A DNA stretch of 46,567 nt from Chloroflexota bacterium (GTDB lineage: Bacteria > Chloroflexota > Dehalococcoidia > Lucifugimonadales > Lucifugimonadaceae): NCBI GenBank assembly GCA_002721675.1, contig PBLC01000003.1, forward strand, positions 1-46,567, read 5' to 3'. Under the pieces are notes generated by a model. It made no database searches, was not told where the DNA came from, and was given only the letters and a program-made list of their open reading frames with translations. Both the position numbers and the translations under genes were made by a program. Shown here in pieces: positions 1 through 46,567 of this stretch. Position 1 is the first letter of the stretch. The number at the start of each line of letters is the position of its first letter.

Positions 1-237
1 TATTCTGAAAATAATGTTTTAATGCATGAAGTTAGTGAATTAAAATATTTCCGAACGGAATCAAACAGCGAAGAAGCCTTTGGAAATTTACCTAACCCAA
101 GTATTAGGCGCGTTGAATATTGGGTTAATATACCTTGTGTAGAAATAAAAAAAATACTACAAGGAAATTTATATGCCAAAGGTGTTCTATCTGTAAAAGA
201 TCAAGATTTTCCAATTGTAGAATTAAACATTTACTAA
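1..237 (+). CDS. C-terminal part of an unknown protein (5' end outside window)
   Basis: The reading frame is open from the first base and ends in TAA at 235-237, giving 78 visible residues. An internal ATG at 22 could start a 71-residue protein, but the frame is open upstream and no ribosome binding site precedes that ATG, so I treat it as the tail of a longer gene. The fragment is mixed polar/hydrophobic with no signal peptide, membrane segment or motif I recognise. It ends 21 nt before a tRNA 3'-end remnant, so it may be the last gene of an integrated element lying mostly to the left. No function is proposed. Confidence 0.6.
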   Translation, partial: YSENNVLMHEVSELKYFRTESNSEEAFGNLPNPSIRRVEYWVNIPCVEIKKILQGNLYAKGVLSVKDQDFPIVELNIY

Positions 238-257
238 TCAGTCCTGCGAAGGCTGAT
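237..257 (+). other. Short hairpin between the stop codon and the tRNA remnant
   Basis: ATCAG at 237-241 pairs with CTGAT at 253-257, and CC at 243-244 pairs with GG at 251-252. This leaves a one-base bulge and a six-base loop. There is no T-run after it, so it is not a typical intrinsic terminator. It directly abuts the tRNA-derived sequence and may be part of the recombination site, a processing signal or chance. Confidence 0.4.
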
Positions 258-258
258 A

Positions 259-281
259 TTCGAGTCCTCCCGGGCGTGCCA
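259..281 (+). other. tRNA 3'-end remnant, probable attachment (att) site
   Basis: The sequence reads as a tRNA 3' end: T-loop TTCGAGT (259-265), 3' T-stem CCTCC (266-270), 3' acceptor strand CGGGCGT (271-277), discriminator G (278) and encoded CCA (279-281). The five bases before the loop (TGATA) cannot pair with CCTCC, where a real tRNA needs GGAGG, and no anticodon or D arm precedes it. It is therefore a fragment, not a gene. Many tyrosine integrases recombine in the T-arm/3' end of tRNA genes and leave exactly this duplication at the far end of the element. The acceptor and discriminator G resemble tRNA-Arg, but identity is not certain. The intact tRNA and integrase would lie outside the window. 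Confidence 0.65.
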
Positions 282-312
282 ACCTTTTTAGGTCTATTTG
301 CCTTTAAATAAT

Positions 313-342
313 TTGACACATCTACCATCAATATGATATAAT
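313..342 (+). promoter_or_regulatory. Consensus sigma-70 promoter for the YgjP-like gene
   Basis: A perfect -35 TTGACA at 313-318 and a perfect -10 TATAAT at 337-342 are separated by 18 nt, so transcription should start near 349. This leaves a leader of about 60 nt before the TTG start at 412. AAGGAG at 400-405 is a well-placed ribosome binding site. It is the only promoter in the window where both hexamers match consensus exactly. Confidence 0.75.
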
Positions 343-378
343 TATAACTAGTTTGATATCATGTTCAAACAGTTATAA
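342..378. promoter_or_regulatory. Large imperfect inverted repeat over the transcription start (operator or leader hairpin)
   Basis: The left arm TTATAACTAGTTTGA (342-356) and right arm TCAAACAGTTATAA (365-378) are reverse complements apart from one extra A in the left arm, with an 8-nt centre. The left arm starts on the last base of the -10 box, so the dyad covers the predicted start site. It could be a repressor operator or fold as a leader hairpin. No binding protein is identifiable. Confidence 0.55.
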
Positions 379-411
379 ATTTCAATTTTTCTTTCACTAA
401 GGAGTGCTTCT

Positions 412-1125
412 TTGTCAAAAAATAATGGTAAATATAAATTAATAATCAAAAGAAAAAATAAAAAAAACTTATCCATGATAGTTGAGGCAGGTACTGTCAC
501 AGTGGCTGTTCCAAATGACTATACAGATGATCTTGTACAGTATTATGTCGACTCAAAAGAAAAATGGATCCAAAAACAACTGCATAAAGAAAAATCCCAA
601 CCTAAATTTATTGAAAGATCCTTTATTAATGGAGAAAAATTTAAATTTCTAGGCAAAGAAGTTAACTTAAGTATTAACCTGTTTGGCAAGAATCCAGTTG
701 ATTTTGAAAACAACATAATATCAGTAAGAGTTAAAGATAATTTAGAAATAAAAGATAGTCTAAAAAATTGGTTCAAAAGCCAGGCAAATGAAATTTTCAC
801 TAATAAGACCATTGAGTTTTGTAAAATCTTAGAAATTGAATGTCCAAAAGTTATTATAAAACAATATAAAACTAAGTGGGCACAATGCAAAAGAAAAAAA
901 TTAAATGACAATTTTACTTATGAGGTTACATATGATTGGAGAATTATACAGGCTCCTATTGAGGTAATCGACTATATCGTTATTCATGAGTTATGTCACA
1001 TTAAAGTTTTTGGGCACTCAAAGGATTTTTGGTCTTTAGTGAATCATTATTTCAAAGAAGCAAATAATTATAAAAATTGGCTGGATGAAAACGCTTTTTC
1101 ATTGTACTGGGAAAGCCCTAACTAG
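412..1125 (+). CDS. YgjP-like zinc metallopeptidase (DUF45, M48-related)
   Basis: This 237-residue protein carries the zinc motif HELCH at residues 192-196, followed by GHSKDFW at 201-207, the arrangement of the YgjP/DUF45 family. The N-terminal ~90 residues form the usual beta-rich domain with many lysines. The family is predicted to be a zinc-dependent protease related to SprT/WSS1 and often sits beside type I restriction-modification genes, but its substrate is not established. The TTG start at 412 is preceded by AAGGAG and gives a full-length protein. It has its own consensus promoter and lies 130 nt from a tRNA-derived attachment remnant, with no restriction genes visible. It may be cargo or a neighbour of a mobile element. 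The family call is secure; the function is not. Confidence 0.85.
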   Translation: MSKNNGKYKLIIKRKNKKNLSMIVEAGTVTVAVPNDYTDDLVQYYVDSKEKWIQKQLHKEKSQPKFIERSFINGEKFKFLGKEVNLSINLFGKNPVDFENNIISVRVKDNLEIKDSLKNWFKSQANEIFTNKTIEFCKILEIECPKVIIKQYKTKWAQCKRKKLNDNFTYEVTYDWRIIQAPIEVIDYIVIHELCHIKVFGHSKDFWSLVNHYFKEANNYKNWLDENAFSLYWESPN

Positions 1126-1189
1126 TAATAATTAGCCTTGATTATCCCATAAATTCTCTAACTAGACTGAATTCTGATAATATTTCCCT

Positions 1190-1756
1190 ATGAAAGTTAT
1201 TAAAATTTTTATTATTTATTCAATTCTATTATGTACTATTATTGCTTGTTCATCTGATGACTTAGAAGAAGTGTCGATTGACAAGATAACCCCATCAGAC
1301 ACTATTTATTCATTTGAATCTCTTAGTGCTGTAGGTTTTAAAAAAACAAGATCATATAAAGTTGAGGGACTTACAAATGCTATTGGAGCATATTATGGAT
1401 TCCTTAAAGAAAGCCCTGAAATTGATTATGAAATTCGTTTTTACAATTCCCATAGCGATGCTATTGAGTTTGGAACTAGTTTTGCAGATGAGAGGACTGG
1501 AGAGGATGCTGTAGTAAAAAAAGATTTAGCTACATGGAAAGAGGGAGTAAAAGATGCAAGAAGTTGTGCAGGAAATCCTCATGGGACTGTAAGCAAGGGA
1601 GGAACTGCTAATATAGCGCACGACATTCAAAATTGTATGCACGTAAAATATGCCGATTATGTAATTTATGGAAACATGATTATGCTTTGCGCTGGCTGGG
1701 AATCTGAAGGCTCCTTTAGAAACTGCCAAACCATAATTAACAAATTATCTGAATGA
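1190..1756 (+). CDS. Predicted lipoprotein of unknown function
   Basis: This 188-residue protein starts with a lysine-containing n-region and a hydrophobic stretch ending in a lipobox, with IIAC at residues 17-20 making Cys20 the predicted lipidated residue. It should be anchored to the outer face of the membrane. The mature part has several further cysteines, including near its C-terminus, which may form disulphides. I recognise no domain. Its stop overlaps the start of the enolase-superfamily gene by 4 nt (ATGA), so the two are probably co-translated and may handle the same compound, but that link is inference. Confidence 0.65.
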   Translation: MKVIKIFIIYSILLCTIIACSSDDLEEVSIDKITPSDTIYSFESLSAVGFKKTRSYKVEGLTNAIGAYYGFLKESPEIDYEIRFYNSHSDAIEFGTSFADERTGEDAVVKKDLATWKEGVKDARSCAGNPHGTVSKGGTANIAHDIQNCMHVKYADYVIYGNMIMLCAGWESEGSFRNCQTIINKLSE

Positions 1757-2880
1757 ATATAGCTAAAATAGAAACCTTTTTTGTTTCAAGATTTTTAGTA
1801 GCGAGAATAACTACAGAAGATGGAATACAAGGTATTGGAGAGTCATGCTATTGGGCTTATCCAAAAGCTGCAGAAGAGACAATAAAGGGTTTTTCAGGCG
1901 CATTAATTGGCATGGATTCTCGTGATATTGAGCATATTTGGGGTTTTTTATGGAGATATAACTCTTCTTTTAGAGGAAACAGCATTGGAGGAGCAATAAG
2001 CGCAATTGATATGGCTCTTTGGGATATAAAAGGTAAGAGGCTTGACGCCCCAGTTTGGGATTTAATGGGGGGCAAGGTGAGAAATAAGATAAGAGCCATA
2101 GCCCAAGGTATTAATGGAAACACTCCTGAAGAATGTGCTGAAGGAGCAAAAAAAGTAATGAAACAGGGATTTTCAGCGCTTAAATTTACTCCTATGCCAA
2201 ACAATTGGGCTGAATTAACTTATTCAAAAATGATATCTTTGGCTGTAGAAATGGTAACCGCAGTAAGAGAAACAGTAGGCTGGGATTTTGATATTGGAAT
2301 TGAAATTCATAGGAATATGCAGCCACATGAAGCAATAGCCTTTTGCAAAGAAGTGGAACACCTCAGGCCTTATTTTATAGAAGACCCGATTGTTCCAGAT
2401 TCAGTAGCCTCTATGGCTGATGTTTCATCAAAAATGAACCTTCCTCTTGCTGTAGGTGAAAGAAATATGGGGGTATGGGAGTTCAGGGAATATGCGCAGA
2501 TGGTAAAGCCAGCATTTTTTAAACCAGATATAGCTGTGGCGGGGGGTATAACAGGAGTAAAAAAAATCGCTACAATAGCAGAAGCGCATCACATAAAGAT
2601 TTCACCTCATAATTTTCAAGGACCAATAGCTACCGCAGCCTGTATTGCTATAGGGACATCTTCAATTTCTTGGGATGTGCAAGAGTCAGTAGAAGAAGAT
2701 AAACCGCCAAGAAGAGATATGACTGACGAAATTATTAAACTTGAAGATGGATGGTATTATCCACCCGAAAAGCCAGGATTAGGTGTGATTTTTAATGAAA
2801 ATGCTCCTTCAAAGCATCCTTTCGATCCGGCAAATTCTCCTCCTCCAATTAAAGATGACGGTAGTGTCGGATTAAAATAA
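1753..2880 (+). CDS. Mandelate racemase/enolase-superfamily sugar-acid dehydratase (galactonate dehydratase-like)
   Basis: This 375-residue protein has the full architecture of the mandelate racemase subgroup: an N-terminal capping domain and a TIM barrel. Visible catalytic features are Lys144 on the second barrel strand, metal ligands Glu184, Glu210 (FIEDP) and Glu236 (AVGER), His186 two residues after the first ligand as in galactonate dehydratase, and His286 in SPHNFQGPIA. The likely reaction is Mg-dependent dehydration of a sugar acid to a 2-keto-3-deoxy acid; the substrate cannot be read from sequence. Expansion of this superfamily is described in marine SAR202 Chloroflexota, which supports the taxonomic guess. 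It overlaps the lipoprotein stop by 4 nt. Family is certain, substrate uncertain. Confidence 0.88.
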   Translation: MNIAKIETFFVSRFLVARITTEDGIQGIGESCYWAYPKAAEETIKGFSGALIGMDSRDIEHIWGFLWRYNSSFRGNSIGGAISAIDMALWDIKGKRLDAPVWDLMGGKVRNKIRAIAQGINGNTPEECAEGAKKVMKQGFSALKFTPMPNNWAELTYSKMISLAVEMVTAVRETVGWDFDIGIEIHRNMQPHEAIAFCKEVEHLRPYFIEDPIVPDSVASMADVSSKMNLPLAVGERNMGVWEFREYAQMVKPAFFKPDIAVAGGITGVKKIATIAEAHHIKISPHNFQGPIATAACIAIGTSSISWDVQESVEEDKPPRRDMTDEIIKLEDGWYYPPEKPGLGVIFNENAPSKHPFDPANSPPPIKDDGSVGLK

Positions 2881-2882
2881 TT

Positions 2883-2901
2883 AATTATAGAAAGCATAAT
2901 T
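2883..2901. terminator. Weak AT-rich hairpin between convergent genes
   Basis: AATTAT (2883-2888) and ATAATT (2896-2901) form a six-base-pair stem with a seven-base loop, followed by TTT. It lies in the 26-nt gap between the convergent enolase-superfamily and NIPSNAP stop codons, where a bidirectional terminator would be expected. The stem is all A-T, so it is a weak candidate. Confidence 0.25.
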
Positions 2902-2906
2902 TTAAC

Positions 2907-3206
2907 CTAACTTGGCATAACCGGTTCTATCAAAATAATTTCCCTATGAGCATGGTGGCTTCTAATAAAGTCAACATTTTCTTTCCACCAATCAGTTCCG
3001 TAAAACTTCGCTTCAATTTCCTCAATTTCTTCCTTATTATTAAAAGTTCTAATATGAATGAATTTCGTTTTTTCTTCATTAACCCATGCGCTTTGAATTT
3101 CCATTCCAGATTCTAAGACTTTATAAATTAAAACTTCGTTAAAAAGTTTTAACCAGTTTTCCATCATTCCGTTATTTATTGTGTATATTCTTAGTTGACC
3201 TACCAT
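2907..3206 (-). CDS. NIPSNAP-family protein
   Basis: This 99-residue protein fits the NIPSNAP/dimeric alpha-beta barrel fold: an opening strand (QLRIYTI), helix with GMMENWLKLFNE, a second strand around the WVNEE...FIHIRTF segment and a closing REIILIEP strand. Family members are small dimeric proteins often encoded with oxidoreductases, and their biochemical role is poorly defined. The ATG at 3206 is preceded by AGGAGA on the minus strand. It follows the MFS gene by 24 nt in the same direction, so the two are probably one transcript. Confidence 0.75.
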   Translation of the reverse strand: MVGQLRIYTINNGMMENWLKLFNEVLIYKVLESGMEIQSAWVNEEKTKFIHIRTFNNKEEIEEIEAKFYGTDWWKENVDFIRSHHAHREIILIEPVMPS

Positions 3207-3230
3207 GACTATCTCCTATTGTATTTTTTA

Positions 3231-4463
3231 TTAATTATTAAGATTTCTATTTTTATTTATTCTACTATTGAAAAAACTACTTATAAATAAAACAATTATC
3301 ATACAAACAATTCCTTCCAAAGCGCTTACTCTTATTCCAATATGAGGCGCCAACAAAGAACATGTAATTCCAACGTTAAGTGCACCTAGGGGTTGAGTGC
3401 CAATAGTAGTTGACAAGTAGCCCATTGCAGAACCTCTTAATTCAGGTTTTGTCCTATCTACGGTAATTACACTTTGCATTGTGCTAAAGCCTGAAACCCC
3501 TATACCTCCGAAAAATAATAACAATAAAGATATTAAATAAATTTCAGATATTGAAAACAAGAAAATGCAAATCAAAAAAAGAAAAGCCCCAGAAACAAAT
3601 AAGAAAGATTGGATCTTTTTGTTTTTTATACCAGCCACAAGAATAGAACCTATTAAACATCCTGCACCCTCAGCCCCAACTAATATTCCTAACAATGTTG
3701 CATTAATATTTAATATGGTTTCAGCTATAACTGGAATCATGCTTGTTGTCGGAAAGCCCCATATATTACAAATTATTGTTACCAAAAGCACAGTTCTGAA
3801 CATGTTATTTTTTAATAGGAATAAGAATATATTCTGTTTTGGCTTCTCAGGATCCTCTTTTGGTTTAATAAAGTTACCTTTTAAATTAAAGAGTAGAAGC
3901 GACATTATTAGCGAAAATGTATATAAAAAAGCAGAAAATAAAAATGCAAAATTTAGGAAGTAATCAATCATTAATCCTGCAAAAACAGGACCTAAAAATC
4001 TTCCAAGATTTGACAATGAAAGATCTAATCCAATTCCTAGATAAATGTTTTCTTTAGGTAGAACATCACCGATAAAAGATCTCCTAGAAGGAAATTCTAT
4101 TGCCCAACCTAATCCCGATATTATAGAGATAGTTAAAAGATGCCATACTTGGATCAGCCCTAGAATCATTAAGAAAAATCCTATTAAAGAAGAAAATATA
4201 AAAATAATTGTTGATAAAGTTAATAAGTATCTTTTGTCTATAGAATCGGCAATTCTTCCAAGCATCCAACCAAAAATGAATAAAGGCGCAACCCTTAAGC
4301 CAGAATTTATTGCAACTAACAAGGCACTTTCGCTGATTTTAAATATAACTACAGCACTTACCAGCACTTCAAAGAACCTACAAAAAGAACTTATTCCTCC
4401 AATCGACCAAGACTCAATAAAACCCTTTGTGCCAATAGTTGTTGTTAATGTAGAATTTTTCAT
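3231..4463 (-). CDS. MFS transporter
   Basis: This 410-residue protein is strongly hydrophobic with about 12 predicted membrane helices in two halves. The cytoplasmic loop after helix 2 (LGRIADSIDKRYLL) matches the conserved MFS loop, and a second polar stretch near residues 195-212 separates the halves. It resembles the broad group of drug/siderophore exporters (EntS-like, MFS_3), but the substrate cannot be assigned. It is transcribed divergently from the FAD oxidoreductase across a 63-nt gap and is followed by a NIPSNAP gene. Confidence 0.85.
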   Translation of the reverse strand: MKNSTLTTTIGTKGFIESWSIGGISSFCRFFEVLVSAVVIFKISESALLVAINSGLRVAPLFIFGWMLGRIADSIDKRYLLTLSTIIFIFSSLIGFFLMILGLIQVWHLLTISIISGLGWAIEFPSRRSFIGDVLPKENIYLGIGLDLSLSNLGRFLGPVFAGLMIDYFLNFAFLFSAFLYTFSLIMSLLLFNLKGNFIKPKEDPEKPKQNIFLFLLKNNMFRTVLLVTIICNIWGFPTTSMIPVIAETILNINATLLGILVGAEGAGCLIGSILVAGIKNKKIQSFLFVSGAFLFLICIFLFSISEIYLISLLLLFFGGIGVSGFSTMQSVITVDRTKPELRGSAMGYLSTTIGTQPLGALNVGITCSLLAPHIGIRVSALEGIVCMIIVLFISSFFNSRINKNRNLNN

Positions 4464-4526
4464 AAGATAAATTAAAAATTTTATATAATATTTTAATTAT
4501 ATTATCTTCAACCTAAAATGTGACTT

Positions 4527-5624
4527 ATGAATAATATTATTATCGGCGCAGGCGTATATGGATTAGCTTCGGCATTAAGTTTGCTAGAAATAGGTGAAGA
4601 TGTAACAGTAATTGATAGTAATTATTCTAACATTGCATCAAATAATGCTTTAGGAAGATTGGATTCAGTTTTAAAAGGATCAGGATCATCTGGTCATTTA
4701 TCTGTGCAAAATAATATGAAAAATGGCCCTATGAGGCCGGATAATCAAAAGCATTTAGCATATGAAAGTTATAAAAAACATAAAGATAATTACCGTAAAT
4801 TAAAAAATTTATCTGGCATTGATTACTTTCTTAAAGACGTTCTTACCCTCCAAATTTGTTTTGATGAAAAAGAGTTTATTCAAATTGCTGAATCTATCGA
4901 TGATATTAAATCATATGGATTCGATATAACACCTCTTGAAGGCTACAAGAAAGTGGCGCAATACCAAAAGGAAATTTCACGAGATATATATGGTGCAGCA
5001 TTAATATCCGGAACTCTTTTTTTGGATTCCAAGTCATTTGTATCGTGCTTAAAAAAATGCATTGAAATAAAAGGCGCCAAGATCTTGAACGATTTAGTTG
5101 AAACGATAGAAACAGGTCATAAAGAATTAACATTAAAATCTGGAAATAATATCAATTATGATAATTTGATTGTAAGTGCAGGCCCATGGACAAAAGAACT
5201 TATTTCTTCATCTGGAGCAAATATCAATATTTATCCTGCCAAAGGAGAAATAATTAAATTAGACCCTAATGGATTTAATCTGGAATATCATATACATGGT
5301 TCATGCTCAATTGTTAGAAAATCTGATGGCCTTATATGGGTTGCTGCCACCTATGAAGAAAATAAATTCGACTCAAACATAACAGAAGAATCCAAGAATG
5401 AATTAATTGATAATGCTTCTTTAATGATTCCTTGTATAAGAGATTTTCAAGTGATAGACCAAACTGCTTGCGTGCGCCCAGCAACAAAAGATGGCATGCC
5501 TATTGTGAAGGAAATAATAAGAAACTCTGGCGTATATGTGGCCAGCGGAGGAGGAGGATGGGGGATAATGCAAAGTTTTTATATTGGTGAGTTAGTAAAA
5601 AATATGATTACAATTAAGGAATGA
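4527..5624 (+). CDS. FAD-dependent oxidoreductase of the DAO family (amine/amino-acid oxidase-like)
   Basis: The 365-residue protein opens with a Rossmann FAD motif: GAGVYG at residues 7-12 and the acidic strand end Asp30. It closes with a glycine-rich segment (GGGGWGIMQS, about 343-352) typical of D-amino-acid/glycine/sarcosine oxidase relatives. These enzymes oxidise C-N bonds of amino acids or N-methylated amines. No signal peptide or membrane segment is seen, so it is probably cytoplasmic. It overlaps the following DapA-like gene by 4 nt (ATGA), strongly suggesting the two act in one pathway. The exact substrate is unknown. Confidence 0.85.
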   Translation: MNNIIIGAGVYGLASALSLLEIGEDVTVIDSNYSNIASNNALGRLDSVLKGSGSSGHLSVQNNMKNGPMRPDNQKHLAYESYKKHKDNYRKLKNLSGIDYFLKDVLTLQICFDEKEFIQIAESIDDIKSYGFDITPLEGYKKVAQYQKEISRDIYGAALISGTLFLDSKSFVSCLKKCIEIKGAKILNDLVETIETGHKELTLKSGNNINYDNLIVSAGPWTKELISSSGANINIYPAKGEIIKLDPNGFNLEYHIHGSCSIVRKSDGLIWVAATYEENKFDSNITEESKNELIDNASLMIPCIRDFQVIDQTACVRPATKDGMPIVKEIIRNSGVYVASGGGGWGIMQSFYIGELVKNMITIKE

Positions 5625-6514
5625 ATATATACGATTTACCTAACCCTTTAGTAGCCCTTCCAATGGTAACTCCTTTTAATGAAAAGGGAGGCTTAGACCT
5701 TGATTCTAATGAATTCAATTTAGATAAATGGAAAAAAACTGAGGCAGATATTTTTATTGTTGGCACTGCATCAGGTGAAGAGTTATTAATTACCGAAGAA
5801 GAAAAAATTTTATTATTACAAAGAGTTTCTGATTCTCTGCCTAATGATAAAATATCTGCTGCAGGAATTGATAATCCTTCTCCAAAACAAACCTTAATAA
5901 GTGCAGAAAAGTATGCTAATTCCGGAGCTTCGTTGCTTAGAATTAGGTATCCAAGAGATGAAACCCAAATTACAAGTTATTTTTCTGAAGTGCTTAAAAA
6001 TACTCCTCTTCCAGTTCTATTAATGCATCAAGGACAACCATTAAATTTTGGGGTTGCTCCAAAGCCAGTAGCTTCTCCACAGATTTTAGGAAGTATCGCT
6101 TCTATGGACAATGTTTTTGGTTATGTAACTGAGCACGATATGAGATTTGAATCTACAGTACGAAATTATGTGCCTGAAGAAAAAAGATTTTGGATTTGTA
6201 ATGGCAGTATGATTCTTTTAGGAGCTTTAATAGGTTGCAATGGCACAACAACCGCTTTTTCTAATATTTGGCCTGATGCTTTAAAAGAATTACTAAAAAT
6301 TGGTATAGCAGGGGAATTTGATAAAGGTAAAATTTTACAAAACCAAATAAAAGAGATTGATAATTTAATGCTGCCTTATCTTTACGTGGGAATTAAATAT
6401 TGCTTAAGTCTAATGGGTTTCAAGGGCATGATTTCTAGGGACAAAAATATTAATATTCCTGATGAAATAAAATATAAAATTTCAAAATCTCTTGAATTAG
6501 CAAATCTGATTTAA
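5621..6514 (+). CDS. DapA/NanA-superfamily protein lacking the Schiff-base lysine
   Basis: The 297-residue protein has the length and plan of the dihydrodipicolinate synthase/N-acetylneuraminate lyase superfamily: an N-terminal PMVTPF strand, GTASGEE near residues 48-54 in place of GTTGE, and a conserved helical C-terminus. In the family the catalytic lysine sits in a strand reading GIKEATG. Here the aligned stretch is GYVTEHD (167-173), so valine replaces lysine. The usual active-site tyrosine (YNVP) is replaced around LMHQGQP (134-140). It is therefore unlikely to be a class I aldolase of standard mechanism. It may be a pseudoenzyme or a different lyase acting with the preceding oxidase, with which it overlaps by 4 nt. 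Confidence 0.75.
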   Translation: MNIYDLPNPLVALPMVTPFNEKGGLDLDSNEFNLDKWKKTEADIFIVGTASGEELLITEEEKILLLQRVSDSLPNDKISAAGIDNPSPKQTLISAEKYANSGASLLRIRYPRDETQITSYFSEVLKNTPLPVLLMHQGQPLNFGVAPKPVASPQILGSIASMDNVFGYVTEHDMRFESTVRNYVPEEKRFWICNGSMILLGALIGCNGTTTAFSNIWPDALKELLKIGIAGEFDKGKILQNQIKEIDNLMLPYLYVGIKYCLSLMGFKGMISRDKNINIPDEIKYKISKSLELANLI

Positions 6515-6546
6515 GCAATATTTATTTTTTTTGCTAAACTTTATGC

Positions 6547-6660
6547 ATGATTGATTATATTTTCGCGATATTAATATTAGTTTTGATTGGGTTTATTTTA
6601 TGGATAACTGAGGATAAAAATAAATTTGCTCAAAAACTTAAGAATAAAATTAGAAAGTAA
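6547..6660 (+). CDS. 37-residue single-pass membrane microprotein
   Basis: An ATG at 6547 opens a 37-codon frame ending TAA at 6658-6660. It encodes an N-terminal hydrophobic helix of about 17 residues, from roughly Ile5 to Ile20, followed by a strongly basic lysine-rich tail. This is a normal topology for a small membrane protein that assists an oxidase or transporter. It lies 32 nt after the DapA-like stop and 8 nt before the CtaG-like gene. No clear ribosome binding site is visible. The call rests on composition and placement, so it could be chance. Confidence 0.45.
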   Translation: MIDYIFAILILVLIGFILWITEDKNKFAQKLKNKIRK

Positions 6661-6668
6661 AAACTAAA

Positions 6669-7595
6669 TTGTTAAAACAAGCAGAATTTTTTTATTCATT
6701 ACAATTTTTTAATCATGGTTCCGATCACCCCAAAACAGCGGAAAATTTTTATGATTTTATTACTTCATGGAATTTTCTTCATATAGAAAATATTAATGGA
6801 TATATTAGCCTAGGTTTTGTTAGTTTGATTGTATTAATTTATTTTTCTGGAGTATTAAAACTAATCAATAAGCCTTCTTTTTCGAAGACTAAGTTATTTT
6901 TAGTAAGCATCGCAGTATTTTTATTAATTTTTGTTTTAGAAGGGCCAATTGATTACTTTGCAGAAGAGATGTTTTTTATTCATATGATTCAACATTTAAC
7001 CCTTATGGTTATTATAGCGCCTCTGTTACTTTCTGCTAATGCTATGCCAGTTTTTATTTGGGGCACCCCTAAACCAATTAGAGGATTTATAGCAAAACCT
7101 TTTGCAGGAGAAACTAAACTAAAAAAAATGTTAAGTATTATTACTAAGCCTAGATACTCTCTAATTTTGTACATTACAAACTTGTACTTTTGGCATATAC
7201 CATTTTTTTATAATTTGACTTTAACATACGATACATTTCATTTTATAAATCATGCACTATTTGTTTTTATGGCTTTGCTACTTTGGTGGCCAATTGTTGG
7301 CCCTTCCCCTGTAAGAACAAATCTTTCAAATCCTCAAAAAATTGTATATTTATTATTAGCAGTAACACCAAGTGCAGCACTATCTGCATTTATTACCCTT
7401 TCTGGAGACCCATTATATGCCTATGAATCAACTCCCTTGCATTGGAATATGTTGTCACACACTGAAGACCAGACTTGGGGAGGATTAATAATGTGGCTTC
7501 CTGGAAATTTTTTATTTTTAGGAGTTCTTACGATACTATTTTTCGGGTGGGCGAAACAAGAAGAAGAAAGCGCATTGCCAAGAGCCGATAATTAA
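6669..7595 (+). CDS. Cytochrome c oxidase assembly factor, CtaG-like (Caa3_CtaG family)
   Basis: This 308-residue integral membrane protein has about seven predicted helices. It shows conserved family features, including the FIHMIQHLTLMVIIAPLLL segment near residues 98-116, the paired NLYFWHIP and FHFINHALF histidine segments, and a late PLHW/HTEDQTWGGLIMW region. The family is involved in copper-dependent assembly of cytochrome c oxidase. The TTG at 6669 is the earliest start after an in-frame stop and I see no strong ribosome binding site. It heads a run of small lipoprotein/membrane genes with 1-2 nt gaps or overlaps, but no oxidase subunit gene is in the window. Confidence 0.85.
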   Translation: MLKQAEFFYSLQFFNHGSDHPKTAENFYDFITSWNFLHIENINGYISLGFVSLIVLIYFSGVLKLINKPSFSKTKLFLVSIAVFLLIFVLEGPIDYFAEEMFFIHMIQHLTLMVIIAPLLLSANAMPVFIWGTPKPIRGFIAKPFAGETKLKKMLSIITKPRYSLILYITNLYFWHIPFFYNLTLTYDTFHFINHALFVFMALLLWWPIVGPSPVRTNLSNPQKIVYLLLAVTPSAALSAFITLSGDPLYAYESTPLHWNMLSHTEDQTWGGLIMWLPGNFLFLGVLTILFFGWAKQEEESALPRADN

Positions 7596-7596
7596 A

Positions 7597-7893
7597 ATGA
7601 AAAGAATATTTATTTTTATGCTGCTAATCATTGCTTGTTCTGGCTCAATTCAAAGTGTAGAAGGAACAATTTCCGGCTTAAAAAAAGGTGATAATATTGG
7701 TGATTTTATATATATAGAAATTGAGTCTAAAAGTGGAAAAAAGGAAAAATTATATTCTAACGGAAAAAGTTTTGGTCATTACACATATGACCATCTCGTA
7801 TCACATCAATTATCGAATGATAAATTAAAAATAGATTATTCAGTTGATTCTGGAAAAAAACTAATAGAATCTATTCATGAACATAATCATTAA
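7597..7893 (+). CDS. Small predicted lipoprotein
   Basis: The 98-residue product starts MKRIFIFMLLIIACSG, a short lysine/arginine n-region and hydrophobic core ending in a lipobox (LIIAC) with Cys14 predicted to be lipidated. The mature part is rich in lysine, serine and glycine and ends with a histidine-containing tail (HEHNH). That tail could bind metal, and copper handling would fit the neighbouring CtaG-like gene, but this is speculation. It begins 1 nt after the CtaG-like stop and ends 2 nt before the next start. No domain is recognised. Confidence 0.6.
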   Translation: MKRIFIFMLLIIACSGSIQSVEGTISGLKKGDNIGDFIYIEIESKSGKKEKLYSNGKSFGHYTYDHLVSHQLSNDKLKIDYSVDSGKKLIESIHEHNH

Positions 7894-7895
7894 CA

Positions 7896-8117
7896 TTGAT
7901 AGTCGATAAAGAAAATATAAATATTATTTTTTTCAACCATGGGGATATTGGAGGAGAATGGGACATAACGATCATATTACTTATGATTCACATACCTCTT
8001 ATAGTTGCCGCAAAATTTGGTTCAAAAAATAAAAAGTTAAGATTTGGTTTAATAACAGTTTATGGAATTGGTATGTTTATTTTTTTATTACTATTAATAT
8101 TTAATTCTGAGATATGA
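7896..8117 (+). CDS. Small two-helix membrane protein
   Basis: The 73-residue product has two hydrophobic segments, roughly residues 24-40 and 50-69, separated by a short basic loop (KFGSKNKKLRFG), so it is a predicted hairpin membrane protein. It starts with TTG 2 nt after the preceding lipoprotein stop and overlaps the next start by 4 nt, which supports it being a real operon member. I recognise no family. Confidence 0.6.
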   Translation: MIVDKENINIIFFNHGDIGGEWDITIILLMIHIPLIVAAKFGSKNKKLRFGLITVYGIGMFIFLLLLIFNSEI

Positions 8118-8572
8118 TAAAAAGAGTCATTCAAATTTTAATATTACTAATACCTTTTATTATTTTGGCTTTTTTAATTTCTTGTTCAAATAATAATACC
8201 TCTCAATTTTCTGAATTTAAATTAGAAAAAGATTATAAAAAAATTGAATCATATTTAAATGGAAAAGATTTGATATTAGTAGAGCATAGAAGAACTTCTA
8301 ATCAGCAGTTTTTACCTTCAGAGTCAGAATTATTGGAACCAGTATTAAAAATAAGCAATTTTCCAAACAGTAACATTAATTCAAAATGTTTAGATATTGG
8401 AATTGATATAAAAGATTCATTTAAAAATTATCCGTTGTTTGTTCTAAGTGAAAATAATAAAATTTTGGCGTATTTAGTCAGATTTCCAAACAGTACGGGC
8501 ATCATTTCCGCTAATAAAAATTCAATACCTGTCATTTTACTTGATGATTTATTGGGTTATCTGGGCTGTTAA
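8114..8572 (+). CDS. Predicted lipoprotein of unknown function
   Basis: This 152-residue protein has a basic start, a long hydrophobic segment and a lipobox-like LISC at about residues 21-24, followed by an asparagine/serine-rich linker. It should be surface-anchored. The rest has no motif I know. Its ATG overlaps the stop of the previous gene by 4 nt, so it ends the CtaG-like membrane operon. Two further cysteines, in KCLD and at the very C-terminus, could form a disulphide. Confidence 0.6.
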   Translation: MIKRVIQILILLIPFIILAFLISCSNNNTSQFSEFKLEKDYKKIESYLNGKDLILVEHRRTSNQQFLPSESELLEPVLKISNFPNSNINSKCLDIGIDIKDSFKNYPLFVLSENNKILAYLVRFPNSTGIISANKNSIPVILLDDLLGYLGC

Positions 8573-8597
8573 ATAAATTAAACACCACTTTATGGTT

Positions 8598-8632
8598 TAT
8601 AATCTATAATTAATTAAATTTATGTAAAGGAG
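8598..8632 (+). promoter_or_regulatory. Possible promoter -10 region and ribosome binding site for the GYD gene
   Basis: Two TATAAT hexamers occur at 8598-8603 and 8605-8610, and AAAGGAG at 8626-8632 lies 4 nt before the ATG at 8637. No good -35 hexamer is seen at the right distance. The ribosome binding site is convincing; the promoter is tentative. Confidence 0.35.
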
Positions 8633-8636
8633 ATTT

Positions 8637-8960
8637 ATGAAAAAATTTTATGCATTGGGAACTTATTCTCCTGAAAGCTATCAAGCTTTTATAGAGAACC
8701 CAGATCAAGATAGGAAGGCAGCCGTACAAGAGTTAGCATCATCTATGGGTGGATCAGTTTCAAATATAGAATTTCTTAGAGGTCCTTTTGATTTTATTGT
8801 GACCATAGAGGCCGAGAGTTTTGAAGATATGGCTGCTATAAAGATGGCAGTTGAGGCTCAGGGCGTAGGCGAAGTTGATATATTTGAAACAGTAGATATG
8901 AATTCTATTGCTAGAAAGGCTGGAAAAGCTCTTTCAAACTATTCTCCCCCATCTTCATAA
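8637..8960 (+). CDS. GYD-domain protein
   Basis: The 107-residue product is a small ferredoxin-like alpha-beta protein of the GYD family. It opens with a KFYALGTYSPESYQAF strand-helix, the central glycine-rich SSMGGSVSNIEFLRGPFDFIVTIEA segment contains the family's characteristic GxxD-type strand, and it ends with a helix and acidic strand. The biochemical role of GYD proteins is unknown. A strong AAAGGAG site 4 nt upstream fixes the start. It is followed after 1 nt by the aldo/keto reductase gene. Confidence 0.8.
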   Translation: MKKFYALGTYSPESYQAFIENPDQDRKAAVQELASSMGGSVSNIEFLRGPFDFIVTIEAESFEDMAAIKMAVEAQGVGEVDIFETVDMNSIARKAGKALSNYSPPSS

Positions 8961-8961
8961 G

Positions 8962-9819
8962 GTGAAAAAAAGAAAATTTGGTCATCATAATGATCTGTTA
9001 TCAATAGTTGGTCTAGGAGGAATATCTATAAAAAATATTGGCCAAGAGGGGTCAAATAGCCTTGTTAATTATGCTTTTGATAATGGGGTAAATTATTTCG
9101 ATGTTGCTCCAGGCTATGGAGATGCTCAAGAATTAATGGGCAAGTCATTGAAAGCCATAAGAAAAGATATATTCCTAGCCTGCAAGACACCAAGCAGAAA
9201 CTCTAAGAAATCTCAAGAAGATTTAGAAAATTCTTTAAAACTTTTAAAAACAGATTATTTTGACCTTTATCAGCTACACGGGATGAAATCTGAAAAAGAT
9301 TATGAACTTGTAAGTGCAAAAGGTGGTGCTTTAGAAACATTAATAAATGCAAAAAAACAAGGAAAAGTAAGATATATAGGTTTTTCGTGTCATTCAATTA
9401 AAGTTGCTCATATGCTTTTAGATAATCACGAATTTGACTCCATCCTTTTTCCTGTTAATTGGAACCTAATTTTAAATGCTGGATTTGGACCAGAAATACT
9501 AAAAAGAGCCGAAGAAACTAAAACCGAAGTGCTTGCTTTAAAATCCATGGCTGACACGATGTGGAAAGATAGTAATAGGGATTTTGAGAAATGTTGGTAT
9601 AAACCTCTTAGTGATAAAAAAATGATAGATTTGGCTGTCAAATTTACATTATCCCAAAATGTTGTCTCATTCCTGCCCCCCGGAGATGAAAATTTATTTA
9701 AGATGGGACTAGAGGCAGCATTAAATTTTGAGAAAATTTCCAGTGAAGAATTGAACTTTCTTAAACATAAAACATTGCATTCTGACCCTATTGGTTCGTC
9801 TGAAGAAGTTTTTATTTAA
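8962..9819 (+). CDS. Aldo/keto reductase
   Basis: From the GTG at 8962 the protein is 285 residues. The frame is open further upstream, but an earlier start at 8908 would overlap the GYD gene by 53 nt and add an atypical N-terminus, so I chose the GTG 1 nt after the GYD stop. The catalytic tetrad is visible as Asp47, Tyr52 (VAPGYGD), Lys75 (LACKTP) and His106 (YQLHG). The family reduces carbonyls with NAD(P)H in a TIM barrel. The substrate is unknown. Co-transcription with the GYD gene is likely. Confidence 0.85.
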   Translation: MKKRKFGHHNDLLSIVGLGGISIKNIGQEGSNSLVNYAFDNGVNYFDVAPGYGDAQELMGKSLKAIRKDIFLACKTPSRNSKKSQEDLENSLKLLKTDYFDLYQLHGMKSEKDYELVSAKGGALETLINAKKQGKVRYIGFSCHSIKVAHMLLDNHEFDSILFPVNWNLILNAGFGPEILKRAEETKTEVLALKSMADTMWKDSNRDFEKCWYKPLSDKKMIDLAVKFTLSQNVVSFLPPGDENLFKMGLEAALNFEKISSEELNFLKHKTLHSDPIGSSEEVFI

Positions 9820-9914
9820 GATAGTGAAAGCGAAGCGGGGGCATCATTTATTAGATATTTTTCTTGGAGGAAAAAATATTCTGCTAATTCACAACACCCC
9901 TTAGTTCACTAGTC

Positions 9915-9987
9915 TATAATAACCTATTGGTTTTATATATTTCTAGGGGCTTATGTCGTATTTTTCTTTCTAACTCGACATATAGGT
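9915..9987 (+). promoter_or_regulatory. Possible promoter and structured leader upstream of the dehydrogenase gene
   Basis: The 210-nt gap from 9820 to 10029 is one of the longest in the window. It holds TATAAT at 9915-9920, followed by two nested inverted repeats: ACCTAT (9922-9927) with ATAGGT (9982-9987), and TATGTCG (9952-9958) with CGACATA (9976-9982), which share one base at 9982. A transcript starting just after the -10 box could fold here. No known riboswitch class is recognised and no good -35 box is seen. The rest of the gap shows nothing I can support. Confidence 0.3.
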
Positions 9988-10029
9988 GTTATCTTCAAGG
10001 GTACATAAAAAATCTACATGAGAGGCTAA

Positions 10030-10881
10030 ATGAGTAATATAACAGTTGGACTAATTGGTTTAGGGGAAATGGGCTCCGCTATAGGTAGTTATCTAGTTAA
10101 ATGCGGTATAGAAGTTATCTCAGATTTTTCTGAAAGATCTCAACAAAGTCAAAAAAGGAGTATTTCTTCAGGTATTATAAATTGTGAATCTTTGGAAAAC
10201 TTGTGTTCTGAATCAGATATTATTTTTTCTATTATTCCTCCAGATAAATCAGAAACTGTTGCCAAAGATATTGTTGAAGAAAAAAGCAGAAATGAATTTC
10301 AAACTATTTATTGTGACTTGAATGCAATTTCTCCCCCAACTTCAATAAGAATAGGTGAGTTAATTTTAGGTGCAGGCATTGAATATGTTGATGGAGGAAT
10401 TATAGGTGGACCTCCTGATGAAGAAGCTTTTCCTAAAGTTTATGTTTCAGGAAAATCAGCAAATAAATTAAAAAGTTTAAATAAAAAAGGGATTGATTTA
10501 AGAATACTAAGCGAAAAGATAGGTGAAGCATCTGCAGTTAAGATGTGTTATGCATCTGTTACAAAAGGGTCAACTGCCTTAATGACAGGAGCCCTAATTA
10601 CCGCAAATAAATTAGGAGTCTTTGACACGGTAATGAAGGAATTCGAAGATTCTCAGAAAAATTTTCATAATGCTATGATAAAGGGAATTCCTAATATTAC
10701 TCATAAAGCTTATAGATGGGTAGGGGAGATGCATGAAATTTCTTCAACGTTTAATAATGCTGGATTGGATGGTGGATTTCATAAGGAGTCTGCTCTAGTT
10801 TTTGATTTAATGTCTAATATTAGTAAGAATAAAATGCATGAAACTAAAAGCATAATTAATGAAATTTCTGATCTAACGTAG
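10030..10881 (+). CDS. NAD-binding beta-hydroxyacid dehydrogenase with DUF1932-type C-terminus
   Basis: The 283-residue protein starts with the NAD(P) motif GLIGLGEMGSAIG (GLGEMG at 10-15) typical of 6-phosphogluconate/3-hydroxyisobutyrate dehydrogenases. The conserved Lys171 in SAVKMCYAS corresponds to the catalytic lysine. The C-terminal half resembles the DUF1932 helical domain rather than the usual NAD_binding_11 domain. It should oxidise or reduce a small hydroxyacid, but the substrate is unknown. It is followed after 6 nt by a nitroreductase gene. Confidence 0.8.
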   Translation: MSNITVGLIGLGEMGSAIGSYLVKCGIEVISDFSERSQQSQKRSISSGIINCESLENLCSESDIIFSIIPPDKSETVAKDIVEEKSRNEFQTIYCDLNAISPPTSIRIGELILGAGIEYVDGGIIGGPPDEEAFPKVYVSGKSANKLKSLNKKGIDLRILSEKIGEASAVKMCYASVTKGSTALMTGALITANKLGVFDTVMKEFEDSQKNFHNAMIKGIPNITHKAYRWVGEMHEISSTFNNAGLDGGFHKESALVFDLMSNISKNKMHETKSIINEISDLT

Positions 10882-10887
10882 GTTTTT

Positions 10888-11442
10888 ATGAATAAGAGAA
10901 AAGTTATTCCTGAAATTTTAAATAGGAAAAGTTCTGTGTGTTTTTCTGATAAGCCAGTTTCCTCTGAAGAAATTAATCTGCTTATTGAGGCAGCAAAATG
11001 GGCACCCTCTTCAAGAAATATGCAGCCATGGAAAGTGATATTTGTTAGTAAAAAAGATGATTCTTACAGTGATGTTTTGGCTTCACTTTCTGACTCAAAT
11101 CAGGTTTGGGCTAAAAATGCAGAAATATTTGCAATATTTGCAATATTTGACGATAAGAATATTAATAAAAAATTTTTAGATATAGGATTTTGTGGTCAAA
11201 ATATGATGCTTCAAGCTGAATATTTAGGTATAGCAACCCACCCTATGGGCGGCTGGAGTGAAGATCTAGTTAAGAAAGCTATAGGAATTCCTGAAAAAAA
11301 TCATGTAGTTTTTGTGTTGGCGTTGGGAAAAAAGGGTGTTGCAGAAGAATTAGAACCCGAACTTAAAATAAGAGAAGAAAAAGAAAGGATGAGAGGCGAT
11401 AATAAGGATAACTTTAATTTTTCAAATTGGGATTTTAATTAA
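10888..11442 (+). CDS. Nitroreductase-family FMN oxidoreductase
   Basis: The 184-residue protein matches the nitroreductase fold: an early RKSSVCFSDKPVS segment, WAPSSRNMQPWKVIFV near residues 38-53 for FMN/substrate binding, and GFCGQNMMLQAEYLGIATHPMGGW in the second half. Such enzymes are FMN-dependent dimers that reduce nitro groups, quinones or enones with NAD(P)H. An in-frame 9-nt repeat gives an AIF repeat in the middle of the protein. It sits 6 nt after the hydroxyacid dehydrogenase and 26 nt before an EamA carrier. Confidence 0.87.
   Translation: MNKRKVIPEILNRKSSVCFSDKPVSSEEINLLIEAAKWAPSSRNMQPWKVIFVSKKDDSYSDVLASLSDSNQVWAKNAEIFAIFAIFDDKNINKKFLDIGFCGQNMMLQAEYLGIATHPMGGWSEDLVKKAIGIPEKNHVVFVLALGKKGVAEELEPELKIREEKERMRGDNKDNFNFSNWDFN
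11123..11149 (+). repeat. Three tandem 9-nt units inside the nitroreductase gene
   Basis: AAATATTTG (11123-11131) is followed by two copies of CAATATTTG (11132-11140, 11141-11149). The frame is kept and the units encode an IFA-type repeat in the strand after KNAE. It looks like replication slippage in an AT-rich gene. Confidence 0.85.
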
Positions 11443-11468
11443 CTTATAAGACAAGAATCGAGATATAT

Positions 11469-12386
11469 ATGGAATTGTGGATTTTATTGCCGTTTTTTTC
11501 CGCTCTGATAATGGCTGCAGTAAATGTAGTTGATAAATTTTTTGTACTAGAAGGTGAAGACAACTTAAACTTCAGGTCATTTTGCCTTTATAGCGGAGGA
11601 ATGCAATTAGTAATTTGCATTTCGATGTTTTTATTAGATCCATTTGGTTTTAATTCAGAAACATTTAACTCAAGTTTTTTATATCTAATTTTATCTGGAA
11701 TGTTTTTTGGTTTGAGTTTAATTTTCCTTGTCAAAGCTATGGATCTAGAGGAAATATCAAGAGTTGAACCTATTTATTTAATCCATACAATAATTGTTCC
11801 AGTGGCAGGATTGTTCATATTGAATGAATCTTTAGGTTATTCAAAATATTTGGGTATATTTTTAATATTTATTTCATCTATATTTGCATCATTAAGATGG
11901 GAAGGAAAATTTTCTTCAATAAATAAAACTGCAATCATTAGTCTTTTATTAGGGGGTGTTCTTTTTGCAATTGCAAGTGTTCTTTTAAAACAATCTGTAG
12001 ATGGTAGCAACTTCTCAACTACACAAGTTCTTAGCATAAGAGCTTTAGGTTTATTCATTTCTGCTGGAATCCCTATGTTTAGCTTTAAAAATGTTTCAGA
12101 TCTTAATAGATTTTTTAAACATAGAACTAGAGGGCTAACTTTATTTATTGCTGAGACATTAAGCCCTTTATTTAGTATGTATATGATTGTTATAGCTTTA
12201 ACTAAGTTAGATGTTTCAATAGTAAATGCATTCAATGGGGCTAGACCAATATTTGCTGTAATCCTTAGTGCTTTTTTAGCAGCAATGATTAAAAAAGAAG
12301 TTACTGAAAAAATAGATTTTCAAAATCTTCTTATTAAGATTATTTCAGGGTTATTGGCTGGCACAGGAATAATATTTTTAGCGTAA
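11469..12386 (+). CDS. EamA-family (DMT) transporter
   Basis: The 305-residue protein has about ten hydrophobic helices in two repeated halves, as in the drug/metabolite transporter superfamily. Typical EamA features are the short ISRVEPIYLIHTIIVPVAGLF segment at the end of the first half and its counterpart DVSIVNAFNGARPIFAVILSAFLA in the second. The substrate cannot be assigned. It follows the nitroreductase by 26 nt and its stop is 1 nt from the stop of the convergent SDR gene. Confidence 0.85.
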   Translation: MELWILLPFFSALIMAAVNVVDKFFVLEGEDNLNFRSFCLYSGGMQLVICISMFLLDPFGFNSETFNSSFLYLILSGMFFGLSLIFLVKAMDLEEISRVEPIYLIHTIIVPVAGLFILNESLGYSKYLGIFLIFISSIFASLRWEGKFSSINKTAIISLLLGGVLFAIASVLLKQSVDGSNFSTTQVLSIRALGLFISAGIPMFSFKNVSDLNRFFKHRTRGLTLFIAETLSPLFSMYMIVIALTKLDVSIVNAFNGARPIFAVILSAFLAAMIKKEVTEKIDFQNLLIKIISGLLAGTGIIFLA

Positions 12387-12387
12387 G

Positions 12388-13218
12388 TTAATAAGGGAAT
12401 TCTATATCATTGCTTTTGGCATATTTGGCTTGATCAACTCCAAAATCTTCTTGTAATTGTATGCTTAACCCTCCATCAATTACTAGAGAATGACCTGTTA
12501 TGAATGACGCTTCGTCAGAGCACAGAAAAGCTACTCCATTTGCTATATCTTCAGGCACACCTGTTCTTCTTACAGGATATTGCTCCTCAAAAAACTTTAA
12601 GCCCTTTGGCATTTCTTCCCACCTGATTTTCATTTTTTCTGTAACTATATGTCCTGGGCATATAGCATTTACTCTCACGCCCAAGGGGCCAAAATCACAA
12701 GCCATTTGCTTAGTCATTCCAATTACAGCCGATTTACCCGCTTCATAAACAATTGCACCTTTTGACATTAATAACCCATGAACAGAAGAGATATTAATTA
12801 TGTTTCCTTTATTCTTTATAAGTTCTTTTCCGGCAAATTTTGCACCTAAAAATAAGGCTTTTTGTAACATTGAAATTCCTTTGTCCCACCCCTCTTCAGA
12901 TACTTCCATGGCAGATCCAGAGAATTCTGTAGAATTCCCTGTTGAAAATGCATTTTGAATTAAGTTGTCTATTCTTCCATATTTTTCAAGCGAAAATTCA
13001 ACCATTCTTTTTATGTCTTCTGATTTGGAAATATCTGTTAATATAGTTTCGCACTCTCCACCCATATTGATTATTGTTTCGGAATTTTTATTTGCGTGAA
13101 CCATATCAATATCTGCAATAACAATTTTTGAACCTTTTTCTGCAAATTTCCTAGCTATACCTCCTCCTATTCCAAGCGCTCCACCAGTGACAACAGTTAC
13201 TTTTCCTGAAAAATCCAT
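12388..13218 (-). CDS. Short-chain dehydrogenase/reductase (SDR)
   Basis: The 276-residue protein is a classical SDR: TGGALGIG cofactor motif at residues 11-18, Asp36/Asp38 after the second strand favouring NAD, NISS with catalytic Ser145, and YEAGK with Tyr158 and Lys162. The C-terminus has the usual PVRRTGVPEDIANGVAFLCSD segment. It probably oxidises a secondary alcohol, but the substrate is unknown. It is monocistronic on the minus strand, and a GGAGAAAAA stretch before its ATG is the likely ribosome binding site. Confidence 0.9.
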   Translation of the reverse strand: MDFSGKVTVVTGGALGIGGGIARKFAEKGSKIVIADIDMVHANKNSETIINMGGECETILTDISKSEDIKRMVEFSLEKYGRIDNLIQNAFSTGNSTEFSGSAMEVSEEGWDKGISMLQKALFLGAKFAGKELIKNKGNIINISSVHGLLMSKGAIVYEAGKSAVIGMTKQMACDFGPLGVRVNAICPGHIVTEKMKIRWEEMPKGLKFFEEQYPVRRTGVPEDIANGVAFLCSDEASFITGHSLVIDGGLSIQLQEDFGVDQAKYAKSNDIEFPY

Positions 13219-13310
13219 TTTTTCTCCTACAATTATTTTGATGATATTAAAAATTTATCTCTTTTAGATTACACTGTAAATCCTAAATATCTTCTATAAA
13301 TATTGGCAAA

Positions 13311-13751
13311 TTGAAAAAATTCAGAGGTAAAATTAGTTCAACTCAGAGAGACATTCTGATGTGGATGTGGGCTAACTTGATGCTTATCTCAAAAGAAAAA
13401 CTTACATCTTCCGGGAATGAAAGATTTTTGGAGGATACGGAATTTCTAATTCCCTGGACACCAAATGAAAGTTTTAATTTAGAACTTAAAAAGGATAAGG
13501 ATAGATATTCCAAGTCTCTTAAAGCATTAGAAGATAGAGGTTATCTAGTAAGAAAAAGAAATGGACAAAGAGGCGCAATAGCTTACGTGAGTTTTACTAG
13601 AGATGGCATATTTATTGTAAAAACTTGGGCTAGAATTGTTGATTCAGGCGAAGAAGATGAATTCGGTAATTTTGAAGATATAGAGCAGGGCTATGAAAGG
13701 CAGGACTCTGATTCAAATGAGGTCTGGGAAAGAGAAGAAGAATTCTATTAA
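13311..13751 (+). CDS. Possible winged-helix DNA-binding protein
   Basis: The 146-residue product starts at TTG. Its first two-thirds look like a winged-helix fold: a helix QRDILMWMWANLMLI, a basic recognition-type segment DRYSKSLKALEDRGYLVRKRNGQRGA, and a beta-wing YVSFTRDG. The last 40 residues are very acidic and probably disordered. This resembles MarR-type or primary-replication wHTH proteins, but I cannot name a family. It stands alone and overlaps the convergent mogA gene by 4 nt. No ribosome binding site precedes the TTG, and a TATAAA at 13295-13300 lies so close that the mRNA could be nearly leaderless. Confidence 0.5.
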   Translation: MKKFRGKISSTQRDILMWMWANLMLISKEKLTSSGNERFLEDTEFLIPWTPNESFNLELKKDKDRYSKSLKALEDRGYLVRKRNGQRGAIAYVSFTRDGIFIVKTWARIVDSGEEDEFGNFEDIEQGYERQDSDSNEVWEREEEFY

Positions 13752-14236
13752 TCTTTATTTCTTTCTTCAACAAAGTGTATGATCTGTTCGATTATGCTGG
13801 GCAAAATTTCTCCAATGCTCTTCGGATTTCCTGGCAAGTTCAATATTATAGAATCTTTCCTTATGCCCGCCAACTGCCTGCTTAAAATTGCGTTTTTTGA
13901 ATATTTTAAAGATTCATTTCTCATATATTCTCCAAACCCTGGCAACTCTTCTTCTATAGCTTCTCTAGTTGCATTAGGCGTTAAATCTCTTTTCGAGGGG
14001 CCCGTTCCACCAGTGGTAATAATTACATCTAATTTATACTTATCAACATACTCAATAATTTTCTCCTTTATTAATTCCAAGTCATCCGGAATTAAAATTG
14101 ATTTTTCAATTGATATCTTCCCTAGACTTGATGAGGGATGATCATCTATGAAACTTGTTACAGAAGATATCCCCTTGTCTTCATAAACTTTTTTTGAAGC
14201 TCTATCTGAAATGCTTATTATTCCTATTGTTATCAT
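13748..14236 (-). CDS. mogA: Molybdopterin adenylyltransferase / MoaB-like protein
   Basis: This 162-residue protein has the MogA/MoaB molybdopterin-binding fold. It opens with TIGIISISDRAS (SDRAS at 10-14) and contains TTGGTGPSKRDLTP at 74-87, the signature that binds the molybdopterin phosphate. The C-terminal LPGNPKSIGEILP segment is also typical. It would adenylate molybdopterin before metal insertion, implying molybdoenzymes in this organism. No other Moco genes are adjacent. MoaB versus MogA cannot be separated with confidence from sequence alone. Confidence 0.88.
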   Translation of the reverse strand: MITIGIISISDRASKKVYEDKGISSVTSFIDDHPSSSLGKISIEKSILIPDDLELIKEKIIEYVDKYKLDVIITTGGTGPSKRDLTPNATREAIEEELPGFGEYMRNESLKYSKNAILSRQLAGIRKDSIILNLPGNPKSIGEILPSIIEQIIHFVEERNKD

Positions 14237-14322
14237 TTAAAATATTTTATGTTCTTTAAGAATTATTTATTATACGATAATTTTATCTCTAAATAATTTA
14301 TAAACTACAAGAAAGGGAAAAA

Positions 14323-15006
14323 ATGGGAAAAATAGATATTTCAGTTCTGAATGATTTAACTGCTTTTGATTCTGCGACTGTGCAAAATGCGGCAATAAGG
14401 ATAAGAGGGTATGTGCCCGAAGATCAAGATTATTCTGGCACTAGCATAAAAAGATATACAGGAGATGTTGCAACAATAGTAGGAATTGCAACTACTATCA
14501 AAGCAAAAGCATTAAATGAGCCAAGTTCAGACCCTGTCCCATGGAAAGATTATTATGAAAAAATTTCTGCTTTTGATTATCCATTTATCTCTATAATTGA
14601 GGATAATGATACCCCTAGGAACAGAGGAGCTTTGTTTGGAGATAATATGGCATTCATGCATTCATGTTTGGGGGCAGTTGGGTTAGTAGCATGCGGTGCA
14701 ATTAGAGACGTTCCAGGAATCCAAAGGTCTGGGCTTAGCGTATGGGCCGAAGGACGGGTTCCAGGGCATGGACCATTTAACGTGATATCTTTAGGGGAGA
14801 AAGTTGAAGTTTCTGGACTGAATGTTAGTGAGGGTGACGTGCTTGTTGCAGATGCTGATGGAATAACTAGAGTTCCAGAAGAAATACTTGGAGATATAAT
14901 AAAAGTTTGCGAGGAGGTTAGGAAAGATGAGGCTCAAATACAAAAGTTCTTTTCGGTAAAAGATAAATCGAGATATGCAAACTGGATCAGCAAAGATTAC
15001 ACTTAA
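14323..15006 (+). CDS. RraA-family protein (HMG/CHA aldolase-like)
   Basis: The 227-residue protein shows the RraA-like signature GALFGDNMAFMHSCLGAVGLVACGAIRDV: GDNMA at 106-110 and Arg128-Asp129. In this family the motif binds a divalent metal and substrate in class II 4-hydroxy-4-methyl-2-oxoglutarate or related pyruvate aldolases. Some members instead inhibit RNase E. In Chloroflexota-like genomes they are usually annotated as dimethylmenaquinone methyltransferase or aldolase. AAGAAAGGG precedes the ATG. It converges on the MFS gene with a 4-nt overlap. Confidence 0.85.
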   Translation: MGKIDISVLNDLTAFDSATVQNAAIRIRGYVPEDQDYSGTSIKRYTGDVATIVGIATTIKAKALNEPSSDPVPWKDYYEKISAFDYPFISIIEDNDTPRNRGALFGDNMAFMHSCLGAVGLVACGAIRDVPGIQRSGLSVWAEGRVPGHGPFNVISLGEKVEVSGLNVSEGDVLVADADGITRVPEEILGDIIKVCEEVRKDEAQIQKFFSVKDKSRYANWISKDYT

Positions 15007-16211
15007 GATTTAAGCGTCCTGAAGTCTTTTGAGGCGCCATAGCAAACCAAATGAACTATAACTGGTATTATTGCGGCAATAGTTATAGTAGCCACAATTC
15101 CTATTGATTCACCAAGTAACCCCCCTAATATAAATCCTAGCCCATAAGCCTGGATTACCGTAAAAAATAAACCGACCACTCTCCCTTTATGATCATCATC
15201 AGGGATGGTTTGAAGAAGAATTAATACTACAGTAAACCATATAATGTGAAAAAATCCTCCAATTATAAGCAAAAGTATTGAAAGATATATAGACGTAGAT
15301 AAGGAGAAAAAGAATAAGACAATAGAGTAAATTATTATGCAAGCAACTATTGATTTAGAGTTTCTAAAAATTTTTGCAAAAAGTGGAAGCGCTATTGAGC
15401 CAATCATTGCACCAAATGCTTCACTAGAAAGCAGGGTTGCATAACCAGAAGCACCTGAACCTAGAGTATCTCTTGCGATTTTAGGTATTAAAGGTTGAGT
15501 TGCTCCCCAAAATAATATGGTAAAAGCTAGAATTAGCAGAATTCTAATATTTACAGATTTGTATGAATAAACAATACCCTCTTTAATAGATTTATCAACT
15601 CCTTTTTCTAAACCTTTGTCAGAATCATTTTTGGTTTCTTTTAGGTAAATAAACAACATAAATGCTGCTGCCACACTTATTAGATGCACAGCAGGCATTG
15701 AAAAGAATATTATTGTATTTGAAATTGAAGTAAAAAATATAGCAATTACTAAAGGACCCGTAGTACTAAGAAAGGCATTTATAAATTCGGTAATGGAATT
15801 TCCCCAAGTTAAATATTTAAAGCCAACAACATCTAAAATTAAATTTCTAGATGCGGTTACTTCTAAGCCTGCAGTTACACCTATCCCGCTAAAGCACAAT
15901 ATAATAAAAAAAATAGGATAAAAATTTGCATGAATAAAAATTGCAGCAAATAAGAAAAAAATAAAACTAATTATCCTAGCAATTAAAAACAGTTTTTTTC
16001 TAGAAAACTTATCGGCTAATTGACCACCTAATGGAGATATAAATATTACGAAAAAAGTTGGAATTGCAGCAATTAATCCTACCATGAAAGTAGAATTAGT
16101 CTTCTCTAAAATATACCAGTTAATTAGGTAATTTCTAAAAACCCACCCGCAGAATGCAAGACAGTTGGCAGTGATTAATAAAAAAAAATTTTTACTTAAT
16201 AGTGGATTCAT
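15003..16211 (-). CDS. MFS transporter (tandem paralogue 1)
   Basis: The 402-residue protein has about 12 membrane helices and the MFS loop GGQLADKFSRKK after helix 2. Its N-terminus lines up closely with the next-door protein at 16251-17474: both share WYIL(E/D)xTNST, VGLI, IPT and SPLGG in the same order, so they arose by tandem duplication. It is the last gene of a minus-strand run that starts with the CBS protein at 20615. Substrate unknown; an exporter role is possible. Confidence 0.85.
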   Translation of the reverse strand: MNPLLSKNFFLLITANCLAFCGWVFRNYLINWYILEKTNSTFMVGLIAAIPTFFVIFISPLGGQLADKFSRKKLFLIARIISFIFFLFAAIFIHANFYPIFFIILCFSGIGVTAGLEVTASRNLILDVVGFKYLTWGNSITEFINAFLSTTGPLVIAIFFTSISNTIIFFSMPAVHLISVAAAFMLFIYLKETKNDSDKGLEKGVDKSIKEGIVYSYKSVNIRILLILAFTILFWGATQPLIPKIARDTLGSGASGYATLLSSEAFGAMIGSIALPLFAKIFRNSKSIVACIIIYSIVLFFFSLSTSIYLSILLLIIGGFFHIIWFTVVLILLQTIPDDDHKGRVVGLFFTVIQAYGLGFILGGLLGESIGIVATITIAAIIPVIVHLVCYGASKDFRTLKS

Positions 16212-16250
16212 ATCACGATATATAGCATAAAAAATAATATAATGGCAATA

Positions 16251-17474
16251 CTAATATGAATCTTGATTAGCTAAATCTAATTTTCTGAATTTATTAGAAA
16301 AAAGCGCTAATAGATGAATTATTATTAGAGATGCCATTGCTATATAAATAGTTAATTTTATACCTATATGCTCTGCAATTAAGCCCCCTAAAATAGACCC
16401 CAATGCAATTGACACCATAAGTGAGAAATAAAACCCTACAATCCTGCCTTTATAGGGATCTTTAGTTATAGTTTGCAGGAAAACAAGCATAGAGATCCAC
16501 CATATTGAATGAGAAATTCCCGAAGCTAATATTAAAATACTGCAAATAATTGGGGATGTTGAATTATAAATAAAAATAGCAAATATAGCGAAAAGCAAGG
16601 CACTAATAATAAGAATTTTTGAACCCCTAATTTTTATTATTGAAAATGTAATTAGCAATGATCCAATTGCTGACCCAGCAAAATATAGACCCGAAAGGAT
16701 TGCATACCCACTTCCTCCAATATTTAGAACCTCTCTTGAGTGCAAGGGTAGAAGAGGTTGAGGGAAAGACCAGAAAAGCATCATGCCAAAACCAATCATG
16801 AGCAATATCAAGATGTTTTCAGTATCTTTTATATAAAAAATAGCGTCTTTTATAGTGACCTCTGAAAATTTTTTATCTATATTTATTTCTTTATCTTTAG
16901 GCTTAAAATTAATAAAAAGAAAATACCCAAAAACTAAACCAATTAATGCTATTACTGGAAGAGTCCAAAAAATTATAGATGAGGAAAGTATTGTAAGTAA
17001 TAGTCCTATAGTTATAGGAAGTAATGCATTTAATCCGCTATTAAATAATTCTTTGTACCCATTACCTTTAGATATATTTTCAATTCCTAAAATATCAATT
17101 AGTAAATTTTGAGTAGATGCACTTTCCAAACTAGCTGTGAATCCAAACATTATTGAAGTGATTATTAAAAATGTAATTGATAAGAAATTTAGATTTACGG
17201 AAAGAGCCATTAGCACCATAATTACAAAAATTGCAATTCTTGCAATAAAAAACACTGACTTCCTGGAAACAGAATCTGCCAATTTACCTCCCAAAGGGCT
17301 AAGCAGCGGTAAGGTCATTGTGGGTATGGATGTAATTAACCCAACGAGTAGAGTTGAATTTGTCTGATCTAAAATATACCAACTTACTATTGTTCCTCGA
17401 GCAACAAAAACAGAAAATCCAAACCCATTAGCAATTAAATATAATAGAAATACTATGTTTTCTTTAAGGGACAT
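16251..17474 (-). CDS. MFS transporter (tandem paralogue 2)
   Basis: This 407-residue protein has about 12 predicted helices and the conserved loop GGKLADSVSRKS. It is a diverged paralogue of the downstream neighbour. It follows the thioredoxin-family gene by 20 nt on the minus strand and precedes its paralogue by 39 nt. The pair might form a two-component carrier, or handle two related compounds. No substrate-specific feature is visible. Confidence 0.85.
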   Translation of the reverse strand: MSLKENIVFLLYLIANGFGFSVFVARGTIVSWYILDQTNSTLLVGLITSIPTMTLPLLSPLGGKLADSVSRKSVFFIARIAIFVIMVLMALSVNLNFLSITFLIITSIMFGFTASLESASTQNLLIDILGIENISKGNGYKELFNSGLNALLPITIGLLLTILSSSIIFWTLPVIALIGLVFGYFLFINFKPKDKEINIDKKFSEVTIKDAIFYIKDTENILILLMIGFGMMLFWSFPQPLLPLHSREVLNIGGSGYAILSGLYFAGSAIGSLLITFSIIKIRGSKILIISALLFAIFAIFIYNSTSPIICSILILASGISHSIWWISMLVFLQTITKDPYKGRIVGFYFSLMVSIALGSILGGLIAEHIGIKLTIYIAMASLIIIHLLALFSNKFRKLDLANQDSY

Positions 17475-17494
17475 TTTTAATAATAACTATTAAT

Positions 17495-18028
17495 TTATTT
17501 CCACTTTATTGTGCAACCTACAGCATCAGTAATTTCTACACTTGCTTTATTTCCCTTAACAATATTATCAAGAGCATCCATTAAATATGAAGAATTTACA
17601 GCAGATTCATCTTCGTAATTATCATCAATTGCGCCTGTATATCTTAGCAAGCCTAAGTTATCAAAAACAAAAACTTCTGGAGTGCGTTCAGCGCCGTACA
17701 TTTTGGCTATTTCTTGAGTTTCGTCGTATAGGTACGGAAAGTTAAATTTTTTTTCATCGTGCCTTTCCTTCATTTTTTCAAAACTATCTTCAGGGTATGC
17801 ATCAGAATCATTGGAACTAATCATGATAATGCTAACCCCATCCTTAGAATATTTTTCTTGTATATTGATTATTCTGTTCTCCCAAGCTTGGGCATAAGGA
17901 CAGTGATTGCAACTAAAAATTAAGACTTTTATTTTTCCTAAAGAGGGTAAGTCTAAACTATATTTTTGCCCATCAGTTGCTGAAAGCAGAAAGTTTATAT
18001 AAGGATCATTTATTTTTATATTTGGCAT
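17495..18028 (-). CDS. Thioredoxin-family (AhpC/TlpA-like) protein
   Basis: The 177-residue protein has a thioredoxin fold with redox pair Cys40 and Cys43 in SCNHCPYA, and the cis-proline Pro117 in ERTPEVFVFD. The long loop after the CxxC motif and the conserved HCPYA sequence match the thioredoxin-family proteins annotated as peroxiredoxin-like/resA-like. No signal peptide is seen, so it is probably cytoplasmic. It lies 12 nt after another thioredoxin-fold gene and near the sulfatase, in the same operon. Confidence 0.85.
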   Translation of the reverse strand: MPNIKINDPYINFLLSATDGQKYSLDLPSLGKIKVLIFSCNHCPYAQAWENRIINIQEKYSKDGVSIIMISSNDSDAYPEDSFEKMKERHDEKKFNFPYLYDETQEIAKMYGAERTPEVFVFDNLGLLRYTGAIDDNYEDESAVNSSYLMDALDNIVKGNKASVEITDAVGCTIKWK

Positions 18029-18040
18029 TTTTTCCTTTTA

Positions 18041-18355
18041 CTAAGCCTTTATTAAGACTTTTTCTAGTTTATTTTTTGACGGGACCGGCGAAATCCCTCC
18101 TTCATCATTAATGAATGTTCTGCAGTTTTCTAATCTGTATAAATTTGAATCTATAGGTTCAAATTGTATATTATTTATATAAATAGTAGGTGAGCCAGAG
18201 AACTCCCAATTCTTAGCCTCTTGGTCATTTTTTAATAATTTAGTTGATAGATTAGCCTTTAAATTATTTTCTTCTATTATTTCATTTATTCTTTGAACCG
18301 TAGGTTCCAATGATGGACATGAATTATTATGTAATATTAATAAATTAATGACCAT
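18041..18355 (-). CDS. Small thioredoxin-fold-like protein
   Basis: The 104-residue product starts with a hydrophobic strand VINLLILH and a cysteine-proline turn (NNSCPS), has a helix and then GSPTIYINN, which looks like the cis-proline loop of thioredoxin-like proteins. Only one cysteine stands at the active-site position, so it would be a one-cysteine variant. A second cysteine lies in LENCRTF. It overlaps the tautomerase gene by 11 nt. I cannot name a precise family; DUF2703-like proteins are a possible match. Confidence 0.55.
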   Translation of the reverse strand: MVINLLILHNNSCPSLEPTVQRINEIIEENNLKANLSTKLLKNDQEAKNWEFSGSPTIYINNIQFEPIDSNLYRLENCRTFINDEGGISPVPSKNKLEKVLIKA

Positions 18356-18530
18356 TTATTAATTTTCCTGAACTTGCACTATTTTCTTTTAATATTTCTT
18401 TAAATATTATTTCCACTGCGCTCGGTTTGCATCCAGTAATTTTTACGAATGAATCTGTTATCTCTTCTACTAATTGTTTTTTTTGGGTTTCATCTCTACC
18501 AGGAAACCATAAAACTTCTATATAAGGCAT
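18345..18530 (-). CDS. 4-oxalocrotonate tautomerase-family protein
   Basis: I place the start at the ATG at 18530, giving 61 residues beginning MPYIEVLWFPGR. After Met removal, Pro1 would be the catalytic base, as in all 4-OT tautomerases; an upstream ATG at 18560 would bury that proline and overlap the sulfatase by 29 nt. Length matches the family (~62 residues). It interconverts keto and enol forms of small acids, or acts on related substrates. It starts 1 nt after the sulfatase stop. Confidence 0.82.
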   Translation of the reverse strand: MPYIEVLWFPGRDETQKKQLVEEITDSFVKITGCKPSAVEIIFKEILKENSASSGKLINGH

Positions 18531-18531
18531 A

Positions 18532-20214
18532 TTAAAGAAACTTACCTTTCCCTTCAGCAATCTGGCCAGCCGTAGGGCCTCTATGCTGGTGTATATGAGA
18601 ATGATCTCCCTCCAGCCTTTTCGCCATAACGTTTGGGTCTACTGGCCAAGGAAGCACATTACTAACTTTCGCCCATTCTTCCCATTCTATACTCATTTCT
18701 TTTACTTTCTGTTTCTCATTAGTAGATAGGTCATTTAATTCTGTCCTATCTTCGTTCATATTGAAAAGTTCCCATTCTTTTCCAAATTCTCTTACAAGTT
18801 TCCATTCTCCTTTTCTAATTCCCTGATTACCTTCGTGCTCCCAATACATAGGTTTTTGACGTGACCACTTGTTAGTTAACAATGATAAGAAACTTTCTCC
18901 TTCTATAGGTTTAATTTTATTGCCGTTATATTCAGTAGGATATTTACCTCCTGCAGCCTCAATTGAAGTTGCAGGTATATCCATAATATGAATATATTCA
19001 GATTCTATCCTTGACTCTTTAATTGCTGCAGGCCAATGAACAATTAATGGGGCACTTATCCCTCCCTCGTGTATCCATCTTTTAAATAGACGAAAAGGAC
19101 TGTTACTAACGTTTGTCCAAGGGGTTTCATAACTTTGGAAAGTTGTTCCTGGGCCAGGTCTTAAATTAGGTATGTTCCCAACTCTAACCTTCTCTCCATT
19201 TATTGTGTTAGTTTCCCATTGTGAAGTGTTACTCCAATCTCCATCTTCTCTCATCAGCTCTGCGCAGCCTCCATTATCAGACATGAAAAATATTAAAGTA
19301 TTTTCTAATTGGTTATTATTGTTTAATGTTTCAATCACTCTTCCGATTCCTTGGTCCATACTATCAATCATTGCTGAGTATGCTGCCATTTTAGAATCTT
19401 CCCAGTCAGGGTATTTAGAATCTTCCCAGTCTCCCACATCTGAATCTCTTGGAGAAATAGCCCATTTAGAATCTATTATTCCTAATCCTTTCATCTCTTC
19501 ATGCCTAGCAGTTCTAAAATAGTCCCAACCTTTTAGATATTTACCTTCATATTTTGCTATATCTTCTGGTTTGGCATGAAGGGGCCAATGAGGGGCAGTA
19601 TATGATAAATAAAGAAAGAAAGGATTATTGTTTTTCATAGAGCCATTTATCATTTCACAGGCTCTGTCAGACATCGCATCAGTAAAATAATAATCTGGAT
19701 CATCAACATCAATAAATTTATCTCCATCCATAAGGCTTTCAGGCCTAAAAAAACTGGAAGCTGCATCCATTATTCCATAAAAATTATCAAAACCTCTTTG
19801 AGTTGGTAATGGGTGGTTGTCTGTTCCAGCTTGCCACTTTTCTTTTTCTCTTGGATCCCAGCTTCCACCTAAATGCCACTTTCCTGACAAATATGTATCA
19901 TAATTTTCTTGTTTTAAAACTTCTGCAACTGTGACACATTCATTATTTATAAAGCCTCTGTAGCCTGGTGCACCTAAATCTCCAGATAATTGGCCAACAC
20001 CTGCTTGGTGACCAGTCAATCCGGTCATTAATGATGCCCTGGAAGGGCTGCACCTAGCCTGATTATAGAATTGAGAAAATTTAATTCCATTATTTCCTAA
20101 ACTATCAATATTAGGAGTCTTAATCTCTGACCCATAGCATCCAAGATCCGAATATCCAAGATCATCAGCAAGAATAATAATTATGTTCGGTTGATCTTTT
20201 TTTGGTTCGTTCAT
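18532..20214 (-). CDS. Type I arylsulfatase
   Basis: The 560-residue protein is a formylglycine sulfatase: metal ligands Asp17-Asp18 in ILADDLGYSD and the modification motif CSPSR at 55-59, where Cys55 would be converted to formylglycine, followed by ASLMTG. Downstream features include GKWHLGG, the FFMSDNGG metal site and KRWIHEGG. No signal peptide is visible, so it is predicted cytoplasmic or exported by another route. It hydrolyses sulfate esters, and the broad relatives act on aryl or sugar sulfates. A separate formylglycine-generating or anSME enzyme is needed and none is in the window. It overlaps the CBS gene by 4 nt. Confidence 0.9.
   Translation of the reverse strand: MNEPKKDQPNIIIILADDLGYSDLGCYGSEIKTPNIDSLGNNGIKFSQFYNQARCSPSRASLMTGLTGHQAGVGQLSGDLGAPGYRGFINNECVTVAEVLKQENYDTYLSGKWHLGGSWDPREKEKWQAGTDNHPLPTQRGFDNFYGIMDAASSFFRPESLMDGDKFIDVDDPDYYFTDAMSDRACEMINGSMKNNNPFFLYLSYTAPHWPLHAKPEDIAKYEGKYLKGWDYFRTARHEEMKGLGIIDSKWAISPRDSDVGDWEDSKYPDWEDSKMAAYSAMIDSMDQGIGRVIETLNNNNQLENTLIFFMSDNGGCAELMREDGDWSNTSQWETNTINGEKVRVGNIPNLRPGPGTTFQSYETPWTNVSNSPFRLFKRWIHEGGISAPLIVHWPAAIKESRIESEYIHIMDIPATSIEAAGGKYPTEYNGNKIKPIEGESFLSLLTNKWSRQKPMYWEHEGNQGIRKGEWKLVREFGKEWELFNMNEDRTELNDLSTNEKQKVKEMSIEWEEWAKVSNVLPWPVDPNVMAKRLEGDHSHIHQHRGPTAGQIAEGKGKFL
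19390..19431 (-). repeat. 18-nt direct repeat inside the sulfatase gene
   Basis: TTTAGAATCTTCCCAGTC occurs at 19390-19407 and again, identical, at 19414-19431 on the plus strand. The spacing is 24 nt, so the frame is kept. The protein has DWEDSK, two residues, then DWEDSK again, in a surface-type insertion. Confidence 0.9.
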
Positions 20215-20615
20215 GTTTTCCAGCTTCCTAAAACATCATTATTAAATTGATCTACTGCCTGAGATATATCAGCAAAAGTCACAATCCCAACCAAACTCCC
20301 TAATTGCATTACAGGGAGCCTGCTAATCTTCTGATCAGCCATTACTCTTGCTGCTTCCATAACATCGGTTTCAAAATCAGCCGTATATACTGGAGAAGTC
20401 ATAACCTCAAAAACCGTGCAATCTTTCGGGTCTTTCCCAGATCCTATACATTTTGAGGTAATATCCCATGTCGTAACTATTCCTTCAACACTGCCATTTT
20501 GCATAGCAACTAGAGATCCTATGTTTAACTCTTTCATTGTAGCCGAGCAGGCCGTTACAGTTGAGGTAGGAGAAATCGTACCGACTTTTTTTGTCATTAT
20601 TTTATTTATTTTCAA
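20211..20615 (-). CDS. CBS-pair domain protein
   Basis: The 134-residue protein consists of two CBS motifs, residues ~1-60 and ~67-130. Each has the pattern of an IMTKKV-type or VMTSPV start, a GSLVAM or ISRLPVM strand and a G-I-V-T-x-x-D end (GIVTTWDI, GIVTFADI). Such Bateman modules bind adenine nucleotides. As a stand-alone module at the head of an operon with a sulfatase it may sense energy or act on a partner, but the role is unknown. The start is TTG at 20615 with GGAG upstream. It overlaps the sulfatase start by 4 nt. Confidence 0.85.
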   Translation of the reverse strand: MKINKIMTKKVGTISPTSTVTACSATMKELNIGSLVAMQNGSVEGIVTTWDITSKCIGSGKDPKDCTVFEVMTSPVYTADFETDVMEAARVMADQKISRLPVMQLGSLVGIVTFADISQAVDQFNNDVLGSWKT

Positions 20616-20684
20616 AAATCACTCCCAAACAATAATATTAATATCTAGTATAGATTTTTATATCATTTTGAAAAGAGGTAATTT

Positions 20685-21725
20685 ATGAATATATTAATCA
20701 CAGGGATAACAGGAAGAATTGGGACTAATGTTGCAAACTTCTTAATAAAATCTGGCCATAGTGTAACTGGGTTTTCTTGGAGTAAAGATCAAAAAATTAA
20801 AAAAATGGAAAAACTTGGCTGTGAGATTGTGGTGGGAGACTTAGAAAATTATGATGATGTGAGTAGGGCAGTAGCAGATAATGAGGTAGTTCTTCATATG
20901 GGCGCAGCATTTCAATCAGGAGGTCCGTTTTCTCCTAATCAATATTTCGATATTAATACTAAAGGCACATTTAATATACTTGAGGCATGCTTGAAGAGCA
21001 GGAACTTAAAACACCTTATTGTTACTAGCACAGACTCAACGATTTCTAAATATCCTGAAAAAAAATTAACAAAGCCTATTTCTGAATTTGATCTACCTCA
21101 AGATACTACTGAATGGTATGGATATTCTAAAATTCTTGCAGAAAATTTATCACGTAGATACTACATTTCAGAAAATTTACCAGTTACAATTCTTAGATTT
21201 TCAAATGTTTTTGGGCGTTTTGAAGTATGTAGGTGGAATCAATTTTACACCGGACATTACCTTGAAACCTTAAGGGATTCTAAGTATTCAAATAAAAAAG
21301 AACTAATCTCCGAGTTAGAGGATCATATTTCCCAAGGAAAACAACTTATAATCCCTACATCTGGAGGGGACTCTTGGAAAAAACATGTGATTGACATAAG
21401 GGATATTGTGCATGCTTATGATTTAATGATTTGCAACAAAAATACTTTTGGGTCAACTTATCAAATTGCAGGTCCCAATAGTTTTAAATGGGAGGATGTT
21501 GTACCTAAGTTGTCAGAATATTTAGATCTTGGTTATTGCAAAGTAGAGTTACCCATCACGCCAACTTTTTATGAATTTGATTTAACTTCTTCAATTAACG
21601 ATTATGGGTATAGTCCCAAATGGGATGTTATTTCAATGATTGAAGATGAATTAAAATCAAATGATCAAAACTTTGGAGATGTTGTTCCAACTGAAGCTGA
21701 CTTTAGGAGAGGTTATCAGGTTTAA
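20685..21725 (+). CDS. NAD-dependent epimerase/dehydratase (extended SDR)
   Basis: The 346-residue protein has the Rossmann motif GITGRIG at 7-13, Asp52 (GDLEN) for the adenine, STDST near 115-119, and the catalytic YGYSK with Tyr145 and Lys149. This fits extended SDRs such as nucleotide-sugar epimerases, although the acceptor specificity is not visible. GAAAAGAGG lies just before the ATG. Its 3' end overlaps the convergent carotenoid gene by 23 nt. It could supply a sugar donor to the nearby glycosyltransferase, but the opposite strand argues only weakly for a link. Confidence 0.83.
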   Translation: MNILITGITGRIGTNVANFLIKSGHSVTGFSWSKDQKIKKMEKLGCEIVVGDLENYDDVSRAVADNEVVLHMGAAFQSGGPFSPNQYFDINTKGTFNILEACLKSRNLKHLIVTSTDSTISKYPEKKLTKPISEFDLPQDTTEWYGYSKILAENLSRRYYISENLPVTILRFSNVFGRFEVCRWNQFYTGHYLETLRDSKYSNKKELISELEDHISQGKQLIIPTSGGDSWKKHVIDIRDIVHAYDLMICNKNTFGSTYQIAGPNSFKWEDVVPKLSEYLDLGYCKVELPITPTFYEFDLTSSINDYGYSPKWDVISMIEDELKSNDQNFGDVVPTEADFRRGYQV

Positions 21726-22443
21726 ATGAGTTGCTTCTAAGAATAACTATAATGTAAAACGAAATCATCAAAATTCCAATTATTCCTGGCAAATAAAGTT
21801 TATTAGTTAGAGAGGTTGTTATAAAGAAGATTGGGAGCAAAAGATTTACTGATATTGGAAAAAGTGAGTTATTCCATGTTTTCCAGGGCAGGATACTAAT
21901 AAATAAACTAACCAAAAACCAACCAAAAAAATTCTCAATAGGTACCCCATAAAATCCACCTGTACTGTCTGCCCATATCCAATAATTTAGTGGGCCCGAC
22001 ATTAAAGGGTCAATTAGTAAATCGTAAGAAGTAGTAATAGACGAAAATACGAAAGGAAAAAATATCTTCCTGATTCTTAAAAATGAAGTTAAATCTAAGG
22101 CTAAATTTGTAACAATTATCCAAGCACATATAAGGACTACTGGTACTCCCATAACCTGTATGCCTAACTTTGAAGTATAGTTATATTCTCCATAAGGAAA
22201 ACCAGTTATTATTCCTATAATTTCAGAAAAGAAACCTATTATTCCAGCCAAAAGAAGTAAATATATAGTCCTCTTTTTTTGATTAACTAGGCAAAGAAGG
22301 GATGCAACAAGTATAAAAACTGGAGGCGTCCATTCAGTATTTTTAAACATCTCTGGGCTTAAGAATTGAATTAATATTCCCCCAGCAAAGAGCACCAAAA
22401 AAAATGCTAGAATTGACAAACTTAATATTTTTTTAATAATCAT
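21703..22443 (-). CDS. cruF: CruF-like carotenoid 1',2'-hydratase (carotenoid biosynthesis protein, DUF422)
   Basis: This 246-residue membrane protein has about seven predicted helices and matches the carotenoid biosynthesis family PF04240. It has a conserved YGEYNYTSKLG.QVMGVPV segment and IDPLMSGPLNYWIW...GGFYGVPIENFFGW. Members include CruF and bisanhydrobacterioruberin hydratase, which add water to the terminal double bond of an acyclic psi end. It is the last gene of the carotenoid operon and overlaps the desaturase-like gene upstream by 11 nt. Confidence 0.8.
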   Translation of the reverse strand: MIIKKILSLSILAFFLVLFAGGILIQFLSPEMFKNTEWTPPVFILVASLLCLVNQKKRTIYLLLLAGIIGFFSEIIGIITGFPYGEYNYTSKLGIQVMGVPVVLICAWIIVTNLALDLTSFLRIRKIFFPFVFSSITTSYDLLIDPLMSGPLNYWIWADSTGGFYGVPIENFFGWFLVSLFISILPWKTWNNSLFPISVNLLLPIFFITTSLTNKLYLPGIIGILMISFYIIVILRSNSFKPDNLS

Positions 22444-23914
22444 TTTTTATTAAGTCAGTGGTTATTTTGGATGATTTAATCACAGTTGGGGTCCCTCCAC
22501 CTGGATGGGTAGTCCCTCCAACATTATAAAGACCTTTAGTTTTTTCCTTATTAGGATGCCTAAAAAAAGAATTTTTGATTCCATGAGAATTTTTCCCATA
22601 TAGAGAACCTCCGTATGAATTATGTTGATTCATAAAATAATTAGGTGTTTGAATTTTTTCGACATCGATTATAGATTTTTCCAAATGAATATTTATTTTT
22701 TTTAATTTATTTAAGACCTTGTTTCTGGCTAATTCAATCTCTGCATCGGTCCAAATATTGCTTGTAGCTGGCGAGTTAGCCATTATAAATAAATTTGAAC
22801 AATTTTGTGGCGCAACACTTTCGTCTGTTGCTGTAGGATTGCAAACATATATTGTTGGGTCTTCAGGAAATTTTTTTCTTTTAAATAAATCATCAAATTC
22901 TTTTTTATAATCTTTAGAAAAAATAATATTGTGGTGCTTTAAATCTATCTTCTTTTTTAATCCTAACATCAGCACAAATCCAGATAATGAATAATCGTCT
23001 ATATTTTCATTCAATTTTTGATTTTTGTATTTATTTAGATTTGATATGTCTGTATTATTTATAACTATTTTTGTAGAAATTTGGCCTTTGGAAGTTTCAA
23101 CTCCAGTAATTTTATTATTAGAAATTTGAATATTTTTAACAACACAATTTTTTATAATTTCTACCTCATTTTCAACTAAGAGTTTTTCTAAGGATTCTAT
23201 TAATTTATAAATTCCTCCTTTTATGTACCAACTCCCAAAAGCGTACTCTATATAAGGGATAACAAATAACATGCCTGGAGTGTTTTCTGGAGAAGAGCCA
23301 ACATAAGTTGGATAGCGCTCAAAAATCTGTTTAATTTTTGGGCTAGAGAAAGTTTTATTTACCAAAGATTTATAACTCATAAGTGTGCGTAAATAAGGAA
23401 ATTTAATAAGATCTCCTATTTTTATATTTTTAGGAACTCTGCCCATGGGAAAATTAAGAAAAGTCTTGTCTGATAATTCATAAATTTTTGCCCCTATAGA
23501 CAAGAAATTATAAAAGTTTTGAAAGTCCTCACCCACTTTGTCTAACTCTTTTTTCATCAAATCAAGAGAAGAAAAATAATCAACTTTATTTCCGTCATCA
23601 AAAAAATATCTACACATTGGGTTAAGTTTGATAAGTTCAATATGCTCATTGATATTTTCACCAATATCTTTAAAAAATTCATCAAAATAATCAGGAAGAG
23701 TGATTAGAGAAGGGCCTTGGTCAAATTTGTAACCTTTGCTGCTGAATGAGGTTATTTTCCCCCCTAAAGATTCATTTTTTTCTATTATAGATACCTTGTA
23801 TCCAATTTTAGATAACCTTAAAGCTGTACATATTCCGCCTAATCCAGCCCCTATTATTATTACTTTGTTTTTGTTATTTGATTTGTTTACCATACTTTCT
23901 GTCTTTCCATTCAA
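22433..23914 (-). CDS. Phytoene desaturase-family enzyme, CrtI/CrtD-type (second copy)
   Basis: The 493-residue protein has an FAD motif IGAGLGG (GxGxxG at 22-27) and the C-terminal GGTTHPGGGTPTVI segment typical of the CrtI family. It would desaturate or isomerise a carotenoid intermediate. Being the second copy, next to CruF, it may act as a 3,4-desaturase (CrtD) after hydration. The start at 23914 overlaps the glycosyltransferase by 41 nt; the ATG at 23893 (MVNKSNNK) overlaps by 20 nt and is an equally good alternative. It overlaps cruF by 11 nt. Confidence 0.85.
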   Translation of the reverse strand: MNGKTESMVNKSNNKNKVIIIGAGLGGICTALRLSKIGYKVSIIEKNESLGGKITSFSSKGYKFDQGPSLITLPDYFDEFFKDIGENINEHIELIKLNPMCRYFFDDGNKVDYFSSLDLMKKELDKVGEDFQNFYNFLSIGAKIYELSDKTFLNFPMGRVPKNIKIGDLIKFPYLRTLMSYKSLVNKTFSSPKIKQIFERYPTYVGSSPENTPGMLFVIPYIEYAFGSWYIKGGIYKLIESLEKLLVENEVEIIKNCVVKNIQISNNKITGVETSKGQISTKIVINNTDISNLNKYKNQKLNENIDDYSLSGFVLMLGLKKKIDLKHHNIIFSKDYKKEFDDLFKRKKFPEDPTIYVCNPTATDESVAPQNCSNLFIMANSPATSNIWTDAEIELARNKVLNKLKKINIHLEKSIIDVEKIQTPNYFMNQHNSYGGSLYGKNSHGIKNSFFRHPNKEKTKGLYNVGGTTHPGGGTPTVIKSSKITTDLIKNDY

Positions 23915-24998
23915 TTCCGCCCATGAAATTATACTTTATAAAAGAAGAGATACTAATAAAAAGAAATATTGTTTCTGCAAATGAATGAAATAAAAATGAC
24001 CACCAAGGGTGTTTGAATTTAAATGAAAAAATAATCCTGATAAACATAATAATTACACCGCATATAAATATTACAAAGTTATTAGTTACTCCTAATAAAT
24101 ATAGCGGGACTGCAATGACTGGTAAATTAAAAATAATAAAATTAAATATATGAAAACCAAAAAAATATAAATTATTTTTAAATGCGGGGTATGCATTTTT
24201 TTCAAACCCTGACCAGATTTTTGAGAAATTATCATACATTCTTACTTTTATAATATTCATCCCATTTATACAGTAAGATAATTCGCCATTATCTCTCCAT
24301 TTTTTGGCTAAGTCAGTGTCTTCAAAAAGAGAGTCTTTTACTAAATTGTGACCTGTTAGTTTATCGTAAATTTTTTTATAAAAAATTATGCACGCTCCAT
24401 GAGCAATACCAAGCGAGCGCCTATTAGAATTTTTAGAAAGCATGGCAGGAAATGAAGTAAATACAATAAAATTCAATAAGGGCATTAAAATTTTTTCAAT
24501 TATTGTTTTTGTTTCAATTTTTGGCCAAGCAGATACCATAGAATATTTATTCTCAACTATAAAATTAACTAGGCTATCTATACCATTTCTCTCTAATTCT
24601 GTATCTGCATCAATGAATAATATTAAGTTTGATTTGGCATATTTTGATAATTGAAAACACGCAAAAGATTTTCCAGACCAACCTTTTGGCCTTTCAGTTC
24701 CATTTATAATTTTTAGTTTTTTAATTTTTTTGGATAATTCTTCTAATATTTTTTTTGTTGAATCAGTAGAAGAGTCATCTAATACTAAAACTTCATTTAT
24801 AAAATTTTTATCGAAATCAATTGAATTTATACATTTTTTGATATTATCTTCTTCGTTTCTAGCAGGGATAAGAATTGATAAACTTTCTTTTATTTCTCTA
24901 TTATCTTTATTATTTTTCCAATAAGTAAAATTAATAACAGAATTAATTAGAATAATTATCAAAAATGAAAGAATGATTACAGATAAAATATAAATCAT
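23874..24998 (-). CDS. GT2 glycosyltransferase, CruG/CrtQ-like
   Basis: The 374-residue protein has an N-terminal membrane helix (about residues 2-23), a GT-A domain and about three C-terminal helices. GT2 motifs are SILIPARNEEDNI, LDDSSTDST, RPKGWSGKSFACFQL, IDADTE as the DxD metal site, and a later DSLFEDTDLAKKW catalytic segment. The arrangement matches membrane glycosyltransferases that add sugar to carotenoids (CruG, CrtQ) and the related HpnB. Its position between carotenoid genes with 4-nt overlaps makes carotenoid glycosylation the best guess. Confidence 0.82.
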   Translation of the reverse strand: MIYILSVIILSFLIIILINSVINFTYWKNNKDNREIKESLSILIPARNEEDNIKKCINSIDFDKNFINEVLVLDDSSTDSTKKILEELSKKIKKLKIINGTERPKGWSGKSFACFQLSKYAKSNLILFIDADTELERNGIDSLVNFIVENKYSMVSAWPKIETKTIIEKILMPLLNFIVFTSFPAMLSKNSNRRSLGIAHGACIIFYKKIYDKLTGHNLVKDSLFEDTDLAKKWRDNGELSYCINGMNIIKVRMYDNFSKIWSGFEKNAYPAFKNNLYFFGFHIFNFIIFNLPVIAVPLYLLGVTNNFVIFICGVIIMFIRIIFSFKFKHPWWSFLFHSFAETIFLFISISSFIKYNFMGGIEWKDRKYGKQIK

Positions 24999-25735
24999 GC
25001 TTTTTCAATTAATTTAATTATTTTTTCTGGGGATTCTTCTATTGGTAAGTGGCCAGTGTCAGGAATAATTACTGATTTTAGATTTTTCCATATTGAAGAG
25101 TAGTAATCCAAACTTCTTAAGGCTGCCTTAAATGTATTTTCGCCGTTTATAATTATTGGAGCACATTTGATGTCTTCCATTACATTAGTGCCCTCAAGTT
25201 CTACAAGCATCCTTAAGTAACTCAGGGAAGTTTCCTTATCTATGTTTTTGAATGAAGATGTCATGTCTGTCTCCTCTTTCCTTTTCCCTTTTAAAGAAAA
25301 ATTTGTAAAAACTCTTCCCAGTGGATTTTGAAATGTGGTTGAGTAAGCATAATCACCAATAAATTTATTAGTAAAAATTTTAAAATACCAAGGAGCTTTA
25401 GAGAAAGGATCAATCAACAATAAATTTTCTACATTTATCTTCTTCGATTTAGACAATAATATTGATATTAACGCTCCACTACAATTCCCAATAATATCAA
25501 CTTTTTTGTTAGTCAATCTTGTAATTTCATCGGCTAATGAGTCAATAATCTCGCTAATTTCCCAATTTGAAGGCTTTGAAGATTGGCCATATCCAGGCAA
25601 ATCAAAATTAATCATCATAAATTCCCCATTTAGATTCTTTTCAATTGGCAAAAATGTATTATGAGTCCCTCCCCAGCCGTGAATTCCAATAACTATTTTT
25701 TTATTTTCAGGACCAAATTTCTTATGAAATATCAT
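24995..25735 (-). CDS. Alpha/beta hydrolase with cysteine at the nucleophile position
   Basis: The 246-residue protein has the alpha/beta hydrolase fold: oxyanion motif HGWGG near 19-23, a nucleophile elbow GNCSG at 83-87, INGEN around the acid strand, and a C-terminal DTGHLPIEE giving the catalytic His near 229. The central residue of the G-x-Nuc-x-G elbow is Cys85, not serine. Dienelactone hydrolases also use cysteine, but this protein resembles the general peptidase/esterase branch. In this operon it may act on a carotenoid glycoside, as an acyl-transferring or acyl-removing enzyme. It overlaps both neighbours by 4 and 14 nt. Confidence 0.82.
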   Translation of the reverse strand: MIFHKKFGPENKKIVIGIHGWGGTHNTFLPIEKNLNGEFMMINFDLPGYGQSSKPSNWEISEIIDSLADEITRLTNKKVDIIGNCSGALISILLSKSKKINVENLLLIDPFSKAPWYFKIFTNKFIGDYAYSTTFQNPLGRVFTNFSLKGKRKEETDMTSSFKNIDKETSLSYLRMLVELEGTNVMEDIKCAPIIINGENTFKAALRSLDYYSSIWKNLKSVIIPDTGHLPIEESPEKIIKLIEKA

Positions 25736-27215
25736 GCATTATCCTTTCAGAAACTAATTTACCACCTAATGTAACCATAGGGAGTCCTGTGCCAGGGTTA
25801 GTGCTTGCCCCAACAAAGTATAGCCCCCTTATATTTTTTGATTTATTCGCGTCTCGAAATGGACCAATGTTAAATAGGTTGTGTGATGATCCAAATGCGG
25901 AGGTTTTATACAATGCAAATTTAGTTTTCCACTCATCTGGCGTTAATACTTTCTCAAATTCAATATCTTTTTCATTAAGATCTATATTATGGTGATTAAA
26001 TTTTTCAAAAACTTTATCTTTTATCTTTTTTATATCATTACTGTAAATATTTTTTTGGTCACTTTTTTCTGTGACTGGCAAAGGAACAAGAACAAACATA
26101 GTACTTTTTCCTTTCGGGGATAATGAATTATCTGATGTTGATGGTGAGCTAGTATAGAAAGGCATACCTTTTGGAAATTTTTTATTATAAAAAAGATCTT
26201 CAAAAGAAGATTTATAATTTTTTGGTAGAAAAATCATATGATGAGGAAATTTTGTTTCCTTTTTTATTCCCCAGTAAAAAGTCATAACTGAAGGGGTCAT
26301 TTGAGTGCCTTCAAAATTTTGTGAATAGGCACTATTAATTAACTTTTCGTGAGTAGTTGCTAAATCTGCGTTTGAAATAACAAATTTGTGATCATAAAAA
26401 TCTCCATTTGTATTTATTAATCCTTTCACCTCTCTTTTCTCATTAATAACAATTTCTGATATTTCATTACTTTTTTTTATAGTGACATTATTTTTTATGA
26501 GCAATTCTTCTAGTTTTTCAATCAGTGAGTATATTCCGCCTTTAGGCATCCATAATCCATAAGCAATTTCTCCGTATGGCAAAATAGAAAAAAAGCCAGG
26601 TATTTTAAAAGGAGAGCCCCCTAAGTACATTGCATAAGACCCAAAAGCTTCTTTAATATATTTACTTTTAAAGTGTTTATTTAGGTCAGAATACATAGAC
26701 TTAAACATGCTGCCAGAGATTAGTTCTTTAAGCCCCAATCTTGATCCCCATGTTAAAGGATTATCAAGATTAGTATTTAATAATTTCTCAAATGCTGTTT
26801 TATATCTTATAGAATTTATTTTTAAGAAAGATTGCAGGCCATTTATGTTTGAATTTTCAAGTCTGGATACTTCTTTTGATAAATTAGGGTAATCAGAAGT
26901 TACAGAAAAAGTTTCTTTGTCATCCCATAAAAATTTAACACCAGTTTCAATTTTAATAAGATCTAGATGAGCATTTAAGTTCTCGCCTAAAGTTTTAAAT
27001 AATTCTTCGAAAACCCATGGATAATTAAGTAAGGAAGGCCCCATATCAAACCTGAATCCATCATTTTCAATAATGTTTGCTCTGCCTCCAAGTGTTTTAT
27101 TTTTTTCATAAATAGTTACTTCAAATCCATTTTTTATGAGATAGATAGCTGCAGAAATTGAGCCCATACCCCCACCAATTATTCCTATACTTTTAGAAAC
27201 ATTATTTTCTATCAT
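25722..27215 (-). CDS. crtI: Phytoene desaturase-family enzyme (CrtI-type)
   Basis: The 497-residue protein has an N-terminal FAD site IIGGGMGS at about 12-19 with the following EKN...GGRA segment, and the C-terminal GASTNPGTGLPMVTLGGKLVSE signature of CrtI/CrtN proteins. It should insert double bonds into the phytoene or dehydrosqualene chain. It overlaps the synthase gene by 4 nt (27212-27215), so it is the more likely primary desaturase, with the second copy downstream acting later. C40 (CrtI) versus C30 (CrtN) cannot be decided from sequence alone. Confidence 0.87.
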   Translation of the reverse strand: MIENNVSKSIGIIGGGMGSISAAIYLIKNGFEVTIYEKNKTLGGRANIIENDGFRFDMGPSLLNYPWVFEELFKTLGENLNAHLDLIKIETGVKFLWDDKETFSVTSDYPNLSKEVSRLENSNINGLQSFLKINSIRYKTAFEKLLNTNLDNPLTWGSRLGLKELISGSMFKSMYSDLNKHFKSKYIKEAFGSYAMYLGGSPFKIPGFFSILPYGEIAYGLWMPKGGIYSLIEKLEELLIKNNVTIKKSNEISEIVINEKREVKGLINTNGDFYDHKFVISNADLATTHEKLINSAYSQNFEGTQMTPSVMTFYWGIKKETKFPHHMIFLPKNYKSSFEDLFYNKKFPKGMPFYTSSPSTSDNSLSPKGKSTMFVLVPLPVTEKSDQKNIYSNDIKKIKDKVFEKFNHHNIDLNEKDIEFEKVLTPDEWKTKFALYKTSAFGSSHNLFNIGPFRDANKSKNIRGLYFVGASTNPGTGLPMVTLGGKLVSERIMHDIS

Positions 27216-28234
27216 GATTTTATATAAGCAATGGGGAGTTTCCAGTATTTACTTGCTGGAAGGGCGCCTAATTTCTCAGACCAAGATAAACTTTCTCTGT
27301 TTTTAATATTGGTTCCTCTAGTAATTATTCTTTCATTTAATTTTCCATATAATTCGATACAAGCTTTTATTGCTATCCTGCTTTCTTTTGAAAAACTATC
27401 GACACCCTTTTTGGATTCTTGGTAATACTGATTTGCTATAGAAGCCATTTCTTTTCTAGCAGAGTTAATTTTAATTGTATTTTGGCTAACATTTTGATGG
27501 TAATCTTTAATAGAAATTTCATTATTTCTTAGAATTGTTTTTGGAATATAGACCCTTCCTCTTGTTAAGTCTTCATTGATGTCTCTAATAAAGTTGGTTA
27601 TTTGGAGAGCTATTCCCAATTCTTTAGAGGATTGCAAAGTTTCATTAAAATTGGTTTCTTCGCTACTTCCGTAAACGTAAGCAAGGAAATAGCCCACGAC
27701 AATTGCGCTTCCAAAAACATAGTTATTTATTAGATCGTCGATATCTTCAAATTCTTTGGGATTAACATCAAGCTCCATAGCGTCTAAAAAAGAATTGTAA
27801 TATTCAATTGGTATTGAATATTTTTTAACAACTTCTGCAAACCCGGCAAGCAGAACAGGGACACCTGCGCCTAATGATTCTTCAAAGGATTTGGTTTGAA
27901 CTGCAATATGATAATGCTTTCTCCATTGGCCTAATAAGCGTTTCTTTTCATTATTTTCTATATCAAAAGAGTCTACAATTTCATCTGGGAACCTGACCGA
28001 GCCATAAACAAGTTCGACCTCATCTCTCATAGATTTTGGTAAAAATCTTGTAACTATAAAAAAACTTGTGCTATGAGATTTTAAAACTTTTCTGGAATAA
28101 TTTACCGCTATTTCTAAGCCATTATCCATACTATTTAATTTAGAAATTTCTTCTATATATTTGAGTTCAAAAGATCTCCATTCGCTTGGAGTCCATTCGC
28201 CCATAAACTTAAACTTTTTTTGATCTTTATCCAT
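27212..28234 (-). CDS. crtB: Phytoene/squalene synthase family (CrtB-like)
   Basis: The 340-residue protein belongs to the trans-isoprenyl diphosphate head-to-head synthases. The two aspartate motifs that bind Mg-diphosphate are DEIVD at 84-88 and RDINED at 217-222, and RGRVYIPK follows the second. It would join two prenyl diphosphates to phytoene (C40) or dehydrosqualene (C30). An N-terminal extension of about 40 residues comes before the conserved core. It heads the six-gene carotenoid operon. No GGPP synthase gene is next to it, so the substrate must come from elsewhere. Confidence 0.87.
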   Translation of the reverse strand: MDKDQKKFKFMGEWTPSEWRSFELKYIEEISKLNSMDNGLEIAVNYSRKVLKSHSTSFFIVTRFLPKSMRDEVELVYGSVRFPDEIVDSFDIENNEKKRLLGQWRKHYHIAVQTKSFEESLGAGVPVLLAGFAEVVKKYSIPIEYYNSFLDAMELDVNPKEFEDIDDLINNYVFGSAIVVGYFLAYVYGSSEETNFNETLQSSKELGIALQITNFIRDINEDLTRGRVYIPKTILRNNEISIKDYHQNVSQNTIKINSARKEMASIANQYYQESKKGVDSFSKESRIAIKACIELYGKLNERIITRGTNIKNRESLSWSEKLGALPASKYWKLPIAYIKS

Positions 28235-28292
28235 AATCTAATTAAATTAATATTATTATCGCATAAAAATTAACCCTAAGTTGGAATGAAAT

Positions 28293-28559
28293 TTGGTAAG
28301 CGCTACTAGAAGAGCAGTTTGGAATGGAGATTTTAGTTTTTTCATAGTTGAGGAAGATATTCCTAAACTTAAACGCGAACAAGTTCTTGTTAAAGTACTT
28401 TGTTCAGGTAATTATTTTTTAGAAGCTGTAAATTGCCTTTCCCGTTTAGATTTCACAAATTTTAAGGGAAAATTTTATTCATTAGATAATATAGTTGCAG
28501 GATTTAAAAATTCTATAGATGCTAATGATATAAAAACTTTTATAAAGTCGCATTATTAA
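28293..28559 (+). pseudogene. Internally deleted zinc-type alcohol dehydrogenase (MDR) remnant
   Basis: This 88-codon frame, starting TTG at 28293, looks like both ends of a medium-chain dehydrogenase joined in frame. Residues ~5-38 (RRAVWNG...VKVLCSG) match the N-terminal strand-turn-strand just before the first zinc cysteine. Residues ~41-88 match the C-terminal tail, with YSLDNIVAGFKNSIDANDIKTF typical of the last helix. The zinc sites and the whole Rossmann domain, roughly 230 residues, are missing. It lacks a convincing ribosome binding site. It may be a decaying gene or a new short protein; an intact MDR gene lies 2.5 kb downstream. Confidence 0.6.
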
Positions 28560-28585
28560 TTTGAATTAAAAGATAAGGAGTTTAG

Positions 28586-29677
28586 ATGCTAGAAAGATTT
28601 CACGTACCTAATGATCAAGCAATATTCATCAAACCTAAGGACATTTTAAAGACTGTTGCTAGTATTTTTGAAAAAGTGGGGTTGCCAGATCAGGACGCCT
28701 TGCAGGCCGCAGAAGTACTAGTGTATGCAGATTCTAGGGGGATAGATAGCCATGGAGTTAGTAATATGTTGCGAAGTTACGTTGATAGTTTTAATCAAGG
28801 GCATTTGAACAATAATCCTAAGTGGAGAATAAAAAAAGAATTCGGTGCAGTTTGCACTATAGATGGAGATGGGGGGCTTGGTTCTGTAGTTGGACCACAT
28901 GGAATGAGGGAGGCTATAAGCAGAGCTAAAGAATTCGGAATTGGGTCTGTTACGGTTATGAATAGTGGTCATTTTGGAGCAGCTGCATACTATGCAGATC
29001 AGGCTGTAAAATCTAATATGATTGGATTAGCTACAACAGGTGGTGGTGTGGGTATGGTGCCAACTTTCGGTAGAGAAAAATTACTAGGATTAAATCCAAT
29101 ATCAGTCGGTGCTCCTACAAAGGTTAATCCTCCTTTTATATTTGATGCTTCAACAAGTTCTGTTGCGGGTAATAAAATTGAATTAGCAAAAAGACTTGGA
29201 GTTAAAGTGCTTCCAGGGTGGATCTCAGATAAAGATGGGTCGCCTATTATGGAGGAAGTTAATATTCCTGAATATGACAATCCGCAAGATAAACCAATGA
29301 TACTGCCATTTGGAGGCACCAGAGAAATAGGCTCTCATAAAGGATATAGTTTTTCCGTGATAGCAGAAATATTATGTGGAGGCCTTGGAAATAATGGGCT
29401 TGGTCCACTAAGAAGAGACATGACAGCTCACCATTTTACGGCTTACAATATTGAAGCTTTTGGAGATCTTCAAGAGTTTACAAAAGACCTAGATGACTAT
29501 TTGACAAAACTTAAAGAAAGTAAGCCTGCCCCTGGGCATGACAGAGTTGTTTACGCAGGACTCCCAGAACACGAGGAAGAAATTCATCGCAGAGAAAAAG
29601 GAATTCCTTATCACCCTGAAGTTATAGATTGGTTTAGGGATATTTGTAGAGAGCTATCAATTGAATTTAACCACTAG
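28586..29677 (+). CDS. Malate/L-lactate dehydrogenase-family (Ldh2) oxidoreductase
   Basis: The 363-residue protein belongs to the Ldh_2/YlbC/YiaK family, an NAD(P)-dependent fold unrelated to classical malate dehydrogenase. The conserved RGIDSHG at 51-57, with His56, and MNSGHFGAAAYYA near 120 are visible, as is LGLNPISVGAPT. Members reduce or oxidise 2-hydroxyacids such as malate, sulfolactate, ureidoglycolate or 2,3-diketogulonate. It starts at ATG with AAGGAG 8 nt upstream. It is the first intact gene of a plus-strand cluster with DUF4432 and MDR genes. Confidence 0.87.
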   Translation: MLERFHVPNDQAIFIKPKDILKTVASIFEKVGLPDQDALQAAEVLVYADSRGIDSHGVSNMLRSYVDSFNQGHLNNNPKWRIKKEFGAVCTIDGDGGLGSVVGPHGMREAISRAKEFGIGSVTVMNSGHFGAAAYYADQAVKSNMIGLATTGGGVGMVPTFGREKLLGLNPISVGAPTKVNPPFIFDASTSSVAGNKIELAKRLGVKVLPGWISDKDGSPIMEEVNIPEYDNPQDKPMILPFGGTREIGSHKGYSFSVIAEILCGGLGNNGLGPLRRDMTAHHFTAYNIEAFGDLQEFTKDLDDYLTKLKESKPAPGHDRVVYAGLPEHEEEIHRREKGIPYHPEVIDWFRDICRELSIEFNH

Positions 29678-29690
29678 GCAAGGAGTATGA

Positions 29691-30785
29691 ATGCATTATC
29701 AAAACGAAAGAAATTTCGGATGCAGGGTTTCTGATGATTGGGAATATAGAGGCAACAAGGTTGCAATTATAGAAAATGAAAAAATTAGAGTAATAATTTT
29801 GGTAGATAAAGGTGCTGATGTCTATTCATTTGTACATAAACCTTCCGATATAGATTATATGTGGAGAAGTGTTTGGGGGGTAAGGGATACAAGGAAATTT
29901 TTAGCAACTACAGGCGAATCCTCTTGGGCAGATACATATGAAGGAGGCTGGCAAACTTGTGCGCCGACCGCAGGAAATCATACTGAAGAGTACCGAGGGG
30001 CCCCTATAGGGCAGCATTCAGAAATGAGCACTATGCCTTGGGATTGCCAAATTATTGAAGATTCACCTGAAAAATGTTCAATTAAGTTTTGGGTAAGAAC
30101 ATACAGGACTCCATTTTTTATGGAAAAAACCTTTAGCGTTAGATCTAATAGCCCTTATCTTGATATTGACTACAAACTCACTAATGAATCTTCTGAAACA
30201 GAAGAGTGTGTATGGTTAGAGCATATAGTTTTTGGAGACCCTTTTTTGGACCAAAGTTGCAGAATTGATATGCCCAATCCGAAAATTTTTAATTGGTCTG
30301 AAGATACTAAAGGAGCAAGATTAAAAAAATATGAAAAGGGAGAATGGCCTTATACTGTTTCAAAAAATGGAAAAAAAGAAGATATGAGAGTAGTGCCTCC
30401 CAAGGATTCAAAACTTGAAGACCTAGCAATGTTTCATGATTTTCAAGAAGGTTGGTATGCGGTCACAAACACTTCAAAAGGGGTAGGGATAGGAATGCTT
30501 TTTGATAAGGACATTTTTAATTATGTATGGAACTGGCAAGTTTTTGGTGGTGGGTCAGGCTATCCGTGGTATGGAAGGCACTATAATTTGGGTTTAGAAT
30601 TATGCACTAGTTTGCCAGATGGTTCTGGATTCCCTAACTCAACTGACAAAAAAACGTCTATTAAAATAAAAAGTGGGGATTCAATTAAGGCAAATATTAA
30701 AGCAATTACGTATCATAGCGATAAAGGGGTGGCGAAAATTAATTCAGATGGAAGTGTTATTGAAATTAGAAAGGAAGAGAAATGA
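29691..30785 (+). CDS. DUF4432 / aldose 1-epimerase-like protein
   Basis: The 364-residue protein has the beta-sandwich plan of the galactose-mutarotase superfamily with DUF4432-like features: an N-terminal NEKIRVIILVDKGADVYSF segment, ESSWADTYEGGWQTCAPTAGNHTEEYRG, and a late GYPWYGRHYNLGLEL strand. Members of DUF4432 are sugar-binding or epimerase-like and are often found beside sugar-catabolic dehydrogenases. It lies 13 nt after the Ldh2 gene, preceded by AAGGAG, and overlaps the dehydrogenase start by 4 nt. It probably equilibrates the substrate of that pathway. Confidence 0.8.
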   Translation: MHYQNERNFGCRVSDDWEYRGNKVAIIENEKIRVIILVDKGADVYSFVHKPSDIDYMWRSVWGVRDTRKFLATTGESSWADTYEGGWQTCAPTAGNHTEEYRGAPIGQHSEMSTMPWDCQIIEDSPEKCSIKFWVRTYRTPFFMEKTFSVRSNSPYLDIDYKLTNESSETEECVWLEHIVFGDPFLDQSCRIDMPNPKIFNWSEDTKGARLKKYEKGEWPYTVSKNGKKEDMRVVPPKDSKLEDLAMFHDFQEGWYAVTNTSKGVGIGMLFDKDIFNYVWNWQVFGGGSGYPWYGRHYNLGLELCTSLPDGSGFPNSTDKKTSIKIKSGDSIKANIKAITYHSDKGVAKINSDGSVIEIRKEEK

Positions 30786-31816
30786 GAGCTCTTGTTTATT
30801 ACGGAAACAAAGATGTAAGACTCGAAAGTAATTGGGAAGACCCTAAAATATTAAATGATAATGATGCAATAATAAAGGTCAGTTATACAAGTATTTGTGC
30901 AACAGATATTGAAGAGTGGCAATTTGGCCCAAATTATATTCAACCCGAAGATACCCCAGTTGTTCATGGCCATGAGATTACAGGGGAAGTAATTGAAATT
31001 GGGAAGAATCCAACTGCCTTGAAAATAGGGGATAAGGTGGCAGTAAATAATGTAATTCACTGTAATAGTTGTTTTTGGTGCTTAAAAGGGCAGGGAGGAG
31101 CCTGCGTATCCATGAAGGTAGCCGGCTTTCATTACGATGGAGGTTTGGCTGAGTACATGAGATGGCCTTCAGATCACTTAATTAAAGTTTCTGACTCTAC
31201 ACCTGATGAGCACGGGGCTTTAATTGAACCTACATCAGTAGCATGTCACGCTGTAAGAAAGTCAGGGGTTAGGCCTGGAGATAATGTGGCAGTAGTCGGG
31301 TGTGGAACTGTAGGATTGCTTACTATTCAAGTTTTAAAAGCTTCAGGTGCTAACGTTGCAGCAGTAGATATAAGACCAGAAAGTTTGAAGCTCGCAAAAG
31401 ATTTTGGAGCAGATTATACATTTGATTCAAGAGATAAAGAAATTATAGAAAAAATGATTGAAGTTTCAGATGGTATAGGCCACGATATTGTTTTTGAGAC
31501 AGCAGGATCTGCTGAAGCTCCCAAAATTTCCATTGATTACACTAGAAGAGGAGGAAAAACTATATTGGTAGGAATTTATTCTGCACAACCTAAAATGGAC
31601 TTTAATCAGATTGTGTTTTTTGAAAGAGAAGTTATAGGTTCGGTTGGTTCTGCGCCTGGAGATATGGAGGCAGGCGTTCGATTACTAAATCAAGGAAAAA
31701 TTGACCCTGCTCCATTGATATCTAATATAATTTCCCTAGATAATGTAGTTGAGGAGGGCTACCAAAAAATGGCTAGCAATTCTAAAGGAATATTTAGAAT
31801 TTTGGTAAAGCCTTAA
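30782..31816 (+). CDS. Zinc-dependent medium-chain alcohol/polyol dehydrogenase
   Basis: The 344-residue protein is an intact MDR. Catalytic zinc residues are Cys39 (SICATD) and GHE at 63-65 with His64 and Glu65. Structural zinc cysteines are Cys94, Cys97, Cys100 and Cys108. The Rossmann motif VVGCGTVG follows in the second half, and Asp after the next strand (VDIR) favours NAD. It resembles sorbitol/threonine/2,3-butanediol dehydrogenases. It overlaps the DUF4432 gene by 4 nt and ends 9 nt before hisZ, so read-through into the histidine operon is likely. Confidence 0.88.
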   Translation: MRALVYYGNKDVRLESNWEDPKILNDNDAIIKVSYTSICATDIEEWQFGPNYIQPEDTPVVHGHEITGEVIEIGKNPTALKIGDKVAVNNVIHCNSCFWCLKGQGGACVSMKVAGFHYDGGLAEYMRWPSDHLIKVSDSTPDEHGALIEPTSVACHAVRKSGVRPGDNVAVVGCGTVGLLTIQVLKASGANVAAVDIRPESLKLAKDFGADYTFDSRDKEIIEKMIEVSDGIGHDIVFETAGSAEAPKISIDYTRRGGKTILVGIYSAQPKMDFNQIVFFEREVIGSVGSAPGDMEAGVRLLNQGKIDPAPLISNIISLDNVVEEGYQKMASNSKGIFRILVKP

Positions 31817-31825
31817 TATATACAT

Positions 31826-32971
31826 GTGGATAATTCAGATAACAAAGTTTTAAGACTTAATAATTTTGAGGATTTTGGCCCCTCGAGATTAAAATTGCTA
31901 AAGCATATTGAGAACGATTGCTTAGAATATTTAGTAAGTGTAGGCTACTCTTACGTTGACCCTCCTATCCTAGAGTCGGCCGATTTGTTTTTAAAGAAAT
32001 CGTTGGGGAGCACTTCATCATCTACATATACTTTTATGGATTTGGAAAATCGGTTAGTTAGTATGAGGCCAGATTTTACAGCTTCAGTTATAAGATTAAT
32101 TTTTGATAATTACAAAGAAGAGAGTTTTATAAGTAAAGCATGCTACTCAGGCCCAGTTTTTAGATATGAACCTGCAACCTCTGATTCAGTTCAGTTATAT
32201 CAAGTGGGTGCTGAATTTCTTGGTCAAAAAGGAAATAAATCTGACTTAGAATTGTTATCTAATTCGATAAAATGCTTAGATCTGGTTGGTATAAAAAATT
32301 ATAAGATTGATTTGGGTCATGTTGGAATAGTAAGAGAATTAATTCTACAAAAAGGCTTTGGAAATTCCATTGCAGAGTTAGTTTTAAATAACTTGCAAAA
32401 TTTTTATGAAAAGGATTGGGAAGAAAATTTAATTTTCAAGGCTAAGCAATTAAACTTAATTAACCTGAATAACAAAGAAAAAGATTCTTTAATACCTGAA
32501 GATATACTAAGTAAATATAAAGATAAATTAAGTTCAGATTTAGGTATGAGAGCCCAAGAAGACATTATTAATCGTTTTGTTAGCAAGGTTGCCAGTCAGG
32601 TAACAATTGAAGAAATTAAAGAATGCATTAATTTAGTTAAAAAAATTATGAATATGTCCATTAAAGAATTTTTAAATAATGATAATGAAGTTAATTTTGA
32701 TAGCGATAACTGCAGAGATTTCAGAAATTTGCTAGGGAATTTGCAGAATATTTTAGGTGAAGAAAGAGCGTTAACACTGAACTTAACTCTAACCAGAAAT
32801 CTTGCTTATTATAATGGTATCGTTTTTGATATTAAATCAGACAAAGATATTATTTTAGGTGGAGGAGGAAGATATGATGATCTGCCTTCAAGGTTAGGTT
32901 ATGATTTTGACCAAGGTTGCCTTGGATTTGCAATAAATCTTACAAAAACTACTGAGGTTATTGGGTACTAA
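31826..32971 (+). CDS. hisZ: ATP phosphoribosyltransferase regulatory subunit HisZ
   Basis: The 381-residue protein is a class II histidyl-tRNA synthetase paralogue lacking the anticodon-binding domain. It has the motif 2 region PVFRYEPAT...YQVGAEFLG and the C-terminal GGGGRYDDLPSRLG segment. HisZ pairs with short HisG to form the hetero-octameric first enzyme of histidine synthesis and makes it feedback-sensitive. The GTG start at 31826 is 9 nt after the dehydrogenase stop, with no strong ribosome binding site visible. Its stop overlaps hisG by 1 nt, as expected for coupled translation. Confidence 0.88.
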   Translation: MDNSDNKVLRLNNFEDFGPSRLKLLKHIENDCLEYLVSVGYSYVDPPILESADLFLKKSLGSTSSSTYTFMDLENRLVSMRPDFTASVIRLIFDNYKEESFISKACYSGPVFRYEPATSDSVQLYQVGAEFLGQKGNKSDLELLSNSIKCLDLVGIKNYKIDLGHVGIVRELILQKGFGNSIAELVLNNLQNFYEKDWEENLIFKAKQLNLINLNNKEKDSLIPEDILSKYKDKLSSDLGMRAQEDIINRFVSKVASQVTIEEIKECINLVKKIMNMSIKEFLNNDNEVNFDSDNCRDFRNLLGNLQNILGEERALTLNLTLTRNLAYYNGIVFDIKSDKDIILGGGGRYDDLPSRLGYDFDQGCLGFAINLTKTTEVIGY

Positions 32972-33669
32972 TGAATAGTAAATTAAGTGAAAAATTAAGA
33001 ATTCTTTTGCCTTCGTCTGGATCTTTAGCGGAAGGATCTATTAGTTTTATGGCGCAAAAAGGAATAAACATTGAAAAAGAGAGTGATAGGAAATTATTTG
33101 GAAAAATAAAGGGCTTTCCAGAAGTAGAAATTTTTTTTCAAAGATCTGGTGACATACCTTTAAGTATAGACAGAGGTATGGGGCATTTTGGAATAACAGG
33201 ATTAGATAGATATCTTGAGCATTGCGAAGGTTCTAAAAATTCATGCGTAATTAAAGATAATTTAAAATTTGGAGATTCAAAACTTGTTGTTGCAGTGCCG
33301 GATGGTTGGATAGATGTAACGTCAATTTCCGATTTAGTAGAAGTATGCTATGAGTTTAAGCAAAATAATAACAACCTTAGATTAGCTACTAAATACCCGA
33401 ATCTTGTGAGAAGAAAGTTAGATGAATTTGGAATAACCAATGTTGTGCTAGTTACAGCTTCTGGCGGATTAGAAGCAGCGCCTATGATTGGCTATGCTGA
33501 CATAATTGCTGACATTACTGTTACCGGGAATACCATGAAAGAAAACAATCTAAGGCCGCTACTAGATGGAGTTTTATTTAAGTCTCAAGCGGCATTTATT
33601 TCATCCAATCTCATTCCTAACAAATTAAAAAAATCATCTAATGCGATAATAGATAAAATTAATTTATGA
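32971..33669 (+). CDS. hisG: ATP phosphoribosyltransferase catalytic subunit, short form (HisG)
   Basis: The 232-residue protein is the short HisG without the C-terminal ACT-like regulatory domain, consistent with hisZ directly upstream. The periplasmic-binding-protein-like fold shows the LRILLPSSGSLAEG start, FGITGLDRYLE, a central KYPNLVRRKLDE and the phosphate-binding segment DIIADITVTGNTMKENNLRPL. It joins ATP and PRPP in the first step of histidine synthesis. It is followed after 7 nt by hisD. Confidence 0.9.
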   Translation: MNSKLSEKLRILLPSSGSLAEGSISFMAQKGINIEKESDRKLFGKIKGFPEVEIFFQRSGDIPLSIDRGMGHFGITGLDRYLEHCEGSKNSCVIKDNLKFGDSKLVVAVPDGWIDVTSISDLVEVCYEFKQNNNNLRLATKYPNLVRRKLDEFGITNVVLVTASGGLEAAPMIGYADIIADITVTGNTMKENNLRPLLDGVLFKSQAAFISSNLIPNKLKKSSNAIIDKINL

Positions 33670-33676
33670 GGTATTT

Positions 33677-34954
33677 TTGAAAAAGATAATTGGTAAAATT
33701 GAATCAAAAAAATATGTTGAAAACGATTTAAGATCTTCTAGTAAATCTACAGATTTAGAATTTAGATGCAATGAGATAATCGATGAAGTTAGAAAAAACA
33801 AAGATAAGGCTTTAATTTTTTTTAACCAAGAATTTGATAATTCGAAAAGAGAATTTGAACTTACTGAAGTTGAAATTGAAAGTATGTTCAGCAAAGTAGA
33901 TAAAGATTTTTTAAAGTCGGTTGAAAAAAGTATATCTCGGTCAGAAGATTTTCATATAAACTCTAAGCCTCAGTCATGGATTAACGATTCTGGATCTTTG
34001 GGTGAAAATATAATACCTCTAGATAGAGTTTTGTGTTACGTCCCTGGGGGAACTGCTCCTTTGGTTTCTACTGCAATAATGACTGTTGTTCCTGCTAGAA
34101 TTGCTGGAGTTAAAGAAATTTGTGTTACAAGCCCAACTCCAAATGATGAGGTTAGCCCTGAATTGATTGTTGCTGCAAAAATGGCTGGCGCAAACAGAAT
34201 ATTTTGTTTAGGAGGAGTTCATGCATTAGCAGCATTTTCATTTGGTACTAACAAGATCCCAAAAGTAGATTTTATTTGTGGCCCTGGAAATAAATATGTA
34301 ACTCAGGCAAAGAAAATATTATTCGGAAATGTAGGAATTGACGGGCTTTATGGCCCGACAGAGACTCTTATAATTGCTGACAGCAAATCAGATCCTGATT
34401 TAGTTGCATCTGATCTAATAGCCCAAGCAGAGCACGACATAGAAGCTACTCCAATTCTTATTACAGACAAAGAAAGTTTTGCAGATCTAGTTAGAAAAGA
34501 AATTGTAAAACAAACAAAAGGCCTAGATAGAAGCAAAATAATAAAAGAAAGTTTTTCAAGAAAAGGGGTTGCTTTCATAATTGAAGATATTGACGAAACA
34601 TTAGAGTTGTGCAATCTTATTGCTGCTGAGCATGTTAGTGTAATTTCAAAAGAGATTAAGGACAGGTATCGTGAGATTAGGAATGCGGGGGGATTATTTT
34701 TAGGAGACGAATCTGCTGAAGTTTTTGGTGATTATATTGCTGGCCCAAGCCATGTGATGCCAACAGGAGGCTCTGCAAGATTTGGATCTGCACTTAATGT
34801 TAGGCAATTTATAAAATATCAACCCTTAATTAATTTGAGTAGCAAAGAGGTTGTTGAACTTGTAGATGATGTAGTTAAGTTAGCAGAGACAGAAAGGCTT
34901 CAGGGTCATGCAGAATCAGCAAAAAATAGAAAAAAGAAAGCAATAGGTGAATGA
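33677..34954 (+). CDS. hisD: Histidinol dehydrogenase
   Basis: The 425-residue protein catalyses the last two steps of histidine synthesis, from L-histidinol through the aldehyde to L-histidine. Visible family features are CYVPGGTAPLVSTAIMTVVPA, FICGPGNKYVTQAKK, the zinc-site AQAEHD, GDYIAGPSHVMPTGGSARF, and the C-terminal ERLQGHAESAKNR with the conserved Glu and His. The TTG start at 33677 follows hisG closely. It overlaps hisC by 4 nt. Confidence 0.92.
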   Translation: MKKIIGKIESKKYVENDLRSSSKSTDLEFRCNEIIDEVRKNKDKALIFFNQEFDNSKREFELTEVEIESMFSKVDKDFLKSVEKSISRSEDFHINSKPQSWINDSGSLGENIIPLDRVLCYVPGGTAPLVSTAIMTVVPARIAGVKEICVTSPTPNDEVSPELIVAAKMAGANRIFCLGGVHALAAFSFGTNKIPKVDFICGPGNKYVTQAKKILFGNVGIDGLYGPTETLIIADSKSDPDLVASDLIAQAEHDIEATPILITDKESFADLVRKEIVKQTKGLDRSKIIKESFSRKGVAFIIEDIDETLELCNLIAAEHVSVISKEIKDRYREIRNAGGLFLGDESAEVFGDYIAGPSHVMPTGGSARFGSALNVRQFIKYQPLINLSSKEVVELVDDVVKLAETERLQGHAESAKNRKKKAIGE

Positions 34955-36033
34955 TAAATAAATTCATTAATCAGCATATATTAGATCTTAAGAAATATGA
35001 TCCTGTCGATTCTGATAAAAAATTGGCGGAACAGTTCCGGTTAGACGAAAAGGATATAATTAGGCTTAATGCAAACGAAAACCCTTATGGGCCTTGGGCA
35101 GGGATAAAAAATTCATTCAGTGAAATAAAATTTAATGTATATCCAGATTCCAATCAGGATTTATTAAGAGATAGTTTATCTGAATATACAGGCTTAGATA
35201 AGAATCAAATAGTTGCTGGCTCAGGGGCAGACGAATTAATTGAATGTATTTTTAAAATTTTTTGCAAAAAGAATGATGTTCTAGTTGACGTTCAGCCTAC
35301 ATTCGGTATGTATTCTTTCTTAGCTGATTCTATAGGAATGAAGGTAATACCTTTTGATAGAAATTCGAAAAATTGGGAAATAGATATTGGTAAATTGAAA
35401 AGCGAAATTAGTATTAATTCTGCTAAAGTAATTTTTCTTGCGTCTCCAAATAACCCAACTGGCAATTTGCTTTCCAATAAAGATTTAAAAGAAATTTTGC
35501 AGATGGATATTTTAGTTGTCGTAGATGAAACATATTTTGAATTTTGCGGGGAAACTTCAGCAGGAATGATAAAAGATTATAAAAACCTAATAGTTTTAAG
35601 ATCTTTTAGTAAATGGGCAGGTATTGCGGGCCTAAGAATTGGATATATGTTAGCGAATAGTGAGGTAGTAGATAATGTATTTAAGGTAAAGCAACCCTAC
35701 AATATTAATGTTGTTGCTGAAAAAGCAGCAATTGTGACTCTTGAAAATAGATTAGATTTACAACCAAATATAGAAAAGATACTTGCAGAAAAAGAGAAAT
35801 TCAGAAATTTTATAAATGAGCTTGCAGAGTGGAGTATGCCATTTCCATCAGATGCAAACTTTATTTTGTGTAAATTTGCAAAAAATAGAGGTGAATTTAT
35901 ATTTAATAAACTCGCAAGAGAAGGTATCTTTGTAAGAAGTTTTTCTAATGAAAACCTTAAAGACTGCTTAAGGTTTACTATTGGAACTATCGATCAAATG
36001 AAAAAAGTAAAAAAAGTTTTATTAAAATTATAA
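34951..36033 (+). CDS. hisC: Histidinol-phosphate aminotransferase
   Basis: The 360-residue class I/II aminotransferase has NANENPYGP near 40-48, SPNNPTGN at 165-172, DETYFEF and the PLP lysine Lys221 in SFSKWAGIAGLRIGY. It transfers an amino group to imidazole acetol phosphate. Its place between hisD and hisB supports HisC over other aminotransferases. The 4-nt overlap with hisD suggests coupled translation. Confidence 0.92.
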   Translation: MINKFINQHILDLKKYDPVDSDKKLAEQFRLDEKDIIRLNANENPYGPWAGIKNSFSEIKFNVYPDSNQDLLRDSLSEYTGLDKNQIVAGSGADELIECIFKIFCKKNDVLVDVQPTFGMYSFLADSIGMKVIPFDRNSKNWEIDIGKLKSEISINSAKVIFLASPNNPTGNLLSNKDLKEILQMDILVVVDETYFEFCGETSAGMIKDYKNLIVLRSFSKWAGIAGLRIGYMLANSEVVDNVFKVKQPYNINVVAEKAAIVTLENRLDLQPNIEKILAEKEKFRNFINELAEWSMPFPSDANFILCKFAKNRGEFIFNKLAREGIFVRSFSNENLKDCLRFTIGTIDQMKKVKKVLLKL

Positions 36034-36051
36034 ATAAGTCGACAAATTGAT

Positions 36052-36639
36052 ATGAGAAAAGCCGAATTAAAAAGAAACACAAAAGAGACTAATGTTGAGG
36101 TTGCTATTAATTTGGATGGCTCTGGATTGAGCAAAGTTAGCACTCCTTTTGGGATGCTAACTCATATGCTGGAACAAATTTCTAAGCATGCCAACGTAGA
36201 TATTGATGTAAATGTTGACGGTGATGTTGAAACCGGCTCACATCACGTGGTCGAAGATACCGCCATAGTTTTAGGACAGTGTATAGACATGGCGCTAGGG
36301 GATAGGGCAGGCGTTGAAAGAATGGCCGATTCTACTGTTCCGCTTGATGAATCTTTATCTATGGTTGCTTTAGACTTAGGCGGGAGAGGTTATCATTCAA
36401 TAGATATACAGCCTTCAAATCAAATAGGAGAATTTCCTACTGACATGGCAAGACATTTCTTTGAGACTTTGGCTGTTGAGTCAAAGATGGCTCTTCACAT
36501 AAAAACGGTATCTGGAAAAAATGAACATCATGTAATTGAGTCTGTTTTTAAGGCTTTTGCTAAAACATTAAAAAAAGCAATAAAAATTGATGAAAATTTA
36601 AAGGGTTCTATCCCTAGCACTAAAGGAAAATTATCTTAA
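36052..36639 (+). CDS. hisB: Imidazoleglycerol-phosphate dehydratase
   Basis: The 195-residue protein is a monofunctional IGPD of normal length. It carries the two histidine-rich metal motifs, HMLEQISKHA near 38-47 and SHHVVEDTAI near 63-72, and the later repeat of these: ARHFFETLAVESKMALHI and NEHHVIESVFKAFAK. It removes water from imidazole glycerol phosphate. It closes this part of the histidine operon; hisH, hisA, hisF and hisI/E are not in the window. It converges on purS with a 4-nt overlap. Confidence 0.92.
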   Translation: MRKAELKRNTKETNVEVAINLDGSGLSKVSTPFGMLTHMLEQISKHANVDIDVNVDGDVETGSHHVVEDTAIVLGQCIDMALGDRAGVERMADSTVPLDESLSMVALDLGGRGYHSIDIQPSNQIGEFPTDMARHFFETLAVESKMALHIKTVSGKNEHHVIESVFKAFAKTLKKAIKIDENLKGSIPSTKGKLS

Positions 36640-36881
36640 TTTATTTCAATTTCGTAATTTTCTATTACAGGGTTTGATAGAAGTTTTTCACATAACTCAA
36701 TGCACAAGTCTCTAGCTTTTTCTTTTGAGTCAGAATCAATATCAAAAGAGAATAATTTCCCAGTTGAAAAATTATATACTTTATCAAATCCCAAATTGTG
36801 AATAGCGTCAAAAATTGATATTGCTTGAGGGTCGTTAATTCCAGGTTTGAAATTTACTTTAACATTAGCATTGAAAATCAT
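36636..36881 (-). CDS. purS: Phosphoribosylformylglycinamidine synthase subunit PurS
   Basis: I start this gene at the ATG at 36881, whose ATGA overlaps the DUF3105 stop, giving 81 residues, the normal PurS size. An ATG at 36902 would add seven residues and overlap the upstream gene by 25 nt. The sequence NANVKVNFKPGINDPQAISIFDAIHNLG is a clear PurS N-terminus. PurS bridges PurL and PurQ in the fourth step of purine synthesis, which implies small PurL and separate PurQ encoded elsewhere. Confidence 0.87.
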   Translation of the reverse strand: MIFNANVKVNFKPGINDPQAISIFDAIHNLGFDKVYNFSTGKLFSFDIDSDSKEKARDLCIELCEKLLSNPVIENYEIEIN

Positions 36882-37600
36882 TGCTGGATGGCATCTCCCC
36901 AATAATTACCTATCCAACTTTGTGGTGCACGATCTCTATAAGCTTGTATAAATTCGTTTATGCTTTCTTCATTGAATTCATCAAGATATAAAACATGCCT
37001 CCAAGAAGTTATTGCAATTTTTGAATCTAATCCAGAATAAGGAGATAGGACAATTTGAGTATCATCTTTCTTTCTGAGGTTATCTAATTTCTCAATCAAT
37101 TCTTCACAAGATGATTCGCAATCATAATGAAATCCAATTCCGCCATGTTCGAGATTATGTAAAAGCGCCTCATCTGGGATTTCCTTATCGTATTTTCCCC
37201 ATTTTACTGGAGCTCCAAAAGGGGCCAAATCTTCAACATCAGGTCTAACTGCCCAATGAGGTCCAGATGTAGCTGGTTTGGTTTGGTATGGAATATGGGC
37301 GGAACCTACTAATATTTTTTGGTTTCCTAAATCTTCCATGGCCCTTGTTGGCCCTCCTGCATTAAAAGGGAGGGGTTCTCTTGTTTTTGCGCTTGTTCTG
37401 GTACCCAAGAGGCCTGGTAAAACTAAACTTGCTATAACTAAAATTGCAAAAATTGAGATAGATGAAACTACTATAGTGTCCCGCACCTTTTTCCTTTTTT
37501 CAGCCCTTTTCCTTCTATCAGCCCTAATTTGAGATTTTGGCACTCCTCTTCTATCAGGAGGCCTACTTGAAGCAACTCGTTTTTTTTCATTATCATTCAT
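36878..37600 (-). CDS. DUF3105-family membrane-anchored protein
   Basis: The 240-residue protein has a very basic N-terminus (residues 1-40), one membrane helix at about 43-65, and an outside domain with the DUF3105 features: PYQTKPATSGPHW, a HNLEHGGIGFHYDC segment and LSPYSGLDSKIAITSWRHV. The repeated histidines suggest metal binding, but the function is unknown. It lies between purC and purS: it starts 4 nt after the purC stop and overlaps purS by 4 nt. That position in a purine operon is unexpected for a secreted-domain protein. Confidence 0.82.
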   Translation of the reverse strand: MNDNEKKRVASSRPPDRRGVPKSQIRADRRKRAEKRKKVRDTIVVSSISIFAILVIASLVLPGLLGTRTSAKTREPLPFNAGGPTRAMEDLGNQKILVGSAHIPYQTKPATSGPHWAVRPDVEDLAPFGAPVKWGKYDKEIPDEALLHNLEHGGIGFHYDCESSCEELIEKLDNLRKKDDTQIVLSPYSGLDSKIAITSWRHVLYLDEFNEESINEFIQAYRDRAPQSWIGNYWGDAIQQ

Positions 37601-37604
37601 GGCT

Positions 37605-38513
37605 TTATAACTTTATACCAGTAACTGTTTCCAAACAATCGATATACTTCTCTATTGTTTTTTCTAAAACATCTTCTGGCATTTCTGGCGCAGGAGGCTG
37701 TTTATTCCAGTCTTGGATTAAAAGCCAATTTCTTAAATATTGCTTATCGTATGGAAGAGGAGACTTTCCTGGCTTATAATCATTAATGCTCCAAAATCTA
37801 CTTGAATCAGGAGTGAGCGCTTCGTCAATAAGAGATAATTTTTGATCTATAAACCCAAATTCAAATTTTGTATCAGCAAGAATCATTCCCTTAGATTTTG
37901 AGTATTCATGAGCATAAGTGTAGAGTTCAATACTTTTTAGTTTAACCTGATTATAAAGATCTTCTCCGATCAATTCTTTAGTTTCGTTTGGAGATAAAGG
38001 CTCATCATGACCTACCTCTGCTTTAGTGCTTGGGGTAAATATAAATTCTGGAAACTCTTCCGCTTCAATTAAATTTTCCGAGATTGGCATTTTATTAACT
38101 GTTTTAGTTTTTTGGTATTCTGACCATGCAGAACCAGTTATATAACCTCTTACTATACATTCAACATCAATTCTTTTTGCTTTTTTTACAACCATAGATC
38201 GTTTTTTTAAATCTTCATCCAAGTCTTTGGCAATTGGAAAATCAGATATCATTTCAAAAATTTTGGGATCAGAAGCAAGCCCAATAAAATGATTAGGTAT
38301 TATATGATTTGTTTTTTTAAACCAGAATTCTGACATTTTGGCTAGTATTTCTCCTTTTTTTGGCACAGCCTTATTCATAACGACATCAAAAGCAGAAATT
38401 CTATCCGTAATAACCATTAACAAAAGTTTGTCGTTTAACTGATATGTATCTCTTACTTTGCCCTTATGAGAAATGTTGGGCAAATTTGAGTTATAAATGC
38501 CTCTTTGGCTCAT
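37605..38513 (-). CDS. purC: SAICAR synthetase (PurC)
   Basis: The 302-residue protein is of the longer PurC type. It has the ATP-binding KGKVRDTYQL near 17-26, KRIDVECIVRGYITGSAW, and GMILADTKFEFG. It joins CAIR and aspartate to SAICAR. Its start is next to the purB stop (38513/38514), so the two are translated together. It is followed on the same strand by the DUF3105 gene. Confidence 0.93.
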   Translation of the reverse strand: MSQRGIYNSNLPNISHKGKVRDTYQLNDKLLLMVITDRISAFDVVMNKAVPKKGEILAKMSEFWFKKTNHIIPNHFIGLASDPKIFEMISDFPIAKDLDEDLKKRSMVVKKAKRIDVECIVRGYITGSAWSEYQKTKTVNKMPISENLIEAEEFPEFIFTPSTKAEVGHDEPLSPNETKELIGEDLYNQVKLKSIELYTYAHEYSKSKGMILADTKFEFGFIDQKLSLIDEALTPDSSRFWSINDYKPGKSPLPYDKQYLRNWLLIQDWNKQPPAPEMPEDVLEKTIEKYIDCLETVTGIKL

Positions 38514-39812
38514 TCAGAATCCTAGCCTGCCATATATATCATCAATAAATTTTAAATAATAGCTATGGTCAAATAATGTGTCTATTTCATTTTTTGAAAG
38601 TTTATCTTTAACTAAATTGTTATTTTGAATAAGAACTTTAAAATTTTCCCCCTTATCAATCGAGTTCATTGCTGCAGCCTGAACCATCTCGTAAGCATCT
38701 TTTCTAGGTACACCTTTTTCAACAAGCGAAAGCATAACTTTTTCAGAAAAAACAATACCTCCGCCTTTATTTAAATTTTCTTGCATTTTTTCTGGAAACA
38801 CAGACATTTCATTAATTATGTTCCTAAAAGTTTTCAATATATAATCTGTTGCTAGAAAAGAGTCCGGGATAGTGATTCTTTCAGCAGAAGAATGAGAGAT
38901 GTCCCTTTCATTCCATAATGGGACATTTTCTAAGGCAACAATTGAATTTGACCTAATAACTCTTGCTAAACCACTTATTCTTTCGGATAACTCTGGGTTT
39001 CTTTTGTGTGGCATAGAAGAAGAGCCTGTAGATACAAATCCTGGCTTCCCAAAAGGTTCTTGGATTTCTCCAATCTCTGTTCTTTGGAGTGACCTTATTT
39101 CAGTAGCAAACTTATCAAGACTTGAGGCAATAAGTGCTAGTCTTTGCATTACATCTGCGTGTCTATCCCTCTGAATTACTTGATTAGTGACTGGAGCAGG
39201 TTTAAGGCCTAGTTCTTTACATACTATTTCTTCAATTTTAGGTGGAACACTAGCGTGAGTGCCAACCGGGCCAGATATCATACCTACTGAAGCGAATTTT
39301 TTAACCTCATTAATTCTTTTTAGGTGCCTATCTATTTCATCCCACCATAAAGCTAACTTTAATCCAAAACTCATAGGCTCAGCATGTATCCCATGAGACC
39401 TTCCTACGCATGGAGTGTGCTTGAATTCAATCGCTCTCTTTTTTAGAGCATTTTTAAGTTCATCTAATGAAATAGATATTAAATCAAGGCTTTGAATTAT
39501 CTGTAGGCTTAGCGAAGTATCTTTTACATCATTTGAAGTTAGCCCATGGTGAATCCACCTGCTTTCCTCTCCAAGATTTTCACTAATTGCCCTAGTGAAT
39601 GAAATTAGATCATGCTTAGTTTCTTCAAACCATTTATTATATTTTGAGATATCAAAAGTTGCTTTCTTGATATTTTTAAGATCTGAGTCAGGAATTACCC
39701 CAAGTTTATTCCAAGCTACACATGCTGCAATTTCAATCTTAAGCCAAAGATTAAATCCATTCTCTTCGTCCCATATCTCTCTCATTTTTTTTGTTGTATA
39801 TCTTGAAATCAT
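38514..39812 (-). CDS. purB: Adenylosuccinate lyase
   Basis: The 432-residue protein belongs to the fumarase/aspartase superfamily. It has the signature GSSSMPHKRNPELSE, the TSNDVKDTSLSLQI segment, and GRSHGIHAEPMSFG with the conserved histidines. It acts twice in purine synthesis, releasing fumarate from SAICAR and adenylosuccinate. It overlaps purD by 4 nt and abuts purC. Confidence 0.93.
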   Translation of the reverse strand: MISRYTTKKMREIWDEENGFNLWLKIEIAACVAWNKLGVIPDSDLKNIKKATFDISKYNKWFEETKHDLISFTRAISENLGEESRWIHHGLTSNDVKDTSLSLQIIQSLDLISISLDELKNALKKRAIEFKHTPCVGRSHGIHAEPMSFGLKLALWWDEIDRHLKRINEVKKFASVGMISGPVGTHASVPPKIEEIVCKELGLKPAPVTNQVIQRDRHADVMQRLALIASSLDKFATEIRSLQRTEIGEIQEPFGKPGFVSTGSSSMPHKRNPELSERISGLARVIRSNSIVALENVPLWNERDISHSSAERITIPDSFLATDYILKTFRNIINEMSVFPEKMQENLNKGGGIVFSEKVMLSLVEKGVPRKDAYEMVQAAAMNSIDKGENFKVLIQNNNLVKDKLSKNEIDTLFDHSYYLKFIDDIYGRLGF

Positions 39813-41080
39813 ATATCTCTATTTTCTCCTATATCTTTTCTATAGTACATTCCATCAAATTTTATAGATTCTACTTTTTTATAAGCCAACTCTCTAGATT
39901 CTTCGTAACTTTTACCTAATCCAACACAAATTAAAACTCTCCCCCCATCAGTATAGATTTTACTCAGATTACTTGATTTTGTCCCCGCCTGAAAAACTAT
40001 TGACCCAAATTCTTGATTTGATTCAGATAATCCGTCTATTTCCTTATTTAAAGCAAATTTTTCTGGGTAACCTTTTGAGGCTAAAACAACTCCTGTTGAA
40101 TGAATAGTTTCTAATTCAATATGAGTATTTTCTTCTAAAGTTGATGTAGAATATTTTAATAAAATTTCTAGTAAATCAGACTTTATCCTGGGTATAAAAA
40201 CTTGAGTTTCTGGATCTCCAAATCTGCAATTGAATTCAAGCACCTTTATTCCTTTTTTTGTAATAATAAGTCCGGCAAACAAAACACCTGTAAATGGACA
40301 CCCTTCATTAATCATAGCATCAACTGTTGGCATAATGATGTTGCTCTTAATTTTACTTTCCATATCTGAGTTCCAGAATGAAGGGGGGCTTATAGCGCCC
40401 ATTCCACCAGTATTTGGCCCACGATCTCCATCCTTTATTCTCTTGTAATCGCATGCAGCTATACAATTGGACACTTTATTATTGTTTACTAATGTGAATA
40501 CACTAACCTCAACTCCATGAAGACGTTCTTCAATTAAAATTTTTTCTCCAGATTTGCCAAATCTATTTTCTACAAATATTTCTGTAAGTGCTTCTCTTGC
40601 CTCTTCTAAATTCTCAGGCATGAACACACCTTTCCCCGAAGCGATTCCATTTACTTTTATTACCCATTCAGAAGGATCATTATTTATAAAAAATTCTAAA
40701 CTAGACTTCAAATCAGAGAATTGATCACTTTTTGCGCAAGGAATAGAATATTTTTTAAATAAATCTTTTGCCCAAATCTTAGACCCTTCAATCTTTGAGG
40801 CAGATTTGGTAGGACCAAATATGGTTAAATTTCTAATTCTAAATTCATCCACAATTCCTTCAGTTAGAGGTGCCTCAGGGCCAACAATAGTAAGATCTAC
40901 CTTGTTCTTTTTAACAAAATCGATCGCTTCAATTATAGATAAGCTAGGAACATTTATTCCAAAATCTGAAGTTCCTCCATTCCCAGGCGAAACATAAAGA
41001 GTGCGTAAAAGCTTACTTTGAGATATTTTCCAAGCTATAGCAGACTCTCTTCCTCCCCCTCCTATTAAAAGAACATTCAT
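39809..41080 (-). CDS. purD: Phosphoribosylamine-glycine ligase
   Basis: The 423-residue ATP-grasp protein shows the GARS plan: VLLIGGGGRESAIAWKI at the start, VGPEAPLTEGIVD, VIKVNGIASGKGV near 140-152, GPNTGGMGAISPP and LEFNCRFGDPETQ. It makes glycinamide ribonucleotide. It heads the minus-strand purine operon; AGGTAAATT precedes the ATG. The 81-nt gap to the divergent tsaC gene must hold both promoters. Confidence 0.93.
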   Translation of the reverse strand: MNVLLIGGGGRESAIAWKISQSKLLRTLYVSPGNGGTSDFGINVPSLSIIEAIDFVKKNKVDLTIVGPEAPLTEGIVDEFRIRNLTIFGPTKSASKIEGSKIWAKDLFKKYSIPCAKSDQFSDLKSSLEFFINNDPSEWVIKVNGIASGKGVFMPENLEEAREALTEIFVENRFGKSGEKILIEERLHGVEVSVFTLVNNNKVSNCIAACDYKRIKDGDRGPNTGGMGAISPPSFWNSDMESKIKSNIIMPTVDAMINEGCPFTGVLFAGLIITKKGIKVLEFNCRFGDPETQVFIPRIKSDLLEILLKYSTSTLEENTHIELETIHSTGVVLASKGYPEKFALNKEIDGLSESNQEFGSIVFQAGTKSSNLSKIYTDGGRVLICVGLGKSYEESRELAYKKVESIKFDGMYYRKDIGENRDI

Positions 41081-41161
41081 TTAATTTACCTCCATCAAAT
41101 ATAATGTTTATCATAATAAGTATTTAATGTATGTATAATTTTAAAAATCTTAATTTAAACT

Positions 41162-41788
41162 ATGGATATTAAATATAAAATAGAACTTGAAGAAGCCGTA
41201 TCTGAATTAGAATCGGGAAAAATTATTACTATTCCGACTGATACTTTTTATGGCCTAGCTTGTGATGCAACAAATAAAGTTGTTGTTAATAACTTATTTG
41301 AATTAAAGGAAAGAGGAGTGGATAAGCCAGTCCCATTATTGATAGCGGACCTAGAGGATTTGAATAAATTCAATGCTAATGTAACCGGAATAGATAAATT
41401 AATTAGCAAATTTTGGCCAGGTCCGTTAACTTTAATTTTAGAAACAGACTATAACTTTCCTTTAGGTACGGTTAAAAATGATGGATCTGTGGCTTTTAGG
41501 GTTCCGGACCTTAAATTTACAAGGGATCTTATTAGAGTTTTTGGTAAACCATTAACTGGTACAAGTGCAAATATCTCTAACTTCCCAGAAACAAAAAATT
41601 TAGATATTTTGAAAGACAACCTTAAAGGGAAGAGCATAGGAAAATTTGTTGATATTAAATGCGGAGAAGAAGACCTTCCATCTACAGTTATAAAGATAGA
41701 AAAAAAGAAAATAATAATAATTAGGGAAGGCTCAATTTCTAAATCCTTGCTAGAATCTGAATTAGGAAAGAGTTTTATTTATGAATAA
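41162..41788 (+). CDS. tsaC: L-threonylcarbamoyladenylate synthase (Sua5/YrdC/TsaC family)
   Basis: The 208-residue protein has the YrdC core: GKIITIPTDTFYGLACDA, RGVDKPVPLLIADLEDL with the K-P-x-P anchor, FWPGPLTLIL and VAFRVPD...TGTSANIS. It lacks the extra C-terminal domain of Sua5. It makes the activated intermediate for the t6A37 modification of ANN-decoding tRNAs. It is the first gene of a six-plus-gene overlapping operon that also holds miaA, another A37-type tRNA modification gene. It overlaps the next start by 8 nt. TATAAT at 41134-41139 may be its -10 box. Confidence 0.88.
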   Translation: MDIKYKIELEEAVSELESGKIITIPTDTFYGLACDATNKVVVNNLFELKERGVDKPVPLLIADLEDLNKFNANVTGIDKLISKFWPGPLTLILETDYNFPLGTVKNDGSVAFRVPDLKFTRDLIRVFGKPLTGTSANISNFPETKNLDILKDNLKGKSIGKFVDIKCGEEDLPSTVIKIEKKKIIIIREGSISKSLLESELGKSFIYE

Positions 41789-42782
41789 TGAATTTGAAAA
41801 ATATATGTCTGAATTTGTGAACGTTAATGAAGTTGATTTGTATAGGATTATAAAATATCAACTTGGATGGGGGGATGAATTTGGAAACGATTCTAGTTAC
41901 AGCAAAGATATAAACAGGATTTATTCTTCCATAGTATTAGAAATCTGCTCAGTATTTTCTGACGACATTAAGCCTAGTTATCAGTTTGCAACTTCTATAG
42001 AAATATTAGCTAATTCTTGGTATGTGCATGAAGATGTTCAAACTGGAATTACGGAAAGAAATGGAAGATCATCAGTTTGGTGGGCTTGGGGACCTGCGCA
42101 AGGAATTAATACAGGAGACGGTCTTCACGCATTAGCGAGACTTTCTTTATTAGAGAACAATTCAAAATTTAATGAAACACTTCTTTTAAAAGCACTATCT
42201 ATATTTGATTCATCTTATTTAACCTTATGTGAAGGAGAAAACCTAGATATAGATTACCAAGAAGCCCCTTTGGTTAGTGAAGAAAAATTTATGAATATGT
42301 TAAAAAAAAGATCGGGCTCTCTATCTAGTTGCGCTTTTCAGTTTGGATATATCGCATCAGATCCAAGCATTAGTAATATTAATGAAAAAAAATTAGGAAT
42401 TATTAAAGAGTTGGGAGAAATAAGTGGAGTTGTAAGAGAGTTAAATTCACAAAATTTGATTATTGATTCAAGAAATCTTCCCACAGAAATATTCCATAAA
42501 TTTTCTTCTAAGAAAAAGAATATTATTACCACCTATTTATTAAATAATTCTGATATTTCAACTAAAAGAAAAATAGGTGAAATGTATCTAAAGAGAGTGC
42601 TAGAAGTAGAAGACCTAGAAGCATTAAAGAAAGAAGCATTGGCAAGCAATTATAAGGATTATGTTTCAAATTTAATTAGTGATTATAAATCAAGGTCTTT
42701 GGAAATCGTTAATGACCTAGAGTTAAGTGATAACCAAAATAAAAAAATATTGACCACAGTATTGCCATATGAAACTTTTTAA
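41781..42782 (+). CDS. Degenerate polyprenyl-synthase homologue
   Basis: The 333-residue protein keeps the shape of a trans-polyprenyl diphosphate synthase over its first 190 residues: ANSWYVHEDVQTGITERNGR at 77-96 in place of the LLHDDIxDxxxxRRG motif, AWGPAQGINTGDGLHALA, a GENLDI segment and KRSGSLSSCAFQFG. But the first aspartate motif is reduced to HEDVQT, and the second DDxxD motif is absent; the region around 208-225 reads LGEISGVVRELN. It is therefore probably not a normal prenyl synthase, perhaps a regulatory partner or a new activity. It overlaps pgk by 14 nt. Confidence 0.7.
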   Translation: MNNEFEKYMSEFVNVNEVDLYRIIKYQLGWGDEFGNDSSYSKDINRIYSSIVLEICSVFSDDIKPSYQFATSIEILANSWYVHEDVQTGITERNGRSSVWWAWGPAQGINTGDGLHALARLSLLENNSKFNETLLLKALSIFDSSYLTLCEGENLDIDYQEAPLVSEEKFMNMLKKRSGSLSSCAFQFGYIASDPSISNINEKKLGIIKELGEISGVVRELNSQNLIIDSRNLPTEIFHKFSSKKKNIITTYLLNNSDISTKRKIGEMYLKRVLEVEDLEALKKEALASNYKDYVSNLISDYKSRSLEIVNDLELSDNQNKKILTTVLPYETF

Positions 42783-43911
42783 CTTAGATGATTTAAAAAA
42801 TGACTTTAAGAATTCCGATATAAATGTTTTTTTAAGGTGTGATCTAAATATAACTGAGAATGACTATACAAGAATTGATCTTTCAGTTCCTACAATAAAT
42901 GAACTGCTGGAATTGGATTCTGTTAAGAAATTAATTATATGTACTCATCTAGGGAGACCCGAGAGAAGTTTTGATCCTGAATTAAGTACTAAAAATAAAA
43001 TAAAACCATATTTAGAAGAAAAACTAAGAAAGGCAATCATTCACTTAAACTTAAATGATGATGATGATATTGATAAATTAATGAAAAAATCAGGTAAATC
43101 GATTTACTTAACTGAAAATATACGTTTTTATGACGGAGAAACAAGTAACGGTATTGAGTTAATTAACAAAATTAAATCTATTTCTGATGTATATGTAAAT
43201 GATGCTTTTGGAGCCTCGCACAGGATGCACGCAAGTGTTTACGGGATATCTAACAAAATTAAATCTTATGCAGGGAGGTTATTAGAGAAAGAGACAGAAG
43301 TAATTGACTCATTGGGTACCTCAAAATCTAACACTACCTTAATACTTGGAGGGGCTAAAATTAAAGACAAAGTAGGAATACTAATGAGTTTAGCTGATAA
43401 GGTTCAGAGCATACTAATTGGGGGAGGGATGGTTTCAAGTTTTTTAACTGAAGATTTTCCTGAAACATTTAATAAAAAGGTTTACGAAGATAATAGAGAT
43501 AAATTTTTCATACCTATTGATTTAGTTACTGTTAAAGATTTATCTCCTGAAAGCAAAACAGAGAAAATTGATTCAGAATTATTTAACAAGGACACATTTA
43601 TTATAGATATTGGGTCAAAAACTATAAAAAAGTATTCAAAAATAATCAATAAGTCTGAAACAGTAATTTGGAATGGAAGCATGGGTATTTTTGAGTGGGA
43701 GTCTGGATGTTTAGGTACAAAAGAATTAATCAAATCTATAATGGATAGTAAATGCATGACATATGCAGGCGGTGGCTCAACTATTGAATCAATTAATTCT
43801 TTTGGGGATAAAGACTCTTTTGATCATATTTCAAGTGGGGGAGGAGCTTTTCTTGAATTGCTTGAAAGTGGTAGTCTTGTTGGAATAGATAACTTAATTA
43901 AAAATGAATAA
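42769..43911 (+). CDS. pgk: Phosphoglycerate kinase
   Basis: The 380-residue protein shows PGK landmarks: FLRCDLNIT in place of R-D-x-N-V-P near 21-29, THLGRPE, ENIRFYDGE, VNDAFGASHRMHAS, ILGGAKIKDKVGI and AGGGSTIESI. Length is slightly below the usual 390-400. It transfers phosphate between 1,3-bisphosphoglycerate and ADP. It overlaps the previous gene by 14 nt and tpiA by 8 nt, in the common pgk-tpi pairing. Confidence 0.92.
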   Translation: MKLFNLDDLKNDFKNSDINVFLRCDLNITENDYTRIDLSVPTINELLELDSVKKLIICTHLGRPERSFDPELSTKNKIKPYLEEKLRKAIIHLNLNDDDDIDKLMKKSGKSIYLTENIRFYDGETSNGIELINKIKSISDVYVNDAFGASHRMHASVYGISNKIKSYAGRLLEKETEVIDSLGTSKSNTTLILGGAKIKDKVGILMSLADKVQSILIGGGMVSSFLTEDFPETFNKKVYEDNRDKFFIPIDLVTVKDLSPESKTEKIDSELFNKDTFIIDIGSKTIKKYSKIINKSETVIWNGSMGIFEWESGCLGTKELIKSIMDSKCMTYAGGGSTIESINSFGDKDSFDHISSGGGAFLELLESGSLVGIDNLIKNE

Positions 43912-44635
43912 ACTTTTTATATCAAATTGGAAAATGAATCTCACTGTGCCTGAAGGAATTGAATTTTCCGATGAAATTTCTAGAATCATAAATAAAAGTA
44001 TTATCAACGATAATATTGAGATAATTATATGCCCTCCTTTTATTTCTATTCCTAACTGTTTTCAAGTTCTTAAGTCTGTAGCAAAAATTGGGGCTCAAGA
44101 TGTATCAGGTATGCATGACGCAAAAGGTGCCTATACAGGTGAAATATCAGCAAATATGATTTCAGATTATGCTGATTATGTGATTATAGGTCACTCTGAA
44201 AGAAGGATTAATTTAAATGAGACAAATCACGATGTTTCTTTAAAAGGCATTAATGCCTCAAAGAACAATATAACTCCAATATTATGTATTGGAGAGACAG
44301 AAGAACAAAGAGATTCAGGAGAATATTTATCTATATTACTCAATCAATTAGGCGAGAGTTCTGTAGGGTTTGAAAAAAATATGATAGTAGCATATGAACC
44401 TATTTGGGCAATTGGTTCTGGAAATTCTTGTGAGACGGCACAAATAATTGAAATATCAAAGCAGGTTAAGTCATCATATGGAGATGAAACTCCATTTATT
44501 TATGGTGGGAGCGTAAACGAAGATAATTGCAAAGAAATATTAGATCAAAAGGAAATTGATGGGGTGCTTGTTGGTTCAGCCTCATTGAGTCTTGATAGTT
44601 TTAGTAAAATGATAAACTTGATTGATAGTGATTAA
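43904..44635 (+). CDS. tpiA: Triosephosphate isomerase
   Basis: The 243-residue TIM barrel has the three catalytic signatures: SNWKMN with the lysine, IIGHSERR with the histidine, and AYEPIWAIGSG with the glutamate. The phosphate-binding IYGGSVNEDN is also present. It interconverts dihydroxyacetone phosphate and glyceraldehyde 3-phosphate. It overlaps pgk by 8 nt and miaA by 8 nt. Confidence 0.94.
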   Translation: MNKLFISNWKMNLTVPEGIEFSDEISRIINKSIINDNIEIIICPPFISIPNCFQVLKSVAKIGAQDVSGMHDAKGAYTGEISANMISDYADYVIIGHSERRINLNETNHDVSLKGINASKNNITPILCIGETEEQRDSGEYLSILLNQLGESSVGFEKNMIVAYEPIWAIGSGNSCETAQIIEISKQVKSSYGDETPFIYGGSVNEDNCKEILDQKEIDGVLVGSASLSLDSFSKMINLIDSD

Positions 44636-45542
44636 TAAATCTATTGTAATAGTTGGCCCAACTGCTTCAGGAAAAACTGACCTTTCAATAAAACTAGCAA
44701 AAAGAATTGATTCGCCCGTCATTAATACTGACTCTAGGCTTTTTTACAAAAACTTAGATATTGGGACTGGAAAGCCTTCGAAAGCCCAGAGATTGGACGT
44801 AAAACATTACTTAGTAGATATAATAAACCCTAGAGATAACTTTTCTATCTCAGAATTTGTTAAAAAAGCCAGTCAAGTTATATCGCAAATTCATACAAAA
44901 AAAAGAATCCCAATCCTTGTAGGAGGCAGCGGGCAGTATACTAAAGCGCTAGTCGAAGGGTGGGATATTCCAGAGATTCCTCCAAATAGCGAACTAAGAA
45001 AATCTCTTCAGGAAATTATTGATGACAAAGGTGTGGATTTTTTTTATGAAAAATTAAAAAAAGATTTTCCTGAAAATGCTTTAAATATTGATAAAAAGAA
45101 CCCTAGAAGATTGATAAGAGCCTATGAATTGGGAAAAAATAATATTGTAAGGATGCCAAAAAGTAAAAGGGAACCTGATTCATATAAATTATATGGGTTA
45201 ACTTTGGATAGAAAAGTTTTATATTCTAGAATTGATGAAAGAATCAATAAGATGGTTGATAGCGGATGGGTAGAAGAGGTAAAAAAATTAATTGACCAAG
45301 GGTGCAATTCTGATTCTAACTCCTTTTCAAGTATAGGATATAAGGAAATTTATTCGTATATAATGGGTGACACTGATTTGGAAGAGTCGATATCTGTTAT
45401 TAAAAAAAAGACTAGAAATTTAGTTAGGCATCAATATAATTGGTTTAAACTAAGTGATCCAGAGATAAAATGGTTTGATATGGGTAGTTATTCTCAAGAT
45501 GAGATAATTAATAAAATAGTTAAGGATTTTAATGAAAATTGA
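44628..45542 (+). CDS. miaA: tRNA dimethylallyltransferase
   Basis: I use the GTG at 44628, which gives 304 residues and an 8-nt overlap with tpiA; a TTG two codons earlier is possible. The P-loop is GPTASGKT, followed by NTDSRLFY, VGGSGQY and the QRLDVKHYLVDIINP segment. It adds dimethylallyl to A37 of tRNAs that read UNN codons. The length is normal for MiaA. It overlaps dapF by 11 nt. Confidence 0.92.
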   Translation: MINKSIVIVGPTASGKTDLSIKLAKRIDSPVINTDSRLFYKNLDIGTGKPSKAQRLDVKHYLVDIINPRDNFSISEFVKKASQVISQIHTKKRIPILVGGSGQYTKALVEGWDIPEIPPNSELRKSLQEIIDDKGVDFFYEKLKKDFPENALNIDKKNPRRLIRAYELGKNNIVRMPKSKREPDSYKLYGLTLDRKVLYSRIDERINKMVDSGWVEEVKKLIDQGCNSDSNSFSSIGYKEIYSYIMGDTDLEESISVIKKKTRNLVRHQYNWFKLSDPEIKWFDMGSYSQDEIINKIVKDFNEN

Positions 45543-46392
45543 ATTTACTAAATATCATGGCGCAGGTAATGACTATATAGCCGTAGATGGCAGAGGACTA
45601 GATTTAGATTGGGGTCTTCTATCTAAGGAAATGAGTAAACCTCATTTTGGTGTTTATAGTGACGGTATAGTAGTTGTAAAAGAGTCTGATGTTGCAGATA
45701 TAAAGATGAGAATATTTAATCCGGACGGCTCAGAGGCTGAAATGAGCGGAAATGGGGTGCGTCTATTTTCTAAATTTGTACTTGATAATAAAATAATTGA
45801 ACCAAGTTCAAATACTCTTAAAGTCCAAACAGGTGGAGGAGTAAGAGAAGTGTACCCTCAATTCAATGATAATCTTATGATTTCAGCTAAAGTTGCTATG
45901 GGTCAACCTGGCTTTTTAAGAGATGAAATACCTTTAAACAATCAGTTGATATCCGAGAACATAGAAATTCAAGATTTTAGATTGGATTTAGGTGACCAAG
46001 AATTATTTGTAAATTGTGTAAATATAGGTAATCCTCATGCGGTAATGATTACCGATGTAGATATTGATGAAATTGATTTAGAAAGAATAGGGCCTTTAGT
46101 GGAAAACAATATTCTTTTTCCAAACAGAATAAACTTTGAGGTCGTAAATATTATTTCAAAGGATGAAATAAGAGCTAGAATCTTTGAAAGAGGGGCAGGG
46201 GAGACTCTATCTTCTGGAACTGGAACCTCTGCATGTGGAATTATTTGCATAAAAAAGGGTTTGGTTAATGAAAATGTAAAAGTAAATGTGCCAGGCGGAT
46301 TTCTAAATATAAGTTGGTCTATTGGTCAAGACGTATATTTAGAGGGGCCGACAGAGAAAGTTTTTTCAGGCACATGGGAATTAAGGAGTTAA
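45532..46392 (+). CDS. dapF: Diaminopimelate epimerase-like protein with both catalytic cysteines replaced by serine
   Basis: The 286-residue protein follows the DapF plan: FTKYHGAGNDYIAVD at the N-terminus, FNPDGSEAEMSGNGVR near 62-77, VNIGNPHAV, and ERGAGETLSSGTGTSACGI at 219-237. In DapF the first signature is CGNG and the second GETxACGTG, and their two cysteines are the acid/base pair. Here they are Ser72 and Ser228, read directly from AGC and TCT codons. All other landmarks are kept. The next gene looks like dapL, supporting a role in lysine synthesis, but activity is doubtful or altered. It overlaps miaA by 11 nt. Confidence 0.85.
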   Translation: MKIEFTKYHGAGNDYIAVDGRGLDLDWGLLSKEMSKPHFGVYSDGIVVVKESDVADIKMRIFNPDGSEAEMSGNGVRLFSKFVLDNKIIEPSSNTLKVQTGGGVREVYPQFNDNLMISAKVAMGQPGFLRDEIPLNNQLISENIEIQDFRLDLGDQELFVNCVNIGNPHAVMITDVDIDEIDLERIGPLVENNILFPNRINFEVVNIISKDEIRARIFERGAGETLSSGTGTSACGIICIKKGLVNENVKVNVPGGFLNISWSIGQDVYLEGPTEKVFSGTWELRS

Positions 46393-46393
46393 A

Positions 46394-46567
46394 ATGAAAT
46401 TTTCTAAAAGATTTGACACTATTGAGCCATACTTATTTGTTGGGATATCAAGAACCATAGCTGAGAAAAAAGAAAAAGGGATAGATGTAATTTCATTTGG
46501 AATTGGAGATCCTGATATACCTACCCCAAAATTTGTTTTGGATTCTATGAAAAAACATTCTGATAAT
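46394..46567 (+). CDS. dapL: Probable LL-diaminopimelate aminotransferase, N-terminal part (runs off window)
   Basis: ATG at 46394 follows the dapF stop by 1 nt and is preceded by AAGGAG at 46383-46388, so the start is well supported. The 58 visible residues contain the N-terminal class I aminotransferase features: FDTIEPYLFVGISRTIAEKK and ISFGIGDPDIPTP. This matches LL-diaminopimelate aminotransferases and relatives, and dapF directly upstream favours DapL. The rest of the gene lies outside the window. Confidence 0.72.
   Translation, partial: MKFSKRFDTIEPYLFVGISRTIAEKKEKGIDVISFGIGDPDIPTPKFVLDSMKKHSDN

Follow-up and report, generated by a model that had tools for sequence, protein, structure and literature searches.

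A dapF gene with serine at both catalytic positions

Paired catalytic cysteines are a textbook feature of diaminopimelate epimerase (DapF) and its enzyme class, a choice that is justified by the low pKa and the easy desolvation of thiols. The window studied here, a stretch of 46,567 nucleotides from a draft genome of the Chloroflexota (GTDB family Lucifugimonadaceae), contains a dapF gene in which both cysteines are replaced by serine. This raises the question of whether its product can still convert LL-diaminopimelate (LL-DAP) to meso-DAP, or whether it has been put to some other use. The relevant features of the window are the following.

43904..44635, + strand: tpiA, belonging to the conserved gene neighbourhood tpiA-miaA-dapF-dapL-hflX
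44622..45542, + strand: miaA, sharing 11 bases with the start of dapF
45532..46392, + strand: dapF, Ser/Ser variant of the diaminopimelate epimerase gene, ATG start, 286 amino acids
45745..45747, + strand: codon AGC of Ser72, replacing the first catalytic cysteine (Cys73 in Haemophilus influenzae, Cys83 in Corynebacterium glutamicum)
45763..45765, + strand: codon of Leu78, a clade-specific change from a conserved non-catalytic cysteine
46183..46185, + strand: codon of Phe218, a clade-specific change from Trp, adjoining the DAP ligands Glu219 and Arg220
46213..46215, + strand: codon TCT of Ser228, replacing the second catalytic cysteine (Cys217 in H. influenzae, Cys221 in C. glutamicum)
46394..46567, + strand: 5' end of dapL (LL-diaminopimelate aminotransferase), running beyond the end of the window (full open reading frame at L174 395-1555)

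An earlier note on this DNA had read serine at both catalytic positions. This is confirmed by the open reading frame, which contains GSEAEMSGNGVRLF (first motif) and ERGAGETLSSGTGTSA (second motif), and by phmmer alignments in which Ser72 and Ser228 coincide exactly with the catalytic cysteines of solved DapF proteins. The product scores 232 bits with the curated model TIGR00652 (cut-off 114.65) and 159 bits with PF01678 (cut-off 34.7); DAP_epimerase is its sole Pfam match, and it does not fall into the proline racemase superfamily (PF05544). The two catalytic cysteines typical of DapF are absent. Judged by its sequence, the gene is a full-length dapF ortholog by descent which fails one defining catalytic feature and whose function is a matter of prediction.

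The description of dapF as part of a tight operon holds, with miaA overlapping dapF and dapL beginning at 46394, immediately after the dapF stop codon. Model NF006756 identifies the downstream gene as encoding an LL-DAP aminotransferase (569 bits for a 91%-identical ortholog, cut-off 507). Like an orthologous locus, the window has dapF next to dapL and near miaA and tpiA. The order tpiA-miaA-dapF-dapL-hflX, whole or in part, is common to Ser/Ser and Cys/Cys genomes, dapF lying directly before dapL in both, and this shared gene order supports the orthology of the Ser/Ser protein. On the contig past the window (L174 395-2705), dapL and the gene following it contain many ambiguous bases. The same gene cluster includes a polyprenyl synthetase homologue (window 41781-42782, + strand; PF00348, 56 bits) with a degraded first Asp-rich motif (HEDVQTGITERNG); a pattern search found no intact second Asp-rich motif in it. 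Other genera of the family have homologues at this locus, reading, for example, HEDVQNANTERN in G020 and HDDIRDGNSERD in G035, and the protein is possibly a second enzyme with an altered active site.

The Ser/Ser form is fixed in one family

Exactly one DapF is encoded in 67 of the 76 genomes of the window's GTDB family, among them all 26 high-quality genomes and members of all 12 genera; the nine genomes without DapF are all incomplete drafts (55-83%). The window's own genome, a draft of 0.98 Mb in 25 contigs that is 77% complete, has one DapF as well. A further DapF of the Cys/Cys type, combined with a lack of conservation, had been named as a mark of decay; such a copy was sought, and no second DapF turned up in the 77% of the window's genome that is covered or in any of the 76 family genomes. 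The Ser/Ser pair is present in 66 of 66 full-length family orthologs, and each of the two catalytic columns reads serine in 67 of 67 readable family sequences. Since no readable family ortholog lacks either serine, the two are not a sequencing accident. Whether the pair is conserved in a clade, as the earlier note had asked, can be answered in the affirmative: it is fixed in the 12 genera. Ser72 is encoded by AGC or AGT and Ser228 by all four TCN codons, and the sampled loci span 29 to 65% GC. We infer that the family belongs to the marine SAR202 group I; its small low-GC genera resemble genome-streamlined SAR202 (PMC11994032).

The other families of the order contributed 62 sequences, 60 of which are Cys/Cys, one Ser/Cys (G049) and one unreadable (G099). 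In other phyla, all of 64 DapF sequences, retrieved with peptide patterns that exclude the catalytic motifs, are Cys/Cys. A maximum-likelihood tree (quick search) places the Ser/Ser proteins in one clade with an SH-aLRT value of 100, nested among Cys/Cys families. When 400 Chloroflexota genomes were scanned with a DNA pattern for motif 1 covering the AGY serine codons, matches were confined to the window's family. The corresponding phylum-wide pattern for motif 2 (TCN) matched the family and two places outside it: the match in G509 (L294) lies in no DapF reading frame and that in G620 looks like chance.

The DapF of G049 (L104/L192, family f14) combines serine at the first with cysteine at the second catalytic position and has Asp instead of Asn74 (MSGDG). 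It was considered as a transitional form and rejected as such: it does not stand beside the Ser/Ser clade in the tree, its serine is encoded by TCC, and in G099, the closest relative, the first catalytic codon reads TGN, most likely cysteine. G049 thus stands alone and does not represent an intermediate stage.

With an incomplete draft of 25 contigs as the source of the window, a decaying gene, an assembly error or a contaminant has to be considered, but the same substitutions recur in 67 genomes with low dN/dS (medians within genera of 0.05-0.18, indicating strong purifying selection), intact frames and conserved synteny, which makes such an explanation exceedingly improbable. Neither the relaxed selection nor the unconserved altered state of a pseudogene was seen. 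Fixation in 12 genera, the single copy and the low dN/dS bear out the earlier view of a coordinated change as opposed to decay.

Remodelling of the active site

Seven residues are invariant in the clade yet rare elsewhere (Ala17, Ser72, Leu78, Ile217, Phe218, Ser227 and Ser228), and six of these changes lie within the 30 residues of the first and second catalytic motifs (p about 5e-6 by the hypergeometric test, for windows chosen post hoc). Position 78 is Leu in 66 of 66 family members as opposed to Cys in 61 of 62 sequences from the rest of the order. Together with the two catalytic residues, the replacement of Cys78 by Leu and of Cys233 by Ser or Thr means that the active-site region has lost all four of its conserved cysteines. 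A cysteine at position 162 has been gained, being fixed in the Ser/Ser family (66/66) versus 17/62 in the rest of the order. The cysteine content of DapF is 0.70% compared with 1.58% in Cys/Cys forms, the largest drop in the operon; MiaA is slightly lower (0.19% versus 0.42%), and TpiA and DapL are without clear depletion, all as judged from few Cys/Cys comparators. As other proteins of the operon show little or no loss, a general loss of cysteine was discarded as the cause.

In C. glutamicum DapF, alanine replacements of N15, N74, N85, N159, N194, E212, R213 and T223 nearly abolish activity (PMC5296763). The window equivalents of these eight DAP ligands, N13, N63, N74, N167, N201, E219, R220 and T230, are all kept, with a conservation of 97% or more within the clade. 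The earlier statement that all other signatures are intact is hence correct for the DAP-binding residues; it does not apply to the surroundings of the motifs, where Cys78 is replaced by Leu, Cys233 by Ser or Thr, Trp218 by Phe and Ala227 by Ser.

An AF2 model of the window protein (pLDDT 94.2) has the two-domain DapF fold, and its nearest solved folds are all DapF proteins (TM up to 0.92). Its central helices comprise residues 73-85 and 229-241, so that Ser72 and Ser228 are predicted to be helix N-caps, as the cysteines are in DapF.

Lysine pathway and peptidoglycan

LysA, the decarboxylase of the lysine pathway, is matched in all 26 high-quality genomes of the family and scores above the cut-off in 66 of 76. 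Three candidates for a substitute of DapF were rejected in the 76 family genomes: a second copy is absent, DAP dehydrogenase scores above the cut-off in none, and the proline racemase family (PF05544) is present in only two (L295 in G077 and L296 in G030, about 328 bits). LL-DAP must therefore reach LysA either as meso-DAP produced by the Ser/Ser protein or directly.

No MurE above the cut-off was found in 60 genomes of the order, be they Ser/Ser or Cys/Cys, and published SAR202 genomes are without peptidoglycan synthesis (PMC10444878; PMC11994032). Both support the earlier supposition that the cell lacks peptidoglycan. As the specific cause of the Ser/Ser form this loss is insufficient, because the Cys/Cys families of the order are without MurE as well.

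The LysA proteins of the family have a fixed change from Ala to Ser (YSxKAF) two positions ahead of the PLP lysine (for example L269, G000:C15:14000-15700). This position is Ser in 28 of 28 clade members versus Ala in 22 of 23 LysA sequences from the order's other families. The clade also has Asn116, Thr139, Leu177 and Tyr234 as fixed residues and retains the family motifs CxSGD, EPGR and HLGS.

What the Ser/Ser protein may do

Three options had been put forward for this protein, namely that two serines work, that it has a new substrate, or that it is a non-catalytic partner, and our data favour the first. We assign a probability of roughly 0.55 to the reading that the Ser/Ser DapF continues to convert LL-DAP to meso-DAP, with Ser72 and Ser228 in the role of the thiol/thiolate acid-base pair. 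It is supported by the retained ligands, the signature of selection, the otherwise complete pathway and a natural example with the same fold, a Ser/Cys member of the proline racemase superfamily that is active as a 4-hydroxyproline epimerase and whose serine works on one face (PMC4113996). The broader proposal, that we are dealing with a natural cofactor-independent amino-acid epimerase which employs two serines as base and acid throughout a family, in a remodelled thiol-free active site, has in our estimation about an even chance of being correct.

According to this proposal, Ser72 and Ser228, located at the N-termini of two facing helices, would act as a two-face acid-base pair. The serines would serve as the catalytic bases in the turnover of LL-DAP, and the neighbouring changes (Ala17, Leu78, Phe218, Ser227, Thr/Ser233) may tune them. 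Such an enzyme is probably slow, but a slow rate could suffice because there is no peptidoglycan to supply and because cultured SAR202 relatives grow slowly, at 0.18-0.24 per day (PMC10444878). Assuming roughly 10^7 lysines in a cell and about 10^3 copies of the enzyme (rough textbook numbers and estimates of our own), we estimate that about 0.1 turnovers per second would cover the demand for lysine; the value for C. glutamicum DapF is 58 per second (PMC5296763).

Several observations speak against catalysis by two serines. Single Cys-to-Ser mutants of a related histidine racemase are greatly impaired, Cys-to-Ala mutants of C. glutamicum DapF are almost inactive (PMC5296763), and thiols are favoured on chemical grounds (PMC8142540). 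The catalytic Ser of proline-racemase-type enzymes is reportedly positioned by an Asn located three residues further along (PMC4113996); its absence from the window motif, which reads Ser-Gly-Asn-Gly, likewise counts against the proposal, and we found no Ser/Ser cofactor-independent racemase or epimerase in the searchable literature. As for a possible advantage of serine, C. glutamicum DapF has a redox-switch disulfide between its two cysteines and loses activity in peroxide (PMC5296763), and it is tempting to speculate that escape from this type of inactivation is one such advantage.

The main rival to a Ser/Ser epimerase is a LysA that decarboxylates LL-DAP directly, with the Ser/Ser protein being kept as a DAP-binding protein, for example a carrier, a sensor or a partner of DapL or LysA in a complex. 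If LysA accepted LL-DAP, epimerase activity would be dispensable. The fixed serine beside the PLP lysine (YSxKAF in 28/28, Ala in 22/23 elsewhere in the order) speaks for this model, as does the fact that nothing else needs meso-DAP in a cell without peptidoglycan; furthermore, LL-DAP accumulates in E. coli dapF mutants (PMC6254735). However, LysA of the clade keeps CxSGD, EPGR and HLGS, the few changes specific to this LysA are dispersed over its length, in contrast to the pattern in DapF, and a non-catalytic protein has little reason to retain eight DAP ligands in 12 genera. We regard a bypass via LysA as fairly unlikely, though likelier than the other rivals.

A purely non-catalytic role was also considered, in which the protein acts as a partner in the way that E. 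coli DapF does with the RNA pyrophosphohydrolase RppH, while an unrelated enzyme performs the epimerisation. E. coli DapF with both cysteines changed to alanine still binds and stimulates RppH (PMC4227774), but such a role leaves the retention of every DAP ligand and of the dapF-dapL-lysA set unexplained, and no alternative enzyme of the DapF fold or the Ddh type is common in the clade; we consider it improbable. The same low standing is given to another type of reaction, such as an elimination or a one-face proton exchange, with a substrate resembling DAP. A Ser/Thr enzyme of the same fold is a trans-3-hydroxyproline dehydratase (PMC4113996), and some clade-specific changes, among them Phe for Trp218 and Ala at position 17, lie beside ligands. 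Against this stand the conservation of all DAP ligands and the position of the gene directly before dapL in Ser/Ser and Cys/Cys genomes alike; moreover, the meso-DAP step would be left unfilled.

Should the Ser/Ser proteins be epimerases, an entire clade would epimerise an unactivated amino-acid α-carbon without thiols or cofactors; otherwise, the clade would reveal a route to lysine that avoids meso-DAP. A Ser/Ser DapF should be untouched by thiol-reactive inhibitors and by peroxide. Automatic pipelines would label these proteins DAP epimerase without any warning because they exceed the curated cut-off. Among the papers listed by a targeted full-text search of incomplete literature coverage, none reports a naturally occurring DapF in which serine takes the place of the catalytic cysteines, and a literature search subject to the same restriction yielded no paper dealing with DapF together with SAR202.

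Comparison with known systems

The closest known proteins are the DapF enzymes of the Cys/Cys type (TIGR00652), with solved representatives from H. influenzae (1GQZ), C. glutamicum (5M47), a cyanobacterium (9MRO) and Acinetobacter baumannii (5HA4). The window protein shares with them full-length homology, the fold, the conserved locus beside dapL and the eight DAP-ligand residues; it differs in having serine for both catalytic cysteines, Leu for Cys78, Ser or Thr for Cys233, Phe for Trp218 and Ser for Ala227. Among its near fold matches are the H. influenzae variants C73S (2Q9H) and C217S (2Q9J), each with serine at one catalytic position, which in contrast to the window protein are single mutants made in the laboratory; a solved DapF with serine at both positions was not among the fold matches.

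The Ser/Cys 4-hydroxyproline epimerase and the Ser/Thr dehydratase (PMC4113996) resemble the window protein in their fold class and in having a natural catalytic serine at the first position. Unlike the window protein, they belong to another family with other substrates, have Cys or Thr at the second position and differ in the local motif. The histidine racemases HisR and CntK share the DapF fold and use a two-base mechanism, and serine mutants have been made and solved; the natural enzymes, however, are Cys/Cys, and the serine mutants of HisR are greatly impaired. Finally, the complexes of E. coli DapF with RppH (6VCK, 6D13) illustrate that a DapF fold can act without catalysis, although natural E. 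coli DapF is Cys/Cys and active.
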